In this document: piece by piece, positions 1 to 24,016 of the stretch
Numbering within the stretch: the first letter of the stretch is position 1
Layout: each line of letters begins with the position of its first letter
Virus record (IMG/VR): IMGVR_UViG_3300013372_002243
Coordinates: 1 to 24,016 of that record
Reading direction: 5' to 3' (one strand)
Origin: a virus
Length of the DNA stretch: 24,016 bases
Notes under the pieces: model-generated
Databases searched by the model: none
Told to the model about the DNA's origin: nothing
The model's input: only the letters and a program-made list of their open reading frames with translations
Program-made: the position numbers and the translations under genes

Positions 1-1
1 G

Positions 2-304
2 GGCGGGTGGGTCGAGTTCTGCGGGACTCCGGCCGGGGAAAAAACGGACACGTGGTTGAGGAAGAACTTCGAGACGACTTACAAGGCGTTGATGTCGTCG
101 GGTGTGGCGGCTGACGACGTGAGGCCGCTGAGGGGTCTCTGTGCGGTCGAGAACGGGGCGAGCGGGCACGACGGCCCGGCGGTCGTGCGGATCGCGTGCG
201 GGCTGCCAGAACACGTCAAGAGGATTGTGAACAGTGGGGAGTCCGGCGGGCGTTCTGCCGGATACTTGGGTGCGGACGCGAAACGGATCGGACGAATAGA
301 ATGA
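2..304 (+). CDS. Unrecognised phage protein, C-terminal part (5' end outside window)
   Basis: The reading frame is open from the first bases of the window and stops with TGA at 302-304, so only the last 100 residues or so are visible. A TTG at 56 could act as a start, but coding continues upstream of it (VEFCGTPAGEKTDTW), so a gene entering from the left is more likely. The visible part is hydrophilic and I do not recognise a family. The stop overlaps the ATG of the next gene at 301, which indicates translational coupling in one operon with the downstream small genes and the RusA-like resolvase. Confidence 0.6.
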   Translation, partial: GGWVEFCGTPAGEKTDTWLRKNFETTYKALMSSGVAADDVRPLRGLCAVENGASGHDGPAVVRIACGLPEHVKRIVNSGESGGRSAGYLGADAKRIGRIE

Positions 305-549
305 GTGACTTGGGTGCGGTGGACGGTGTCGAAGAACTGCTGGTCGCGAGGCGAGAAATCGCGACGCTCAAAGCCCGGCTTTCCGGTGTGTCGGTGGCGG
401 ACGATATGATCTGCCAAGCGGAGCAGGAAGCGGCCTACGCTCAGTCGGAGCTGGCGGACGCGGACGCGGTGCGGAAAGAGGCCAAGAAACGATTCGAGGC
501 GGCGATTGAGCATCTGAGGAAGCTGGTTCGGGATCGTGCGTCCGGATAG
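301..549 (+). CDS. Small coiled-coil protein of unknown function
   Basis: An 82-residue protein starts at the ATG that overlaps the previous stop (ATGA) and ends in TAG directly before the next ATG. From about residue 10 onward it is almost entirely charged and helical, with Leu/Ala heptad-like spacing (VEELLVARREIATLKARL, later EAKKRFEAAIEHLRKL), so a coiled coil is expected. There is no enzyme motif. Its place between replication/recombination genes suggests an accessory or scaffold role in DNA metabolism, but that is only context. Confidence 0.65.
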   Translation: MSDLGAVDGVEELLVARREIATLKARLSGVSVADDMICQAEQEAAYAQSELADADAVRKEAKKRFEAAIEHLRKLVRDRASG

Positions 550-1440
550 ATGGCTCTGCCGTTCGATGATGCTCCAGCTCCAGTGGTGGCGGTCAAGGCA
601 AGTCCGGCGGCGGGCGTGGAGTCGGAACCGGTGGCGGTCGCGGGAGAGGTCTCGCCAGATGACGCGGGGCCTGACGACGAGCTGACGACCGGTAAGCCGG
701 AGGAGATCCCGGCGGGTGTGCGGAGGATTGACGCGCGGCTGGGGTCGATCTCGATTCCGGGCGAGAAGGACGAGATGGTCGCGGTTCCGCCGGGAGTGGT
801 GGCGATTCTGGCGGCGGAGGGGCTGCATACGTGCCGGGACATCTGGCCCGCGTTGCGAGCCGGGAAACTCAAGATCAAGGGACTCGGTCCCGCGAAACTC
901 AAGCAGCTTGCCGACGTGGTGACGGCGTGGGTGGGTGACGACGGTGCGGCGTTAGTGGTCGCGGAATCGCAGGTCGCTGGCGAGCCTACGCATCTGTATT
1001 GTGAGGAGTGCCGCGAATGGTTCGGTCTCGACGTAGAAGAGTGCAAGACGTGCGGCGAGCCGGATCTTCATCGAGTCGGCTGCTACGGTGATCAGGCCGT
1101 AGATTCTGAGGGCGACATCGTGGCGGGCTGCGAGACGATTGAGATTGAGCCGGGCGAGTACCCGGCGTCCAGCGTGATCGTCGTCGATAAGCGGGGCGGG
1201 TGGCGGTCGGGCTGGATGGTCGCGGAAGACTCCGGAGGGGAGGCGGGGGAAATCGGGGCGTACCCGTCAATCCTGCGGCCGTCTTACGACACGCGGCCCA
1301 AGGCAATCGCGGCGGCTGTGGCGGACATGCGGGCTTACCTAGCGGCGAACGGAAGCGGCGACGTGCTGGGTGACTGGGATGCGGCAGTCATCGACAAAGT
1401 CGGGGCGGCGTGCGTCCCGAAGACAGTGCTACCGTTCTAG
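550..1440 (+). CDS. Hypothetical protein with helix-hairpin-helix-like segment and zinc ribbon
   Basis: A 296-residue protein starts at an ATG abutting the preceding TAG. Residues 1-60 are low-complexity and acidic. Residues about 82-127 resemble a helix-hairpin-helix of the RNA polymerase alpha-CTD kind, with the turn KIKGLGPAKLKQLADVV, a non-specific DNA-binding fold. Residues 151-168 hold a Cys-X2-Cys ... Cys-X2-Cys knuckle (CEEC, CKTC) typical of a zinc ribbon. The C-terminal 130 residues are unrecognised. The architecture suggests a DNA-binding accessory of phage replication or recombination, consistent with the resolvase gene immediately downstream. No catalytic motif is seen. Confidence 0.7.
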   Translation: MALPFDDAPAPVVAVKASPAAGVESEPVAVAGEVSPDDAGPDDELTTGKPEEIPAGVRRIDARLGSISIPGEKDEMVAVPPGVVAILAAEGLHTCRDIWPALRAGKLKIKGLGPAKLKQLADVVTAWVGDDGAALVVAESQVAGEPTHLYCEECREWFGLDVEECKTCGEPDLHRVGCYGDQAVDSEGDIVAGCETIEIEPGEYPASSVIVVDKRGGWRSGWMVAEDSGGEAGEIGAYPSILRPSYDTRPKAIAAAVADMRAYLAANGSGDVLGDWDAAVIDKVGAACVPKTVLPF

Positions 1441-1455
1441 GTGAGGGGGCCTCGG

Positions 1456-1935
1456 ATGCTGCGAGTATGGTTGACGATGGACGTCTCCGGGAAGCCGGAG
1501 CCAGCGGGATCGAAGAACGCCTTCGTCCCGCTGAACCGGAAGACGCGGGAACCGTTTCGAAGGCCGAACGGCGGCGTGGTCGTGAGCGTGATCGACAACA
1601 ATCCGAAGGCCAAGGGATGGAAGGCGGCGGTCGCGGACGCGGCGACTGCTGCGATGGCCGGGCGTGAGCCGACAAGTGGGGCGGTGTCGGTGGTCTTGAC
1701 GTTCCGGGTGGCTCGGCCGAAGGGGCACTTTGGGACCGGGAAAAACGAAGAGGTTCTCAAGGGATCGGCTCCGAAGTGGCCGGTGTCGAAGCCGGACGTC
1801 CTGAAACTCGCTAGGGCGGTCGAGGACGCGATGTCGGGGATCGTCTACGTGGACGATTCGCAGATCGTCGTGGAGACGCTGCGGAAGGAATACGGGGAGC
1901 CGGGCGTCTACGTCGCGGTTCATCGGCTTGCGTGA
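1456..1935 (+). CDS. rusA: RusA-family Holliday junction resolvase
   Basis: RusA-type enzymes are small dimeric, metal-dependent endonucleases that cut four-way DNA junctions during phage recombination and packaging. The family signature is clear: KPDVLKLARAVEDAMSGIVY followed by DDSQI corresponds to the canonical KPD..N..K...DAL.G..Y.DDSQV, including the acidic residues that bind Mg2+. An Asn/Lys-type substitution is visible (DVLKL instead of DNLLK). I place the start at ATG 1456, because GAGGGGG lies 6 nt upstream. A GTG at 1441 directly after the previous stop would add five residues. About 160 residues is normal for the family. Confidence 0.88.
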   Translation: MLRVWLTMDVSGKPEPAGSKNAFVPLNRKTREPFRRPNGGVVVSVIDNNPKAKGWKAAVADAATAAMAGREPTSGAVSVVLTFRVARPKGHFGTGKNEEVLKGSAPKWPVSKPDVLKLARAVEDAMSGIVYVDDSQIVVETLRKEYGEPGVYVAVHRLA

Positions 1936-1974
1936 CGGTGAGGAGGCGGGGTAAGGTGTGGCACGGAGGCCGAG

Positions 1975-2229
1975 ATGCTTGGGCAACGCGAACGAATTTA
2001 CGACGTCTACCTATCGACCTACACTGGCCCGGAGGTCCGTCGGGTGATCGCGACTTCGGAGGCCCTTGGCGTCCGTGCGGCCGAAGCGATGGTAGAAGGA
2101 AGCCGGGCACTGCATTACACGGTGCAAGTGGACATCGTCGGCAACTGCCGCAAATGCTCCCAGCTTGTCGAAGCGACAGAACTGTACCGGGAAATCGGGA
2201 CGGGCGTCCTCTGCCGAGAGTGTAAGTAG
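1975..2229 (+). CDS. Small zinc-ribbon protein
   Basis: This 84-residue protein has an N-terminal half with a short beta/alpha pattern (RIYDVYLSTYTGPEVRRVIA) and a C-terminal Cys-X2-Cys (CRKC) ... Cys-X2-Cys (CREC) pair that would bind one zinc, with the last Cys at the extreme C-terminus. Such proteins are frequent in phage early regions and often mediate nucleic-acid or protein contacts; the partner is unknown. Its TAG overlaps the following GTG start by one base. Another reading frame from 1932 covers the same stretch but is rich in Arg/Gly/Pro and looks like a shadow. Confidence 0.65.
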   Translation: MLGQRERIYDVYLSTYTGPEVRRVIATSEALGVRAAEAMVEGSRALHYTVQVDIVGNCRKCSQLVEATELYREIGTGVLCRECK

Positions 2230-2498
2230 TGTCAGATCCGATCACAGTCCGGCGGCTTCACAGGGCTCTCAAGGTCGCGAAGGTCGTTCCCGGCGTGGTT
2301 CTGTTCGACCTGCGAGGCGGACCGTTCGACGGCTGCCCGATGCCTTGCCGAGTCGATTACGCGGCTCGGCTGGTGCTGTCTGGGTACGATCTGTTCCTTC
2401 CGGTGGACGAAGCGGAGCAGACGTTCGCGTGCTACCTCGCCACGAAGCCGGAGGGCGACTGGATCGGCGTCTTCGCGGGCTACGGCCGTCGCGAATAA
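2229..2498 (+). CDS. Hypothetical protein, 89 aa
   Basis: It starts at GTG 2229, overlapping the preceding TAG by one base, and ends in TAA. The sequence is compact and mixed alpha/beta (VVPGVVLFDLRGGPFDGCPMPC, later AEQTFACYLATKPEGDWIGVF) and looks like a folded cytoplasmic domain, with no membrane segment and no catalytic motif I recognise. It sits between the zinc-ribbon protein and the SMC-like ATPase in the same run of co-directional genes. Confidence 0.6.
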   Translation: MSDPITVRRLHRALKVAKVVPGVVLFDLRGGPFDGCPMPCRVDYAARLVLSGYDLFLPVDEAEQTFACYLATKPEGDWIGVFAGYGRRE

Positions 2499-2594
2499 TT
2501 CGGGCGGGTTCCGTGATCCGTTTTGCTCCGCCGTCGTTGTGTTGTCGGATCGGTCGTAGACCGTGAAGAAACACGAAACGGAAGGGGTGCGGCG

Positions 2595-4145
2595 ATGGCG
2601 AAGATGAAAACGGCCAAGGCGGCGGTGGAGCCTGTCGAGTTGGAAGAGTTCGCGATTGAGATCGAAAATATCGGCCCGGTCGAGCGGGCTTCGATTCCGC
2701 TGCGACCCGGACACGTCACAGTGCTGACGGGGTCCAACGGGGCGGGCAAGTCGGAGACGCTGGCGGCTGTCACGGCGTTGGCCGTCGGCGGCACGTCGCT
2801 GGAGGCCCGTGACGGCACTGAGGGCGGGTCTGTCTCCGGGTTGGGGATTACGATCAAGGTCGGACGCAAGGGGCAAAACCGGCGGACTGGAGAGCTGGAG
2901 GTGCTGGCGGTGGAGGACGGGTTCGACTTGTCCAAGTTCGTCGATCCCGGCCTGAAAGACCCGGTGGCGGCGGACAAGCAACGGATCAAGACGCTGGCGA
3001 CGCTGCTCGGCGTCAAGGTGACGGTCGAGGCCGTGAAGGGCTTGATCGGCTCGGGTGATCTTTACGAACAGAACGTGACGGACAAGACGGCGAAGCTGGC
3101 GGCGGTGTCGGCGGTGTCGGCGGTGGACTTCGTGGACGGCGTCAAACGTGACTTGGAGTTCGGGGCACGCGAGATCGAAACGGAGGCGGCACGGGCGGAA
3201 CAGGACGCGGTGACGCTCGAAGGGACGCTGGCCGGGGTCGATCTGACGGCGGAGAGCGACGGCGACGTTCTGACAAAGCGGTGGACGGAGGCGGCTCAAA
3301 ACTCCGCTCGGCTCCGGGAACAGGGGCGGCTGGCGGTCGAGGCGGCACGGATCGCGGAGGATGCTCGGGCCGTGGTAGAGTCCGGTGAGGTCGTGACAGT
3401 GGAACAACGACAGAATGCGTTCGAGGAATATCATGCAAAGTGGAGCGAGGCCCGGATCCGGCTGATAGCGGCGGAAAAAGCGCAGGATGAAGCCTTGGCT
3501 ACGGAGCGAGGGTGTCGTCGCGACTTGGAGGAGTTGGAGCGACTTCTCAAGGACGCGAATGTGCGGCGGGAGCGATTGGACGCGGCAAAGGCCAAACTGG
3601 TCCCGTCGGTCGTTCCTCCGACTGAGGCGGAACTGGACGCGGCCTCGGTGGCGGAGATCGCGGCGGAAACGGCGGTGATCGCGGGAGCCAAGATTCGGGA
3701 CGGCAAAGCGACGATGGAACGGGCGACGAGGGCGAGGATCAAGGCGTCGTCGCTGGGTTGCGACGCGGTCGTGATCCGGGACGCGGCGGCGAAGGTGGTC
3801 TGGCTGCTGGCGGGGCCGATCAACGCGGTCGGGTGCGGAGTGCAAATCACGAACGATGGGCGGCTGGTCGTGCAAGGGCATCGACGCGGGCAATGCTTCA
3901 TGTCGGACTTGAGTCCGGGCGAGCGATGGTCGATTTGCATGAAGTTGGCGGCATCGGTGTTCAAGTCGGCTGGAGTCCCCGCTTTGCTGGCTGTGCCACA
4001 AGAAGCGTTCGAATCGCTTGATTCATGGAACAGAAAGATATTCCATGACGCGGTGGCTGAGTCCGGGATGATGGTTGTCACGGCGTTGGCGAGTCAGGAC
4101 TTGGAGTCCGCGTATTGTCCAGTCGCCGCAACGGTGTTAGAATGA
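2595..4145 (+). CDS. SMC/RecN-like ABC-class ATPase
   Basis: A 516-residue protein with the head-coil-head organisation of SMC, RecN and RecF-like DNA-repair ATPases. Walker A is GSNGAGKS (residues 46-53). A long charged helical middle (about 170-350, with LRREL/RLLKDA-type heptads) fits a coiled coil. Near the C-terminus an ABC signature LSPGER (439-444) is followed by LLAVPQEAFESLD, which occupies the Walker B/D-loop position. There the usual Asp-Glu reads Gln-Glu, so the Mg2+-coordinating Asp appears replaced while the catalytic Glu is kept. Start: ATG 2595 with GGAAGGGG 7 nt upstream; a TTG at 2523 is less likely. A role in phage recombination, together with the RusA-like resolvase, is inferred. 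Confidence 0.82.
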   Translation: MAKMKTAKAAVEPVELEEFAIEIENIGPVERASIPLRPGHVTVLTGSNGAGKSETLAAVTALAVGGTSLEARDGTEGGSVSGLGITIKVGRKGQNRRTGELEVLAVEDGFDLSKFVDPGLKDPVAADKQRIKTLATLLGVKVTVEAVKGLIGSGDLYEQNVTDKTAKLAAVSAVSAVDFVDGVKRDLEFGAREIETEAARAEQDAVTLEGTLAGVDLTAESDGDVLTKRWTEAAQNSARLREQGRLAVEAARIAEDARAVVESGEVVTVEQRQNAFEEYHAKWSEARIRLIAAEKAQDEALATERGCRRDLEELERLLKDANVRRERLDAAKAKLVPSVVPPTEAELDAASVAEIAAETAVIAGAKIRDGKATMERATRARIKASSLGCDAVVIRDAAAKVVWLLAGPINAVGCGVQITNDGRLVVQGHRRGQCFMSDLSPGERWSICMKLAASVFKSAGVPALLAVPQEAFESLDSWNRKIFHDAVAESGMMVVTALASQDLESAYCPVAATVLE

Positions 4146-4153
4146 CGTCGCTT

Positions 4154-4243
4154 GCCCCAACCATTCAAGCACACAAAACATCGACCGCAAGGTCGTCTGA
4201 GCCGTCGAACGCCACCTCTTGGTTGGGGCAGGGCGTTCGACGG
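4154..4243 (+). ncRNA. Pseudoknot-capable leader / terminator-like structure before HNH gene
   Basis: The 119-nt gap between the ATPase stop and the HNH start holds three perfect inverted repeats. Stem A pairs GCCCCAACCA (4154-4163) with TGGTTGGGGC (4220-4229). A small hairpin pairs CGACC (4182-4186) with GGTCG (4191-4195) around GCAA. Stem B pairs CCGTCGAACGCC (4202-4213) with GGCGTTCGACGG (4232-4243). The 3' arm of A lies inside the loop of B, so both stems together give a pseudoknot. Stem B is followed by TCTCTTT, so on its own it resembles an intrinsic terminator. This could be an attenuator or a structured RNA linked to the homing gene; the function is inferred. Confidence 0.5.
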
Positions 4244-4264
4244 TCTCTTTGTGGAGTCGCTGAC

Positions 4265-4801
4265 ATGGCACGACTGAGCGTTGAGGAACGGTTCGTGAGC
4301 CGGGTTGTCAAGTCTGACGGATGCTGGTTGTGGAGCGGTCGAAAGGGGACTCACGGCTACGGAGTGTTCCGGATCAAGTGGACGGACTCCGGGGTTCTGT
4401 CTCATCGTCACGCTTACGAGGTCGCCAACGGACCGATCCCGGACGGGCTCTGCGTCTGCCATCGCTGCGACGTTCCTCTGTGCGTCAATCCGTCTCATCT
4501 GTTTCTCGGGACGTCGGCGGAAAACAACGCTGATCGAGTCGCCAAGGGCCGGTGTGCGTGGGGTGATCGTAACGCGGCACGTAAGCATCCAGAGTCGATT
4601 TGCCGTGGTGAAAAGGTCGGTAGTGCGGTGTTGACGAATGCGATTGTCTATGAGATCCGGAAAAGGTTCGCCTCCGGCGAGACGAAACGGGAACTGAGTC
4701 AGAGTATGGGGATTCCGTACTCAACTGTTCGCAACGTGGCCGACGGGAAGACTTGGAAACATCTACGTGCCGGTGACGGCGACAGTGCTTTGATCGAATG
4801 A
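4265..4801 (+). CDS. HNH homing endonuclease (HNH_3 type) with C-terminal HTH
   Basis: A 178-residue free-standing phage HNH nuclease. The beta-beta-alpha-metal core is visible: SHRHAYE (His47/His49), then CVCHRCDVPLCVNPSHLFLGT with Cys65, Cys68, Cys73, Asn75 and His78, followed by the typical SAENNADRVAKGR helix. Residues about 125-170 (IRKRFASGETKRELSQSMG, then TVRNVADGKTWKHL) form a helix-turn-helix, presumably for target recognition. The start at ATG 4265 has GGAG 8 nt upstream. The frame extends back to an ATG at 4142, but that stretch codes through the structured leader and adds no domain sequence. Such genes invade intergenic sites and spread by cutting unoccupied alleles. Confidence 0.88.
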   Translation: MARLSVEERFVSRVVKSDGCWLWSGRKGTHGYGVFRIKWTDSGVLSHRHAYEVANGPIPDGLCVCHRCDVPLCVNPSHLFLGTSAENNADRVAKGRCAWGDRNAARKHPESICRGEKVGSAVLTNAIVYEIRKRFASGETKRELSQSMGIPYSTVRNVADGKTWKHLRAGDGDSALIE

Positions 4802-4859
4802 AGTCCGGGGCCTCGCGGTGGGGCCTCGGTCGTGCGGTGAAATCTGAAAGGGTGCAAAC

Positions 4860-5162
4860 ATGGCGGTCAAAAGGTCGATGGTTGAGTTGATGCGGGCGTT
4901 GGTGGACGCGGCGAGGGTGGACGCGGTCACGGAGTCGCTGCTGGCGGAGTGCGAGTCGCGGCTCCGGGCACAGAAGAAACAGGTCACGAAGGCCGCGAAG
5001 GCGTCGGCGAGGTCCGGGAACTCCGGACGGCCGGGGATGCCGGAGGAGATGCGGCAGGCGATCTTGGCGCATCCGGGGGACAACTACCAAACGGCGGACG
5101 CCTTCGGGGTCCACTACGAAACGGTCCGAAGACTGAGGAAGGCCGTCCGTGACGAAACGTGA
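4860..5162 (+). CDS. Small basic HTH-like protein
   Basis: A 100-residue protein whose N-terminal half is helical and charged (VDAVTESLLAECESRLRAQKK). A basic Ala/Lys linker follows, then a C-terminal segment EEMRQAILAHPGDNYQTADA plus FGVHYETVRRLRKAV that reads as a helix-turn-helix with the recognition helix at YETVRRLRKA. A regulator or DNA-binding accessory is likely. The start at ATG 4860 is preceded by GAAAGGGTG, the ribosome-binding sequence used repeatedly in this region. Its 3' end overlaps the putative 57-aa gene starting at 5149. Confidence 0.65.
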   Translation: MAVKRSMVELMRALVDAARVDAVTESLLAECESRLRAQKKQVTKAAKASARSGNSGRPGMPEEMRQAILAHPGDNYQTADAFGVHYETVRRLRKAVRDET

Positions 5163-5322
5163 ATACTTTAACCGGCTGATGTTGGAGCCGGTCTGGTGGC
5201 TCCAAGGGAACGCGGAACGGCCGTCTGTCGGGATGACGAGGGTTCACGTCTTGTTGTCCCGGCTGGCGGTGCGGAAAAAACTATTTCCACAAATCCGAAA
5301 AAACGCTGGCGAATTGCGTTGA
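5149..5322 (+). CDS. Putative 57-aa protein
   Basis: A short frame starts at GTG 5149, overlapping the previous gene by 14 nt, with a good ribosome-binding site (GAGGAAGG, 6 nt spacer), and ends at TGA 5320-5322. The product begins MTKREYFNRLMLEPVWWLQG and has a basic, Leu-rich second half (VHVLLSRLAVRKKLFPQIRK). No family is recognised. The last third runs through the conserved upstream element of the following promoter, and the stop lies inside its -35 hexamer, so the gene may be marginal. The good Shine-Dalgarno is the main support. Confidence 0.45.
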   Translation: MTKREYFNRLMLEPVWWLQGNAERPSVGMTRVHVLLSRLAVRKKLFPQIRKNAGELR

Positions 5323-5396
5323 CAATCGGACGCGGGGAGACGATACTTCCTCCCGACGCGGTCAACGTGACTGCGGCCCCTGAAACGGACGACGAC
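5291..5396 (+). promoter_or_regulatory. Repeated promoter cassette, copy A
   Basis: A GATTCC-like box (AAATCCGAAAAAACGC, 5291-5306) lies 28 nt upstream of -35 TTGACA (5319-5324), then a 17-nt spacer and -10 GATACT (5342-5347). Downstream lie the conserved transcribed motif CGACGCGGTCAACGTGACTG (from 5354) and the leader box ACGGACGACGAC (5385-5396), just before the gene at 5410. The same arrangement recurs three more times between 7.6 and 10.8 kb. By its hexamers this is a sigma-70-type promoter; the flanking boxes are candidate activator or operator sites. Confidence 0.75.
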
Positions 5397-5409
5397 TTGG
5401 GAGACGATC

Positions 5410-5703
5410 ATGGCAACGACTGAAATCTACGGTGTCGCGGTGGTGGTGGGTGCTGGCTCGGTGATCGAGCCGGACGGATGGCAGATCTCGCAACGGCTCG
5501 AAGAATCGAGCTGGGACGCTGCCGAGTTCCGGATCCCAACGGGGCACGCCTTCGGGGTCACGAGTCTGGCCGTCAACGTGACTGTCACGGGCCGGACATG
5601 GGTGAGCCGATGCGGCGACTTGTGGACGCGGGTTAAGATCGAGTTCGTCGGAGACGGCGAACCTTCGGTGATGCACAAGGGCTGGATGCTCAAAACGGTG
5701 TGA
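5410..5703 (+). CDS. Hypothetical protein, 97 aa, behind promoter copy A
   Basis: It starts at ATG 5410, directly downstream of a complete promoter cassette and the repeated leader box. The product has a beta-rich look (EIYGVAVVVGAGSVIE, then SLAVNVTVTGRTWVSR and VKIEFVGDGEPSVMHKGWML), suggesting a small soluble beta-barrel or OB-like fold. I recognise no family or catalytic motif. A strong GC hairpin follows 13 nt after the stop, so it may be expressed as a short single-gene transcript. Early expression is inferred from the promoter. Confidence 0.62.
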   Translation: MATTEIYGVAVVVGAGSVIEPDGWQISQRLEESSWDAAEFRIPTGHAFGVTSLAVNVTVTGRTWVSRCGDLWTRVKIEFVGDGEPSVMHKGWMLKTV

Positions 5704-5716
5704 CGCTGGCGACAAT

Positions 5717-5741
5717 GCCCGGCCGGATGTTCCGGCCGGGC
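5717..5741 (+). terminator. Perfect 11-bp GC hairpin (terminator-like, no U-tract)
   Basis: GCCCGGCCGGA (5717-5727) pairs perfectly with TCCGGCCGGGC (5731-5741) across a 3-nt TGT loop, 13 nt after the stop of the preceding gene. The following bases are CCTTCAACGG, so there is no proper U-tract. It could be a weak terminator, a stability element or a processing site. The repeated leader box (5748-5760) begins 6 nt later. Confidence 0.55.
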
Positions 5742-5747
5742 CCTTCA

Positions 5748-5760
5748 ACGGACGACGAAC
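5748..5760 (+). repeat. Leader box ACGGACGACGAAC (family of about eight copies)
   Basis: ACGGACGACGAAC sits between the hairpin and the ribosome-binding site of the gene at 5776. Close copies lie at 5385, 7713, 7970 (ACGGATGACGAA), 8215, 10148, 10381 (an expanded form) and 10739, always a short distance before a start codon and often running into GAAAGGG. The shared position suggests a translational leader or processing element rather than coding sequence. Confidence 0.6.
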
Positions 5761-5775
5761 TGAAAGGGTGAGACG

Positions 5776-5985
5776 ATGAACGACGCAACACTTGAGGGCT
5801 TCCGACAGATCGCGGCGACGATGGCGGGAGAGCCGACGACATGGCAGTGGATCGGCCAGTTCGCTTCACAGAGGATGTTCGGGATCACGGAGAAGCGGGC
5901 GAAGGAATACGCGGCCCGACACGGCGGGGAGGCCCGCGACATGCAAACGTCGGAGCATGCGGGATTCGACAACGGCGGCGAGTGA
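5776..5985 (+). CDS. Hypothetical protein, 69 aa
   Basis: A small hydrophilic protein, MNDATLEGFRQIAATM onward, with a central KRAKEYAARHGGEARDM helix. The start at ATG 5776 has GAAAGGGTG 7 nt upstream, immediately after a leader box. The residues TTWQWIGQFASQRMFGI in the middle look like an amphipathic helix rich in aromatics. No family is recognised. It begins a run of closely spaced small genes extending to 7.6 kb. Confidence 0.6.
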   Translation: MNDATLEGFRQIAATMAGEPTTWQWIGQFASQRMFGITEKRAKEYAARHGGEARDMQTSEHAGFDNGGE

Positions 5986-6025
5986 AACCGGCGGCAGTGG
6001 TGGAAACCTACGGGGAGGTGAAACA

Positions 6026-6250
6026 ATGAGTGAACAAGCCGCTTCGGCTCCAGTCCTATGGTCGGACACCGACTACCGCGACGCGATGATGTGCGCCTTT
6101 GATGAGGCAGCGGATGGCGTCGAGCAATGGGAGTTTGGTGGATCGGATAGCGATGAAGAGGCTTCGCTACACAAACTCGCGGGAGCCGACGTGGCGAAAC
6201 GAATCCGCAGAATGGCCGATAGGTATTTAGCGAAACACGGGAGAGACTAA
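6026..6250 (+). CDS. Small acidic hypothetical protein, 74 aa
   Basis: ATG 6026 is preceded by a canonical GGAGGTG ribosome-binding site. The product is strongly acidic in its middle (FDEAADGVEQWEFGGSDSDE), with a basic C-terminal helix (VAKRIRRMADRYLAKHGRD). Acidic small phage proteins are often DNA mimics or inhibitors of host enzymes, but nothing here proves that. Its TAA abuts the next ATG, so the two are probably co-translated. Confidence 0.62.
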   Translation: MSEQAASAPVLWSDTDYRDAMMCAFDEAADGVEQWEFGGSDSDEEASLHKLAGADVAKRIRRMADRYLAKHGRD

Positions 6251-6481
6251 ATGGCACACTGTGAAGCGTGTGGAGCGGAGAAGAGCTTTGGGACGCCGCT
6301 GGACGGCGTGCGGTACGCTTGCGGGGCATACAGAATCGGGAAGTCTGGGCTGGTCCGGTCCCGTGGCTGTCTCGAAAACGAGGTCACGGAGCTGCGGGAG
6401 TTCAAGAGGTTGGTTGTGTTGGCGAACAAGCTGCCGACGACGGCCGAAACGAGTATTGCAATCAGGAGGCTGTTTCGATGA
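6251..6481 (+). CDS. Small Cys-containing (putative zinc-binding) protein, 76 aa
   Basis: It starts at the ATG directly after the previous TAA. The N-terminus carries CEAC (residues 4-7), followed by an isolated Cys in YACGAY and another in SRGC, which could together bind one metal ion. The second half is helical (ENEVTELREFKRLVVLANKL). The pattern of a short Cys-rich head plus a helical tail recalls small phage proteins that list patient-like 'C..C' knuckles in front of a coiled coil, but no function can be assigned. Its TGA overlaps the following ATG. Confidence 0.58.
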   Translation: MAHCEACGAEKSFGTPLDGVRYACGAYRIGKSGLVRSRGCLENEVTELREFKRLVVLANKLPTTAETSIAIRRLFR

Positions 6482-6729
6482 ACAGGAAGGAGTTGGACGC
6501 GATGCCGATAGCGTTGCGGATTCTGGCGGATCAGATAACGGCCCCGGACGACGTGCTGGAGGTGTGCTTGCGTGACGCCGCGAGCATGATCGAAGAACTG
6601 AGAAGGGTCGTGGCGGACGCGGTGCGGAGGCCGATGGGAGTCGTGCCGGACTCGGCAGGGTGGCTTACGTCGGACGAAATGGACGAGGCCGAACGTCGAA
6701 GGACGGCGAAACAGAAAGGCGGAGCGTGA
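6478..6729 (+). CDS. Hypothetical helical protein, 83 aa
   Basis: It starts at ATG 6478, overlapping the previous stop (ATGA), and stops at TGA 6727-6729, which overlaps the next ATG. The product (MNRKELDAMPIALRILADQI onward) is helical with many acidic and basic residues, including DAASMIEELRRVVADAVRR and an ending rich in Lys/Arg. It has no recognised family. The tight couplings on both sides argue for one translational unit with its neighbours. Confidence 0.6.
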   Translation: MNRKELDAMPIALRILADQITAPDDVLEVCLRDAASMIEELRRVVADAVRRPMGVVPDSAGWLTSDEMDEAERRRTAKQKGGA

Positions 6730-6971
6730 TGACCGTCGATTCGAAGCGGCTGGACGAACTGCACGCGGCGACGGAACCAGTTGGTGAATACGAATGGGAG
6801 CGGGCTATAGACAACGCATGGCCTGCCATCTCCGCCGAACTGACACGGCTGCGGGAGTTCGCGCGGCGGGTCAGGGAGGCAGGCCGATTCCGCGACGACA
6901 CCAGCGTCGCCGGAACCGTGCTGCACTCAATCAACTGGCTCGATGACGAGATTAAGAAAGGCGGGGCGTGA
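6729..6971 (+). CDS. Hypothetical protein, 80 aa; donor-like copy of a duplicated tail
   Basis: It starts at the ATG overlapping the prior TGA. It has a helical middle (AWPAISAELTRLREFARRV) and a C-terminal tail TVLHSINWLDDEIKKGGA. A close relative of that tail, HNIGTAQQSIDWLDGQIKK, is preserved out of gene context about 280 bp downstream (7203-7271), which points to a past tandem duplication. Function unknown. Confidence 0.6.
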   Translation: MTVDSKRLDELHAATEPVGEYEWERAIDNAWPAISAELTRLREFARRVREAGRFRDDTSVAGTVLHSINWLDDEIKKGGA

Positions 6972-7201
6972 TGGCTAGGCGATTCAGCGTTCCGCAGATT
7001 GGAGACCGAGTGAGAGTCTTGTCGTTCAGCGATGCCGTGAGCGGTCTTGGAACAGTCGCGTATAGCAGTCGAAATCTGACGAAAACACGAGGACAATTCG
7101 AGGTGCTGTGGTGCGTGCGGCTCGACTCGCATCGTCGAGTGGTTGGGTTTCATCGGTCTATGATTCGGATCGTATACCGAAAGCGACAGCCCGCGAAATG
7201 A
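6971..7201 (+). CDS. Small basic beta-rich protein, 76 aa
   Basis: ATG 6971 shares its A with the previous stop (TGATG). A GTG at 6968 would add one residue. The product begins MARRFSVPQIGDRVRVLSFS and continues VAYSSRNLTKTRGQFEVLWCV, alternating beta-strand-like segments with basic turns in the manner of an SH3-like or KOW-type fold. It ends in a basic RIVYRKRQPAK tail. The nucleic-acid-binding reading is an inference from composition. No family is recognised. Confidence 0.58.
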   Translation: MARRFSVPQIGDRVRVLSFSDAVSGLGTVAYSSRNLTKTRGQFEVLWCVRLDSHRRVVGFHRSMIRIVYRKRQPAK

Positions 7202-7202
7202 A

Positions 7203-7271
7203 CACAACATCGGAACCGCGCAGCAATCAATCGACTGGCTCGACGGCCAGATCAAGAAAACAGGTGAGTGA
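7203..7271 (+). pseudogene. Remnant of a duplicated gene tail
   Basis: Between the genes at 6971 and 7271 lies a start-less coding remnant: HNIGTAQQSIDWLDGQIKK plus TGE, ending in TGA 7269-7271. It matches the C-terminus of the gene at 6729-6971 (TVLHSINWLDDEIKKGGA) in protein and DNA, down to the TGATGG junction with the next gene. Upstream in this frame there is a stop and no plausible start, so only the 3' end of the second copy survived. Confidence 0.55.
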
Positions 7272-7609
7272 TGGCGAACGAGTACACGGTGAACGTCCCG
7301 GCTGACGTGCGGTTCTTGGACAAGGTCTTCCGGGCTGGCATCGCGGCCGGTGGGAAACTCCCGAAGGGCGTGGCGGACACGTTCAAGCTGATTCACACGG
7401 GCGACGGGTGGCGGGTCGAAACGGCGACGGTAGGGCTTCACGGGGAGATCGCGGCGATGCGGTGGGCAAGCCGAATCAACACGCTGAGGACGCTGGTCTT
7501 GGACCCGGTGGACAAGCGGGCAACGACGCTGACTTTCGAGGGCGTGCGGTACACGGTGGCGGCGGCCAAGGACATGCTCGCCAGAATGGAAGCCGGGATG
7601 AGCTGTTGA
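7271..7609 (+). CDS. Hypothetical protein, 112 aa
   Basis: It starts at ATG 7271 (TGATGG junction; GTG at 7268 is the alternative). The N-terminal part, NEYTVNVPADVRFLDKVFRA, reads like strand-helix. The middle holds KLIHTGDGWRVETATVGLHG and a helix AAMRWASRINTLRTLVLDP, and the end is AAAKDMLARMEAGMSC. This is a compact alpha/beta domain of unknown function. It is the last gene before promoter copy B. Confidence 0.6.
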   Translation: MANEYTVNVPADVRFLDKVFRAGIAAGGKLPKGVADTFKLIHTGDGWRVETATVGLHGEIAAMRWASRINTLRTLVLDPVDKRATTLTFEGVRYTVAAAKDMLARMEAGMSC

Positions 7610-7620
7610 ACTATTTTCGA

Positions 7621-7725
7621 GATTCCGAAAAAACGCTGACGAATACGGTTGACGAATCTAGTGGCGGAGACGATACTACACGCAACGCGGTTGACGTGAC
7701 TGCGAACCCCGAACGGACGACGAAC
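7621..7725 (+). promoter_or_regulatory. Repeated promoter cassette, copy B
   Basis: GATTCCGAAAAAACGC (7621-7636) lies 28 nt upstream of -35 TTGACG (7649-7654), with a 17-nt spacer and -10 GATACT (7672-7677). The transcribed motif CAACGCGGTTGACGTGAC starts at 7683 and the leader box ACGGACGACGAAC is at 7713-7725. This is the best-conserved copy and serves the 59-aa gene at 7739. Confidence 0.78.
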
Positions 7726-7738
7726 TGAGGGAAACAGA

Positions 7739-7918
7739 ATGAAAACGAAAACGGCCTACCTGATCCGAAGCGGCACGATTCACAGTGCGGTCAACGTGAG
7801 CAACAAACTGCGGAGCTTCAAGGGATCGCGGCGGGCACTGCGGGCCGCGAAGCGGATGGGATTCACGGAAGCCTACGCGGCGAAAATGACGGTCGAGGCG
7901 GACGCTGTCCTCAAATGA
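7739..7918 (+). CDS. Small basic protein, 59 aa
   Basis: ATG 7739 follows GAGGG at a normal distance and stands directly behind promoter copy B. The product (MKTKTAYLIRSGTIHSAVNV, then SNKLRSFKGSRRALRAAKRM) is strongly basic with a helical GFTEAYAAKMTVEADAVLK end, so it probably binds nucleic acid or an acidic partner. No family is recognised. A hairpin of 11 base pairs follows 17 nt after the stop, so this may be a monocistronic early gene. Confidence 0.6.
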   Translation: MKTKTAYLIRSGTIHSAVNVSNKLRSFKGSRRALRAAKRMGFTEAYAAKMTVEADAVLK

Positions 7919-7935
7919 GGCGTACGGTTCAAACT

Positions 7936-7962
7936 GCCCGGTTCGCGACGTGCGGACCGGGC
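7936..7962 (+). terminator. GC hairpin after the 59-aa gene (terminator-like)
   Basis: GCCCGGT (7936-7942) pairs with ACCGGGC (7956-7962), extended inward by one T-G wobble and CGC/GCG around a 5-nt loop. The next bases are TATTCCT. It resembles the hairpin at 5717-5741 in sequence and context: after a stop codon and just before the leader box (ACGGATGACGAA, 7970). Confidence 0.5.
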
Positions 7963-7990
7963 TATTCCTACGGATGACGAAAGGGGCGAC

Positions 7991-8215
7991 ATGACGATTC
8001 AAGCGGTGACGGCGAAGAACACGACGGAGGAGGACGGCTTCCGATTCTTGACGGAGGCTTCGACAATCGGCTGCTCGCCCGGTTGCGTTCCGGCAAAGCT
8101 GGTGACGACGCTGGGGAACGGGCAGCCTCTGACTCTGGTGGAAATCGACGAGGACGGGACGGCACGCTATCGCCAAAATCTCGGGTGCGTGCGGCTTATC
8201 CTGATCAACGACTGA
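7991..8215 (+). CDS. Hypothetical protein, 74 aa
   Basis: ATG 7991 is preceded by the leader box and AAAGGGG. The product has a beta-rich second half (LTLVEIDEDGTARYRQNLG, CVRLILIND) and three Cys residues, two of them in STIGCSPGCVPAKL. The spacing C-X3-C plus a later Cys is not a recognised zinc motif. Its function is unknown. The stop TGA is followed within a few bases by another leader box and the next gene. Confidence 0.58.
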   Translation: MTIQAVTAKNTTEEDGFRFLTEASTIGCSPGCVPAKLVTTLGNGQPLTLVEIDEDGTARYRQNLGCVRLILIND

Positions 8216-8230
8216 CGGACGACGAAAGGG
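8215..8230 (+). repeat. Leader box plus Shine-Dalgarno (ACGGACGACGAAAGGG)
   Basis: This is an exact leader box fused to a GAAAGGG ribosome-binding site, filling the whole 22-nt gap between two genes. Because it occurs here without a promoter, the box cannot simply be part of the promoter cassette; it travels with translation starts. Confidence 0.6.
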
Positions 8231-8237
8231 ACTTGCG

Positions 8238-8522
8238 ATGATGACTTCAACGGGTTTCCAGATGGCGGTGGCAAGGACGATGGACCGGATGACTGAGTCC
8301 GAACGTCAAGCGGTACGTGAGGCAATCCGGGGCGGGTCGCGGCCAACAGAGCTGTGCCGCTACCGGGAGGGCGGACCGCTGGTCTTGCGATGCGAGGTTC
8401 CGGCCTCGTGGCGGAAGCTGGAGGTCTTCCAGAACGCTCGGGATCTCAACTGCACGATCCCGGCTGACAAGGAGGCGGCGACAATTGCGTGGTTCAATAC
8501 TTTGAAAGGTGGTGTGCGATGA
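8238..8522 (+). CDS. Hypothetical protein, 94 aa
   Basis: ATG 8238 lies 7 nt after the leader box/GAAAGGG. The product begins MMTSTGFQMAVARTMDRMTE, a helical charged segment, followed by LCRYREGGPLVLRCEVPASW, which is strand-like, and a helical end DKEAATIAWFNTLKGG. No family is recognised. Its TGA (8520-8522) overlaps the next ATG (8519), so the following gene is translationally coupled. Confidence 0.6.
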   Translation: MMTSTGFQMAVARTMDRMTESERQAVREAIRGGSRPTELCRYREGGPLVLRCEVPASWRKLEVFQNARDLNCTIPADKEAATIAWFNTLKGGVR

Positions 8523-8740
8523 TCGGAATCGGAACGACGGTCGAGGTGGCGGGGGTCAAGGATGCTGTGGTAGTGGGCTTGATCCGCAAGGGGACGCGGA
8601 CCCGCAAGGCACTGTGGCAAATCACGTACACGGTGGACGACCAGTTTGAGCGGGACAATCCGACGGGCAAGCGGTATTCGCAGCCACGTTTCGAGAACGA
8701 GCTGAAAGAAATATCCGGGGAGCCGGTTCCGTCGTTGTGA
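8519..8740 (+). CDS. Small beta-rich hypothetical protein, 73 aa
   Basis: It starts at ATG 8519 in an ATGA overlap. The product, MIGIGTTVEVAGVKDAVVVG then TRKALWQITYTVDDQFERD, has the strand-turn-strand pattern of a small SH3-like barrel with an acidic/basic tail. A longer frame reaches back to 8489 but would overlap the previous gene further. Function unknown. It is the last gene before the 188-nt inverted-repeat element. Confidence 0.58.
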   Translation: MIGIGTTVEVAGVKDAVVVGLIRKGTRTRKALWQITYTVDDQFERDNPTGKRYSQPRFENELKEISGEPVPSL

Positions 8741-8759
8741 CGGCCGGGCGATTGAGGAT

Positions 8760-8947
8760 GAGGCCAAAAACTTCGCCGCTTCGATGATCGTGAGCGATCC
8801 GCGACACCGATAAGCGAGTCCGGGAAAGGCGTCAGGTCGAGGGATGCTTCGTAATGCCTGAAAGCCCCGGCGGGAGTGGCTCACGGTGACACGTCCGACA
8901 GGACGAGATGCTAGTAGACTCCAAGAAGCGGCGAAGTTTTTGGCCTC
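8760..8947 (+). ncRNA. 188-nt element closed by a perfect 23-bp stem (structured RNA or MITE)
   Basis: The 242-nt gap between genes contains an exact 23-bp inverted repeat: 8760-8782 (begins GAGGCCAAAAACTTC) and 8925-8947 (ends GAAGTTTTTGGCCTC). The interior folds further. GATCG/CGATC pair at 8786-8799 with a 4-nt loop. A compound stem has CCGG 8820-8823 with 8867-8870, GGC 8828-8830 with GCC 8864-8866, and CAGG 8833-8836 with CCTG 8857-8860. CGTCC/GGACG pair at 8892-8905 around GACA. GAGTC 8816-8820 can also pair with GACTC 8917-8921. This fits a multibranched noncoding RNA. A miniature transposable element with terminal inverted repeats is the alternative; no clear target-site duplication is seen. 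Confidence 0.6.
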
Positions 8948-8982
8948 GTGATGTGTGGGAAACTTCAAAAAAAGGGTGCAAG

Positions 8983-9501
8983 ATGACGATTCAACTGCCG
9001 ACGGTACACTTGAACGGAACGAGCAAAGCGGAGCTGCTGGAAACGCTGGGCGAGGCGTCGGAAGCCTTGGACGCGGCCTTTCGGGCGGTCAAGCAAACGG
9101 GGCCGAACGGTCGAGACTATTACCCGCAAGGGCCGGGTGAGATGGCGAGGGCGGTGACGGAACACGACAGCCGTCTTCGGCGGATCGACGATCTCAAGGC
9201 GGAGATCGAAGCCTTGGTGGAAGGAATTGAGGACGGAGGGGCACTGCACGACCGGGCGACGGTCCCGACTCCGGCCCGTCGTAGTGACGATCCGGGGAAG
9301 GTCTACTGGACGGCCCGCATCGGTGTGGATCGTCTGTGGGTGATCGACGGCTACTGTCTTGAGTCTCACGGGCTGACGCGGGTGTTGTCGGACGACGCGA
9401 GCTTTTCGCGGTCCGGTGAGATCGTGGCGGAGATCGAAGCGGGGCCGGACCGTGCGGAATGCCTTGAGATCGCGGCCGAAGCGTGCGAGGGGGATCTGTG
9501 A
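8983..9501 (+). CDS. Conserved phage hypothetical protein, 172 aa
   Basis: ATG 8983 is preceded by AAAAAAAGGGTG. A longer frame from 8908 would code through the 3' arm of the inverted repeat and is less likely. The N-terminus LPTVHLNGTSKAELLETLGE and the following RDYYPQG/ARAVTEHDSRLRRIDDL resemble a hypothetical protein common in phage and prophage early regions, whose function I do not know. Residues about 105-172 (GKVYWTARIGVDRLWVIDGY onward) look like a separate beta-rich domain. The first half is probably helical. Confidence 0.65.
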   Translation: MTIQLPTVHLNGTSKAELLETLGEASEALDAAFRAVKQTGPNGRDYYPQGPGEMARAVTEHDSRLRRIDDLKAEIEALVEGIEDGGALHDRATVPTPARRSDDPGKVYWTARIGVDRLWVIDGYCLESHGLTRVLSDDASFSRSGEIVAEIEAGPDRAECLEIAAEACEGDL

Positions 9502-9728
9502 ACGGCGAAGTGAAAGAACGGTTGCGGCTGCTTGAACGCGATCACGAGCCGGATGGCTGGCCCGCCGTAAGGATGGGAGACATCTCGGCAGTGCTGGACA
9601 TGCTGGCAGCGGTGACGAGTGAAAATCAATGCCTTCTCGCAATGGTGGACAACTGCTTGCGCCGGTTGATCCGCGCATCCGAAACCAAGAAAACGAAACG
9701 GCGAAAGCCGGGGAAGGCGAGACGATGA
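9498..9728 (+). CDS. Hypothetical protein, 76 aa
   Basis: It starts at GTG 9498 overlapping the previous TGA (GTGA), with GAGGGGG just upstream. The N-terminal part, VKERLRLLERDHEPDGWPAV, is followed by a helical stretch LAAVTSENQCLLAMVDNCLR and a highly basic tail (ETKKTKRRKPGKARR), which suggests nucleic-acid contact. Its stop overlaps the next ATG (ATGA). Function unknown. Confidence 0.58.
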   Translation: MNGEVKERLRLLERDHEPDGWPAVRMGDISAVLDMLAAVTSENQCLLAMVDNCLRRLIRASETKKTKRRKPGKARR

Positions 9729-10057
9729 ACGAAACGCGACGAATCCCGCTGAACGTGCATCACTTCGTCCGGGACGGAATGCACAGAACTGACGCCGGGC
9801 TATTGGAGATCGAAGAACTGAACGAGATGGTCAACGACGCTTTGACGAACGGGGATCGCAAGCGGGCCGAAAAAGTGGCGACGGAAGCGGCGGCGATGGT
9901 GTCGCTGGCTCCGGAGGCGTGGGCGGTGCTGGAGAGGATAGAGCTTGTCCGGCGTGGGTTCGATAAGTTCTCCGGACCGGAACTCTTCGAGGTCGTGAAC
10001 GATCTGTTGAAGCGGCGGGACACGGCGGCCGGTGGGTCGGTGAAACTGTTTCGCTGA
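9725..10057 (+). CDS. Hypothetical helical protein, 110 aa
   Basis: ATG 9725 overlaps the previous stop. After RIPLNVHHFVRDGMHRTDAG the protein is almost all helical, with repeated acidic/basic heptad-like segments (LLEIEELNEMVNDALTNGDR, AEKVATEAAAMVSLAPEAW). No catalytic motif or family is recognised. Its TGA at 10055-10057 overlaps the first bases of promoter copy C. Confidence 0.6.
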   Translation: MNETRRIPLNVHHFVRDGMHRTDAGLLEIEELNEMVNDALTNGDRKRAEKVATEAAAMVSLAPEAWAVLERIELVRRGFDKFSGPELFEVVNDLLKRRDTAAGGSVKLFR

Positions 10058-10160
10058 TTCCGAAAAAAACACGCGGATTGATGTGGACAAACGAACGCGG
10101 GGAGACGATACTCCCTACATGCAACCAACGCGGTTGCGACAAACCGAACGGACGACGAAC
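10056..10160 (+). promoter_or_regulatory. Repeated promoter cassette, copy C
   Basis: GATTCCGAAAAAAAC (from 10056) lies 28 nt upstream of -35 TGGACA (10084-10089), with a 17-nt spacer and -10 GATACT (10107-10112). The downstream motif CAACGCGGTTG is at 10126-10136. Here it is flanked to give a perfect inverted repeat GCAACC (10121-10126)/GGTTGC (10132-10137). The leader box ACGGACGACGAAC is at 10148-10160. It serves the 56-aa gene at 10171. Confidence 0.75.
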
Positions 10161-10170
10161 GGGGACCACG

Positions 10171-10341
10171 ATGAACAATTTCTCGGAATGCTGGGTTGAG
10201 GCGAAGGCTGCCGAATTGATCGGGAAGATCAAGCGATCACAATGGGCGGAGTCGTGCTTCGCGGATGTCCGAAGATTCATGGCCGAGGGGTATGCTTCTG
10301 ACGTGGCGATGGCGATGTCGTGGGGTTATTGGGGACGCTGA
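10171..10341 (+). CDS. Hypothetical protein, 56 aa
   Basis: ATG 10171 lies just behind promoter copy C and its leader box. Upstream codons in the same frame belong to the promoter and are not counted. The product, MNNFSECWVEAKAAELIGKI onward, is helical and ends in an aromatic/Met-rich stretch (DVAMAMSWGYWGR). No family is recognised; it may be a small host-takeover protein, judged by context only. Confidence 0.5.
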   Translation: MNNFSECWVEAKAAELIGKIKRSQWAESCFADVRRFMAEGYASDVAMAMSWGYWGR

Positions 10342-10380
10342 ATGAAAAGACTCGGCCGCAACGTGCGGACGGGTCGTTCG

Positions 10381-10402
10381 ACGGAAGACGACGAACAGGG
10401 GG
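10381..10402 (+). repeat. Expanded leader box before gene 10410
   Basis: ACGGAAGACGACGAACAGGG starts at 10381: the leader box with a 3-nt insertion, followed by a G-run that serves as ribosome-binding site. No promoter cassette precedes it. Just upstream CCGCAACGTGCGG forms a small hairpin. Confidence 0.5.
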
Positions 10403-10409
10403 CGAAAAG

Positions 10410-10631
10410 ATGCTGACGACTTTGAAAACCTATCGGAATCGCGAGTCGACCACGAAGGTCGCTGTCATTATGGACGGCCAGTGCGTGGGCCTCAATGTGC
10501 AGGCAGGGACGTGCGTGCGCCGGACGGTCAACGGCGGATACGCGGTGATCAGGACGGCGGGGGATCGGCTTGTCTGCGTGTTCCTGAATGAGGGCGACGC
10601 CCGCCGGTACAACTCGGCACTCCGTGGCTGA
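10410..10631 (+). CDS. Hypothetical protein, 73 aa
   Basis: ATG 10410 follows the expanded leader box. The product (MLTTLKTYRNRESTTKVAVI, MDGQCVGLNVQAGTCVRRTV, NGGYAVIRTAGDRLVCVFLN) alternates short strands and turns, with three Cys residues, and ends EGDARRYNSALRG. It looks like a small folded beta-rich domain of unknown function. Promoter copy D begins 15 nt after its stop. Confidence 0.58.
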   Translation: MLTTLKTYRNRESTTKVAVIMDGQCVGLNVQAGTCVRRTVNGGYAVIRTAGDRLVCVFLNEGDARRYNSALRG

Positions 10632-10646
10632 AAGCGGGGTCGGAAA

Positions 10647-10755
10647 GATTCCAAGAAAAACGCGGGCGAGTTCCGTTGACTCTGTGGAGTGGCGAGCGTA
10701 TAAATAGACCAACGCGGTTGACGTGACCGCAATCCTAAACGGACGACGAAAGGGG
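10647..10755 (+). promoter_or_regulatory. Repeated promoter cassette, copy D
   Basis: GATTCCAAGAAAAACGC (10647-10663) lies 29 nt upstream of -35 TTGACT (10676-10681), with a 17-nt spacer and -10 TATAAA (10699-10704), the most consensus-like -10 of the set. The transcribed motif CAACGCGGTTGACGTGAC starts at 10710. Leader box plus ribosome-binding site ACGGACGACGAAAGGGG is at 10739-10755. It drives the genes at 10762 and 10959. Confidence 0.78.
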
Positions 10756-10761
10756 CAAACG

Positions 10762-10962
10762 ATGAAACGCGAAACGCACGGCAAGTTCGAGATTGAAGTG
10801 AGTGGACCGGGCGGCCGATCCGGTGGCAAGGTGTGGGTCCGGTTCGTGGATACGGCGAGCAAAAGCCGCGTCGCGAACGTGGGTGAACTGCTCGAGCCGT
10901 CTGCCGTCGAGGGCCGGATCGCTAAGTTCAAGGCCAAGCATCCGGTGGAGGTGATGGCGTGA
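10762..10962 (+). CDS. Hypothetical protein, 66 aa
   Basis: ATG 10762 stands behind promoter copy D and an AAAGGGG site. The product (MKRETHGKFEIEVSGPGGRS, GGKVWVRFVDTASKSRVANV) is beta-rich with a helical basic end (EGRIAKFKAKHPVEVMA). No family is recognised. Its TGA overlaps the GTG start of the next gene (GTGA), so the two form a small operon under the strongest-looking promoter in the island. Confidence 0.6.
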   Translation: MKRETHGKFEIEVSGPGGRSGGKVWVRFVDTASKSRVANVGELLEPSAVEGRIAKFKAKHPVEVMA

Positions 10963-11213
10963 GCAAGAAACAACGAAGGGCGAGGCAGTATCGATTGAAG
11001 GAGGCTCTGCTGCTGGCGTCGGGGTACGGGTTCTCCGTGATGTCAATTGGGTGCGATTACGTGGAACGCGGCCGGGTGGTGGCGGATCGCCTTGTGACGC
11101 TTCATCAGGACTGGACCTCGAAGGGGCACGAGTTCGTGAAGGTCCGGCTGGCTCGTGGGAAGTGGGCCGGGGAGGACATTGGCGGGCTTTACCGGGCGGA
11201 CGGCGTACCGTGA
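10959..11213 (+). CDS. Hypothetical basic protein, 84 aa
   Basis: It starts at GTG 10959 in a GTGA overlap. The N-terminus is very basic (MSKKQRRARQYRLKEALLLA), followed by a mixed segment YGFSVMSIGCDYVERGRVVA and an ending rich in Lys/Arg/Gly (VKVRLARGKWAGEDIGGLY). A nucleic-acid-associated role is plausible but unproven. It is the last gene of the island; the modification operon's own promoter follows 4 nt after the stop. Confidence 0.58.
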   Translation: MSKKQRRARQYRLKEALLLASGYGFSVMSIGCDYVERGRVVADRLVTLHQDWTSKGHEFVKVRLARGKWAGEDIGGLYRADGVP

Positions 11214-11217
11214 GTCC

Positions 11218-11246
11218 TTGACGGCAGCGGATCGGAAGTCGATGAT
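11218..11246 (+). promoter_or_regulatory. Sigma-70-type promoter of the 7-deazaguanine operon
   Basis: -35 TTGACG (11218-11223), 17-nt spacer, -10 GATGAT (11241-11246), 36 nt before the ATG of the ParB-like gene. It lacks the GATTCC upstream box and the downstream motif of the island promoters, so it is probably regulated differently. Confidence 0.55.
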
Positions 11247-11281
11247 CGCACGAAGAACTGAACTCGTGCGGGGGTCGGCTG

Positions 11282-12046
11282 ATGGTAATTCGTGATCGGA
11301 TCAAAGAACTGCGTCGCGTCCCAGCTTCGTCGCTGGTGGTGAATCCTGAGAACTGGCGGGAGCATCCGCCGGAGCAGCGGGCCGCGTTGCGGGCTGTCCT
11401 CGAAGCCATCGGCTTCGCCGGGGCGGAACTGACGGTGGAGCTGCCAGACGGTCGCTTGATGCTGATCGACGGCCATCTGCGCCGTGAGGAAGCTGGCGAC
11501 CAGATCGTCCCCGTCCTCGTGACGGACCTGACGGAGAACGAGGCCCGCGAGATGCTGGCGACGTTCGACCCAATCGGAGCGATGGCGACCACGAACTCGG
11601 CGGCTGTTGACGCCCTGCTTGGGAAGGTCCAGCTCGAAAGCCCGGCGTTGAAGGAAATGTTCCGCCGGTTGTCGGATGACGCGAAAGACGTCGAGCGATC
11701 CCAACGCATCGAAGATCCGGATGGCGAGACGCTGGACCGGCTCCGCGTGACGGAAGGCTACAAGCCGCGTCACGAAGTCAAACGCGGGGAGGTGTTCCGA
11801 ATCTCCGACCGCCATTTCGTCGCGTGTCTGGACGTGATGAACGACTGGCGGGTGTGGGGCCGGTTCCTTGAGATGTGCGGGGACGCGGCGATGTTCTGCC
11901 CGTACGGCGGCCCGCTCGTGCTACTGACGGCGACGGCGAAGGTCCGGCCGGTCGTGATTGTCCATCCGCTGCCGTTCGTGTGCGGGGTGATTCTGGACTG
12001 GGTGGAGGATGCCAGCGGGCCGGAGGCGATCACGAACTATGCCTAA
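11282..12046 (+). CDS. ParB/Srx-like domain protein with reduced C-terminal domain
   Basis: A 254-residue protein. Residues about 8-80 form a ParB/Srx-like N-terminal domain: PASSLVVNPENWREHPPEQR, then the ELPDGRLMLIDGHLRREEAG core with the GH-R signature, and VPVLVTDLTENEAREMLATF. The helical linker that usually follows is present. In many phage proteins this domain is fused to an adenine methyltransferase; here the C-terminal part (GEVFRISDRHFVACLDVMND and after) keeps the lead-in but I see no DPPY-type motif. It opens the deazaguanine operon and overlaps the transglycosylase start by 8 nt. It could guide the modification machinery to DNA. Confidence 0.72.
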   Translation: MVIRDRIKELRRVPASSLVVNPENWREHPPEQRAALRAVLEAIGFAGAELTVELPDGRLMLIDGHLRREEAGDQIVPVLVTDLTENEAREMLATFDPIGAMATTNSAAVDALLGKVQLESPALKEMFRRLSDDAKDVERSQRIEDPDGETLDRLRVTEGYKPRHEVKRGEVFRISDRHFVACLDVMNDWRVWGRFLEMCGDAAMFCPYGGPLVLLTATAKVRPVVIVHPLPFVCGVILDWVEDASGPEAITNYA

Positions 12047-13001
12047 AACGGTTTACTTTCTGGCGGCTGGCATCAGCGACGGGGAGATCGTCGCGAAGGA
12101 ATACGGGGCGATCCTCGTTCCGATAACCTCGATCAAGTCGAAGGCGGATCTCGCCCGCGTGAGGGGGTGGATCGCGAGCGGCGTCAAGGTCCTGCTCGAT
12201 TCCGGGGTCTTCGAGCTGTGTTCGGCTCACGCGAGGGACAACGGCATCCAACTGACGGAGGCCCTTGGGCTTCCGCCGGAACAGGTGGACGGGTTCGCTG
12301 GCCTGCTCGATCACTACACGAGGGTCGGGAAAGAGCTGAGCGGCGAGGCGTTCGCGTTGGTCGAGATCGACCTCGGCGGGAAGGTCCGGAAGCGGGAGAC
12401 GCGGGCATCGCTCGAAGCGATGGGACTCAAGATCGCTCCGGTGTTCCATCCGATCCTCGACGGGTGGGAATACCTCGACGAGCTGGCGGAAACGCACTCG
12501 ATCATCATGTGCGGAAATATGGTTGACGCGAACAGGGCGGATCGATGCGGGGCACTGTCAAGAATGCTGGAGTGGAAGGGGCGTCATCCGGGGGTGTGGC
12601 TGCATCTGCTCGGCGTGACACCGTCTCCGATGTCGGTCGCGTTGCCGATAGACTCCTGCGACTCGTCGGCGTGGGCGAGTGCGATTCGGTGGTTCAGTGG
12701 GTGGCAGGAGTTCGCACTCGGCGGAAGCGTCGGGCGGTTCGGTCGAGACATGGCTTATACGCTCGGGAGCCGCGTGAGCTACGAGCACACCTTGAGGATT
12801 CTGGCGATTCAACAAAACTGCCAAGCGTTGGGGATCAATCACTATCATGAACAACTCGACCGGATCGACGCGGACGCGGGTGTGGGTGACGCTGGAGTTC
12901 GAGGCGTGGCACCTGTGGGCCGACGCGCCAGAAAAACACGAGTACCTGCGGAGTCGCCACCGGCATCTGTTCAAGGTCAGGATCGCGTGGACAGTGTCTG
13001 A
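12039..13001 (+). CDS. dpdA: DpdA-type DNA guanine transglycosylase
   Basis: DpdA enzymes, related to tRNA-guanine transglycosylases, exchange guanine in DNA for a 7-deazaguanine. This 320-residue protein shows the expected catalytic signatures: LLDSGVFEL (Asp54) and PIDSCDSSAW (Asp205/Asp208), in a TIM-barrel-like run of strands such as APVFHPILDGWEYL and HSIIMCGNMVD. The start at ATG 12039 overlaps the ParB-like gene by 8 nt. The operon partners FolE, QueD and QueE, which make the 7-deazaguanine precursor, support the call strongly. Oddly, its last 51 codons run through the next gene in another frame and read as low-complexity Arg/Pro/Gly, so the native stop may have been lost. Which DpdA subfamily it belongs to cannot be decided here. 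Confidence 0.82.
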   Translation: MPKTVYFLAAGISDGEIVAKEYGAILVPITSIKSKADLARVRGWIASGVKVLLDSGVFELCSAHARDNGIQLTEALGLPPEQVDGFAGLLDHYTRVGKELSGEAFALVEIDLGGKVRKRETRASLEAMGLKIAPVFHPILDGWEYLDELAETHSIIMCGNMVDANRADRCGALSRMLEWKGRHPGVWLHLLGVTPSPMSVALPIDSCDSSAWASAIRWFSGWQEFALGGSVGRFGRDMAYTLGSRVSYEHTLRILAIQQNCQALGINHYHEQLDRIDADAGVGDAGVRGVAPVGRRARKTRVPAESPPASVQGQDRVDSV

Positions 13002-13191
13002 ACTGGATCGGGAGTTCGAGTTCATTGAACGGAAGCGGGACTGCCTCGCGGCGATTGAGTCGGTGAAGCCGCACGCGGAAGGATGGTCCTGCGAGACGTG
13101 GGCAGCGGAACTGTTGAAGCTGTTCGGGGCAGTGTCGGTTTCGGTGTCTGAGGATGGCGAAAACGGGGCCGAGGTGGAGGTCGTCGTATGA
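12847..13191 (+). CDS. QueD-like (T-fold) paralogue; candidate 7-carboxy-7-deazaguanine decarboxylase (DpdL-like)
   Basis: A 114-residue protein resembling 6-pyruvoyl-tetrahydropterin synthase/QueD but reduced: FEAWHLWADAPEKHEYLRSR then HRHLFKVRIAW matches the metal-site region (His of FEAWH, HRH in place of HGH), and SCETWAAELLKLFG matches the usual PTxEN helix. It lacks the catalytic Cys next to the HGH motif. A genuine QueD lies 0.5 kb downstream, so this copy must do something else. Published work on phage 7-deazaguanines predicts a CDG decarboxylase named DpdL; I propose this as a candidate by context, not by proof. It starts at ATG 12847 inside the transglycosylase gene and stops in ATGA with the transporter. 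Confidence 0.6.
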   Translation: MNNSTGSTRTRVWVTLEFEAWHLWADAPEKHEYLRSRHRHLFKVRIAWTVSELDREFEFIERKRDCLAAIESVKPHAEGWSCETWAAELLKLFGAVSVSVSEDGENGAEVEVVV

Positions 13192-13682
13192 GCTGGGCGG
13201 TCGTGGGGTTCTATCTGGCGGCGGCGGTGGCGGCGAATGGTCTCGTGGCGATCTTCGGCCCGTGGGTCCTGCCGCTGACGGGCGTGGTCCTGATCCCGTT
13301 CGACATGACGGCTCGCGACGTTCTTCACGAGCGATGGCGAGGGCCTTGGCTCTGGCCTCGGATGATCGGCCTCGTGGCGGCTGGCTCGGCGTTGTCGATG
13401 GTTGCGGCTCCGGCGGCCGTGTGCGTGGCAAGCGGGGCGGCGTTCCTCGTGGCTGGCGTGGTGGACGCGGTGACGTACCGGCTGCTTGAGGGGCGGCCGA
13501 AGCTGGTGCGAATGAACGGATCAAACGCGGCGGCGAGCGTGGCGGACTCGGTGGTGTTCCTGACGGTGGCGTTCGGCGGAGTACTGGTGCCTGTCGTCGC
13601 GTTTCAGGTGGCGGCGAAGGTGTGCGGCGGGTTCGTGTGGTCGCTTGTGATGGTAGGATGGAAGTCGAAGGGGACGGAATGA
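13188..13682 (+). CDS. VUT-family (YhhQ-like) queuosine-precursor transporter
   Basis: A 164-residue integral membrane protein with about five to six hydrophobic segments (near residues 4-22, 25-37, 58-76, 78-97, 117-137, 138-157). Family-like positions are LIPFDMTARDVLHERWRG between early helices and NGSNAAASVADSVVFLTVAFGG in the fifth, corresponding to the conserved Arg-Asp and S..aDS..F features of VUT/YhhQ proteins. These import preQ0/preQ1-type 7-deazaguanine bases across the inner membrane. Its place between a QueD-like gene and QueD fits salvage of precursors for DNA modification. ATGA overlaps on both sides show tight coupling. The substrate is inferred. Confidence 0.75.
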   Translation: MSWAVVGFYLAAAVAANGLVAIFGPWVLPLTGVVLIPFDMTARDVLHERWRGPWLWPRMIGLVAAGSALSMVAAPAAVCVASGAAFLVAGVVDAVTYRLLEGRPKLVRMNGSNAAASVADSVVFLTVAFGGVLVPVVAFQVAAKVCGGFVWSLVMVGWKSKGTE

Positions 13683-14107
13683 TAACAGCAACGCGACGGA
13701 TACAATTCTGCTCGGGGCATCGGGTGTTCGGCCACGAGGGGCACTGCCGGAACATGCACGGACACAATTACGTGGCGTTCCTTACGGCGGCTGCGAACTC
13801 TCGCGAACTCGATGGCGTGGGCCGCGTGGTGGACTTCTCGGTCCTGAAAGAGCGGGTCGGCGGGTGGATAGACGAAAAGTGGGATCACGGGTTCATCGCG
13901 TGGGTGGGCGACGCTGAGGCGGTGGAGGCTGTGCGAAGTGTCGGAGGCTCGAAGCTGTTCCAGTTGCCGAATAACCCGACGGCCGAGAACATGGCGGACT
14001 ATCTTCTGCGGTGGGTCGGCCCGCTGGTGCTGGCTGGCTCGGGTGTCGAGCTTGTCAAGGTCGTGTTGTGGGAGACAGAAAACTGCCATGCTGAGGTGAC
14101 GCTATGA
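13679..14107 (+). CDS. queD: 6-carboxy-5,6,7,8-tetrahydropterin synthase QueD
   Basis: QueD converts 7,8-dihydroneopterin triphosphate into 6-carboxytetrahydropterin, the second step towards 7-deazaguanines. All motifs are visible in 142 residues: the zinc ligands His14 (CSGHR) and His27/His29 in CRNMHGHNY, the catalytic Cys23, VVDFSVLKERV, the Asp69-His70 pair in WDHGF, the PTAENMADYLL helix and the terminal WETENCHAEV with Glu132. Length and order are normal. ATG 13679 overlaps the transporter stop, and its own TGA overlaps the QueE ATG, so it is the middle of a tightly coupled operon. Confidence 0.93.
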   Translation: MITATRRIQFCSGHRVFGHEGHCRNMHGHNYVAFLTAAANSRELDGVGRVVDFSVLKERVGGWIDEKWDHGFIAWVGDAEAVEAVRSVGGSKLFQLPNNPTAENMADYLLRWVGPLVLAGSGVELVKVVLWETENCHAEVTL

Positions 14108-14712
14108 CTTACAGGGTGAACGAGGTCTATCGGTCGCCGCAAGGCGAGGGCGGGCGAGTGGGACACGACAGCGTGTTCCTTCGGTTCACTGGCTGCAATC
14201 TGCGGTGTGCGATGGAGCCGGGGCCGAAATCGCCGGGCGGGTTCGACTGCGACACGGAGTTCGAATCCGGGCGGACGATGACGCTCGGCGATCTGGTGTC
14301 GTGGGTTCGTGAGGAAGCGGGCGAGGTGTGCCGCTGGGTGGTGGTGACAGGCGGGGAGCCTGCGCTGCAGTTGGACGCGGATCTCGTGACAAGTCTGCAC
14401 GATGCGGGATTCCTGATCGCGGTGGAGACGAACGGGTCTAAGGCGTTGCCGGACGGCATCGACTGGATCACGGTCTCGCCCAAGGTCGCGGAACACGCGA
14501 TCCGCCAGCGGACGGCGACGGAGGTAAAGTACGTGCGAGGCTACGGACAGGCGTTGCCGGAAACGGTGGTTGAGGCGGAGCAGTATTACATTTCGCCGAC
14601 GTTCGCCGGGCTGGAGCCCGATCCGCGTGCGGTGGCATGGTGCGAACAACTGGTGAAGGGGACGAAGTGGAAACTCTCGATGCAACAACACAAACTGCTC
14701 GGCCAGCGGTGA
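14104..14712 (+). CDS. queE: 7-carboxy-7-deazaguanine synthase QueE (radical SAM)
   Basis: QueE is a radical-SAM enzyme that rearranges 6-carboxytetrahydropterin to 7-carboxy-7-deazaguanine. Seen: the N-terminal YRSPQGEGGRVGHDSVFLRF substrate/SAM region, TGCNLRC with Cys31 and Cys35, then a third Cys in FDCDTEF (Cys49), and GGEPALQLD at 83-91. The cluster motif is therefore C-X3-C-X13-C instead of the classical C-X3-C-X2-C, meaning an insertion between the second and third ligand; expanded spacings are known in some QueE proteins. 202 residues is a normal size. The start ATG 14104 overlaps the QueD stop. Confidence 0.92.
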   Translation: MTYRVNEVYRSPQGEGGRVGHDSVFLRFTGCNLRCAMEPGPKSPGGFDCDTEFESGRTMTLGDLVSWVREEAGEVCRWVVVTGGEPALQLDADLVTSLHDAGFLIAVETNGSKALPDGIDWITVSPKVAEHAIRQRTATEVKYVRGYGQALPETVVEAEQYYISPTFAGLEPDPRAVAWCEQLVKGTKWKLSMQQHKLLGQR

Positions 14713-15539
14713 CGGAAGTCTCGTGGAAAGATGTCGTGGCGAGGATTGAGACGAAGCTCAGCGGGTTCAGCCGGGTCTACGGCGTGCCGACAGGCGGGGT
14801 GATCGTCGCGGCGATGTCGGGCCGGATGGTTCACGCGGTGAGCGAAGCGGACGTGATCGTGGACGATCTCGTGGATTCCGGGGCAACTCGCCAGCGGTAC
14901 GCGAACACGGGGAAGCCATTCGTCGGACTGTGGGACAAGAAGGACGGGAGCGGGGACGAGCGGCTGGGCTGGATCAAGTTCCCGTGGGAAGTCCAACACG
15001 CGCCGGAGGACGCTGTCGTCCGGCTAATCGAATGGTGCGGGGAAGATCCTCGGCGGGACGGTCTGCTGGAGACGCCGAAGCGTGTCGTGAAGGCGTTCCG
15101 AGAGATGACGAGCGGCTACGCGGACGATCCGGCTGTGATTCTGTCGAAGACCTTCGACGAGAAGTGCGACGAGATGGTGGTCGTTTCGGGGATCTCGTTC
15201 ACGTCGTTGTGCGAACATCACCTCCTGCCGTTCACGGGGACGGTGGACATTGGCTACGTGCCGGGGAAGGTTGTGGGGCTGTCCAAGCTGGCCCGGCTGG
15301 TGGACTGCTTCTCAAGACGGTTCCAGATTCAAGAGCGGTTGACGGCTCAGATCGCGGACGCAATCGATAACGCCTTGGACGCGAAGGGCGTGGCCGTGGT
15401 GGTTCGGGGCCAGCACGCTTGCATGAGCTGCCGGGGTGTCCGGAAGGCGGACGCAACGATGGTCACAAGTGCGATGCGGGGAATCCTGATCGGGGACGCT
15501 CGGGCACGGTCGGAGTTCTTGGCGTTGTGCAGAGGCTGA
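14709..15539 (+). CDS. folE: Phosphoribosyltransferase-like domain fused to GTP cyclohydrolase I (FolE)
   Basis: Two domains in 276 residues. Residues about 10-95 resemble a type I phosphoribosyltransferase: GVPTGGVIVAAM, then the PRPP-binding motif DVIVDDLVDSGAT (48-60). Residues about 96-276 are a type I GTP cyclohydrolase: RDGLLETPKRVVKAF, SLCEHHLLPFTG with Cys168 and His170/171, SKLARLVDCFSRR, and ACMSCRGV with the distal Cys ligand. FolE makes dihydroneopterin triphosphate from GTP, the entry step for QueD. The start is uncertain: GTG 14709 gives a GTGA overlap with QueE, while GTG 14667 (with GAAGGGG upstream) or ATG 14637 would extend the N-terminus. The fusion partner may serve base or nucleotide salvage; that is inference. 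Confidence 0.88.
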   Translation: MTEVSWKDVVARIETKLSGFSRVYGVPTGGVIVAAMSGRMVHAVSEADVIVDDLVDSGATRQRYANTGKPFVGLWDKKDGSGDERLGWIKFPWEVQHAPEDAVVRLIEWCGEDPRRDGLLETPKRVVKAFREMTSGYADDPAVILSKTFDEKCDEMVVVSGISFTSLCEHHLLPFTGTVDIGYVPGKVVGLSKLARLVDCFSRRFQIQERLTAQIADAIDNALDAKGVAVVVRGQHACMSCRGVRKADATMVTSAMRGILIGDARARSEFLALCRG

Positions 15540-15546
15540 GTCTGCG

Positions 15547-15602
15547 GATTCCAACGAATCGGAAGTGTTTCGGTTGAAATCACGGACGGCCGCTGGCTAC
15601 CT
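15547..15602 (+). promoter_or_regulatory. Promoter for the packaging/head operon
   Basis: A GATTCC box (15547-15552) lies 27 nt upstream of -35 TTGAAA (15574-15579), with a 17-nt spacer and -10-like CTACCT (15597-15602), 13 nt before the ATG at 15616. The GATTCC box and spacing match the island promoters, but the A-tract and the downstream motif are absent. The weak -10 could require an activator. Confidence 0.5.
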
Positions 15603-15615
15603 TTGGGGGCGACGC

Positions 15616-16146
15616 ATGGCGTCAGGGAAAGAACGGAAGCTGCGGCGACGAGTCCGGAAGGCCGAAAACGAGGGCCTCCGGGCGGAAGCCGTCGGGGATG
15701 GGGCAGCTACGTCTGATCCCGTCGAAGTGTCGCCGATGCGTCCGGTCGCGGAAGCGAGGCTGGTTTCTCGGGCGGTGGGCTGGATTGGAGGCGGACAGAT
15801 GAGCGGAATTAGGTCGATGAGATGGCCGACGCGTGTTCCGATGGGGCAGTTGACGAGCCAGATCACGGAACGTGGCGATATGACCGTGATGGAAAAGGCG
15901 TTCCTGACGCTGGCTCGCCTGCTGGACAGCAACGACAGAGCGAAGGGGATCGCGGCGAGGGCCATTGTGATGATGGAACGGCAGAACCAGATGGACGACA
16001 TCGCGGCGGACATGGCGGGCCGATTCGCCAGCCGAGTCCCGGTCGAGCCGGAAGCCGGGGCGTTGCCTCGGAAGGTTGTTCGGATATTCCTTCCGCACAA
16101 CGGGCGGGAACCAGTGGCAGAACTGGATGAGCGGCCCAAGGGATGA
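15616..16146 (+). CDS. Putative terminase small subunit
   Basis: A 176-residue protein immediately upstream of the large terminase, with an ATGA overlap. Small terminase subunits bind phage DNA as rings and recruit the large subunit. The N-terminus is very basic (MASGKERKLRRRVRKAENEG). The central part (MRWPTRVPMGQLTSQITERG, then MTVMEKAFLTLARLLDSNDR) is helical, and a long helix KGIAARAIVMMERQNQMDD could be the oligomerisation segment. I see no certain helix-turn-helix, so the call rests mainly on position. ATG 15616 has GGGGG 6-7 nt upstream; a GTG further upstream is possible. Confidence 0.5.
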   Translation: MASGKERKLRRRVRKAENEGLRAEAVGDGAATSDPVEVSPMRPVAEARLVSRAVGWIGGGQMSGIRSMRWPTRVPMGQLTSQITERGDMTVMEKAFLTLARLLDSNDRAKGIAARAIVMMERQNQMDDIAADMAGRFASRVPVEPEAGALPRKVVRIFLPHNGREPVAELDERPKG

Positions 16147-17519
16147 CGGGAGCTGTCGCGGCGGAAGAGTGGGAAGACGTGGCTCCGCACGCAGGTCCGC
16201 AAAGCGATTTCCTATCGACTCCGGCGGACATCGCGATCTATGGCGGCGCGGCTGGCGGCGGGAAGACGTGGGCGTTGATTGCGGAACCGCTGCGTCACAT
16301 CGAGCTTCCGTCGTTTAACGCGGTGACGTTTCGCCGAACCTCGGTCCAAGTGCGGAACGCCGGGTCGCTGTGGGATGAGTCGTGGAAGATCTACCCACAG
16401 CTCGGCGGGGTGGCGAAGCAATCGACCTTGGAATGGGAGTTCGATTCGGGGGCGAGGGTCAAGTTCGCCCACATGGAACACGAAGCGACGAAGCTCGACT
16501 GGCAGGGGTCCGCAATCGCTCTGATCTTGTGGGACGAACTGACGCACTTCACGGAGTCGCAGTTCTGGTACTTCCTTAGCCGAAACCGCTCGACGTGCGG
16601 GATCAAGCCGTACATCAGGGCGACGACAAACCCGGACGCCGACTCGTGGGTGGCGGAGTTGGTGTCGTGGTGGATCGACCAAGAGACGGGCTACCCGAAC
16701 CTCGACCGGGCTGGCGTGCTGAGATGGTTCGTCCGGGTGGACGATGTCTTGGTGTGGGGTGACTCGGCGGAGGAACTCCGGCGGCGACATCCCGGATCGT
16801 TCCCGAAGTCGCTGACGTTCATCCCGGCGAAGCTGGAGGACAATCCGGCGTTGGAGCGGTTGGATCCCGGCTACCGGGCGAACCTGATGGCACTGCCGAC
16901 GGTGGAGCGGGAGCGGCTGCTGGGCGGGAACTGGAAAGTCCGGCTCACGGGCGGGATGTTCTTCCGGGCGGGGAGTATCGGCGTGCTGGATTACGAGCCG
17001 ACGGCGACCCACTGCGTGAGGGCGTGGGACTTGGCGGCGTTGGAAGGGAGCGGAGACTGGACGGTTGGTCTCAAGATGGGCGTCCAGACGAACGGGCGAT
17101 ACGTGATCTTGGACATGATCTCAGGTCAGTGGGAGACGGGAGGCCGGGATGCGAGGATCAAACAGGCGGCGGACATGGACGGGCTCAGCGTTCATCAACG
17201 GCTGCCGCAAGATCCGGGGCAGGCCGGGAAATCGCAGGTCAATCATTTCGCTCGGTTGCTGAACGGCTGCAATTGGTCGAGCGGCCCGGTGATCGGAAAC
17301 AAGGCGACGCGGGCGACGCGGGTGGCGGCGGCGATCAACTCGGGGCAAGTGGACATGGTGAGGGCCGACTGGAACAAGCGGCTACTCGACCGGCTGGACC
17401 GGTTCCCGGACTCGTCCGTTCCCGACGACGAGGTGGACGCTTGCGCCGACGCCTTCAACACGATTCTCGACGGGTGCTGGATCTCGGACGAGACGGAAAT
17501 GTCGTCCGTGTCAGCGTGA
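16143..17519 (+). CDS. terL: Terminase large subunit (DNA-packaging ATPase/nuclease)
   Basis: The packaging motor, 458 residues. The N-terminal ATPase has Walker A GGAAGGGKT (34-42), an adenine-binding start GPQSDFLSTPADIAIYGG, Walker B LILWDE (127-132) and a coupling motif ATTNPD (160-165). The C-terminal RNase-H-like nuclease has RAWDLAA (Asp296), a second acidic site QDPGQAGKSQ (Asp357), and PDDEVDACADAF (Asp428/429, Asp432). Length and order are typical of large terminases. It starts at ATG 16143, overlapping the putative small subunit. Confidence 0.95.
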   Translation: MTGAVAAEEWEDVAPHAGPQSDFLSTPADIAIYGGAAGGGKTWALIAEPLRHIELPSFNAVTFRRTSVQVRNAGSLWDESWKIYPQLGGVAKQSTLEWEFDSGARVKFAHMEHEATKLDWQGSAIALILWDELTHFTESQFWYFLSRNRSTCGIKPYIRATTNPDADSWVAELVSWWIDQETGYPNLDRAGVLRWFVRVDDVLVWGDSAEELRRRHPGSFPKSLTFIPAKLEDNPALERLDPGYRANLMALPTVERERLLGGNWKVRLTGGMFFRAGSIGVLDYEPTATHCVRAWDLAALEGSGDWTVGLKMGVQTNGRYVILDMISGQWETGGRDARIKQAADMDGLSVHQRLPQDPGQAGKSQVNHFARLLNGCNWSSGPVIGNKATRATRVAAAINSGQVDMVRADWNKRLLDRLDRFPDSSVPDDEVDACADAFNTILDGCWISDETEMSSVSA

Positions 17520-17588
17520 TCCCTTGGGGATGGCCCGTCGTTGCGGCGGCGGTGTCGAATCCGCATGACGAAAAACGAAGGGTTGGAA

Positions 17589-17876
17589 ATGCCAAGGCGA
17601 GGCGAGCATACATTCGAGAACACGGAAACCGGGCGGCCGGTCAATCGGTCTTCGGAAGAGTTATTGGAACTGGTGAGAATCGGAGCCGGGTTGAGGATAT
17701 GCGAGATTCACACGCTGGCGGTGGCGTCCGGCGAGGACGTGATGACACGGCAACAGATGAACAAAATCGAGGCGTCGGCACTCAGGAAGTTCCGGGAGGC
17801 GTTCGAGGGGCTGGACTTCACTCCTGAGCCGAGACGGCACAGCAAGCGGGGGCGGACGGCCTGTCAAATCTCGTGA
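17589..17876 (+). CDS. Small sigma-70 region-4-like HTH protein
   Basis: A 95-residue protein with a C-terminal segment VMTRQQMNKIEASALRKFRE resembling sigma-factor region 4.2 (the ..R..V.QIE..AL.KLR pattern), although the first helix of the HTH is poorly recognisable. The N-terminal half contains SSEELLELVRIGAGLRICEI. It could be a phage regulator of late transcription or a DNA-binding accessory of packaging. I choose ATG 17589 because GAAGGG lies 6 nt upstream; ATG 17565 is an alternative. It lies directly after the large terminase, ahead of the portal promoter. Confidence 0.58.
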   Translation: MPRRGEHTFENTETGRPVNRSSEELLELVRIGAGLRICEIHTLAVASGEDVMTRQQMNKIEASALRKFREAFEGLDFTPEPRRHSKRGRTACQIS

Positions 17877-17945
17877 GCCGGTCGCGGGCGGCCGTCGTTG
17901 TGGTGGGCGGGTGGTGTGGCAAATCTCAAACGAAAGGGTGCTGCG

Positions 17946-18260
17946 ATGAAAGTCTTGGCGGTTGAAACAGATGTCGGTGGGCGAGGCTATCCGTCGCGGT
18001 ACGTGGTGGAAATCAGTTGGGACGAGATGGCAGTGATCACGGGGGCCGATATTGTCAGTCAAATGCCGACGAAAAGCAAAGACTTCGACATCTGCGAAAG
18101 CTACCGCGAAGGGCAACGGATCAAGGATGCGGCGGCGAAGTCCATCGACCTTCCGCAAGAACTCCGGTCGGTGGCATCAGTGCTCGAAGGGATCGTGCGG
18201 AGGGCGCAGGAGATTCTGGACGCGGGCGAGGAAAACGAAGGGACGGCGATCAGTGATTGA
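17946..18260 (+). CDS. Hypothetical acidic protein, 104 aa
   Basis: ATG 17946 is preceded by GAAAGGGTG. The product has an N-terminal alpha/beta part (MKVLAVETDVGGRGYPSRYV, VEISWDEMAVITGADIVSQM) and a helical acidic C-terminus (SVASVLEGIVRRAQEILDAG then EENEGT). No family is recognised. Its TGA region overlaps the next gene, which starts at GTG 18253. Confidence 0.58.
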   Translation: MKVLAVETDVGGRGYPSRYVVEISWDEMAVITGADIVSQMPTKSKDFDICESYREGQRIKDAAAKSIDLPQELRSVASVLEGIVRRAQEILDAGEENEGTAISD

Positions 18261-18519
18261 AACGAAGGCGATTAACTACAACGTCGCTCCGTGGGATGCG
18301 AGAGCAATCGAACTGGAGCCGATTCACGGCCCGTACGCTGTCTACGACGCTTGGTGCGAGTGGTTCGATGCGTGGAACGAAAAGCGAAGCGAGAACATGC
18401 AATTGGACATTGACGACGTGGACAAAACTGCCTTGTTCTCGGCGTTCCAGTCCGCGATTGGAGAAACGGCTGTCGCGTCTGCAAGACGCAACGACGTGGA
18501 AGCGGTGGGCGGTGGGTGA
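18253..18519 (+). CDS. Hypothetical protein, 88 aa
   Basis: It starts at GTG 18253, overlapping the preceding gene by 8 nt. Trp-rich, acidic segments stand out (ETKAINYNVAPWDARAIELE, GPYAVYDAWCEWFDAWNEKR), followed by NMQLDIDDVDKTALFSAFQS. Many aromatics in an 88-residue acidic protein suggest a folded interaction module. Function unknown. The portal promoter starts 15 nt after its stop. Confidence 0.55.
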   Translation: MIETKAINYNVAPWDARAIELEPIHGPYAVYDAWCEWFDAWNEKRSENMQLDIDDVDKTALFSAFQSAIGETAVASARRNDVEAVGGG

Positions 18520-18533
18520 CAATGGCGGACGTC

Positions 18534-18589
18534 TTGACGTGAACGGGCGGCCGGAATAGCGTGGCCCCGTGCAATCCGCACGGAAGGCC
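18534..18589 (+). promoter_or_regulatory. Promoter and 5' hairpin of the portal gene
   Basis: -35 TTGACG (18534-18539), 17-nt spacer, -10-like TAGCGT (18557-18562). Immediately downstream GGCC (18563-18566) plus CCGTGC (18567-18572) pair with GCACGG (18578-18583) plus GGCC (18586-18589), so the transcript would begin with a stable hairpin just before the ATG at 18598. The hexamers are only moderately good. Confidence 0.5.
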
Positions 18590-18597
18590 CGCTGAAC

Positions 18598-20436
18598 ATG
18601 GCAACCGAAGAACTGGTCGAGTCTGCGTGGGGCGACATGGTCCCGTGGGAAGACTTCCCGCAAAACGATTGGGACTCCGCTACCGGCTCTGTGCCCGGCG
18701 GTGCGTTCGCGATCATCGAAGACCGGAGCGACGGAAAGTTCCGCCCGGTCTACCAATTCGAGTCAGACCTTCACCGACAACTGGCGGCCGTGCGTCGGGT
18801 GATCGGCCTGAACGAGCTGACGGAAGCTGTCACGACGGCGTTGCGGGTCTACATCTTCGGTAAGGGCATCGAGGTCGGAGTCCGGGCGGCGGCTCGGAAG
18901 GATGTTCCGCCGGAGCTGGTGGACGACGTGAAGCGGATCGTGGACCGGTTCGTCGAAACCAACGGGTTCATCAACGGGCTGGACACCGAGATTCACCAGC
19001 GGAGCCGGGACGACGGCGAAGCGTGCTGCCCGATTGAGCGGGACGGCAACGACATCGTCTGCGAGCCGATTGAGACGGTACAGCTCACGGAGCCGATGGC
19101 GGGACGGAGCCTTGAGCCGTGGGTCAGTCATACGTTCGGAATCGACTTTGAGTCGTTCGTCCCGTCGTGGTCGTTCGGCGTGCTGTCGGATTTCAAACGT
19201 CCGTCTCGGGCGAAGGGCTACCACGTCGTCTACGACGGAGCCGGTCGCGATTACGAGTTCTTTCCTCCGGAGCGGTTCGTCCATATCAAGCGGAACGTCC
19301 CGCGATCCGCCAAGCGTGGGGTATCCGACTGGCTGGCGGTACTCGACCGGATCAACCGGGTCGGAAAGCTGGTTCGCAACCTGTCCCACGGTGCAGCTCT
19401 CCAGTCGGCGATTGCGTGGATTGAGGAGTACGCGGCGGGGACTCCGTCGTCTCAGATCATGGGTTCGGGATCTCCCGGGATCGGCGGGAACGTCCAGAAC
19501 GGCCGGAACGGCAACCGGACGGAGCGGACCGTCACCTATCGTGAAGGGTCGATTCTTCGGGTGGGGGTAGGCAAGCAGTACAAACCCGGCCCGCTGGGAG
19601 CGGAGCGGAACGCAGGCTTCCAAGTGGTTGAGGAGATGCTGGAGCGGCTGATCGGAACGCGGTGGCTGATGCAGTACGCGATGATTAGCGGCGATCCTTC
19701 GAACAATAACTTCGCGTCGTCGCTGGTGGCGGAGGCCCCGTTCGTCAAGGCCCGTGAGGCGGATCAACAGTTTTACGGCGGGGCGTACAAGTCGCTGCTG
19801 TGGAAGGTCGTTCGGTACGCGGATCGGCTCGGGTGGCTCGACACGCGGGGGATCCCGTGCGACCGGCTGGAAGAACTGATCGACATCACGGTGGACTTCA
19901 CGAGTCCGGCGAGCCGTGATCGGTCGCAGCTTGTCGATCAATTGGTGAAGGAGGTCGCGCTCGGGGCGACGTCGCTTCGTACGGCCTCGGTGGAACTCGG
20001 TCGTGACTACGAAGAGGAGGTCGCAGCCGGTGCGGCTCCGGCGGTGGCGGCTGGCGGTGGCGGATTCGGTGGACCGATTCCGGGCATGGGTGGCGATCCT
20101 TCAACGGCGACGGAGGGGGGTGATCTTGTCTCTGCGGGAGGTGGTGAGATGTCGGGGCTATCCGCCCGGCAATTCGACCGGAACACGAGGGCGATCAATA
20201 AGGCGTTGGAGGCGTTCATCGCGGGCGGCTCCAGAGTCATCGCTAAGGGCACGCTGACGGCGTTGGGCGTCCCGGACGCAAAGGCGGAGGAGTACTTGAC
20301 CGACGCGGCCGACGGAGCGGTAGACGCTCCAGAACTGAGCGACACGGAACAGGCGGCGGTCGGTGCGGCTCTCGAATCGGTGGAGACGACCGAAGAGGCG
20401 TTGCAGGTCTTGCGGTCGATCCGGGATTACCCGTGA
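18598..20436 (+). CDS. Portal protein
   Basis: The portal is a dodecameric ring at one head vertex through which DNA enters and leaves. This 612-residue protein follows the terminase and shows the portal-like layout: an N-terminal region (residues about 45-100, LHRQLAAVRRVIGLNELTEA), a beta-rich core with KGYHVVYDGAGRDYEFFPPE and ERFVHIKRNVPRSAKRGVSD, a helical stem (ERLIGTRWLMQYAMISGDPS), then a basic-helical crown (PFVKAREADQQFYGGAYKSL, RDRSQLVDQLVKEVALGATS). Residues about 475-520 form a Gly/Ala-rich linker before a helical tail. ATG 18598 lies behind its own promoter. The family call is by order, size and motifs; there is no catalytic site to check. Confidence 0.85.
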   Translation: MATEELVESAWGDMVPWEDFPQNDWDSATGSVPGGAFAIIEDRSDGKFRPVYQFESDLHRQLAAVRRVIGLNELTEAVTTALRVYIFGKGIEVGVRAAARKDVPPELVDDVKRIVDRFVETNGFINGLDTEIHQRSRDDGEACCPIERDGNDIVCEPIETVQLTEPMAGRSLEPWVSHTFGIDFESFVPSWSFGVLSDFKRPSRAKGYHVVYDGAGRDYEFFPPERFVHIKRNVPRSAKRGVSDWLAVLDRINRVGKLVRNLSHGAALQSAIAWIEEYAAGTPSSQIMGSGSPGIGGNVQNGRNGNRTERTVTYREGSILRVGVGKQYKPGPLGAERNAGFQVVEEMLERLIGTRWLMQYAMISGDPSNNNFASSLVAEAPFVKAREADQQFYGGAYKSLLWKVVRYADRLGWLDTRGIPCDRLEELIDITVDFTSPASRDRSQLVDQLVKEVALGATSLRTASVELGRDYEEEVAAGAAPAVAAGGGGFGGPIPGMGGDPSTATEGGDLVSAGGGEMSGLSARQFDRNTRAINKALEAFIAGGSRVIAKGTLTALGVPDAKAEEYLTDAADGAVDAPELSDTEQAAVGAALESVETTEEALQVLRSIRDYP

Positions 20437-20461
20437 GGCGTTGAACACGAAAGGGACGGCG

Positions 20462-20707
20462 ATGGCGACGGATGCTGAGTGCGGAGAGATCGGAAACGCT
20501 GGCGAGGCGACGGCTAGGCGGCGGTCTTCCGGTGTGATCAAACATAATGGCTTCGCGGCCTTCCGGCGGCATGAGTCGGCGGACGTCTGCCCGTACCCGT
20601 CTGGCGGGAAGACCTCGCAGGAGAGACAGTGGTGGATGCACGGTTTCATAGCGGCGCAAGTGGTGGCGAGCTGTCGGGCGATGACGCTGGAGGAGATGCT
20701 CCGGTGA
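20462..20707 (+). CDS. Small Rmf/CrpP-like protein
   Basis: ATG 20462 follows GAAAGGG at 8 nt. The C-terminal half (NGFAAFRRHESADVCPYPSG, then ERQWWMHGFIAAQ) resembles the Rmf/CrpP fold (the CP-Y/F ... R..W..G+ pattern), small basic proteins related to ribosome modulation factor that recur in phage genomes. Rmf itself dimerises ribosomes; whether the phage form touches ribosomes is unknown. The first 30 residues are Ala/Gly-rich. Its location between portal and minor head genes is unusual for a translation-related protein. Its TGA overlaps the GTG of the next frame. Confidence 0.52.
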   Translation: MATDAECGEIGNAGEATARRRSSGVIKHNGFAAFRRHESADVCPYPSGGKTSQERQWWMHGFIAAQVVASCRAMTLEEMLR

Positions 20708-20895
20708 AATGGCTCGGGTCAGACCTGACGAACGAAAATCACTCGACCCCGTTGAAGCGGCTGGTCAATCCGCTGATGCGAGCCCTGCTAGGGTGGCACG
20801 TTGCGAGCGTGATCCGAGTCGAGCCAGACGGAGTGGCTCGATTCGAGCGGTATGTGCTGAGGCGGTGTTGCGTAGCTGGGGGGTCGCGTGGCTGA
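20704..20895 (+). CDS. Small hypothetical protein, 63 aa
   Basis: It starts at GTG 20704 in a GTGA overlap and ends 8 nt inside the next gene. The product (MKWLGSDLTNENHSTPLKRL then VNPLMRALLGWHVASVIRVE) looks like a plausible basic helical domain, followed by GVARFERYVLRRCC. Another frame across this region (from 20709) is Arg/Ser-rich and looks like a shadow. No family is recognised; the gene is supported by coupling and composition only. Confidence 0.48.
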   Translation: MKWLGSDLTNENHSTPLKRLVNPLMRALLGWHVASVIRVEPDGVARFERYVLRRCCVAGGSRG

Positions 20896-22540
20896 ACTCG
20901 AAGACCGAATGCAACGTGAGGCGAAGCTGGCGGCGTTGCTGTCCCGTGTGGGGGCGAACCAACGGCGTGAGCTGGAGAAGCTGCTCGGCAATCCGCCGGA
21001 CATCCGGAACGTCCCGGAAACGTGGTGGGACGATTCCCGAAAGGAAATCGAAGAGGTCTTGATCGCGTTGCTTCTACTGACGTTCGCGGCGTCGGCGTTC
21101 GCTCACGGGCTGGACAAGGTGAGAGCGGCGGCACGGGCGGAAGCGTGGGCGACACGGACGGGGGCGAGGATCGCGAAGGAGATGGTCCGGAACACGCGGA
21201 CGGGGCTTCGTGTGTCGCTGCGTGGAATCGTCGTGGGCGGAAAGCCGGTGAGTCTGGCGGATCTCCGGCAAGTGACGGTGCGATGGCTCGGCCCGGCCCG
21301 GTGGTCAAATGTCGCGACGACGGAGACGACGCGGGCGCAACACTTCGGCTCGGAATACGGGGTCGAAGAAACCGTCGGGCTGAGCAAGGACGACTATTGG
21401 GTGACGTCCGGGGACGCGAAGGTCTGCCCCGTCTGTGCCCCGCTGAACGGCACGACGCGGCCGGTGTGGTCCCGCAAGTTTCCGGGTGGGCCTCCGGAAC
21501 CGCACGTGAACTGCGTTCTGCCGGGGCAACTGGTGAACGTGCCGGGGTCAATCATCGCGGCGGCCAAATCGTTCTATGATGGACCGAGTGTTGAGATACG
21601 ACTTGCGAACGGGAGCGTCCTGTCCGCCACCAAGAATCACCCGGTACTGACTGACAAGGGATGGGTCGCGGCGGGACTGCTCGACGAAGGCCGCAACGTA
21701 TTCAGCAGCCTTCACGGTGAGCGGGTCAGTTCGGCTATCAACCCAGATGATGATAATCGACCAGCCGTTGTCGAGGAGATATTTGCAACGCTCCGGATGA
21801 CTGGCGAGATGGCGGCCGGAGGCGTGCCAGTTACCTCCGAAGATTTCCACGGCGATGGGGAGTTCCTTCACGGCGAAGTCGAGGTTGTACGGCCCAACGG
21901 ACTTCTGCTGGGTGAACGCGACGCCGGAGACGGCGAGCAACTCTACGAATCGTTGCTCCAGCGGAGACGAACGGGAGCCGGTTCGTTCGTGAGTGGAGGA
22001 ACGCCGGGACTTCTCGGTGGCGGTGACGACGCGGCCACGGGCTGCGATGTGTGCGGGAGCGACTTGGGATCGGCGTTGAGCCTCGGTCATGCGGCTCCAC
22101 TTGACGGACTCCGACTCAGACTGATTGCGGAGCGGGACGCATTTCTCTACCAGATGGCGGCGAATGACGGCTCGGGACACTCCGGCCGAACGCGACAAGG
22201 ACAACTCGGACTCGCCAGCGGAATAGCGACTCGCAATCGAATCGGCGTCTACGAGGATGATCCGCTTCTTTCCGGGCTGTCGAGGTCGAACGAAACCGTT
22301 GCGCTTCATCAACCCGTAGAACCAGACGGGACGGCCTCCGGCCTCTGGAGCGAGTTTGTCAACAGGTTCGCCAGCGAGGTAGCGACTTCCGAAGTGGTCG
22401 AGGTCAATCATCGTCGGTACAGGGGCCATGTTTACGATCTCCAAGTGAGCGGGGACGAGCTTTACATTTGCGGCGGCGTCGTGGTTCACAACTGTCGCTG
22501 CTACATATCGTATGCGATGGCTCCGGTGAAGTCACGCTGA
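20888..22540 (+). CDS. Minor head (SPP1 gp7/Mu F-like) morphogenesis protein, interrupted by an intein
   Basis: A 550-residue precursor. Residues 1-208 and 536-550 are the host protein: helical start, TTETTRAQHFGSEYGVEETV, and the Cys-Pro-X-Cys-like metal site KVCPVCAPLNGTTRPVW ending PEPHVN, which continues after the intein as CRCYISY. Joined, this gives the HxNCRC signature of the phage head morphogenesis (gp7/F) family, 223 residues long. These proteins sit inside the head near the portal and assist assembly. The start is GTG 20888, overlapping the previous small gene by 8 nt. Without splicing the metal site would be destroyed, so excision is presumably required for function. Confidence 0.85.
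   Translation: MAELEDRMQREAKLAALLSRVGANQRRELEKLLGNPPDIRNVPETWWDDSRKEIEEVLIALLLLTFAASAFAHGLDKVRAAARAEAWATRTGARIAKEMVRNTRTGLRVSLRGIVVGGKPVSLADLRQVTVRWLGPARWSNVATTETTRAQHFGSEYGVEETVGLSKDDYWVTSGDAKVCPVCAPLNGTTRPVWSRKFPGGPPEPHVNCVLPGQLVNVPGSIIAAAKSFYDGPSVEIRLANGSVLSATKNHPVLTDKGWVAAGLLDEGRNVFSSLHGERVSSAINPDDDNRPAVVEEIFATLRMTGEMAAGGVPVTSEDFHGDGEFLHGEVEVVRPNGLLLGERDAGDGEQLYESLLQRRRTGAGSFVSGGTPGLLGGGDDAATGCDVCGSDLGSALSLGHAAPLDGLRLRLIAERDAFLYQMAANDGSGHSGRTRQGQLGLASGIATRNRIGVYEDDPLLSGLSRSNETVALHQPVEPDGTASGLWSEFVNRFASEVATSEVVEVNHRRYRGHVYDLQVSGDELYICGGVVVHNCRCYISYAMAPVKSR
21512..22492 (+). mobile_element. Intein (327 codons) in the minor head gene
   Basis: Protein-splicing (Hint-fold) signatures bracket the insertion. 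Block A is CVLPGQLV with Cys1 at 21512-21514. Block B is NGSVLSATKNHPVL with the TxxH pattern (Thr40, His43). At the C-terminal end RGHVYDLQVSGDELYICGG matches block F, and VVVHN is block G (penultimate His326, Asn327 at 22490-22492), followed by Cys+1 (TGT at 22493) of the extein. No LAGLIDADG or HNH motif is visible in the sense frame. Instead the middle carries a nuclease gene on the opposite strand. The insertion site is the conserved Asn/Cys junction of the metal-binding signature, typical of inteins targeting invariant sites. Confidence 0.88.
21548..22429 (-). CDS. Antisense homing endonuclease inside the intein: two HTH-like segments plus Vsr/DUF559-like nuclease
   Basis: A 293-residue protein on the minus strand, entirely within the intein. 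ATG (complement of 22427-22429) has GGAG 9 nt upstream; the next ATG is at 22411 and a GTG at 22489. Residues about 8-50 and 60-105 are two HTH-like segments (LDHFGSRYLAGEPVDKLA; DADSIASRYSAGESELSL then SAGVSRAVIRRHL). A basic linker (MTEAQRRSQVAPAHIAARGR) follows. Residues about 156-230 are a Vsr/DUF559-type PD-(D/E)XK nuclease: SPLEQRFVELL (Glu158), VGPYNLDFAV (Asp184), LPIAVEIFGGNWH (Glu195, His202), then HPERCKYLLDNGWSIIIIWV. Vsr-like (EDxHD) nucleases are known homing enzymes. Unlike ordinary intein endonucleases it is not in frame with the splicing domain. Confidence 0.85.
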   Translation of the reverse strand: MAPVPTMIDLDHFGSRYLAGEPVDKLAPEAGGRPVWFYGLMKRNGFVRPRQPGKKRIILVDADSIASRYSAGESELSLSRSAGVSRAVIRRHLVEKCVPLRNQSESESVKWSRMTEAQRRSQVAPAHIAARGRVVTATEKSRRSSTHERTGSRSSPLEQRFVELLAVSGVAFTQQKSVGPYNLDFAVKELPIAVEIFGGNWHASGRHLASHPERCKYLLDNGWSIIIIWVDSRTDPLTVKAAEYVAAFVEQSRRDPSLVSQYRVILGGGQDAPVRKSYLNTRSIIERFGRRDD

Positions 22541-22637
22541 ATCTCGGCGGCGTCCCGGTGAGCCGACTGCGGCGGACGTGCGAAATCTTTTTTGAGAACG
22601 TCGCTTGCGTTCGTTTTGTTTCTCCAGTCGAATCCCT

Positions 22638-22666
22638 TTGACGTTGGTCCGCAGTCAACAAGATGA
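22638..22666 (+). promoter_or_regulatory. Possible promoter of the prohead protease gene
   Basis: -35 TTGACG (22638-22643), 17-nt spacer, then AGATGA (22661-22666; GATGAC with 18 nt). The 151-nt gap before the ATG at 22692 also holds a T-rich stretch (CTTTTTTGAGAACG near 22587). The -10 match is poor, so this is tentative. Apart from it I see nothing in the gap. Confidence 0.35.
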
Positions 22667-22691
22667 CGCGACACAAACAAACGGAGTCGAT

Positions 22692-23870
22692 ATGAAAACG
22701 AAGGCGATGAAGTCGATCAGGACGCAGATGCTCGAAACCGTCGTCAGCGAGAGTCTGGCGGCCGACGCGGTGGACCGGGAGGCCGGTGTAATTCGCGGGG
22801 TGAAGATTCTCGGGAGGGTCTCGAAGAACGGCCGGGTCTACTCCGACAAGGCGATGGATGACGGCGTCCGCATCTACGAGGGCCTCAAGGTCAACGTCGA
22901 TCATCCCGACAAGTCGCGGCCGAAGGCGGAGCGTGGGTTCCTCGAAGGGTTCGGTGAATTGCGTGGGGTGACGCGGAAGGACGACGGCGTCTACGGGGAT
23001 CTCCACTTTCTCAAGAGTCATCCGGCGGCGAGTCCCGTCTGCGAGTCGGCGGAGCGGTTCCCGAAGCAGTTCGGGTTGTCGCACAATGCCGAAGGGGAGA
23101 CGGTCCGAAGGGATGGCCAGACGGTGGTGGAGTCGCTGACAAGTGCCGTATCGGTGGACATTGTTGGACGCCCGGCAACGAACGAAGGAATCTTTGAGTC
23201 GGTCGATGCCGACGAGGGGGCGACAGTGGTCAAAACGTCGATTCGGAAGCTGGTTGAGTCCGGCAAGTGTTTGGTTTACAAGGCGAAACATCTCTTGGAG
23301 ATGGAAGGCGGCGACGCTGCTTTGATGGACACTCCCTACGACATGCCGATGTCGGACGGCGGCACGGAGGTCGAGGCGAATCCTGATGAGGCAATCGCGT
23401 CCGCTTTCGAGCAGGCGGTGGCGGCCGTGGTTAAGGACGAGTCGCTCGACGTCGCGGCCAAGCTGGCTCGGATTGAGGAGATTCTGACGGCTCACGAAAC
23501 GCTCAAGAGCGGTGCGGCGGCTCCGGCGGAGACTCCGGCGGCCGATGTGCCGGTTGCGGAGTCGGTCGTGCTGGAGTCGATCAAGGGCCTCCGGTCGCTG
23601 ATCGAATCGCAGTCCAGCAAGAACGCCGAACTCGCGGCCCGGTTGACGCTGATGGAATCGCGTCGGGAGGCGAAGCCGGAACGTGTGAAGGCGTTGGTCG
23701 AAGCGAAGGACGACGCGCATCGGATGCTGCTGTTGGAGTCGTGGCCGCTGATAGCGGGTCCGGCGAAACCGGCGACATCCCGGCCGTTGATGGAGTCGGC
23801 GGGGGCAAGCAAGCCCGCAGGCGACGCCAAGGGGTTCATGCAACGCATCAAGTCTAGCGGTCATATCTGA
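22692..23870 (+). CDS. Prohead protease with scaffold-like C-terminus
   Basis: A 392-residue protein following the minor head gene. The N-terminal 170 residues resemble phage capsid-maturation proteases: GRVSKNGRVYSDKAMDDG, then VDHPDKS (His71), GLSHNAEG (Ser130/His131) and SVDIVGRPATNEGIFES. This pattern of His and Ser in a beta-rich domain fits a serine protease of the prohead type. Residues about 235-360 are Glu/Ala/Lys-rich and helical (AKLARIEEILTAHETLKS, NAELAARLTLMESRREAK), probably the scaffolding segment cleaved during maturation. ATG 22692 has GGAG at 6 nt. A full alignment would be needed to name the family. Confidence 0.78.
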   Translation: MKTKAMKSIRTQMLETVVSESLAADAVDREAGVIRGVKILGRVSKNGRVYSDKAMDDGVRIYEGLKVNVDHPDKSRPKAERGFLEGFGELRGVTRKDDGVYGDLHFLKSHPAASPVCESAERFPKQFGLSHNAEGETVRRDGQTVVESLTSAVSVDIVGRPATNEGIFESVDADEGATVVKTSIRKLVESGKCLVYKAKHLLEMEGGDAALMDTPYDMPMSDGGTEVEANPDEAIASAFEQAVAAVVKDESLDVAAKLARIEEILTAHETLKSGAAAPAETPAADVPVAESVVLESIKGLRSLIESQSSKNAELAARLTLMESRREAKPERVKALVEAKDDAHRMLLLESWPLIAGPAKPATSRPLMESAGASKPAGDAKGFMQRIKSSGHI

Positions 23871-23928
23871 CCGGCGTTGGCCGGACGCAGTGAAGTGTTC
23901 AATTCAAACCGTTTGAGGAGTGATAAAG

Positions 23929-24016
23929 ATGAACGTGGTCCCAAGGGCACAGGCGACGAGAGAGCGACAGTTCTACGGATTCTTTGATGACTTCCTTTGG
24001 TACGTGATTACGCACC
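23929..24016 (+). CDS. Start of a head gene, possibly major capsid protein (cut by window end)
   Basis: ATG 23929 is preceded by GAGGAGTGATAAAG, a strong ribosome-binding site. The visible residues are NVVPRAQATRERQFYGFFDD then FLWYVITH. Its position directly downstream of protease/scaffold is where the major capsid gene is expected, and an aromatic-rich start is compatible, but 29 residues cannot confirm the identity. Confidence 0.5.
   Translation, partial: MNVVPRAQATRERQFYGFFDDFLWYVITH

Follow-up and report, generated by a model that had tools for sequence, protein, structure and literature searches.

A single-copy, non-coding 188-bp element with perfect 23-bp inverted-repeat ends in a phage genome: a possible MITE-like insertion

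Retron ncRNAs have a long a1/a2 closing stem, and the sites at which RNase III processes phage operons, e.g. those of T7, are compact hairpins. Bacterial MITEs measure 70–300 bp, carry terminal inverted repeats (TIRs) of 15–30 bp and have no coding capacity; examples are ERIC, NEMIS, RUP and Nezha (PMC3733652). The element reported here, 188 bp in length, shows the MITE anatomy: size, TIR length and absence of coding capacity all fall within these bounds, and in addition it is situated next to genes and can be folded as RNA. It differs from bacterial MITEs in being single-copy, in lacking a target-site duplication and in having no cognate transposase that could be found. Since these two defining marks, target-site duplication and multiple copies, were looked for and are not present, the element is not assigned to the MITEs and is MITE-like only. 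It is a non-coding insert bounded by an inverted repeat, of the broad kind of palindromic intergenic inserts already known.

Other systems share some features with it. The long closing stem and an interior of similar size are found in retron ncRNAs as well, but the adjacent reverse transcriptase that marks a retron is not there; its absence from the window had been noted originally, and this holds also for the 57.9-kb genome of a sister phage. In T7-type RNase III sites, too, a stem lies between the genes of a co-directional operon, but the stem of the present element spans an interior of 142 nt and the sister lacks the whole of it. The high copy number and Y1 RAYT transposase of REP/REPIN sequences are not seen for this phage, nor, in a window that is a fragment, are the recombinase and internal promoter of an invertible segment. 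Similar in length and architecture is a 182-bp palindromic element of Schlesneria (contig L018, positions 7088–7269, 29-bp arms), but the two sequences are dissimilar, and three of the four Schlesneria MAGs searched each hold approximately 90 matches to the Schlesneria element.

The window, i.e. the whole stretch of DNA analysed, is an entire IMG/VR record of 24,016 bp and represents a fragment of a phage genome. The only close relative found, here called the sister, is IMGVR_UViG_3300032401_000578 (57.9 kb), which is ~88% identical over colinear blocks. The host is uncertain and perhaps a planctomycete. The top TerL matches (~52% identity) belong to Schlesneria; TerL yielded only relatives at ~50% identity, spread over several phyla. 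The sister TerL gene (L145, positions 4311–5469) carries ~0.9 kb that the window gene does not have; this extra sequence is probably an intein or an intron. The features in and around the element are as follows.

8489–8740, plus strand: upstream small gene, 83 aa; positions 8720–8747 (last codons and next bases) are identical in the sister
8748–8759, no strand: left flank, GCGATTGAGGAT; aligns poorly to the sister, and the right flank is not a duplicate of it
8760–8782, plus strand: left arm, perfectly complementary to the right arm over 23 bp
8783–8924, no strand: non-coding interior, 142 nt; fold z-scores of −1.5 and −0.6, within background
8925–8947, minus strand: right arm, perfectly complementary to the left arm over 23 bp
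8948–8954, no strand: right flank, GTGATGT; sister-shared sequence resumes at 8955
8983–9501, plus strand: small gene downstream of the element, with its start (ATGACGATTCAACTGCCG) at 8983; its phage family is recognisable by PTVHLNGTS

The original prediction was of a 188-nt element closed by an exact 23-bp terminal inverted repeat between small genes, and complementarity of the arms confirms it: 23 of 23 positions pair across the 142 nt, all as Watson-Crick pairs. In RNA form the stem grows to 25 pairs by the addition of one U-G and one A-U. This is the longest inverted repeat with a spacing of 300 nt or less in the window, where the runner-up measures 12 bp, and it is far beyond chance. A search for further copies of the 23-bp termini in the same genome had been suggested, and none is found elsewhere in the window even when three mismatches are tolerated (chance expectation 0). 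Phage and bacterial loci totalling 1.68 Mb hold only four perfect inverted repeats of at least 20 bp with a spacing of 40–350 nt; the feature is thus rare, but it is one of a recurring class of palindromic inserts. No convincing open reading frame is present in the element, as had been said. The possibility that the interior is a gene remnant was considered for the plus-frame peptide CDGRAIEDEAKNFAASMIVSDPRHR and for a minus frame and was rejected, there being no convincing phage relatives of either. The remark that no U-tract follows the element is also borne out; neither a U-tract nor an intrinsic terminator is detected nearby.

The sister phage shows an empty site. Window positions 8720–8747 are identical to positions 5225–5252 of the sister locus L014, and similarity restarts at window position 8955, which corresponds to L014 position 5263. 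The sister joins both flanking sequences with just 10 nt between them; the whole element is missing there, and no copy is found elsewhere in the 57.9-kb sister genome. The element thus represents a discrete lineage-specific insertion (or loss), and gain is the simpler reading, though on a comparison with one close sister loss may also account for it. Polymorphic presence of this type, seen here against one sister phage, is a mark of MITEs. Among 19 contigs carrying the PTVHLNGTS motif, the sister included, none displays a comparable inverted repeat upstream of the PTVHLNGTS gene, the longest being 13 bp. Thus the element is confined to this lineage. The neighbourhood is a variable stretch and an indel hotspot. 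The sister is without ~220 bp of the upstream gene and has an HNH-like open reading frame inside the downstream gene, where this HNH-type-looking frame (L014, positions 5397–6007; family judged by eye) interrupts or replaces part of the coding region.

A target-site duplication of more than chance size is not found: nothing abuts the arms, the longest word common to both flanks is 4 nt, and such shared 4-nt words are fewer than in most random flanks. A second copy of the element is absent from the phage, the sister, INPHARED phages, PLSDB plasmids and 170 planctomycete genomes of the Schlesneria family, and the paired-arm pattern gives no hit in IMG/VR or in 392 genomes from the same phylum (planctomycetes). 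A 17-mer of the arm is found in 10 IMG/VR contigs, none with an inverted partner nearby; these read as chance coding matches (AKNFAA-like codons) and were set aside. Weak DNA matches in the 170 Schlesneria-family genomes and in Schlesneria MAGs were likewise set aside as short and due to chance, several of them lying inside long open frames. The arm pattern revealed no element that carries a transposase and uses the same ends, the search being of a kind that cannot pair the ends of long elements. As a control, the 182-bp palindromic Schlesneria element was run with the same tool against four Schlesneria MAGs, which gave 94, 93, 15 and 89 matches. Since the control yields ~90 matches per genome, a multi-copy element would have shown if the host were among the genomes searched. 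Of the recombinase families searched for, namely serine resolvases, tyrosine recombinases and Y1 transposases, none is found in the window or in the sister. One of the two readings originally offered, a non-autonomous transposable element with 23-bp termini, is plausible on its anatomy and gains from the empty site in the sister, but finds neither a target-site duplication nor a further copy in anything searched.

The reading preferred here, with a rough probability of 0.45, is that of a MITE-like, non-autonomous insertion bounded by inverted repeats and passively transcribed with the operon. A single-copy, non-coding insert of ~190–200 bp would have landed between two co-directional small genes, most likely moved in trans by a transposase encoded outside the phage sequence. 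Transcription of the operon would run through the element, and in the mRNA the arms would form a double-stranded stem of 23–25 bp separating the 83-aa gene from the gene at 8983. Lying between these genes, the stem would probably serve as an RNase III cleavage site or as a stability element. The perfect arms around a non-coding interior, the empty site in the sister and the indel-rich surroundings point to such an insertion. Against it, an element that has moved recently and has perfect arms should as a rule show a target-site duplication and none is seen here, neither a second copy nor a recombinase was found, and the comparison has a single close sister.

The perfect arms with neither target-site duplication nor second copy, and the indel-rich surroundings, are also what would be expected of replication debris, i.e. 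a 23-bp inverted duplication produced by template switching while the phage replicated or recombined, at an illegitimate-exchange hotspot; neither a mobile element nor a function would be involved. The sister would then never have had the segment, or would have lost it by hairpin-mediated deletion. But an inverted copy of 23 bp does not by itself explain a ~200-bp absence in the sister that ends near the arms, and this origin is considered unlikely.

The other original reading was a phage-encoded noncoding RNA. It may be framed as a structured ncRNA, or as an intergenic RNA processed from the operon transcript, in which the long closing stem is functional. The element is on the coding strand and flanked by co-directional genes, and the whole element folds with a z-score of −5.6 relative to shuffled sequence. 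But the minus strand is no less structured (z = −7.7), and the 142-nt interior without its arms gives z-scores of only −1.5 (plus strand) and −0.6 (minus strand), compared with a window background of mean −0.25 and sd 1.1. In the plus strand 21 of 300 shuffles are as stable as the interior, which is thus not more stable than shuffled sequence. Because the arm-free interior sits inside the window background, the fold signal is that of the inverted repeat itself. Both strands fold equally well because all arm pairs are Watson-Crick, as a repeat at the DNA level would give. A strong fold z-score out of a perfect inverted repeat is not in itself evidence for a functional RNA.

Internal hairpins had been proposed as part of a multibranched fold. 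Complementary short words do exist and the hairpins can be drawn, with a plausible inner hairpin at ~8828–8866 and a 5-bp hairpin at ~8892–8905, but they do not make up the preferred fold: the helices originally named score −48.8 kcal/mol alone, compared with a minimum free energy of −69.9 kcal/mol for the element, and in the minimum free energy fold positions 8786–8799 pair otherwise than in the hairpin drawn there. A search of Rfam gave no match at the gathering score nor up to E = 5. Readings as a group I or group II intron, a riboswitch or a tRNA-like structure were dropped, with no Rfam or ARAGORN match. The covariance search that had been called for was run with a single-sequence model and gave no match in 170 planctomycete genomes and 1.35 Mb of related loci (no positive control); by arm-pattern, DNA and covariance-model searches alike, no homologues of the element were found. 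A long hairpin situated directly after the terminase gene in two Schlesneria contigs (L017, positions 2919–2998 and L019, positions 11331–11407) has arms that differ in sequence between the contigs but are complementary within each, and would lend itself better than the 188-bp element to a covariation test.

Neither a promoter-like nor a terminator-like site is found at the element, the closest promoter-like sites being at 7649 and 10084. The phage also carries an intergenic module of 74 nt in three copies that are 70–73% alike (5278–5351, 7608–7681 and 10043–10116). The module holds a sigma-70-like promoter (TTGACA-type, 17 nt, GATACT), and these sequences are probably repeated early promoters. 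With stability that comes from the arms, an opposite strand that is equal or better, no Rfam match, no promoter or terminator and a sister phage that manages without the element, the structured noncoding RNA is unsupported and is regarded as doubtful. A narrower version, in which a new type of phage small RNA restricted to one lineage has its long stem processed from the operon mRNA and acts in the host, is quite improbable.

An assembly or amplification artefact is suggested by the fact that the junctions are known from a single sequence, the 24,016-bp IMG/VR record. But both sides run colinear with the sister, where a fold-back chimera would continue inverted, and an artefact is correspondingly improbable. 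Least probable is an invertible segment, in which the arms would be recombination sites and the 142-bp interior would flip and switch expression of the downstream gene: the repeats are perfect and their spacing would suit an invertible promoter, but the interior has no promoter-like site, no serine or tyrosine recombinase is found in the window (a fragment) or the 57.9-kb sister, and the segment is missing from the sister.

Two further regions of the window deserve description. Positions 12009–15539 contain a 7-deazaguanine cluster consisting of a queuine tRNA-ribosyltransferase-like (DpdA-like) gene, a queuosine precursor transporter-like gene, QueD, QueE and FolE; the cluster suggests that the DNA of the phage carries a modified guanine. 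The minor head (MuF-like) gene at 20888–22540 (plus strand) contains an intein (Pfam Intein_splicing, 1.1e-9) that is missing from the sister. Antisense within this intein is a 313-aa open frame (21548–22489, minus strand) with weak matches to the nucleases REase_MTES_1575/DUF559. A similar frame is open opposite the head genes of Gordonia phage Vivi2 and Haemophilus phage Aaphi23, in which only the sense gene is annotated. In both phages the antisense frame is better conserved than the sense intein: identities are 35.6% (141 bits) vs 26.6% (80 bits) in Vivi2, and 30.5% (115 bits) vs 23.9% (48 bits) in Aaphi23. The antisense frame looks like a homing endonuclease gene encoded opposite its intein, possibly in a widespread intein type with the homing nuclease on the opposite strand. 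Titles and abstracts of the literature searched contain no description of this arrangement.

At present the 188-bp element is a single-copy oddity. If it is a MITE-like insertion, such elements enter the operons of tailed phages and may supply them with new sites of RNA processing, which would be a modest addition to phage mosaicism.

Follow-up and report, generated by a model that had tools for sequence, protein, structure and literature searches.

A stretch of viral DNA of 24,016 nucleotides (IMG/VR record IMGVR_UViG_3300013372_002243, positions 1 to 24,016; the window hereafter) most likely carries a mobile intein with the gene of its homing endonuclease on the intein's own complementary strand. 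We put the probability of this reading at roughly 0.9. Read from the head-gene mRNA, the element would be a compact Hint domain of about 110 residues in two parts, with a long linker between them that has no function of its own, and its motifs and fold suggest that it splices itself from the minor head protein. An antisense transcript, translated from a Shine-Dalgarno sequence and ATG within block F, would yield a Vsr/EDxHD-type nuclease with two helix-turn-helix (HTH) units. This enzyme would cut head genes that lack the intein, at the HPx/CRC codons, and the element would be copied into the cut gene as the break is repaired from a phage that carries it. The layout may go back to a free-standing nuclease gene that stood antisense beside the head gene and came to lie within the intein.

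A Hint intein interrupts the minor head gene

The plus-strand ORF at 20888-22540 has 550 codons and is MuF-like minor head protein at both ends, with an intein between them. The N-extein (20888-21511, plus strand) belongs to a MuF-like minor head (head morphogenesis) protein and ends in PPEPHVN; the C-extein CRCYISYAMAPVKSR with its stop codon (22493-22540, plus strand) aligns with the empty allele of the sister phage L130. The Phage_Mu_F match was weak (Pfam E=0.0017, under the cut-off). Comparison of the whole head ORF with PHROG yielded the head protein phrog_15127 at 8.3e-23, and head morphogenesis families were also matched.

The intein itself occupies 21512-22492 on the plus strand, between HVN and CRCY, and comprises 327 residues from Cys1 to Asn327. 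It sits at the HPxCRC motif of the MuF-like gene. Its N-terminal Hint part (residues 1-68, 21512-21715, plus strand) starts with CVLPGQLV and contains the block B motif TKNH at 21629-21640, and its C-terminal part (residues 287-327, 22370-22492, plus strand) contains HVYDLQ (block F) and VVVHN (block G), followed by the +1 Cys. The residues looked for in a class-1-type Hint intein are present: Cys1, block B TxxH, the C-terminal HN and the +1 Cys. The Pfam Intein_splicing score passed the curated threshold (E=2.4e-10, 40.9 bits against a cut-off of 35.8). Across 48 aligned inteins, T40, H43, V307 and N327 were invariant. RecA inteins were matched in the comparison with PDB sequences, and Foldseek with the intein model returned the Mtu RecA inteins with a probability of 1.00. 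By motifs and predicted fold, 21512-22492 is a class-1-type Hint intein and would be expected to splice. This agrees with the initial annotation, which had placed a Hint intein at exactly these coordinates within the minor head gene.

The AlphaFold2 (AF2) model of the sense product was confident mainly at residues 1-68 and about 287-327, which are the two Hint halves. Mean pLDDT per block was 85-98 in the N-terminal part and about 90-98 in the C-terminal part. Residues 156-274 had pLDDT values mostly below 50 and are predicted to be largely disordered. Pfam detected no nuclease in the sense body of the intein. The same-frame endonuclease of canonical inteins is therefore missing here, just as had been proposed from the sequence.

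The complementary strand encodes a Vsr/EDxHD-type nuclease

A gene of 293 codons runs along the minus strand at 21548-22429. Its product has an HTH unit at residues 10-43 and another at 62-95, then a helical linker and a Vsr/EDxHD-like PD-(D/E)XK core at residues 137-266, approximately. The gene starts with an ATG opposite the block F His codon, and its TGA stop (21548-21550, minus strand) lies opposite a Ser codon, TCA, in the N-terminal Hint part. The gene thus overlaps both splicing halves. The initial annotation had described this ORF, with two HTH-like segments, a Vsr/DUF559-like core and both of these end points, and each of these elements was recovered in the sequence, the Pfam matches or the structural model.

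Separate searches with the 293-aa protein and with the intein gave nuclease-like and Hint matches, respectively. For the 293-aa protein, Pfam E-values were 2.2e-5 for MTES_1575, 6.6e-4 for DUF559, 1.3e-3 for HTH and 1.7e-3 for Vsr. All four matches are weak and under their cut-offs, but consistent with one another (24.9 bits against 38.2 for MTES_1575, 20.0 against 20.6 for DUF559 and 18.6 against 27 for Vsr). The Vsr chain 1cw0 in the PDB was matched at 2.3e-3. These single-sequence matches were too weak to decide the identity of the nuclease. Therefore, family evidence was sought. A profile of the nuclease family found 3hrl, Vsr and 3r3p, the last at 0.0031. The active-site stretch (21824-21958, minus strand) is conserved in the family alignment. 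In this alignment of 43 members, D184 (21878-21880), E195 (21845-21847) and H202 (21824-21826) were invariant and E158 (21956-21958) was kept in at least 90%, which bears out the four catalytic residues that had been picked from the window alone; some wider relatives differ here. The AF2 model of the nuclease had a mean pLDDT of 89 and showed two units of three helices each and a nuclease core of the alpha/beta type. Its top Foldseek matches were I-Bth0305I (3r3p) and Vsr (1cw0), with a probability of 1.00 and E-values of about 0.003-0.01. Family alignment and predicted structure indicate that the protein is a nuclease of the Vsr/EDxHD type, with the homing endonuclease I-Bth0305I as its nearest fold.

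The nuclease start lies within block F

The ATG of the nuclease (22427-22429, minus strand) is complementary to CAT, the codon of His306 in block F. Nine nucleotides before it lies the Shine-Dalgarno sequence GGAG (22439-22442, minus strand), complementary to CTC CAA, the Leu-Gln codons of block F. In 30 of 38 relatives with the His retained, GGAG or GAGG was present 4-15 bases upstream of the start, where 6.6 would be expected if the same peptide were written with the codon usage of the exteins. The block F Leu was written as CTC in 35 of 48 inteins, compared with 222 of 1296 in the exteins (p=2e-16), and the His as CAT in 33 of 38 compared with 136 of 269. Where the block F His has been lost, a start with a Shine-Dalgarno-like sequence was often seen nearby. 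A promoter search found no convincing sigma-70-like promoter near the nuclease start. From the conserved ribosome-binding site and start we infer that the nuclease is expressed independently of the head gene.

The two-strand layout is conserved among relatives

With only the minus-strand protein as query, 59 IMG/VR loci and 121 phage records were retrieved. The matches listed in phage records fell mainly in genes annotated as head morphogenesis, minor capsid or MuF proteins, or as hypothetical. Searching with the intein led to the same phage groups, on the opposite strand. A scan of species genomes added one relative, and an alignment-based rescan of viral contigs recovered the same loci as the single-sequence scan.

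A first set of 65 loci consisted of the 59 IMG/VR loci, five isolates and the window. In all 65, the frame codon-aligned antisense to the nuclease, which is the head frame, was 100% open across the nuclease match, and it sat in ORFs of 343-1311 codons. Neither of the two remaining antisense phases was fully open in any of the 65. Nine and 16 further loci were likewise open, giving 90 of 90 intein-nested relatives, some of them near-duplicates. Whether other inteins in minor head genes carry the same antisense protein had been left as a question by the initial annotation, and these relatives answer it in the affirmative. Nuclease GC ranged from 0.36 to 0.68 across the 90, and the head frame was fully open at low GC (0.36-0.45) as well. 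In the sense ORFs of the relatives, the N-terminus of the intein follows HPx, or a counterpart of it such as DYN, and its C-terminus precedes C(R)C. Nested cases occur in phages of Gordonia, Salmonella, Escherichia, Vibrio, Pseudomonas and Haemophilus and in metagenomes.

As a chance control, neighbour genes were examined. Codon-aligned antisense was open over 210 codons in 43 of 251 segments (17%). Such openness is not rare by chance, so that the window by itself would be no proof; the conservation in relatives is. Free-standing relatives were also compared. In two of close kin, from Acinetobacter phage P1068 and its IMG/VR sibling L135, where the nuclease gene lies beside an intact, intein-less head gene, openness was 0.48 and 0.22, and in a distant Rhizobium phage enzyme the frame was likewise not kept open. 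Because the frames of free-standing relatives are closed, openness is tied to nesting and not to the nuclease sequence. Taken across the relatives, the comparison indicates that the minus-strand ORF is a conserved arrangement and not a chance ORF.

The free-standing genes of P1068 (L123, 2881-3774) and L135 are convergent with the head morphogenesis gene and overlap it slightly. A gene of this type, already antisense to its target gene, is a possible ancestral state.

The initial annotation had held that the minus frame should not be interrupted where the splicing motifs are intact. This was true of nearly all relatives, but the metagenomic loci L005 and L021 have a stop codon in the nuclease while the head frame is still open. 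Beside a conserved family and empty alleles, these stops match the decay expected of homing endonucleases and are no counterevidence. Several relatives lack the GNWH motif, with GGGWACT in Jerseyvirus and VELT...GRY in the Haemophilus-phage type, and these members may lack activity or may use another active site. In the subfamily L124, L128 and L136-L146, VELT...GRY replaces EIFGGNWH and is conserved among diverse phages, which would possibly point to a different active site rather than to decay. In L002 (near 915) and L129 (Rhodococcus phage REQ3), intein residue 1 is apparently not Cys, with the junctions HPG/VAFG and HPN/AVLEG. These two inteins are perhaps degenerate or of a different splicing class.

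In the record of Escherichia phage Snoke (L120, 2090-3949) the intein is annotated and the antisense gene is not. The full-length antisense gene was absent from the annotation of the other intein-bearing records compared, too. Probably, the antisense nuclease has been overlooked in many genome annotations.

Both strands are under coding constraint

In the codon-aligned phase, antisense stops arise only from the Leu codons TTA and CTA and the Ser codon TCA. All three can be replaced by synonymous codons, and this phase therefore permits both readings. Among 1814 nuclease Leu and Ser codons from 56 loci none was TTA, CTA or TCA, where 239.5 were expected from neighbouring genes; since the loci lack independence and chance alone leaves 17% of ordinary 210-codon segments open, this count is an argument at the level of the family.

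The positions of the differences between relatives were analyzed along the ORF. In the extein and at both Hint ends, they concentrate at sense position 3. In seven of eight bins of the intein body, in contrast, sense position 1 (position 3 of the nuclease codons) varied more than sense position 3. Amino-acid identity in those bins was 0.36-0.70 in the nuclease frame versus 0.20-0.49 in the sense frame. The first body bin, around block B, was constrained in both frames. Pairs of close relatives revealed the same position pattern; between L120 and L152, four changes fell in the nuclease frame versus 11 in the sense frame. The sense frame, too, is conserved in parts of the body, for example at VPVTSEDFHGDG, and this motif lies opposite the nuclease active site. 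The substitution pattern indicates that the nuclease is under purifying selection.

The intein is present, absent and shared as expected from homing

The sister phage L130, with flanks 90-92% identical to those of the window, has the empty site PPEPHVN|CRCYISY, a precise in-frame absence of the intein. No copy of the nuclease was found elsewhere in its 57.9-kb record. Among Jersey-like phages, the intein-containing region of the query was mostly covered in 53 of 351 records, and in Salmonella phage 5sent1 the flanks matched at 99% with exactly the intein missing. The Salmonella phages demigod and sam have exteins that are 91% identical and inteins that are 100% identical. Between Salmonella phage demigod and E. 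coli phage Snoke, identity is 69% in the exteins and 96% in the inteins. Mobility and horizontal spread of the intein are well supported by these comparisons, and where the intein is found, where it is missing and how alike its copies are would fit homing. Distances of nuclease, Hint part and extein were only weakly correlated and carry no weight in this argument. A candidate transfer between L033 and L038 was set aside; the L038 extein looks frame-broken.

Alternative explanations

The minus-strand ORF could simply reflect GC-rich coding; the sense intein would then be the real gene, and its middle a degenerate linker or a sense domain that has escaped recognition. The chance control shows how often codon-aligned antisense is open in GC-rich phages, and the sense conservation around VPVTSEDFHGDG would also suit this reading. 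However, the frame is just as open in the relatives of low GC, the three stop-making codons are wholly avoided, and in the body the variable codon position switches to that of the nuclease, with higher identity in its frame. The antisense product has nuclease homology and a confident fold, whereas much of the sense body is predicted to be disordered, and the conserved sense motif sits opposite the nuclease active site. A by-product of base composition is already contradicted by these data and we regard it as extremely unlikely.

Recent spread, purifying selection between close relatives, a frame open in nearly all of them and a window copy that keeps every catalytic residue argue against a decaying nuclease in an intein that is inherited, or transferred by ordinary recombination only. 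This is very unlikely for the window, even though the stops in L005 and L021 and the altered catalytic motifs of Jerseyvirus and others are what such decay would leave. Also improbable, if a shade less so, is a real nuclease with a task other than homing, such as a Vsr-like repair, packaging or exclusion enzyme sheltered by its place in the intein. The similarity to Vsr and DUF559 would allow it, and nuclease genes near head genes can generally serve packaging or competition between phages. Against such a task speak the same intein site in the same kind of gene, the close free-standing case adjoining that very gene, and the homing endonuclease as nearest fold. Presence and absence among near-identical phages, together with inteins more alike than their exteins, are signs of homing. 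The intein with a homing nuclease on its complementary strand is thus the reading we prefer.

Relation to known mobile elements

As known so far, the nuclease of an intein is a domain fused to it. The element of the window resembles canonical LAGLIDADG and HNH inteins (PI-SceI, PI-PfuI, the Mtu RecA intein) in its Hint domain, its conserved site in an essential gene, a nuclease between the splicing halves, empty alleles and mobility. Unlike in these, the nuclease is a separate protein from the opposite strand, its gene overlaps both splicing halves, and the sense middle is free of a nuclease. Vsr-like homing endonucleases in the 'fractured genes' of split inteins were reportedly described by Dassa et al. 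in 2009, and I-Bth0305I (PDB 3r3p) is said to be an intron-encoded EDxHD enzyme, attributed to Taylor et al. in 2011. Both share with our nuclease the type of fold and motif, an N-terminal DNA-binding part, a phage host and the association with splicing elements. To our knowledge these enzymes are encoded by separate genes between the split-intein halves or inside introns, and none is nested antisense in a continuous intein. Here, in contrast, the nuclease is nested antisense within one continuous intein.

The Vsr/EDxHD homing enzyme families have been reviewed (PMC3943268). Nearest in logic among the literature searched is the ShiLan insert, where a phage methylase gene conceals an HNH endonuclease out of frame and no splicing domain is present (PMC11855218). 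It is likewise a frame-open insert in a phage gene with the nuclease in another reading frame, spread by homing (PMC11855218). In ShiLan this is an alternative frame of the same strand; the window has the opposite strand and a Hint domain and thus falls outside the ShiLan type. A 2025 preprint on actinobacteriophage inteins of 'non-canonical architecture', cited in PMC11855218 for overlapping reading frames, may cover the Gordonia MuF case, to judge from its title. That title does not extend to the Salmonella, Escherichia, Vibrio, Pseudomonas, Haemophilus and metagenomic cases. This preprint aside, a partial literature search found no precedent for an antisense nuclease nested in an intein. 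The parts, Hint inteins and Vsr/EDxHD homing enzymes, are known, and the layout itself is without precedent in the literature searched.

With only slightly better than even confidence, we favor a broader view. The relatives would form a widespread, undescribed class of mobile inteins with splicing protein and homing nuclease on complementary strands in the codon-aligned phase. Block F would double as ribosome-binding site and start codon, and the class would probably derive from a free-standing antisense gene beside the head gene that was nested into the intein. One short stretch of DNA would then encode both halves of a selfish element, and with splicing and nuclease made from opposite strands, the dose, timing and structure of the nuclease would be uncoupled from the host protein. 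As a natural example of long antisense coding with full overlap, the family is also unusually clear: selection can be seen as switching strands along one piece of DNA. The rule that permits it is visible in three avoided codons, and a splicing motif would serve also as translation start. The two-strand model can be tested in cultured Salmonella and E. coli phages.

Other genes in the window

Just upstream of the head gene, at 20363-20707, the window encodes a small protein that weakly resembles ribosome modulation factor (RMF; 6.3e-5, under the cut-off). At 13188-15539 lie genes for a Vut_1-type transporter, a PTPS (QueD-like) protein, a radical SAM (QueE-like) protein and a GTP cyclohydrolase I that has an extra N-terminal part. 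This looks like a set for 7-deazaguanine (queuosine-type) synthesis, perhaps for DNA modification. An HNH_3 endonuclease gene at 4115-4801 (Pfam 3.3e-13) gives this phage another homing-type nuclease, unrelated to the antisense one.

Follow-up and report, generated by a model that had tools for sequence, protein, structure and literature searches.

In the general description of inteins, the homing endonuclease forms a domain within the intein protein itself. Antisense homing endonuclease genes of the His-Cys type occur in nuclear rDNA group I introns, for which the available portion of PMC9548176 presents both expression and cutting. The ShiLan domain, according to the available portion of PMC11855218, is an HNH endonuclease concealed out of frame within a phage methylase, the insertion being thought to be retained in the protein. 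The same portion cites a 2025 preprint by Gosselin et al., on actinobacteriophage inteins with "non-canonical architecture", for overlapping reading frames; as far as this citation describes it, the preprint may include those members of the family analyzed here that come from Gordonia and Mycobacterium phages, and priority for part of the finding may lie there. PMC13405050, in its available portion, has no bearing on the antisense arrangement. Our searches of the open-licence PubMed Central literature listed no description of an intein with an opposite-strand nuclease.

The window, i.e., the whole stretch of DNA analyzed, was 24,016 nt of the IMG/VR virus record IMGVR_UViG_3300013372_002243, with a GC content of 62%. 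Portal and terminase genes were located upstream of a MuF-like head protein gene, which scored 19.5 bits against Pfam PF04233, under the cut-off of 29.6. No endonuclease domain was found in the intein's own frame; the nuclease was on the minus strand. The features were as follows:

20888..22540, plus strand: MuF-like head protein gene, split by the intein (N-extein 20888-21511; C-extein 22493-22540 including the stop)
21512..22492, plus strand: intein of 327 codons, Cys1 to Asn327, Cys next (PF14890, boundaries, Hint fold)
21512..21724, plus strand: N-terminal splicing part, model residues 1-71 (pLDDT mostly >85; sense-frame constraint)
21839..21859, plus strand: motif EDFHGDG, opposite nuclease residues 211-217 (PIAVEIF in the window); both frames constrained
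21965..22333, plus strand: sense centre, intein residues 152-274 (pLDDT <50, disorder predicted; apart from staying open, no constraint found on the sense frame)
22358..22492, plus strand: C-terminal splicing part, model residues 283-327 (block F HVYDLQ, terminal HN; pLDDT high)
21548..22429, minus strand: nuclease gene, likely ATG 22427-22429, stop 21548-21550
22439..22442, minus strand: Shine-Dalgarno-like GGAG, 9 bases ahead of the ATG, antisense to the block F codons CTC CAA
22127..22270, minus strand: helix-turn-helix, nuclease residues 74-121 (structure alignment, HTH models)
21572..21976, minus strand: predicted Vsr-like catalytic domain, nuclease residues 172-306 (fold, alignment)

The element was classed as an intein on its sequence signature, modelled Hint fold, and precise insertion, and its splicing is predicted. 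It matched PF14890 with 38.8 bits, over the cut-off of 35.8, and carried CVLPG with Cys1, block B TKNHP, and terminal HN|C; the family inteins showed Cys1, TPNHP, and HN|C, and 53 of 55 matched PF14890 (E up to 0.01). The intein model, with high pLDDT in its core, aligned to the Mtu RecA intein over 108 residues (Z 13.1, rmsd 1.8), consistent with the Hint fold. Besides the splicing domain, the intein of the window matched no Pfam family, and its sense centre showed no nuclease family either. The codons of EDFHGDG were near-invariant over 61 loci; this conserved intein motif belongs to the flanking intein segment and not to the centre.

The nuclease is predicted to consist of a helix-turn-helix and a Vsr/I-Bth0305I-like domain. 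Its open frame as listed covered 21548-22489 on the minus strand, reaching a GTG at 22489. The model had a pLDDT of 86.8, and its catalytic domain aligned to Vsr (1cw0) with Z 11.0 and to I-Bth0305I (3r3p) with Z 9.4; the family profile matched 3r3p at E 1.6e-5. In Foldseek the best match was I-Bth0305I (E 0.002), with Vsr slightly lower and none at E 0.001 or better. The helix-turn-helix (residues 74-121) aligned to resolvase/Hin DNA-binding domains with Z of about 6-7. EDxHD is the active-site motif name for homing endonucleases of the I-Bth0305I type. In our nuclease, Y201, D204, E215, and R234 were invariant in 59 aligned sequences. Pfam scores of the window's nuclease were under the curated cut-offs (Vsr, 18.4 vs. 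27 bits; MTES_1575, 24.7 vs. 38.2; DUF559, 19.8 vs. 20.6), and we did not assign it to either Vsr or MTES_1575; in PHROGs and NCBIfam the nuclease and HTH matches were weak.

Both the start codon and the Shine-Dalgarno sequence of the nuclease were located antisense to intein block F, where codon choice was biased. The block F Leu codon was CTC in 91/114 cases (27.5 expected), the start-site His codon was CAT in 73/95 (36.5 expected), and the Shine-Dalgarno core was present in 79 of 100 loci (23.7 expected). For this analysis 134 loci were thinned by shared 4-mers, 5 had no recognizable block F motif, and the sub-counts required a minimum of background codons. A search of 194 genomes for control inteins gave three intein matches (E up to 1e-8), none with an antisense nuclease by profile, a number too small for a control. 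In 16 of 61 loci block F had no start codon opposite it that could be used; thus, start sites vary. We scanned the surroundings of the nuclease for promoters, both in the window and in the Jerseyvirus locus L090, and saw no convincing candidate upstream of the start.

An earlier note on this DNA had placed the two frames in exact register, and the minus-strand ORF 21548-22489 was indeed in register with the sense ORF 20888-22540. Its hand count for 21770-22048 (about 65% G/C at third and 76% at first positions on the plus strand, and about 76% GC3 on the minus strand) agreed with the exact GC1/GC2/GC3 values over 93 codons: 76.3/49.5/64.5 in the sense frame and 64.5/49.5/76.3 in the minus frame, the minus GC3 being above the plus GC3. 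The extein GC3, put at about 78% from 49 codons, was 79.3 over all 208 N-extein codons. Six gene segments in the window had GC3 of 73.6-83.2 and GC1 of 60.7-67.3; since GC3 exceeds GC1 there, the sense pattern at 21770-22048 is inverted. The claim that composition favours the antisense frame had no significant support in the window alone (71 vs. 60 of 93 codons with Fisher p=0.108, and 219 vs. 201 of 313 with p=0.148 across the entire overlap) and stood as a trend over 61 relatives, in which the slope against locus GC was 1.43 for nuclease-frame GC3 and 0.89 for sense GC3; the yardstick values from 59 exteins were 1.71 for GC3 and 0.81 for GC1. Among the 32 loci with GC >55%, only 17 had a higher GC3 than GC1 in the nuclease frame. 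Over the 61 relatives, unlike in the window alone, the inverted pattern is real and beyond chance. Codon adaptation, suggested in the same note as a check, did not discriminate: synonymous codon likelihood favoured neither frame, with a difference of 0.043 at 21770-22048 (95% interval -0.157 to 0.242) and of -0.045 over the whole overlap (bootstrap 95% interval -0.153 to 0.071).

The avoidance of TTA, CTA, and TCA that the note had predicted for the nuclease gene was complete: none was observed vs. 327 expected in 61 non-redundant loci, a repeat of a first count on 84 redundant loci without the free-standing L092. In the window alone the count was 0 vs. 3.6 expected, and in the 18 loci whose GC did not exceed 50% it was 0 vs. 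171.7. Two free-standing relatives of the nuclease used these codons normally (12 and 13 vs. 13.0 and 13.5 expected).

Dual selection was analyzed on the relatives through divergence by codon position, shuffling, and counts in close pairs. A 70% identity limit served to thin out near-identical loci, and eight loci were dropped before the alignment tests: L006, L023, L026, L043, L060, and L076 had a stop inside the aligned stretch, while L084 and L086 were too short. In each of the 15 bins, conservation of the nuclease was above the level imposed by the sense protein (z 3.5 to 61). The earlier note's reading of the centre as minus-coding, with the sense frame merely open, was correct for 21902-22384, where in eight bins sense conservation was near the nuclease-imposed level (z 0.0 to 2.3) and the nuclease was conserved far beyond the sense-imposed one (z 17 to 47). 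It failed for 21770-21901 and for the ends of the overlap, where the sense frame is constrained: the bins covering 21770-21901 had sense z of 5.9, 12.4, and 24.2, the last being bin 21842-21901, and at the two ends constraint was mainly in the sense frame of the intein. In the centre, 15 close pairs had a sense-changing, nuclease-silent substitution rate of 0.071 vs. 0.073 for doubly silent substitutions, and close-pair counts gave an omega(nuclease) of 0.12. Purifying selection in the sense frame only, which the note had named as counting against its reading, was not what we observed; across relatives both frames were under it. Selection is thus divided, with the splicing ends mainly under the host frame, the centre under the nuclease, and one short stretch under both. 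The overlap would be dual-coding by purifying selection in both frames, with predicted products.

Many distinct phages carry this arrangement, among them Gordonia phage Vivi2, Mycobacterium smegmatis phage Sejanus, and Escherichia phage Snoke. Each of the 59 viral relatives of the nuclease lay antisense and in exact codon register to a long open frame, which was the intein in a MuF-like head protein, and all ten inteins retrieved with the sense protein had an antisense in-register nuclease. In the further loci L100 to L258, the antisense arrangement was present at 121/129 motif sites and 53/53 nuclease-motif sites. The relatives resided nearly exclusively in inteins at one site. In the phage records listed, the nuclease match mostly coincided with genes annotated as head morphogenesis, as minor capsid, or as hypothetical; ordinary annotation therefore misses the antisense gene. 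Of 72,556 plasmid records, 3 matched the nuclease, one of them within a phage minor head protein gene.

An empty site, compared in detail for one locus, was found in a close relative (L061, about 90% DNA identity) with HVNCRCYISY uninterrupted. Locus L136 was a mini-intein: the nuclease and the long centre were lost together and EDFHGDG was kept. In six loci the nuclease was decayed and the sense frame still open. A free-standing nuclease copy adjoined an intein-free head gene. The free-standing nuclease of an Acinetobacter phage nested among intein-borne copies (FastTree, midpoint root; support 0.88 and 0.96), and on this nesting escape from an intein seems likelier than an ancestral position. 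For the 45 closest nuclease pairs (at least 45% identity) the median extein identity was 30%; this contrast is in keeping with intein movement between phages, and fast head-protein evolution could alternatively account for it.

The minus frame could be a by-product with no protein made, since the rarity of TTA, CTA, and TCA in GC-rich DNA often leaves an in-register antisense frame open by chance. At 62% GC, with just 3.6 such codons expected, the composition and codon usage of the window alone are not decisive. Chance was nevertheless rejected, and we regard a by-product as highly improbable in view of the codon depletion, above all in the 18 loci of lower GC, the conservation in every bin, the low omega in the centre, the predicted nuclease fold, the biased start and Shine-Dalgarno codons, and the existence of a free-standing copy. 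Equally hard to credit is a sense centre functional in itself, e.g., as an in-frame endonuclease or a protein-binding insert, with the antisense nuclease secondary. EDFHGDG lies inside the overlap, is strongly conserved, and is kept in the nuclease-less mini-intein; however, it is part of the flanking segment, and the centre has pLDDT <50, no Pfam family, and near-neutral change. An in-frame endonuclease was rejected on these last grounds and on the missing long centre of L136.

The nuclease might also be real and made but merely housed in the intein, serving the phage otherwise, e.g., in the exclusion of competitor phages or in Vsr-like DNA repair. Its fold is common to the repair enzyme Vsr, and the free-standing copy stands next to an intein-free head gene; however, the fold is also common to I-Bth0305I, residence is near-exclusive to inteins at one site, the empty site of L061 is precise, and nuclease decay under an open sense frame is what a homing cycle predicts. 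We consider such a role unlikely.

Very probably, then, we are dealing with a mobile intein that carries the gene for its homing endonuclease on its own opposite strand, codon opposite codon, and for which splicing, cutting, and homing are inferred. This reading is supported by the conserved arrangement, selection in both frames, biased start and Shine-Dalgarno codons, a precise empty site, and predicted folds. The host-strand product, a Hint splicing domain interrupted by a linker without structure, would excise itself and leave the two parts of the MuF-like head protein joined. The minus strand would yield a separate HTH plus Vsr-like nuclease, initiated from the Shine-Dalgarno sequence and ATG antisense to block F. 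The presumed target of this nuclease is the insertion site in head genes that lack the intein; repair of the cut would copy in intein and nuclease together, so driving homing.

It is likely that a widespread class of phage inteins consists of such two-strand units of about 0.8-1.0 kb, with unrelated folded proteins on both strands and the ribosome-binding site and start of the nuclease in the antisense of block F. A 21-base core would fix both the catalytic-Glu segment and the intein motif, the host frame would guard the nuclease frame from frameshifts, and nuclease loss with linker deletion would lead to a mini-intein. The antisense nuclease explains a long linker without own function in many phage head proteins. 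Nature has sampled many times this pairing of unrelated proteins, one on each strand and in codon register, with the free-standing nuclease, the nuclease-less mini-intein, and the empty site as built-in controls; the capacity of one DNA stretch for two proteins is therefore directly testable.

In canonical large inteins (PI-PfuI, 1dq3; TliVMA, 7qss), as here, the Hint fold is split by a nuclease-bearing stretch, homing being predicted in our case; their nuclease lies within the intein protein, whereas here it is a separate opposite-strand gene with a Vsr-like fold. I-Bth0305I (3r3p) and Vsr (1cw0) have the catalytic-domain fold modelled for our nuclease, whose cutting is predicted. I-Bth0305I is intron-associated ("Mobile intron protein"), whereas here there are an HTH DNA-binding part, an intein host, and antisense coding. 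ShiLan, as the available portion of PMC11855218 presents it, likewise hides a nuclease in an insertion open in the host frame, but on the same strand, of HNH type and without an intein splicing domain; here, the strand is opposite, the fold is Vsr-like, and an intein domain is present. The rDNA group I introns with His-Cys genes, as described in the available portion of PMC9548176, share with our locus a homing endonuclease gene opposite a self-splicing element; their sense strand is a ribozyme intron, whereas here both strands are protein-coding in codon register.

Both frames of the overlap are under selection, which is shared out along the element. The following features of the window were considered:

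20888-22540, plus strand: sense ORF, the head protein gene with the intein
21512-22492, plus strand: intein, Cys1 to Asn327, next residue Cys
21548-22489, minus strand: minus ORF, the antisense nuclease gene
12009-12998: queuine tRNA-ribosyltransferase-like gene
14637-15536: GTP cyclohydrolase gene

The last two genes jointly hint, we presume, at phage 7-deazaguanine DNA modification. The sense gene comes after terminase and portal genes and encodes a MuF-like head protein (Phage_Mu_F match of 19.5 bits, under its cut-off); the Pfam intein match, 38.8 bits, was above the cut-off of 35.8. The Hint core of the predicted intein model was confident and matched the Mtu RecA intein (Z 13.1, 108 aligned), while residues 152-274 had pLDDT below 50. 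The minus protein matched MTES_1575, DUF559, Vsr and HTH models, all sub-threshold. Its AlphaFold2 model, made with 45 sequences, was confident (mean pLDDT 86.8), with HTH modules followed by a Vsr-like domain. In structural alignment, the latter domain resembled two known nucleases: Vsr itself (1cw0) at Z 11.0 and rmsd 2.4 with 116 residues aligned, and I-Bth0305I (3r3p), a homing endonuclease, at Z 9.4 and rmsd 2.8 with 96 residues aligned. The predicted folds are a splicing domain and a nuclease. In one related locus, the nuclease profile matches again, through its N-terminal HTH part, about 2 kb from the intein (L065:5980-6639).

The exact codon register of the two frames claimed in the earlier note was confirmed. 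Over 21770-22048 (93 codons), its hand counts of about 65% G/C at third and 76% at first positions agreed with exact sense GC1/GC2/GC3 values of 76.3/49.5/64.5%, and owing to the register the minus-frame GC3 there is 76.3%. Its extein GC3 of about 78% (49 codons) was close to the 79.3% found over 208 codons of the N-extein. As stand-alone support for the minus gene, composition proved weak: 71 vs 60 of 93 (Fisher p=0.108), and 219 vs 201 of 313 over the whole overlap (p=0.148, Fisher test, window only). Codon usage from six window gene segments, N-extein included, favored neither frame in the overlap and clearly favored the sense frame in the N-extein. Family-wide slopes of GC3 against locus GC, 1.43 for the nuclease frame and 0.89 for the sense frame, agree with minus-strand coding, although among 32 GC-rich loci only 17 had a nuclease GC3 above GC1.

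In 61 non-redundant loci, nuclease codon positions 1/2/3 differed at 0.547/0.427/0.628, the order of a minus-strand gene. Within the displayed bins, positions 1 and 3 changed places in this order only at the nuclease C-terminal end, opposite the N-terminal part of the intein. Synonymous codons were then shuffled with either the nuclease or the sense proteins fixed. With nuclease proteins fixed, sense conservation was nearly reproduced at 21902-22384 (z 0.0 to 2.3, 8 bins), where the earlier claim of a minus-selected central part held; at the overlap ends, conservation of the sense frame was well above this level (z 18 to 51). With sense proteins fixed, nuclease conservation was above expectation throughout, z ranging over the bins from 3.5 to 61. 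Substitutions were counted in 15 independent close pairs, as rates per weighted site. In the center of the overlap, changes that altered the sense protein alone (0.071) were about as frequent as those silent in both frames (0.073), and changes that altered the nuclease alone stood at 0.0155; omega was 0.12 for the nuclease and 0.57 for the sense frame. At the splicing ends, omega was 0.25-0.35 for the nuclease and 0.14-0.15 for the sense frame; in the part between ends and center, the two values were 0.07 and 0.18. Within this intermediate part, 21839-21859 is fixed in both frames: it reads EDFHGDG in sense and P-V/I-A-V-E-I-F in antisense, and its codons hardly vary (Ala is GCC in 56/57, Val is GTG in 49/50). 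The conserved intein motif EDFHGDG, read antisense, is a piece of the predicted nuclease catalytic segment.

Because of the exact register, TTA, CTA and TCA in the nuclease gene are sense stops. Their depletion, predicted in the earlier note, was complete in 61 non-redundant genes: 0 against 327 expected from how the respective locus encodes Leu and Ser, all such expectations being approximate since the background came from simple longest-ORF calls. The corresponding counts were 0 vs 447 in the redundant set of 84 intein-borne genes, 0 vs 172 in the 18 loci of at most 50% GC, and 0 vs 3.6 in the window nuclease alone. Two free-standing nucleases used these codons freely (12 vs 13.0 and 13 vs 13.5 expected); being near-identical, they are in effect one control.

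The minus frame has a likely translation start with biased codons. In the window, TTGGAG-ATCGTAAAC-ATG is antisense to the codons for H-V-Y-D-L-Q of block F, an intein splicing motif. At this place, the 61 non-redundant loci had ATG (40), GTG (4), TTG (1) or no usable start codon (16). In a test of 134 loci, block F His was CAT in 73/95 (36.5 expected) and Leu was CTC in 91/114 (27.5 expected), while His of block B, another splicing motif, was CAT in 22/106 (41.3 expected). A Shine-Dalgarno core was present in 79/100, against 23.7 expected from synonymous sampling. From these excesses, block F appears to code both for the intein motif and, antisense, for the ribosome-binding site and start of the nuclease. 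Promoter scans around the nuclease in the window and in locus L090 named none for the minus strand.

Scanning IMG/VR with the minus protein as query yielded 59 relatives, whose best segments were 29-49% identical to it. The opposite in-register frame was open around the match middle in 59/59 (340 to 1311 codons), and the remaining two opposite frames were mostly short there. An H-x-x-C head-protein site and an intein ending in N|C were readable in most of these sense ORFs; L003, L056 and L060 lacked one end. The same arrangement was found in 19/21 further loci, the exceptions being L083 and L092, from an Acinetobacter and a Rhizobium phage respectively, where the nuclease is free-standing, and in 10/10 inteins found via the sense protein. 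Among the matches listed for L100-L258, at least 129 EDFHGDG-coding sites comprised 121 with intein and antisense nuclease, 1 with intein only and 7 with neither. EIFGGNWH-coding sites had both in 53/53; the scan for this motif gave 59 stretches, of which the remaining 6 sit in loci already among the 59 relatives. Nuclease matches occurred in 122 of 50,697 named-phage records, mainly Salmonella, Gordonia and Pseudomonas phages, a count that includes free-standing nucleases; some of these records were inspected individually. Intein and antisense nuclease were also found at a different head-gene site (L088:665-1558) and outside the head gene in Virus Rctr197k (L087:748-1632), in a host gene that we take, from motifs, to resemble dCMP deaminase. 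One head gene apparently contains two inteins (L024, sense strand upstream of 5741), the upstream site resembling that of L088.

A precise empty site exists: locus L061 has the uninterrupted HVNCRCYISY with about 90% DNA identity around the insertion point. The 48 C-extein bases past this point (window 22493-22540, L061:3625-3675) were only 62.5% identical; this may reflect a conversion tract, or the gene end may just be variable. A 161-aa family intein (L136:4301-6547) has lost the antisense nuclease and the long central stretch, keeping EDFHGDG and block F; its block F positions hold neither start codon nor CTC, and its sense frame holds 5 TTA/CTA/TCA codons. The free-standing nuclease of Acinetobacter phage P1068 (L083:1381-2274), like that of L093, lies immediately past the end of a head gene that has no intein, in convergent orientation. 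The frame opposite is full of stops, and in the midpoint-rooted tree this nuclease nests among intein-borne copies. In six loci, the aligned nuclease stretch carries a stop (close to its end in L026 and L060) with the sense frame still open; the host frame was therefore kept during nuclease decay.

The intein would splice from the head protein, and the nuclease would cut intein-free head genes, leading to homing. Sense and minus transcripts are complementary and therefore probably made at different times; with the in-register overlap, any indel that the host frame can bear also preserves the reading frame of the nuclease. Our search of open-licence papers found no intein with an opposite-strand nuclease. 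PMC11855218 cites, in support of overlapping frames being frequent, a preprint on actinobacteriophage inteins with 'non-canonical architecture'; the family members from Gordonia and Mycobacterium phages may be among those described in it, and priority for part of the finding may lie there. According to PMC9548176, nuclear group I introns likewise hold homing endonuclease genes on the antisense strand, with expression and cutting shown. The phage methylase insertion of PMC11855218 hides an HNH nuclease on the same strand and without intein domains, whereas the nuclease of the window lies on the opposite strand, within an intein.
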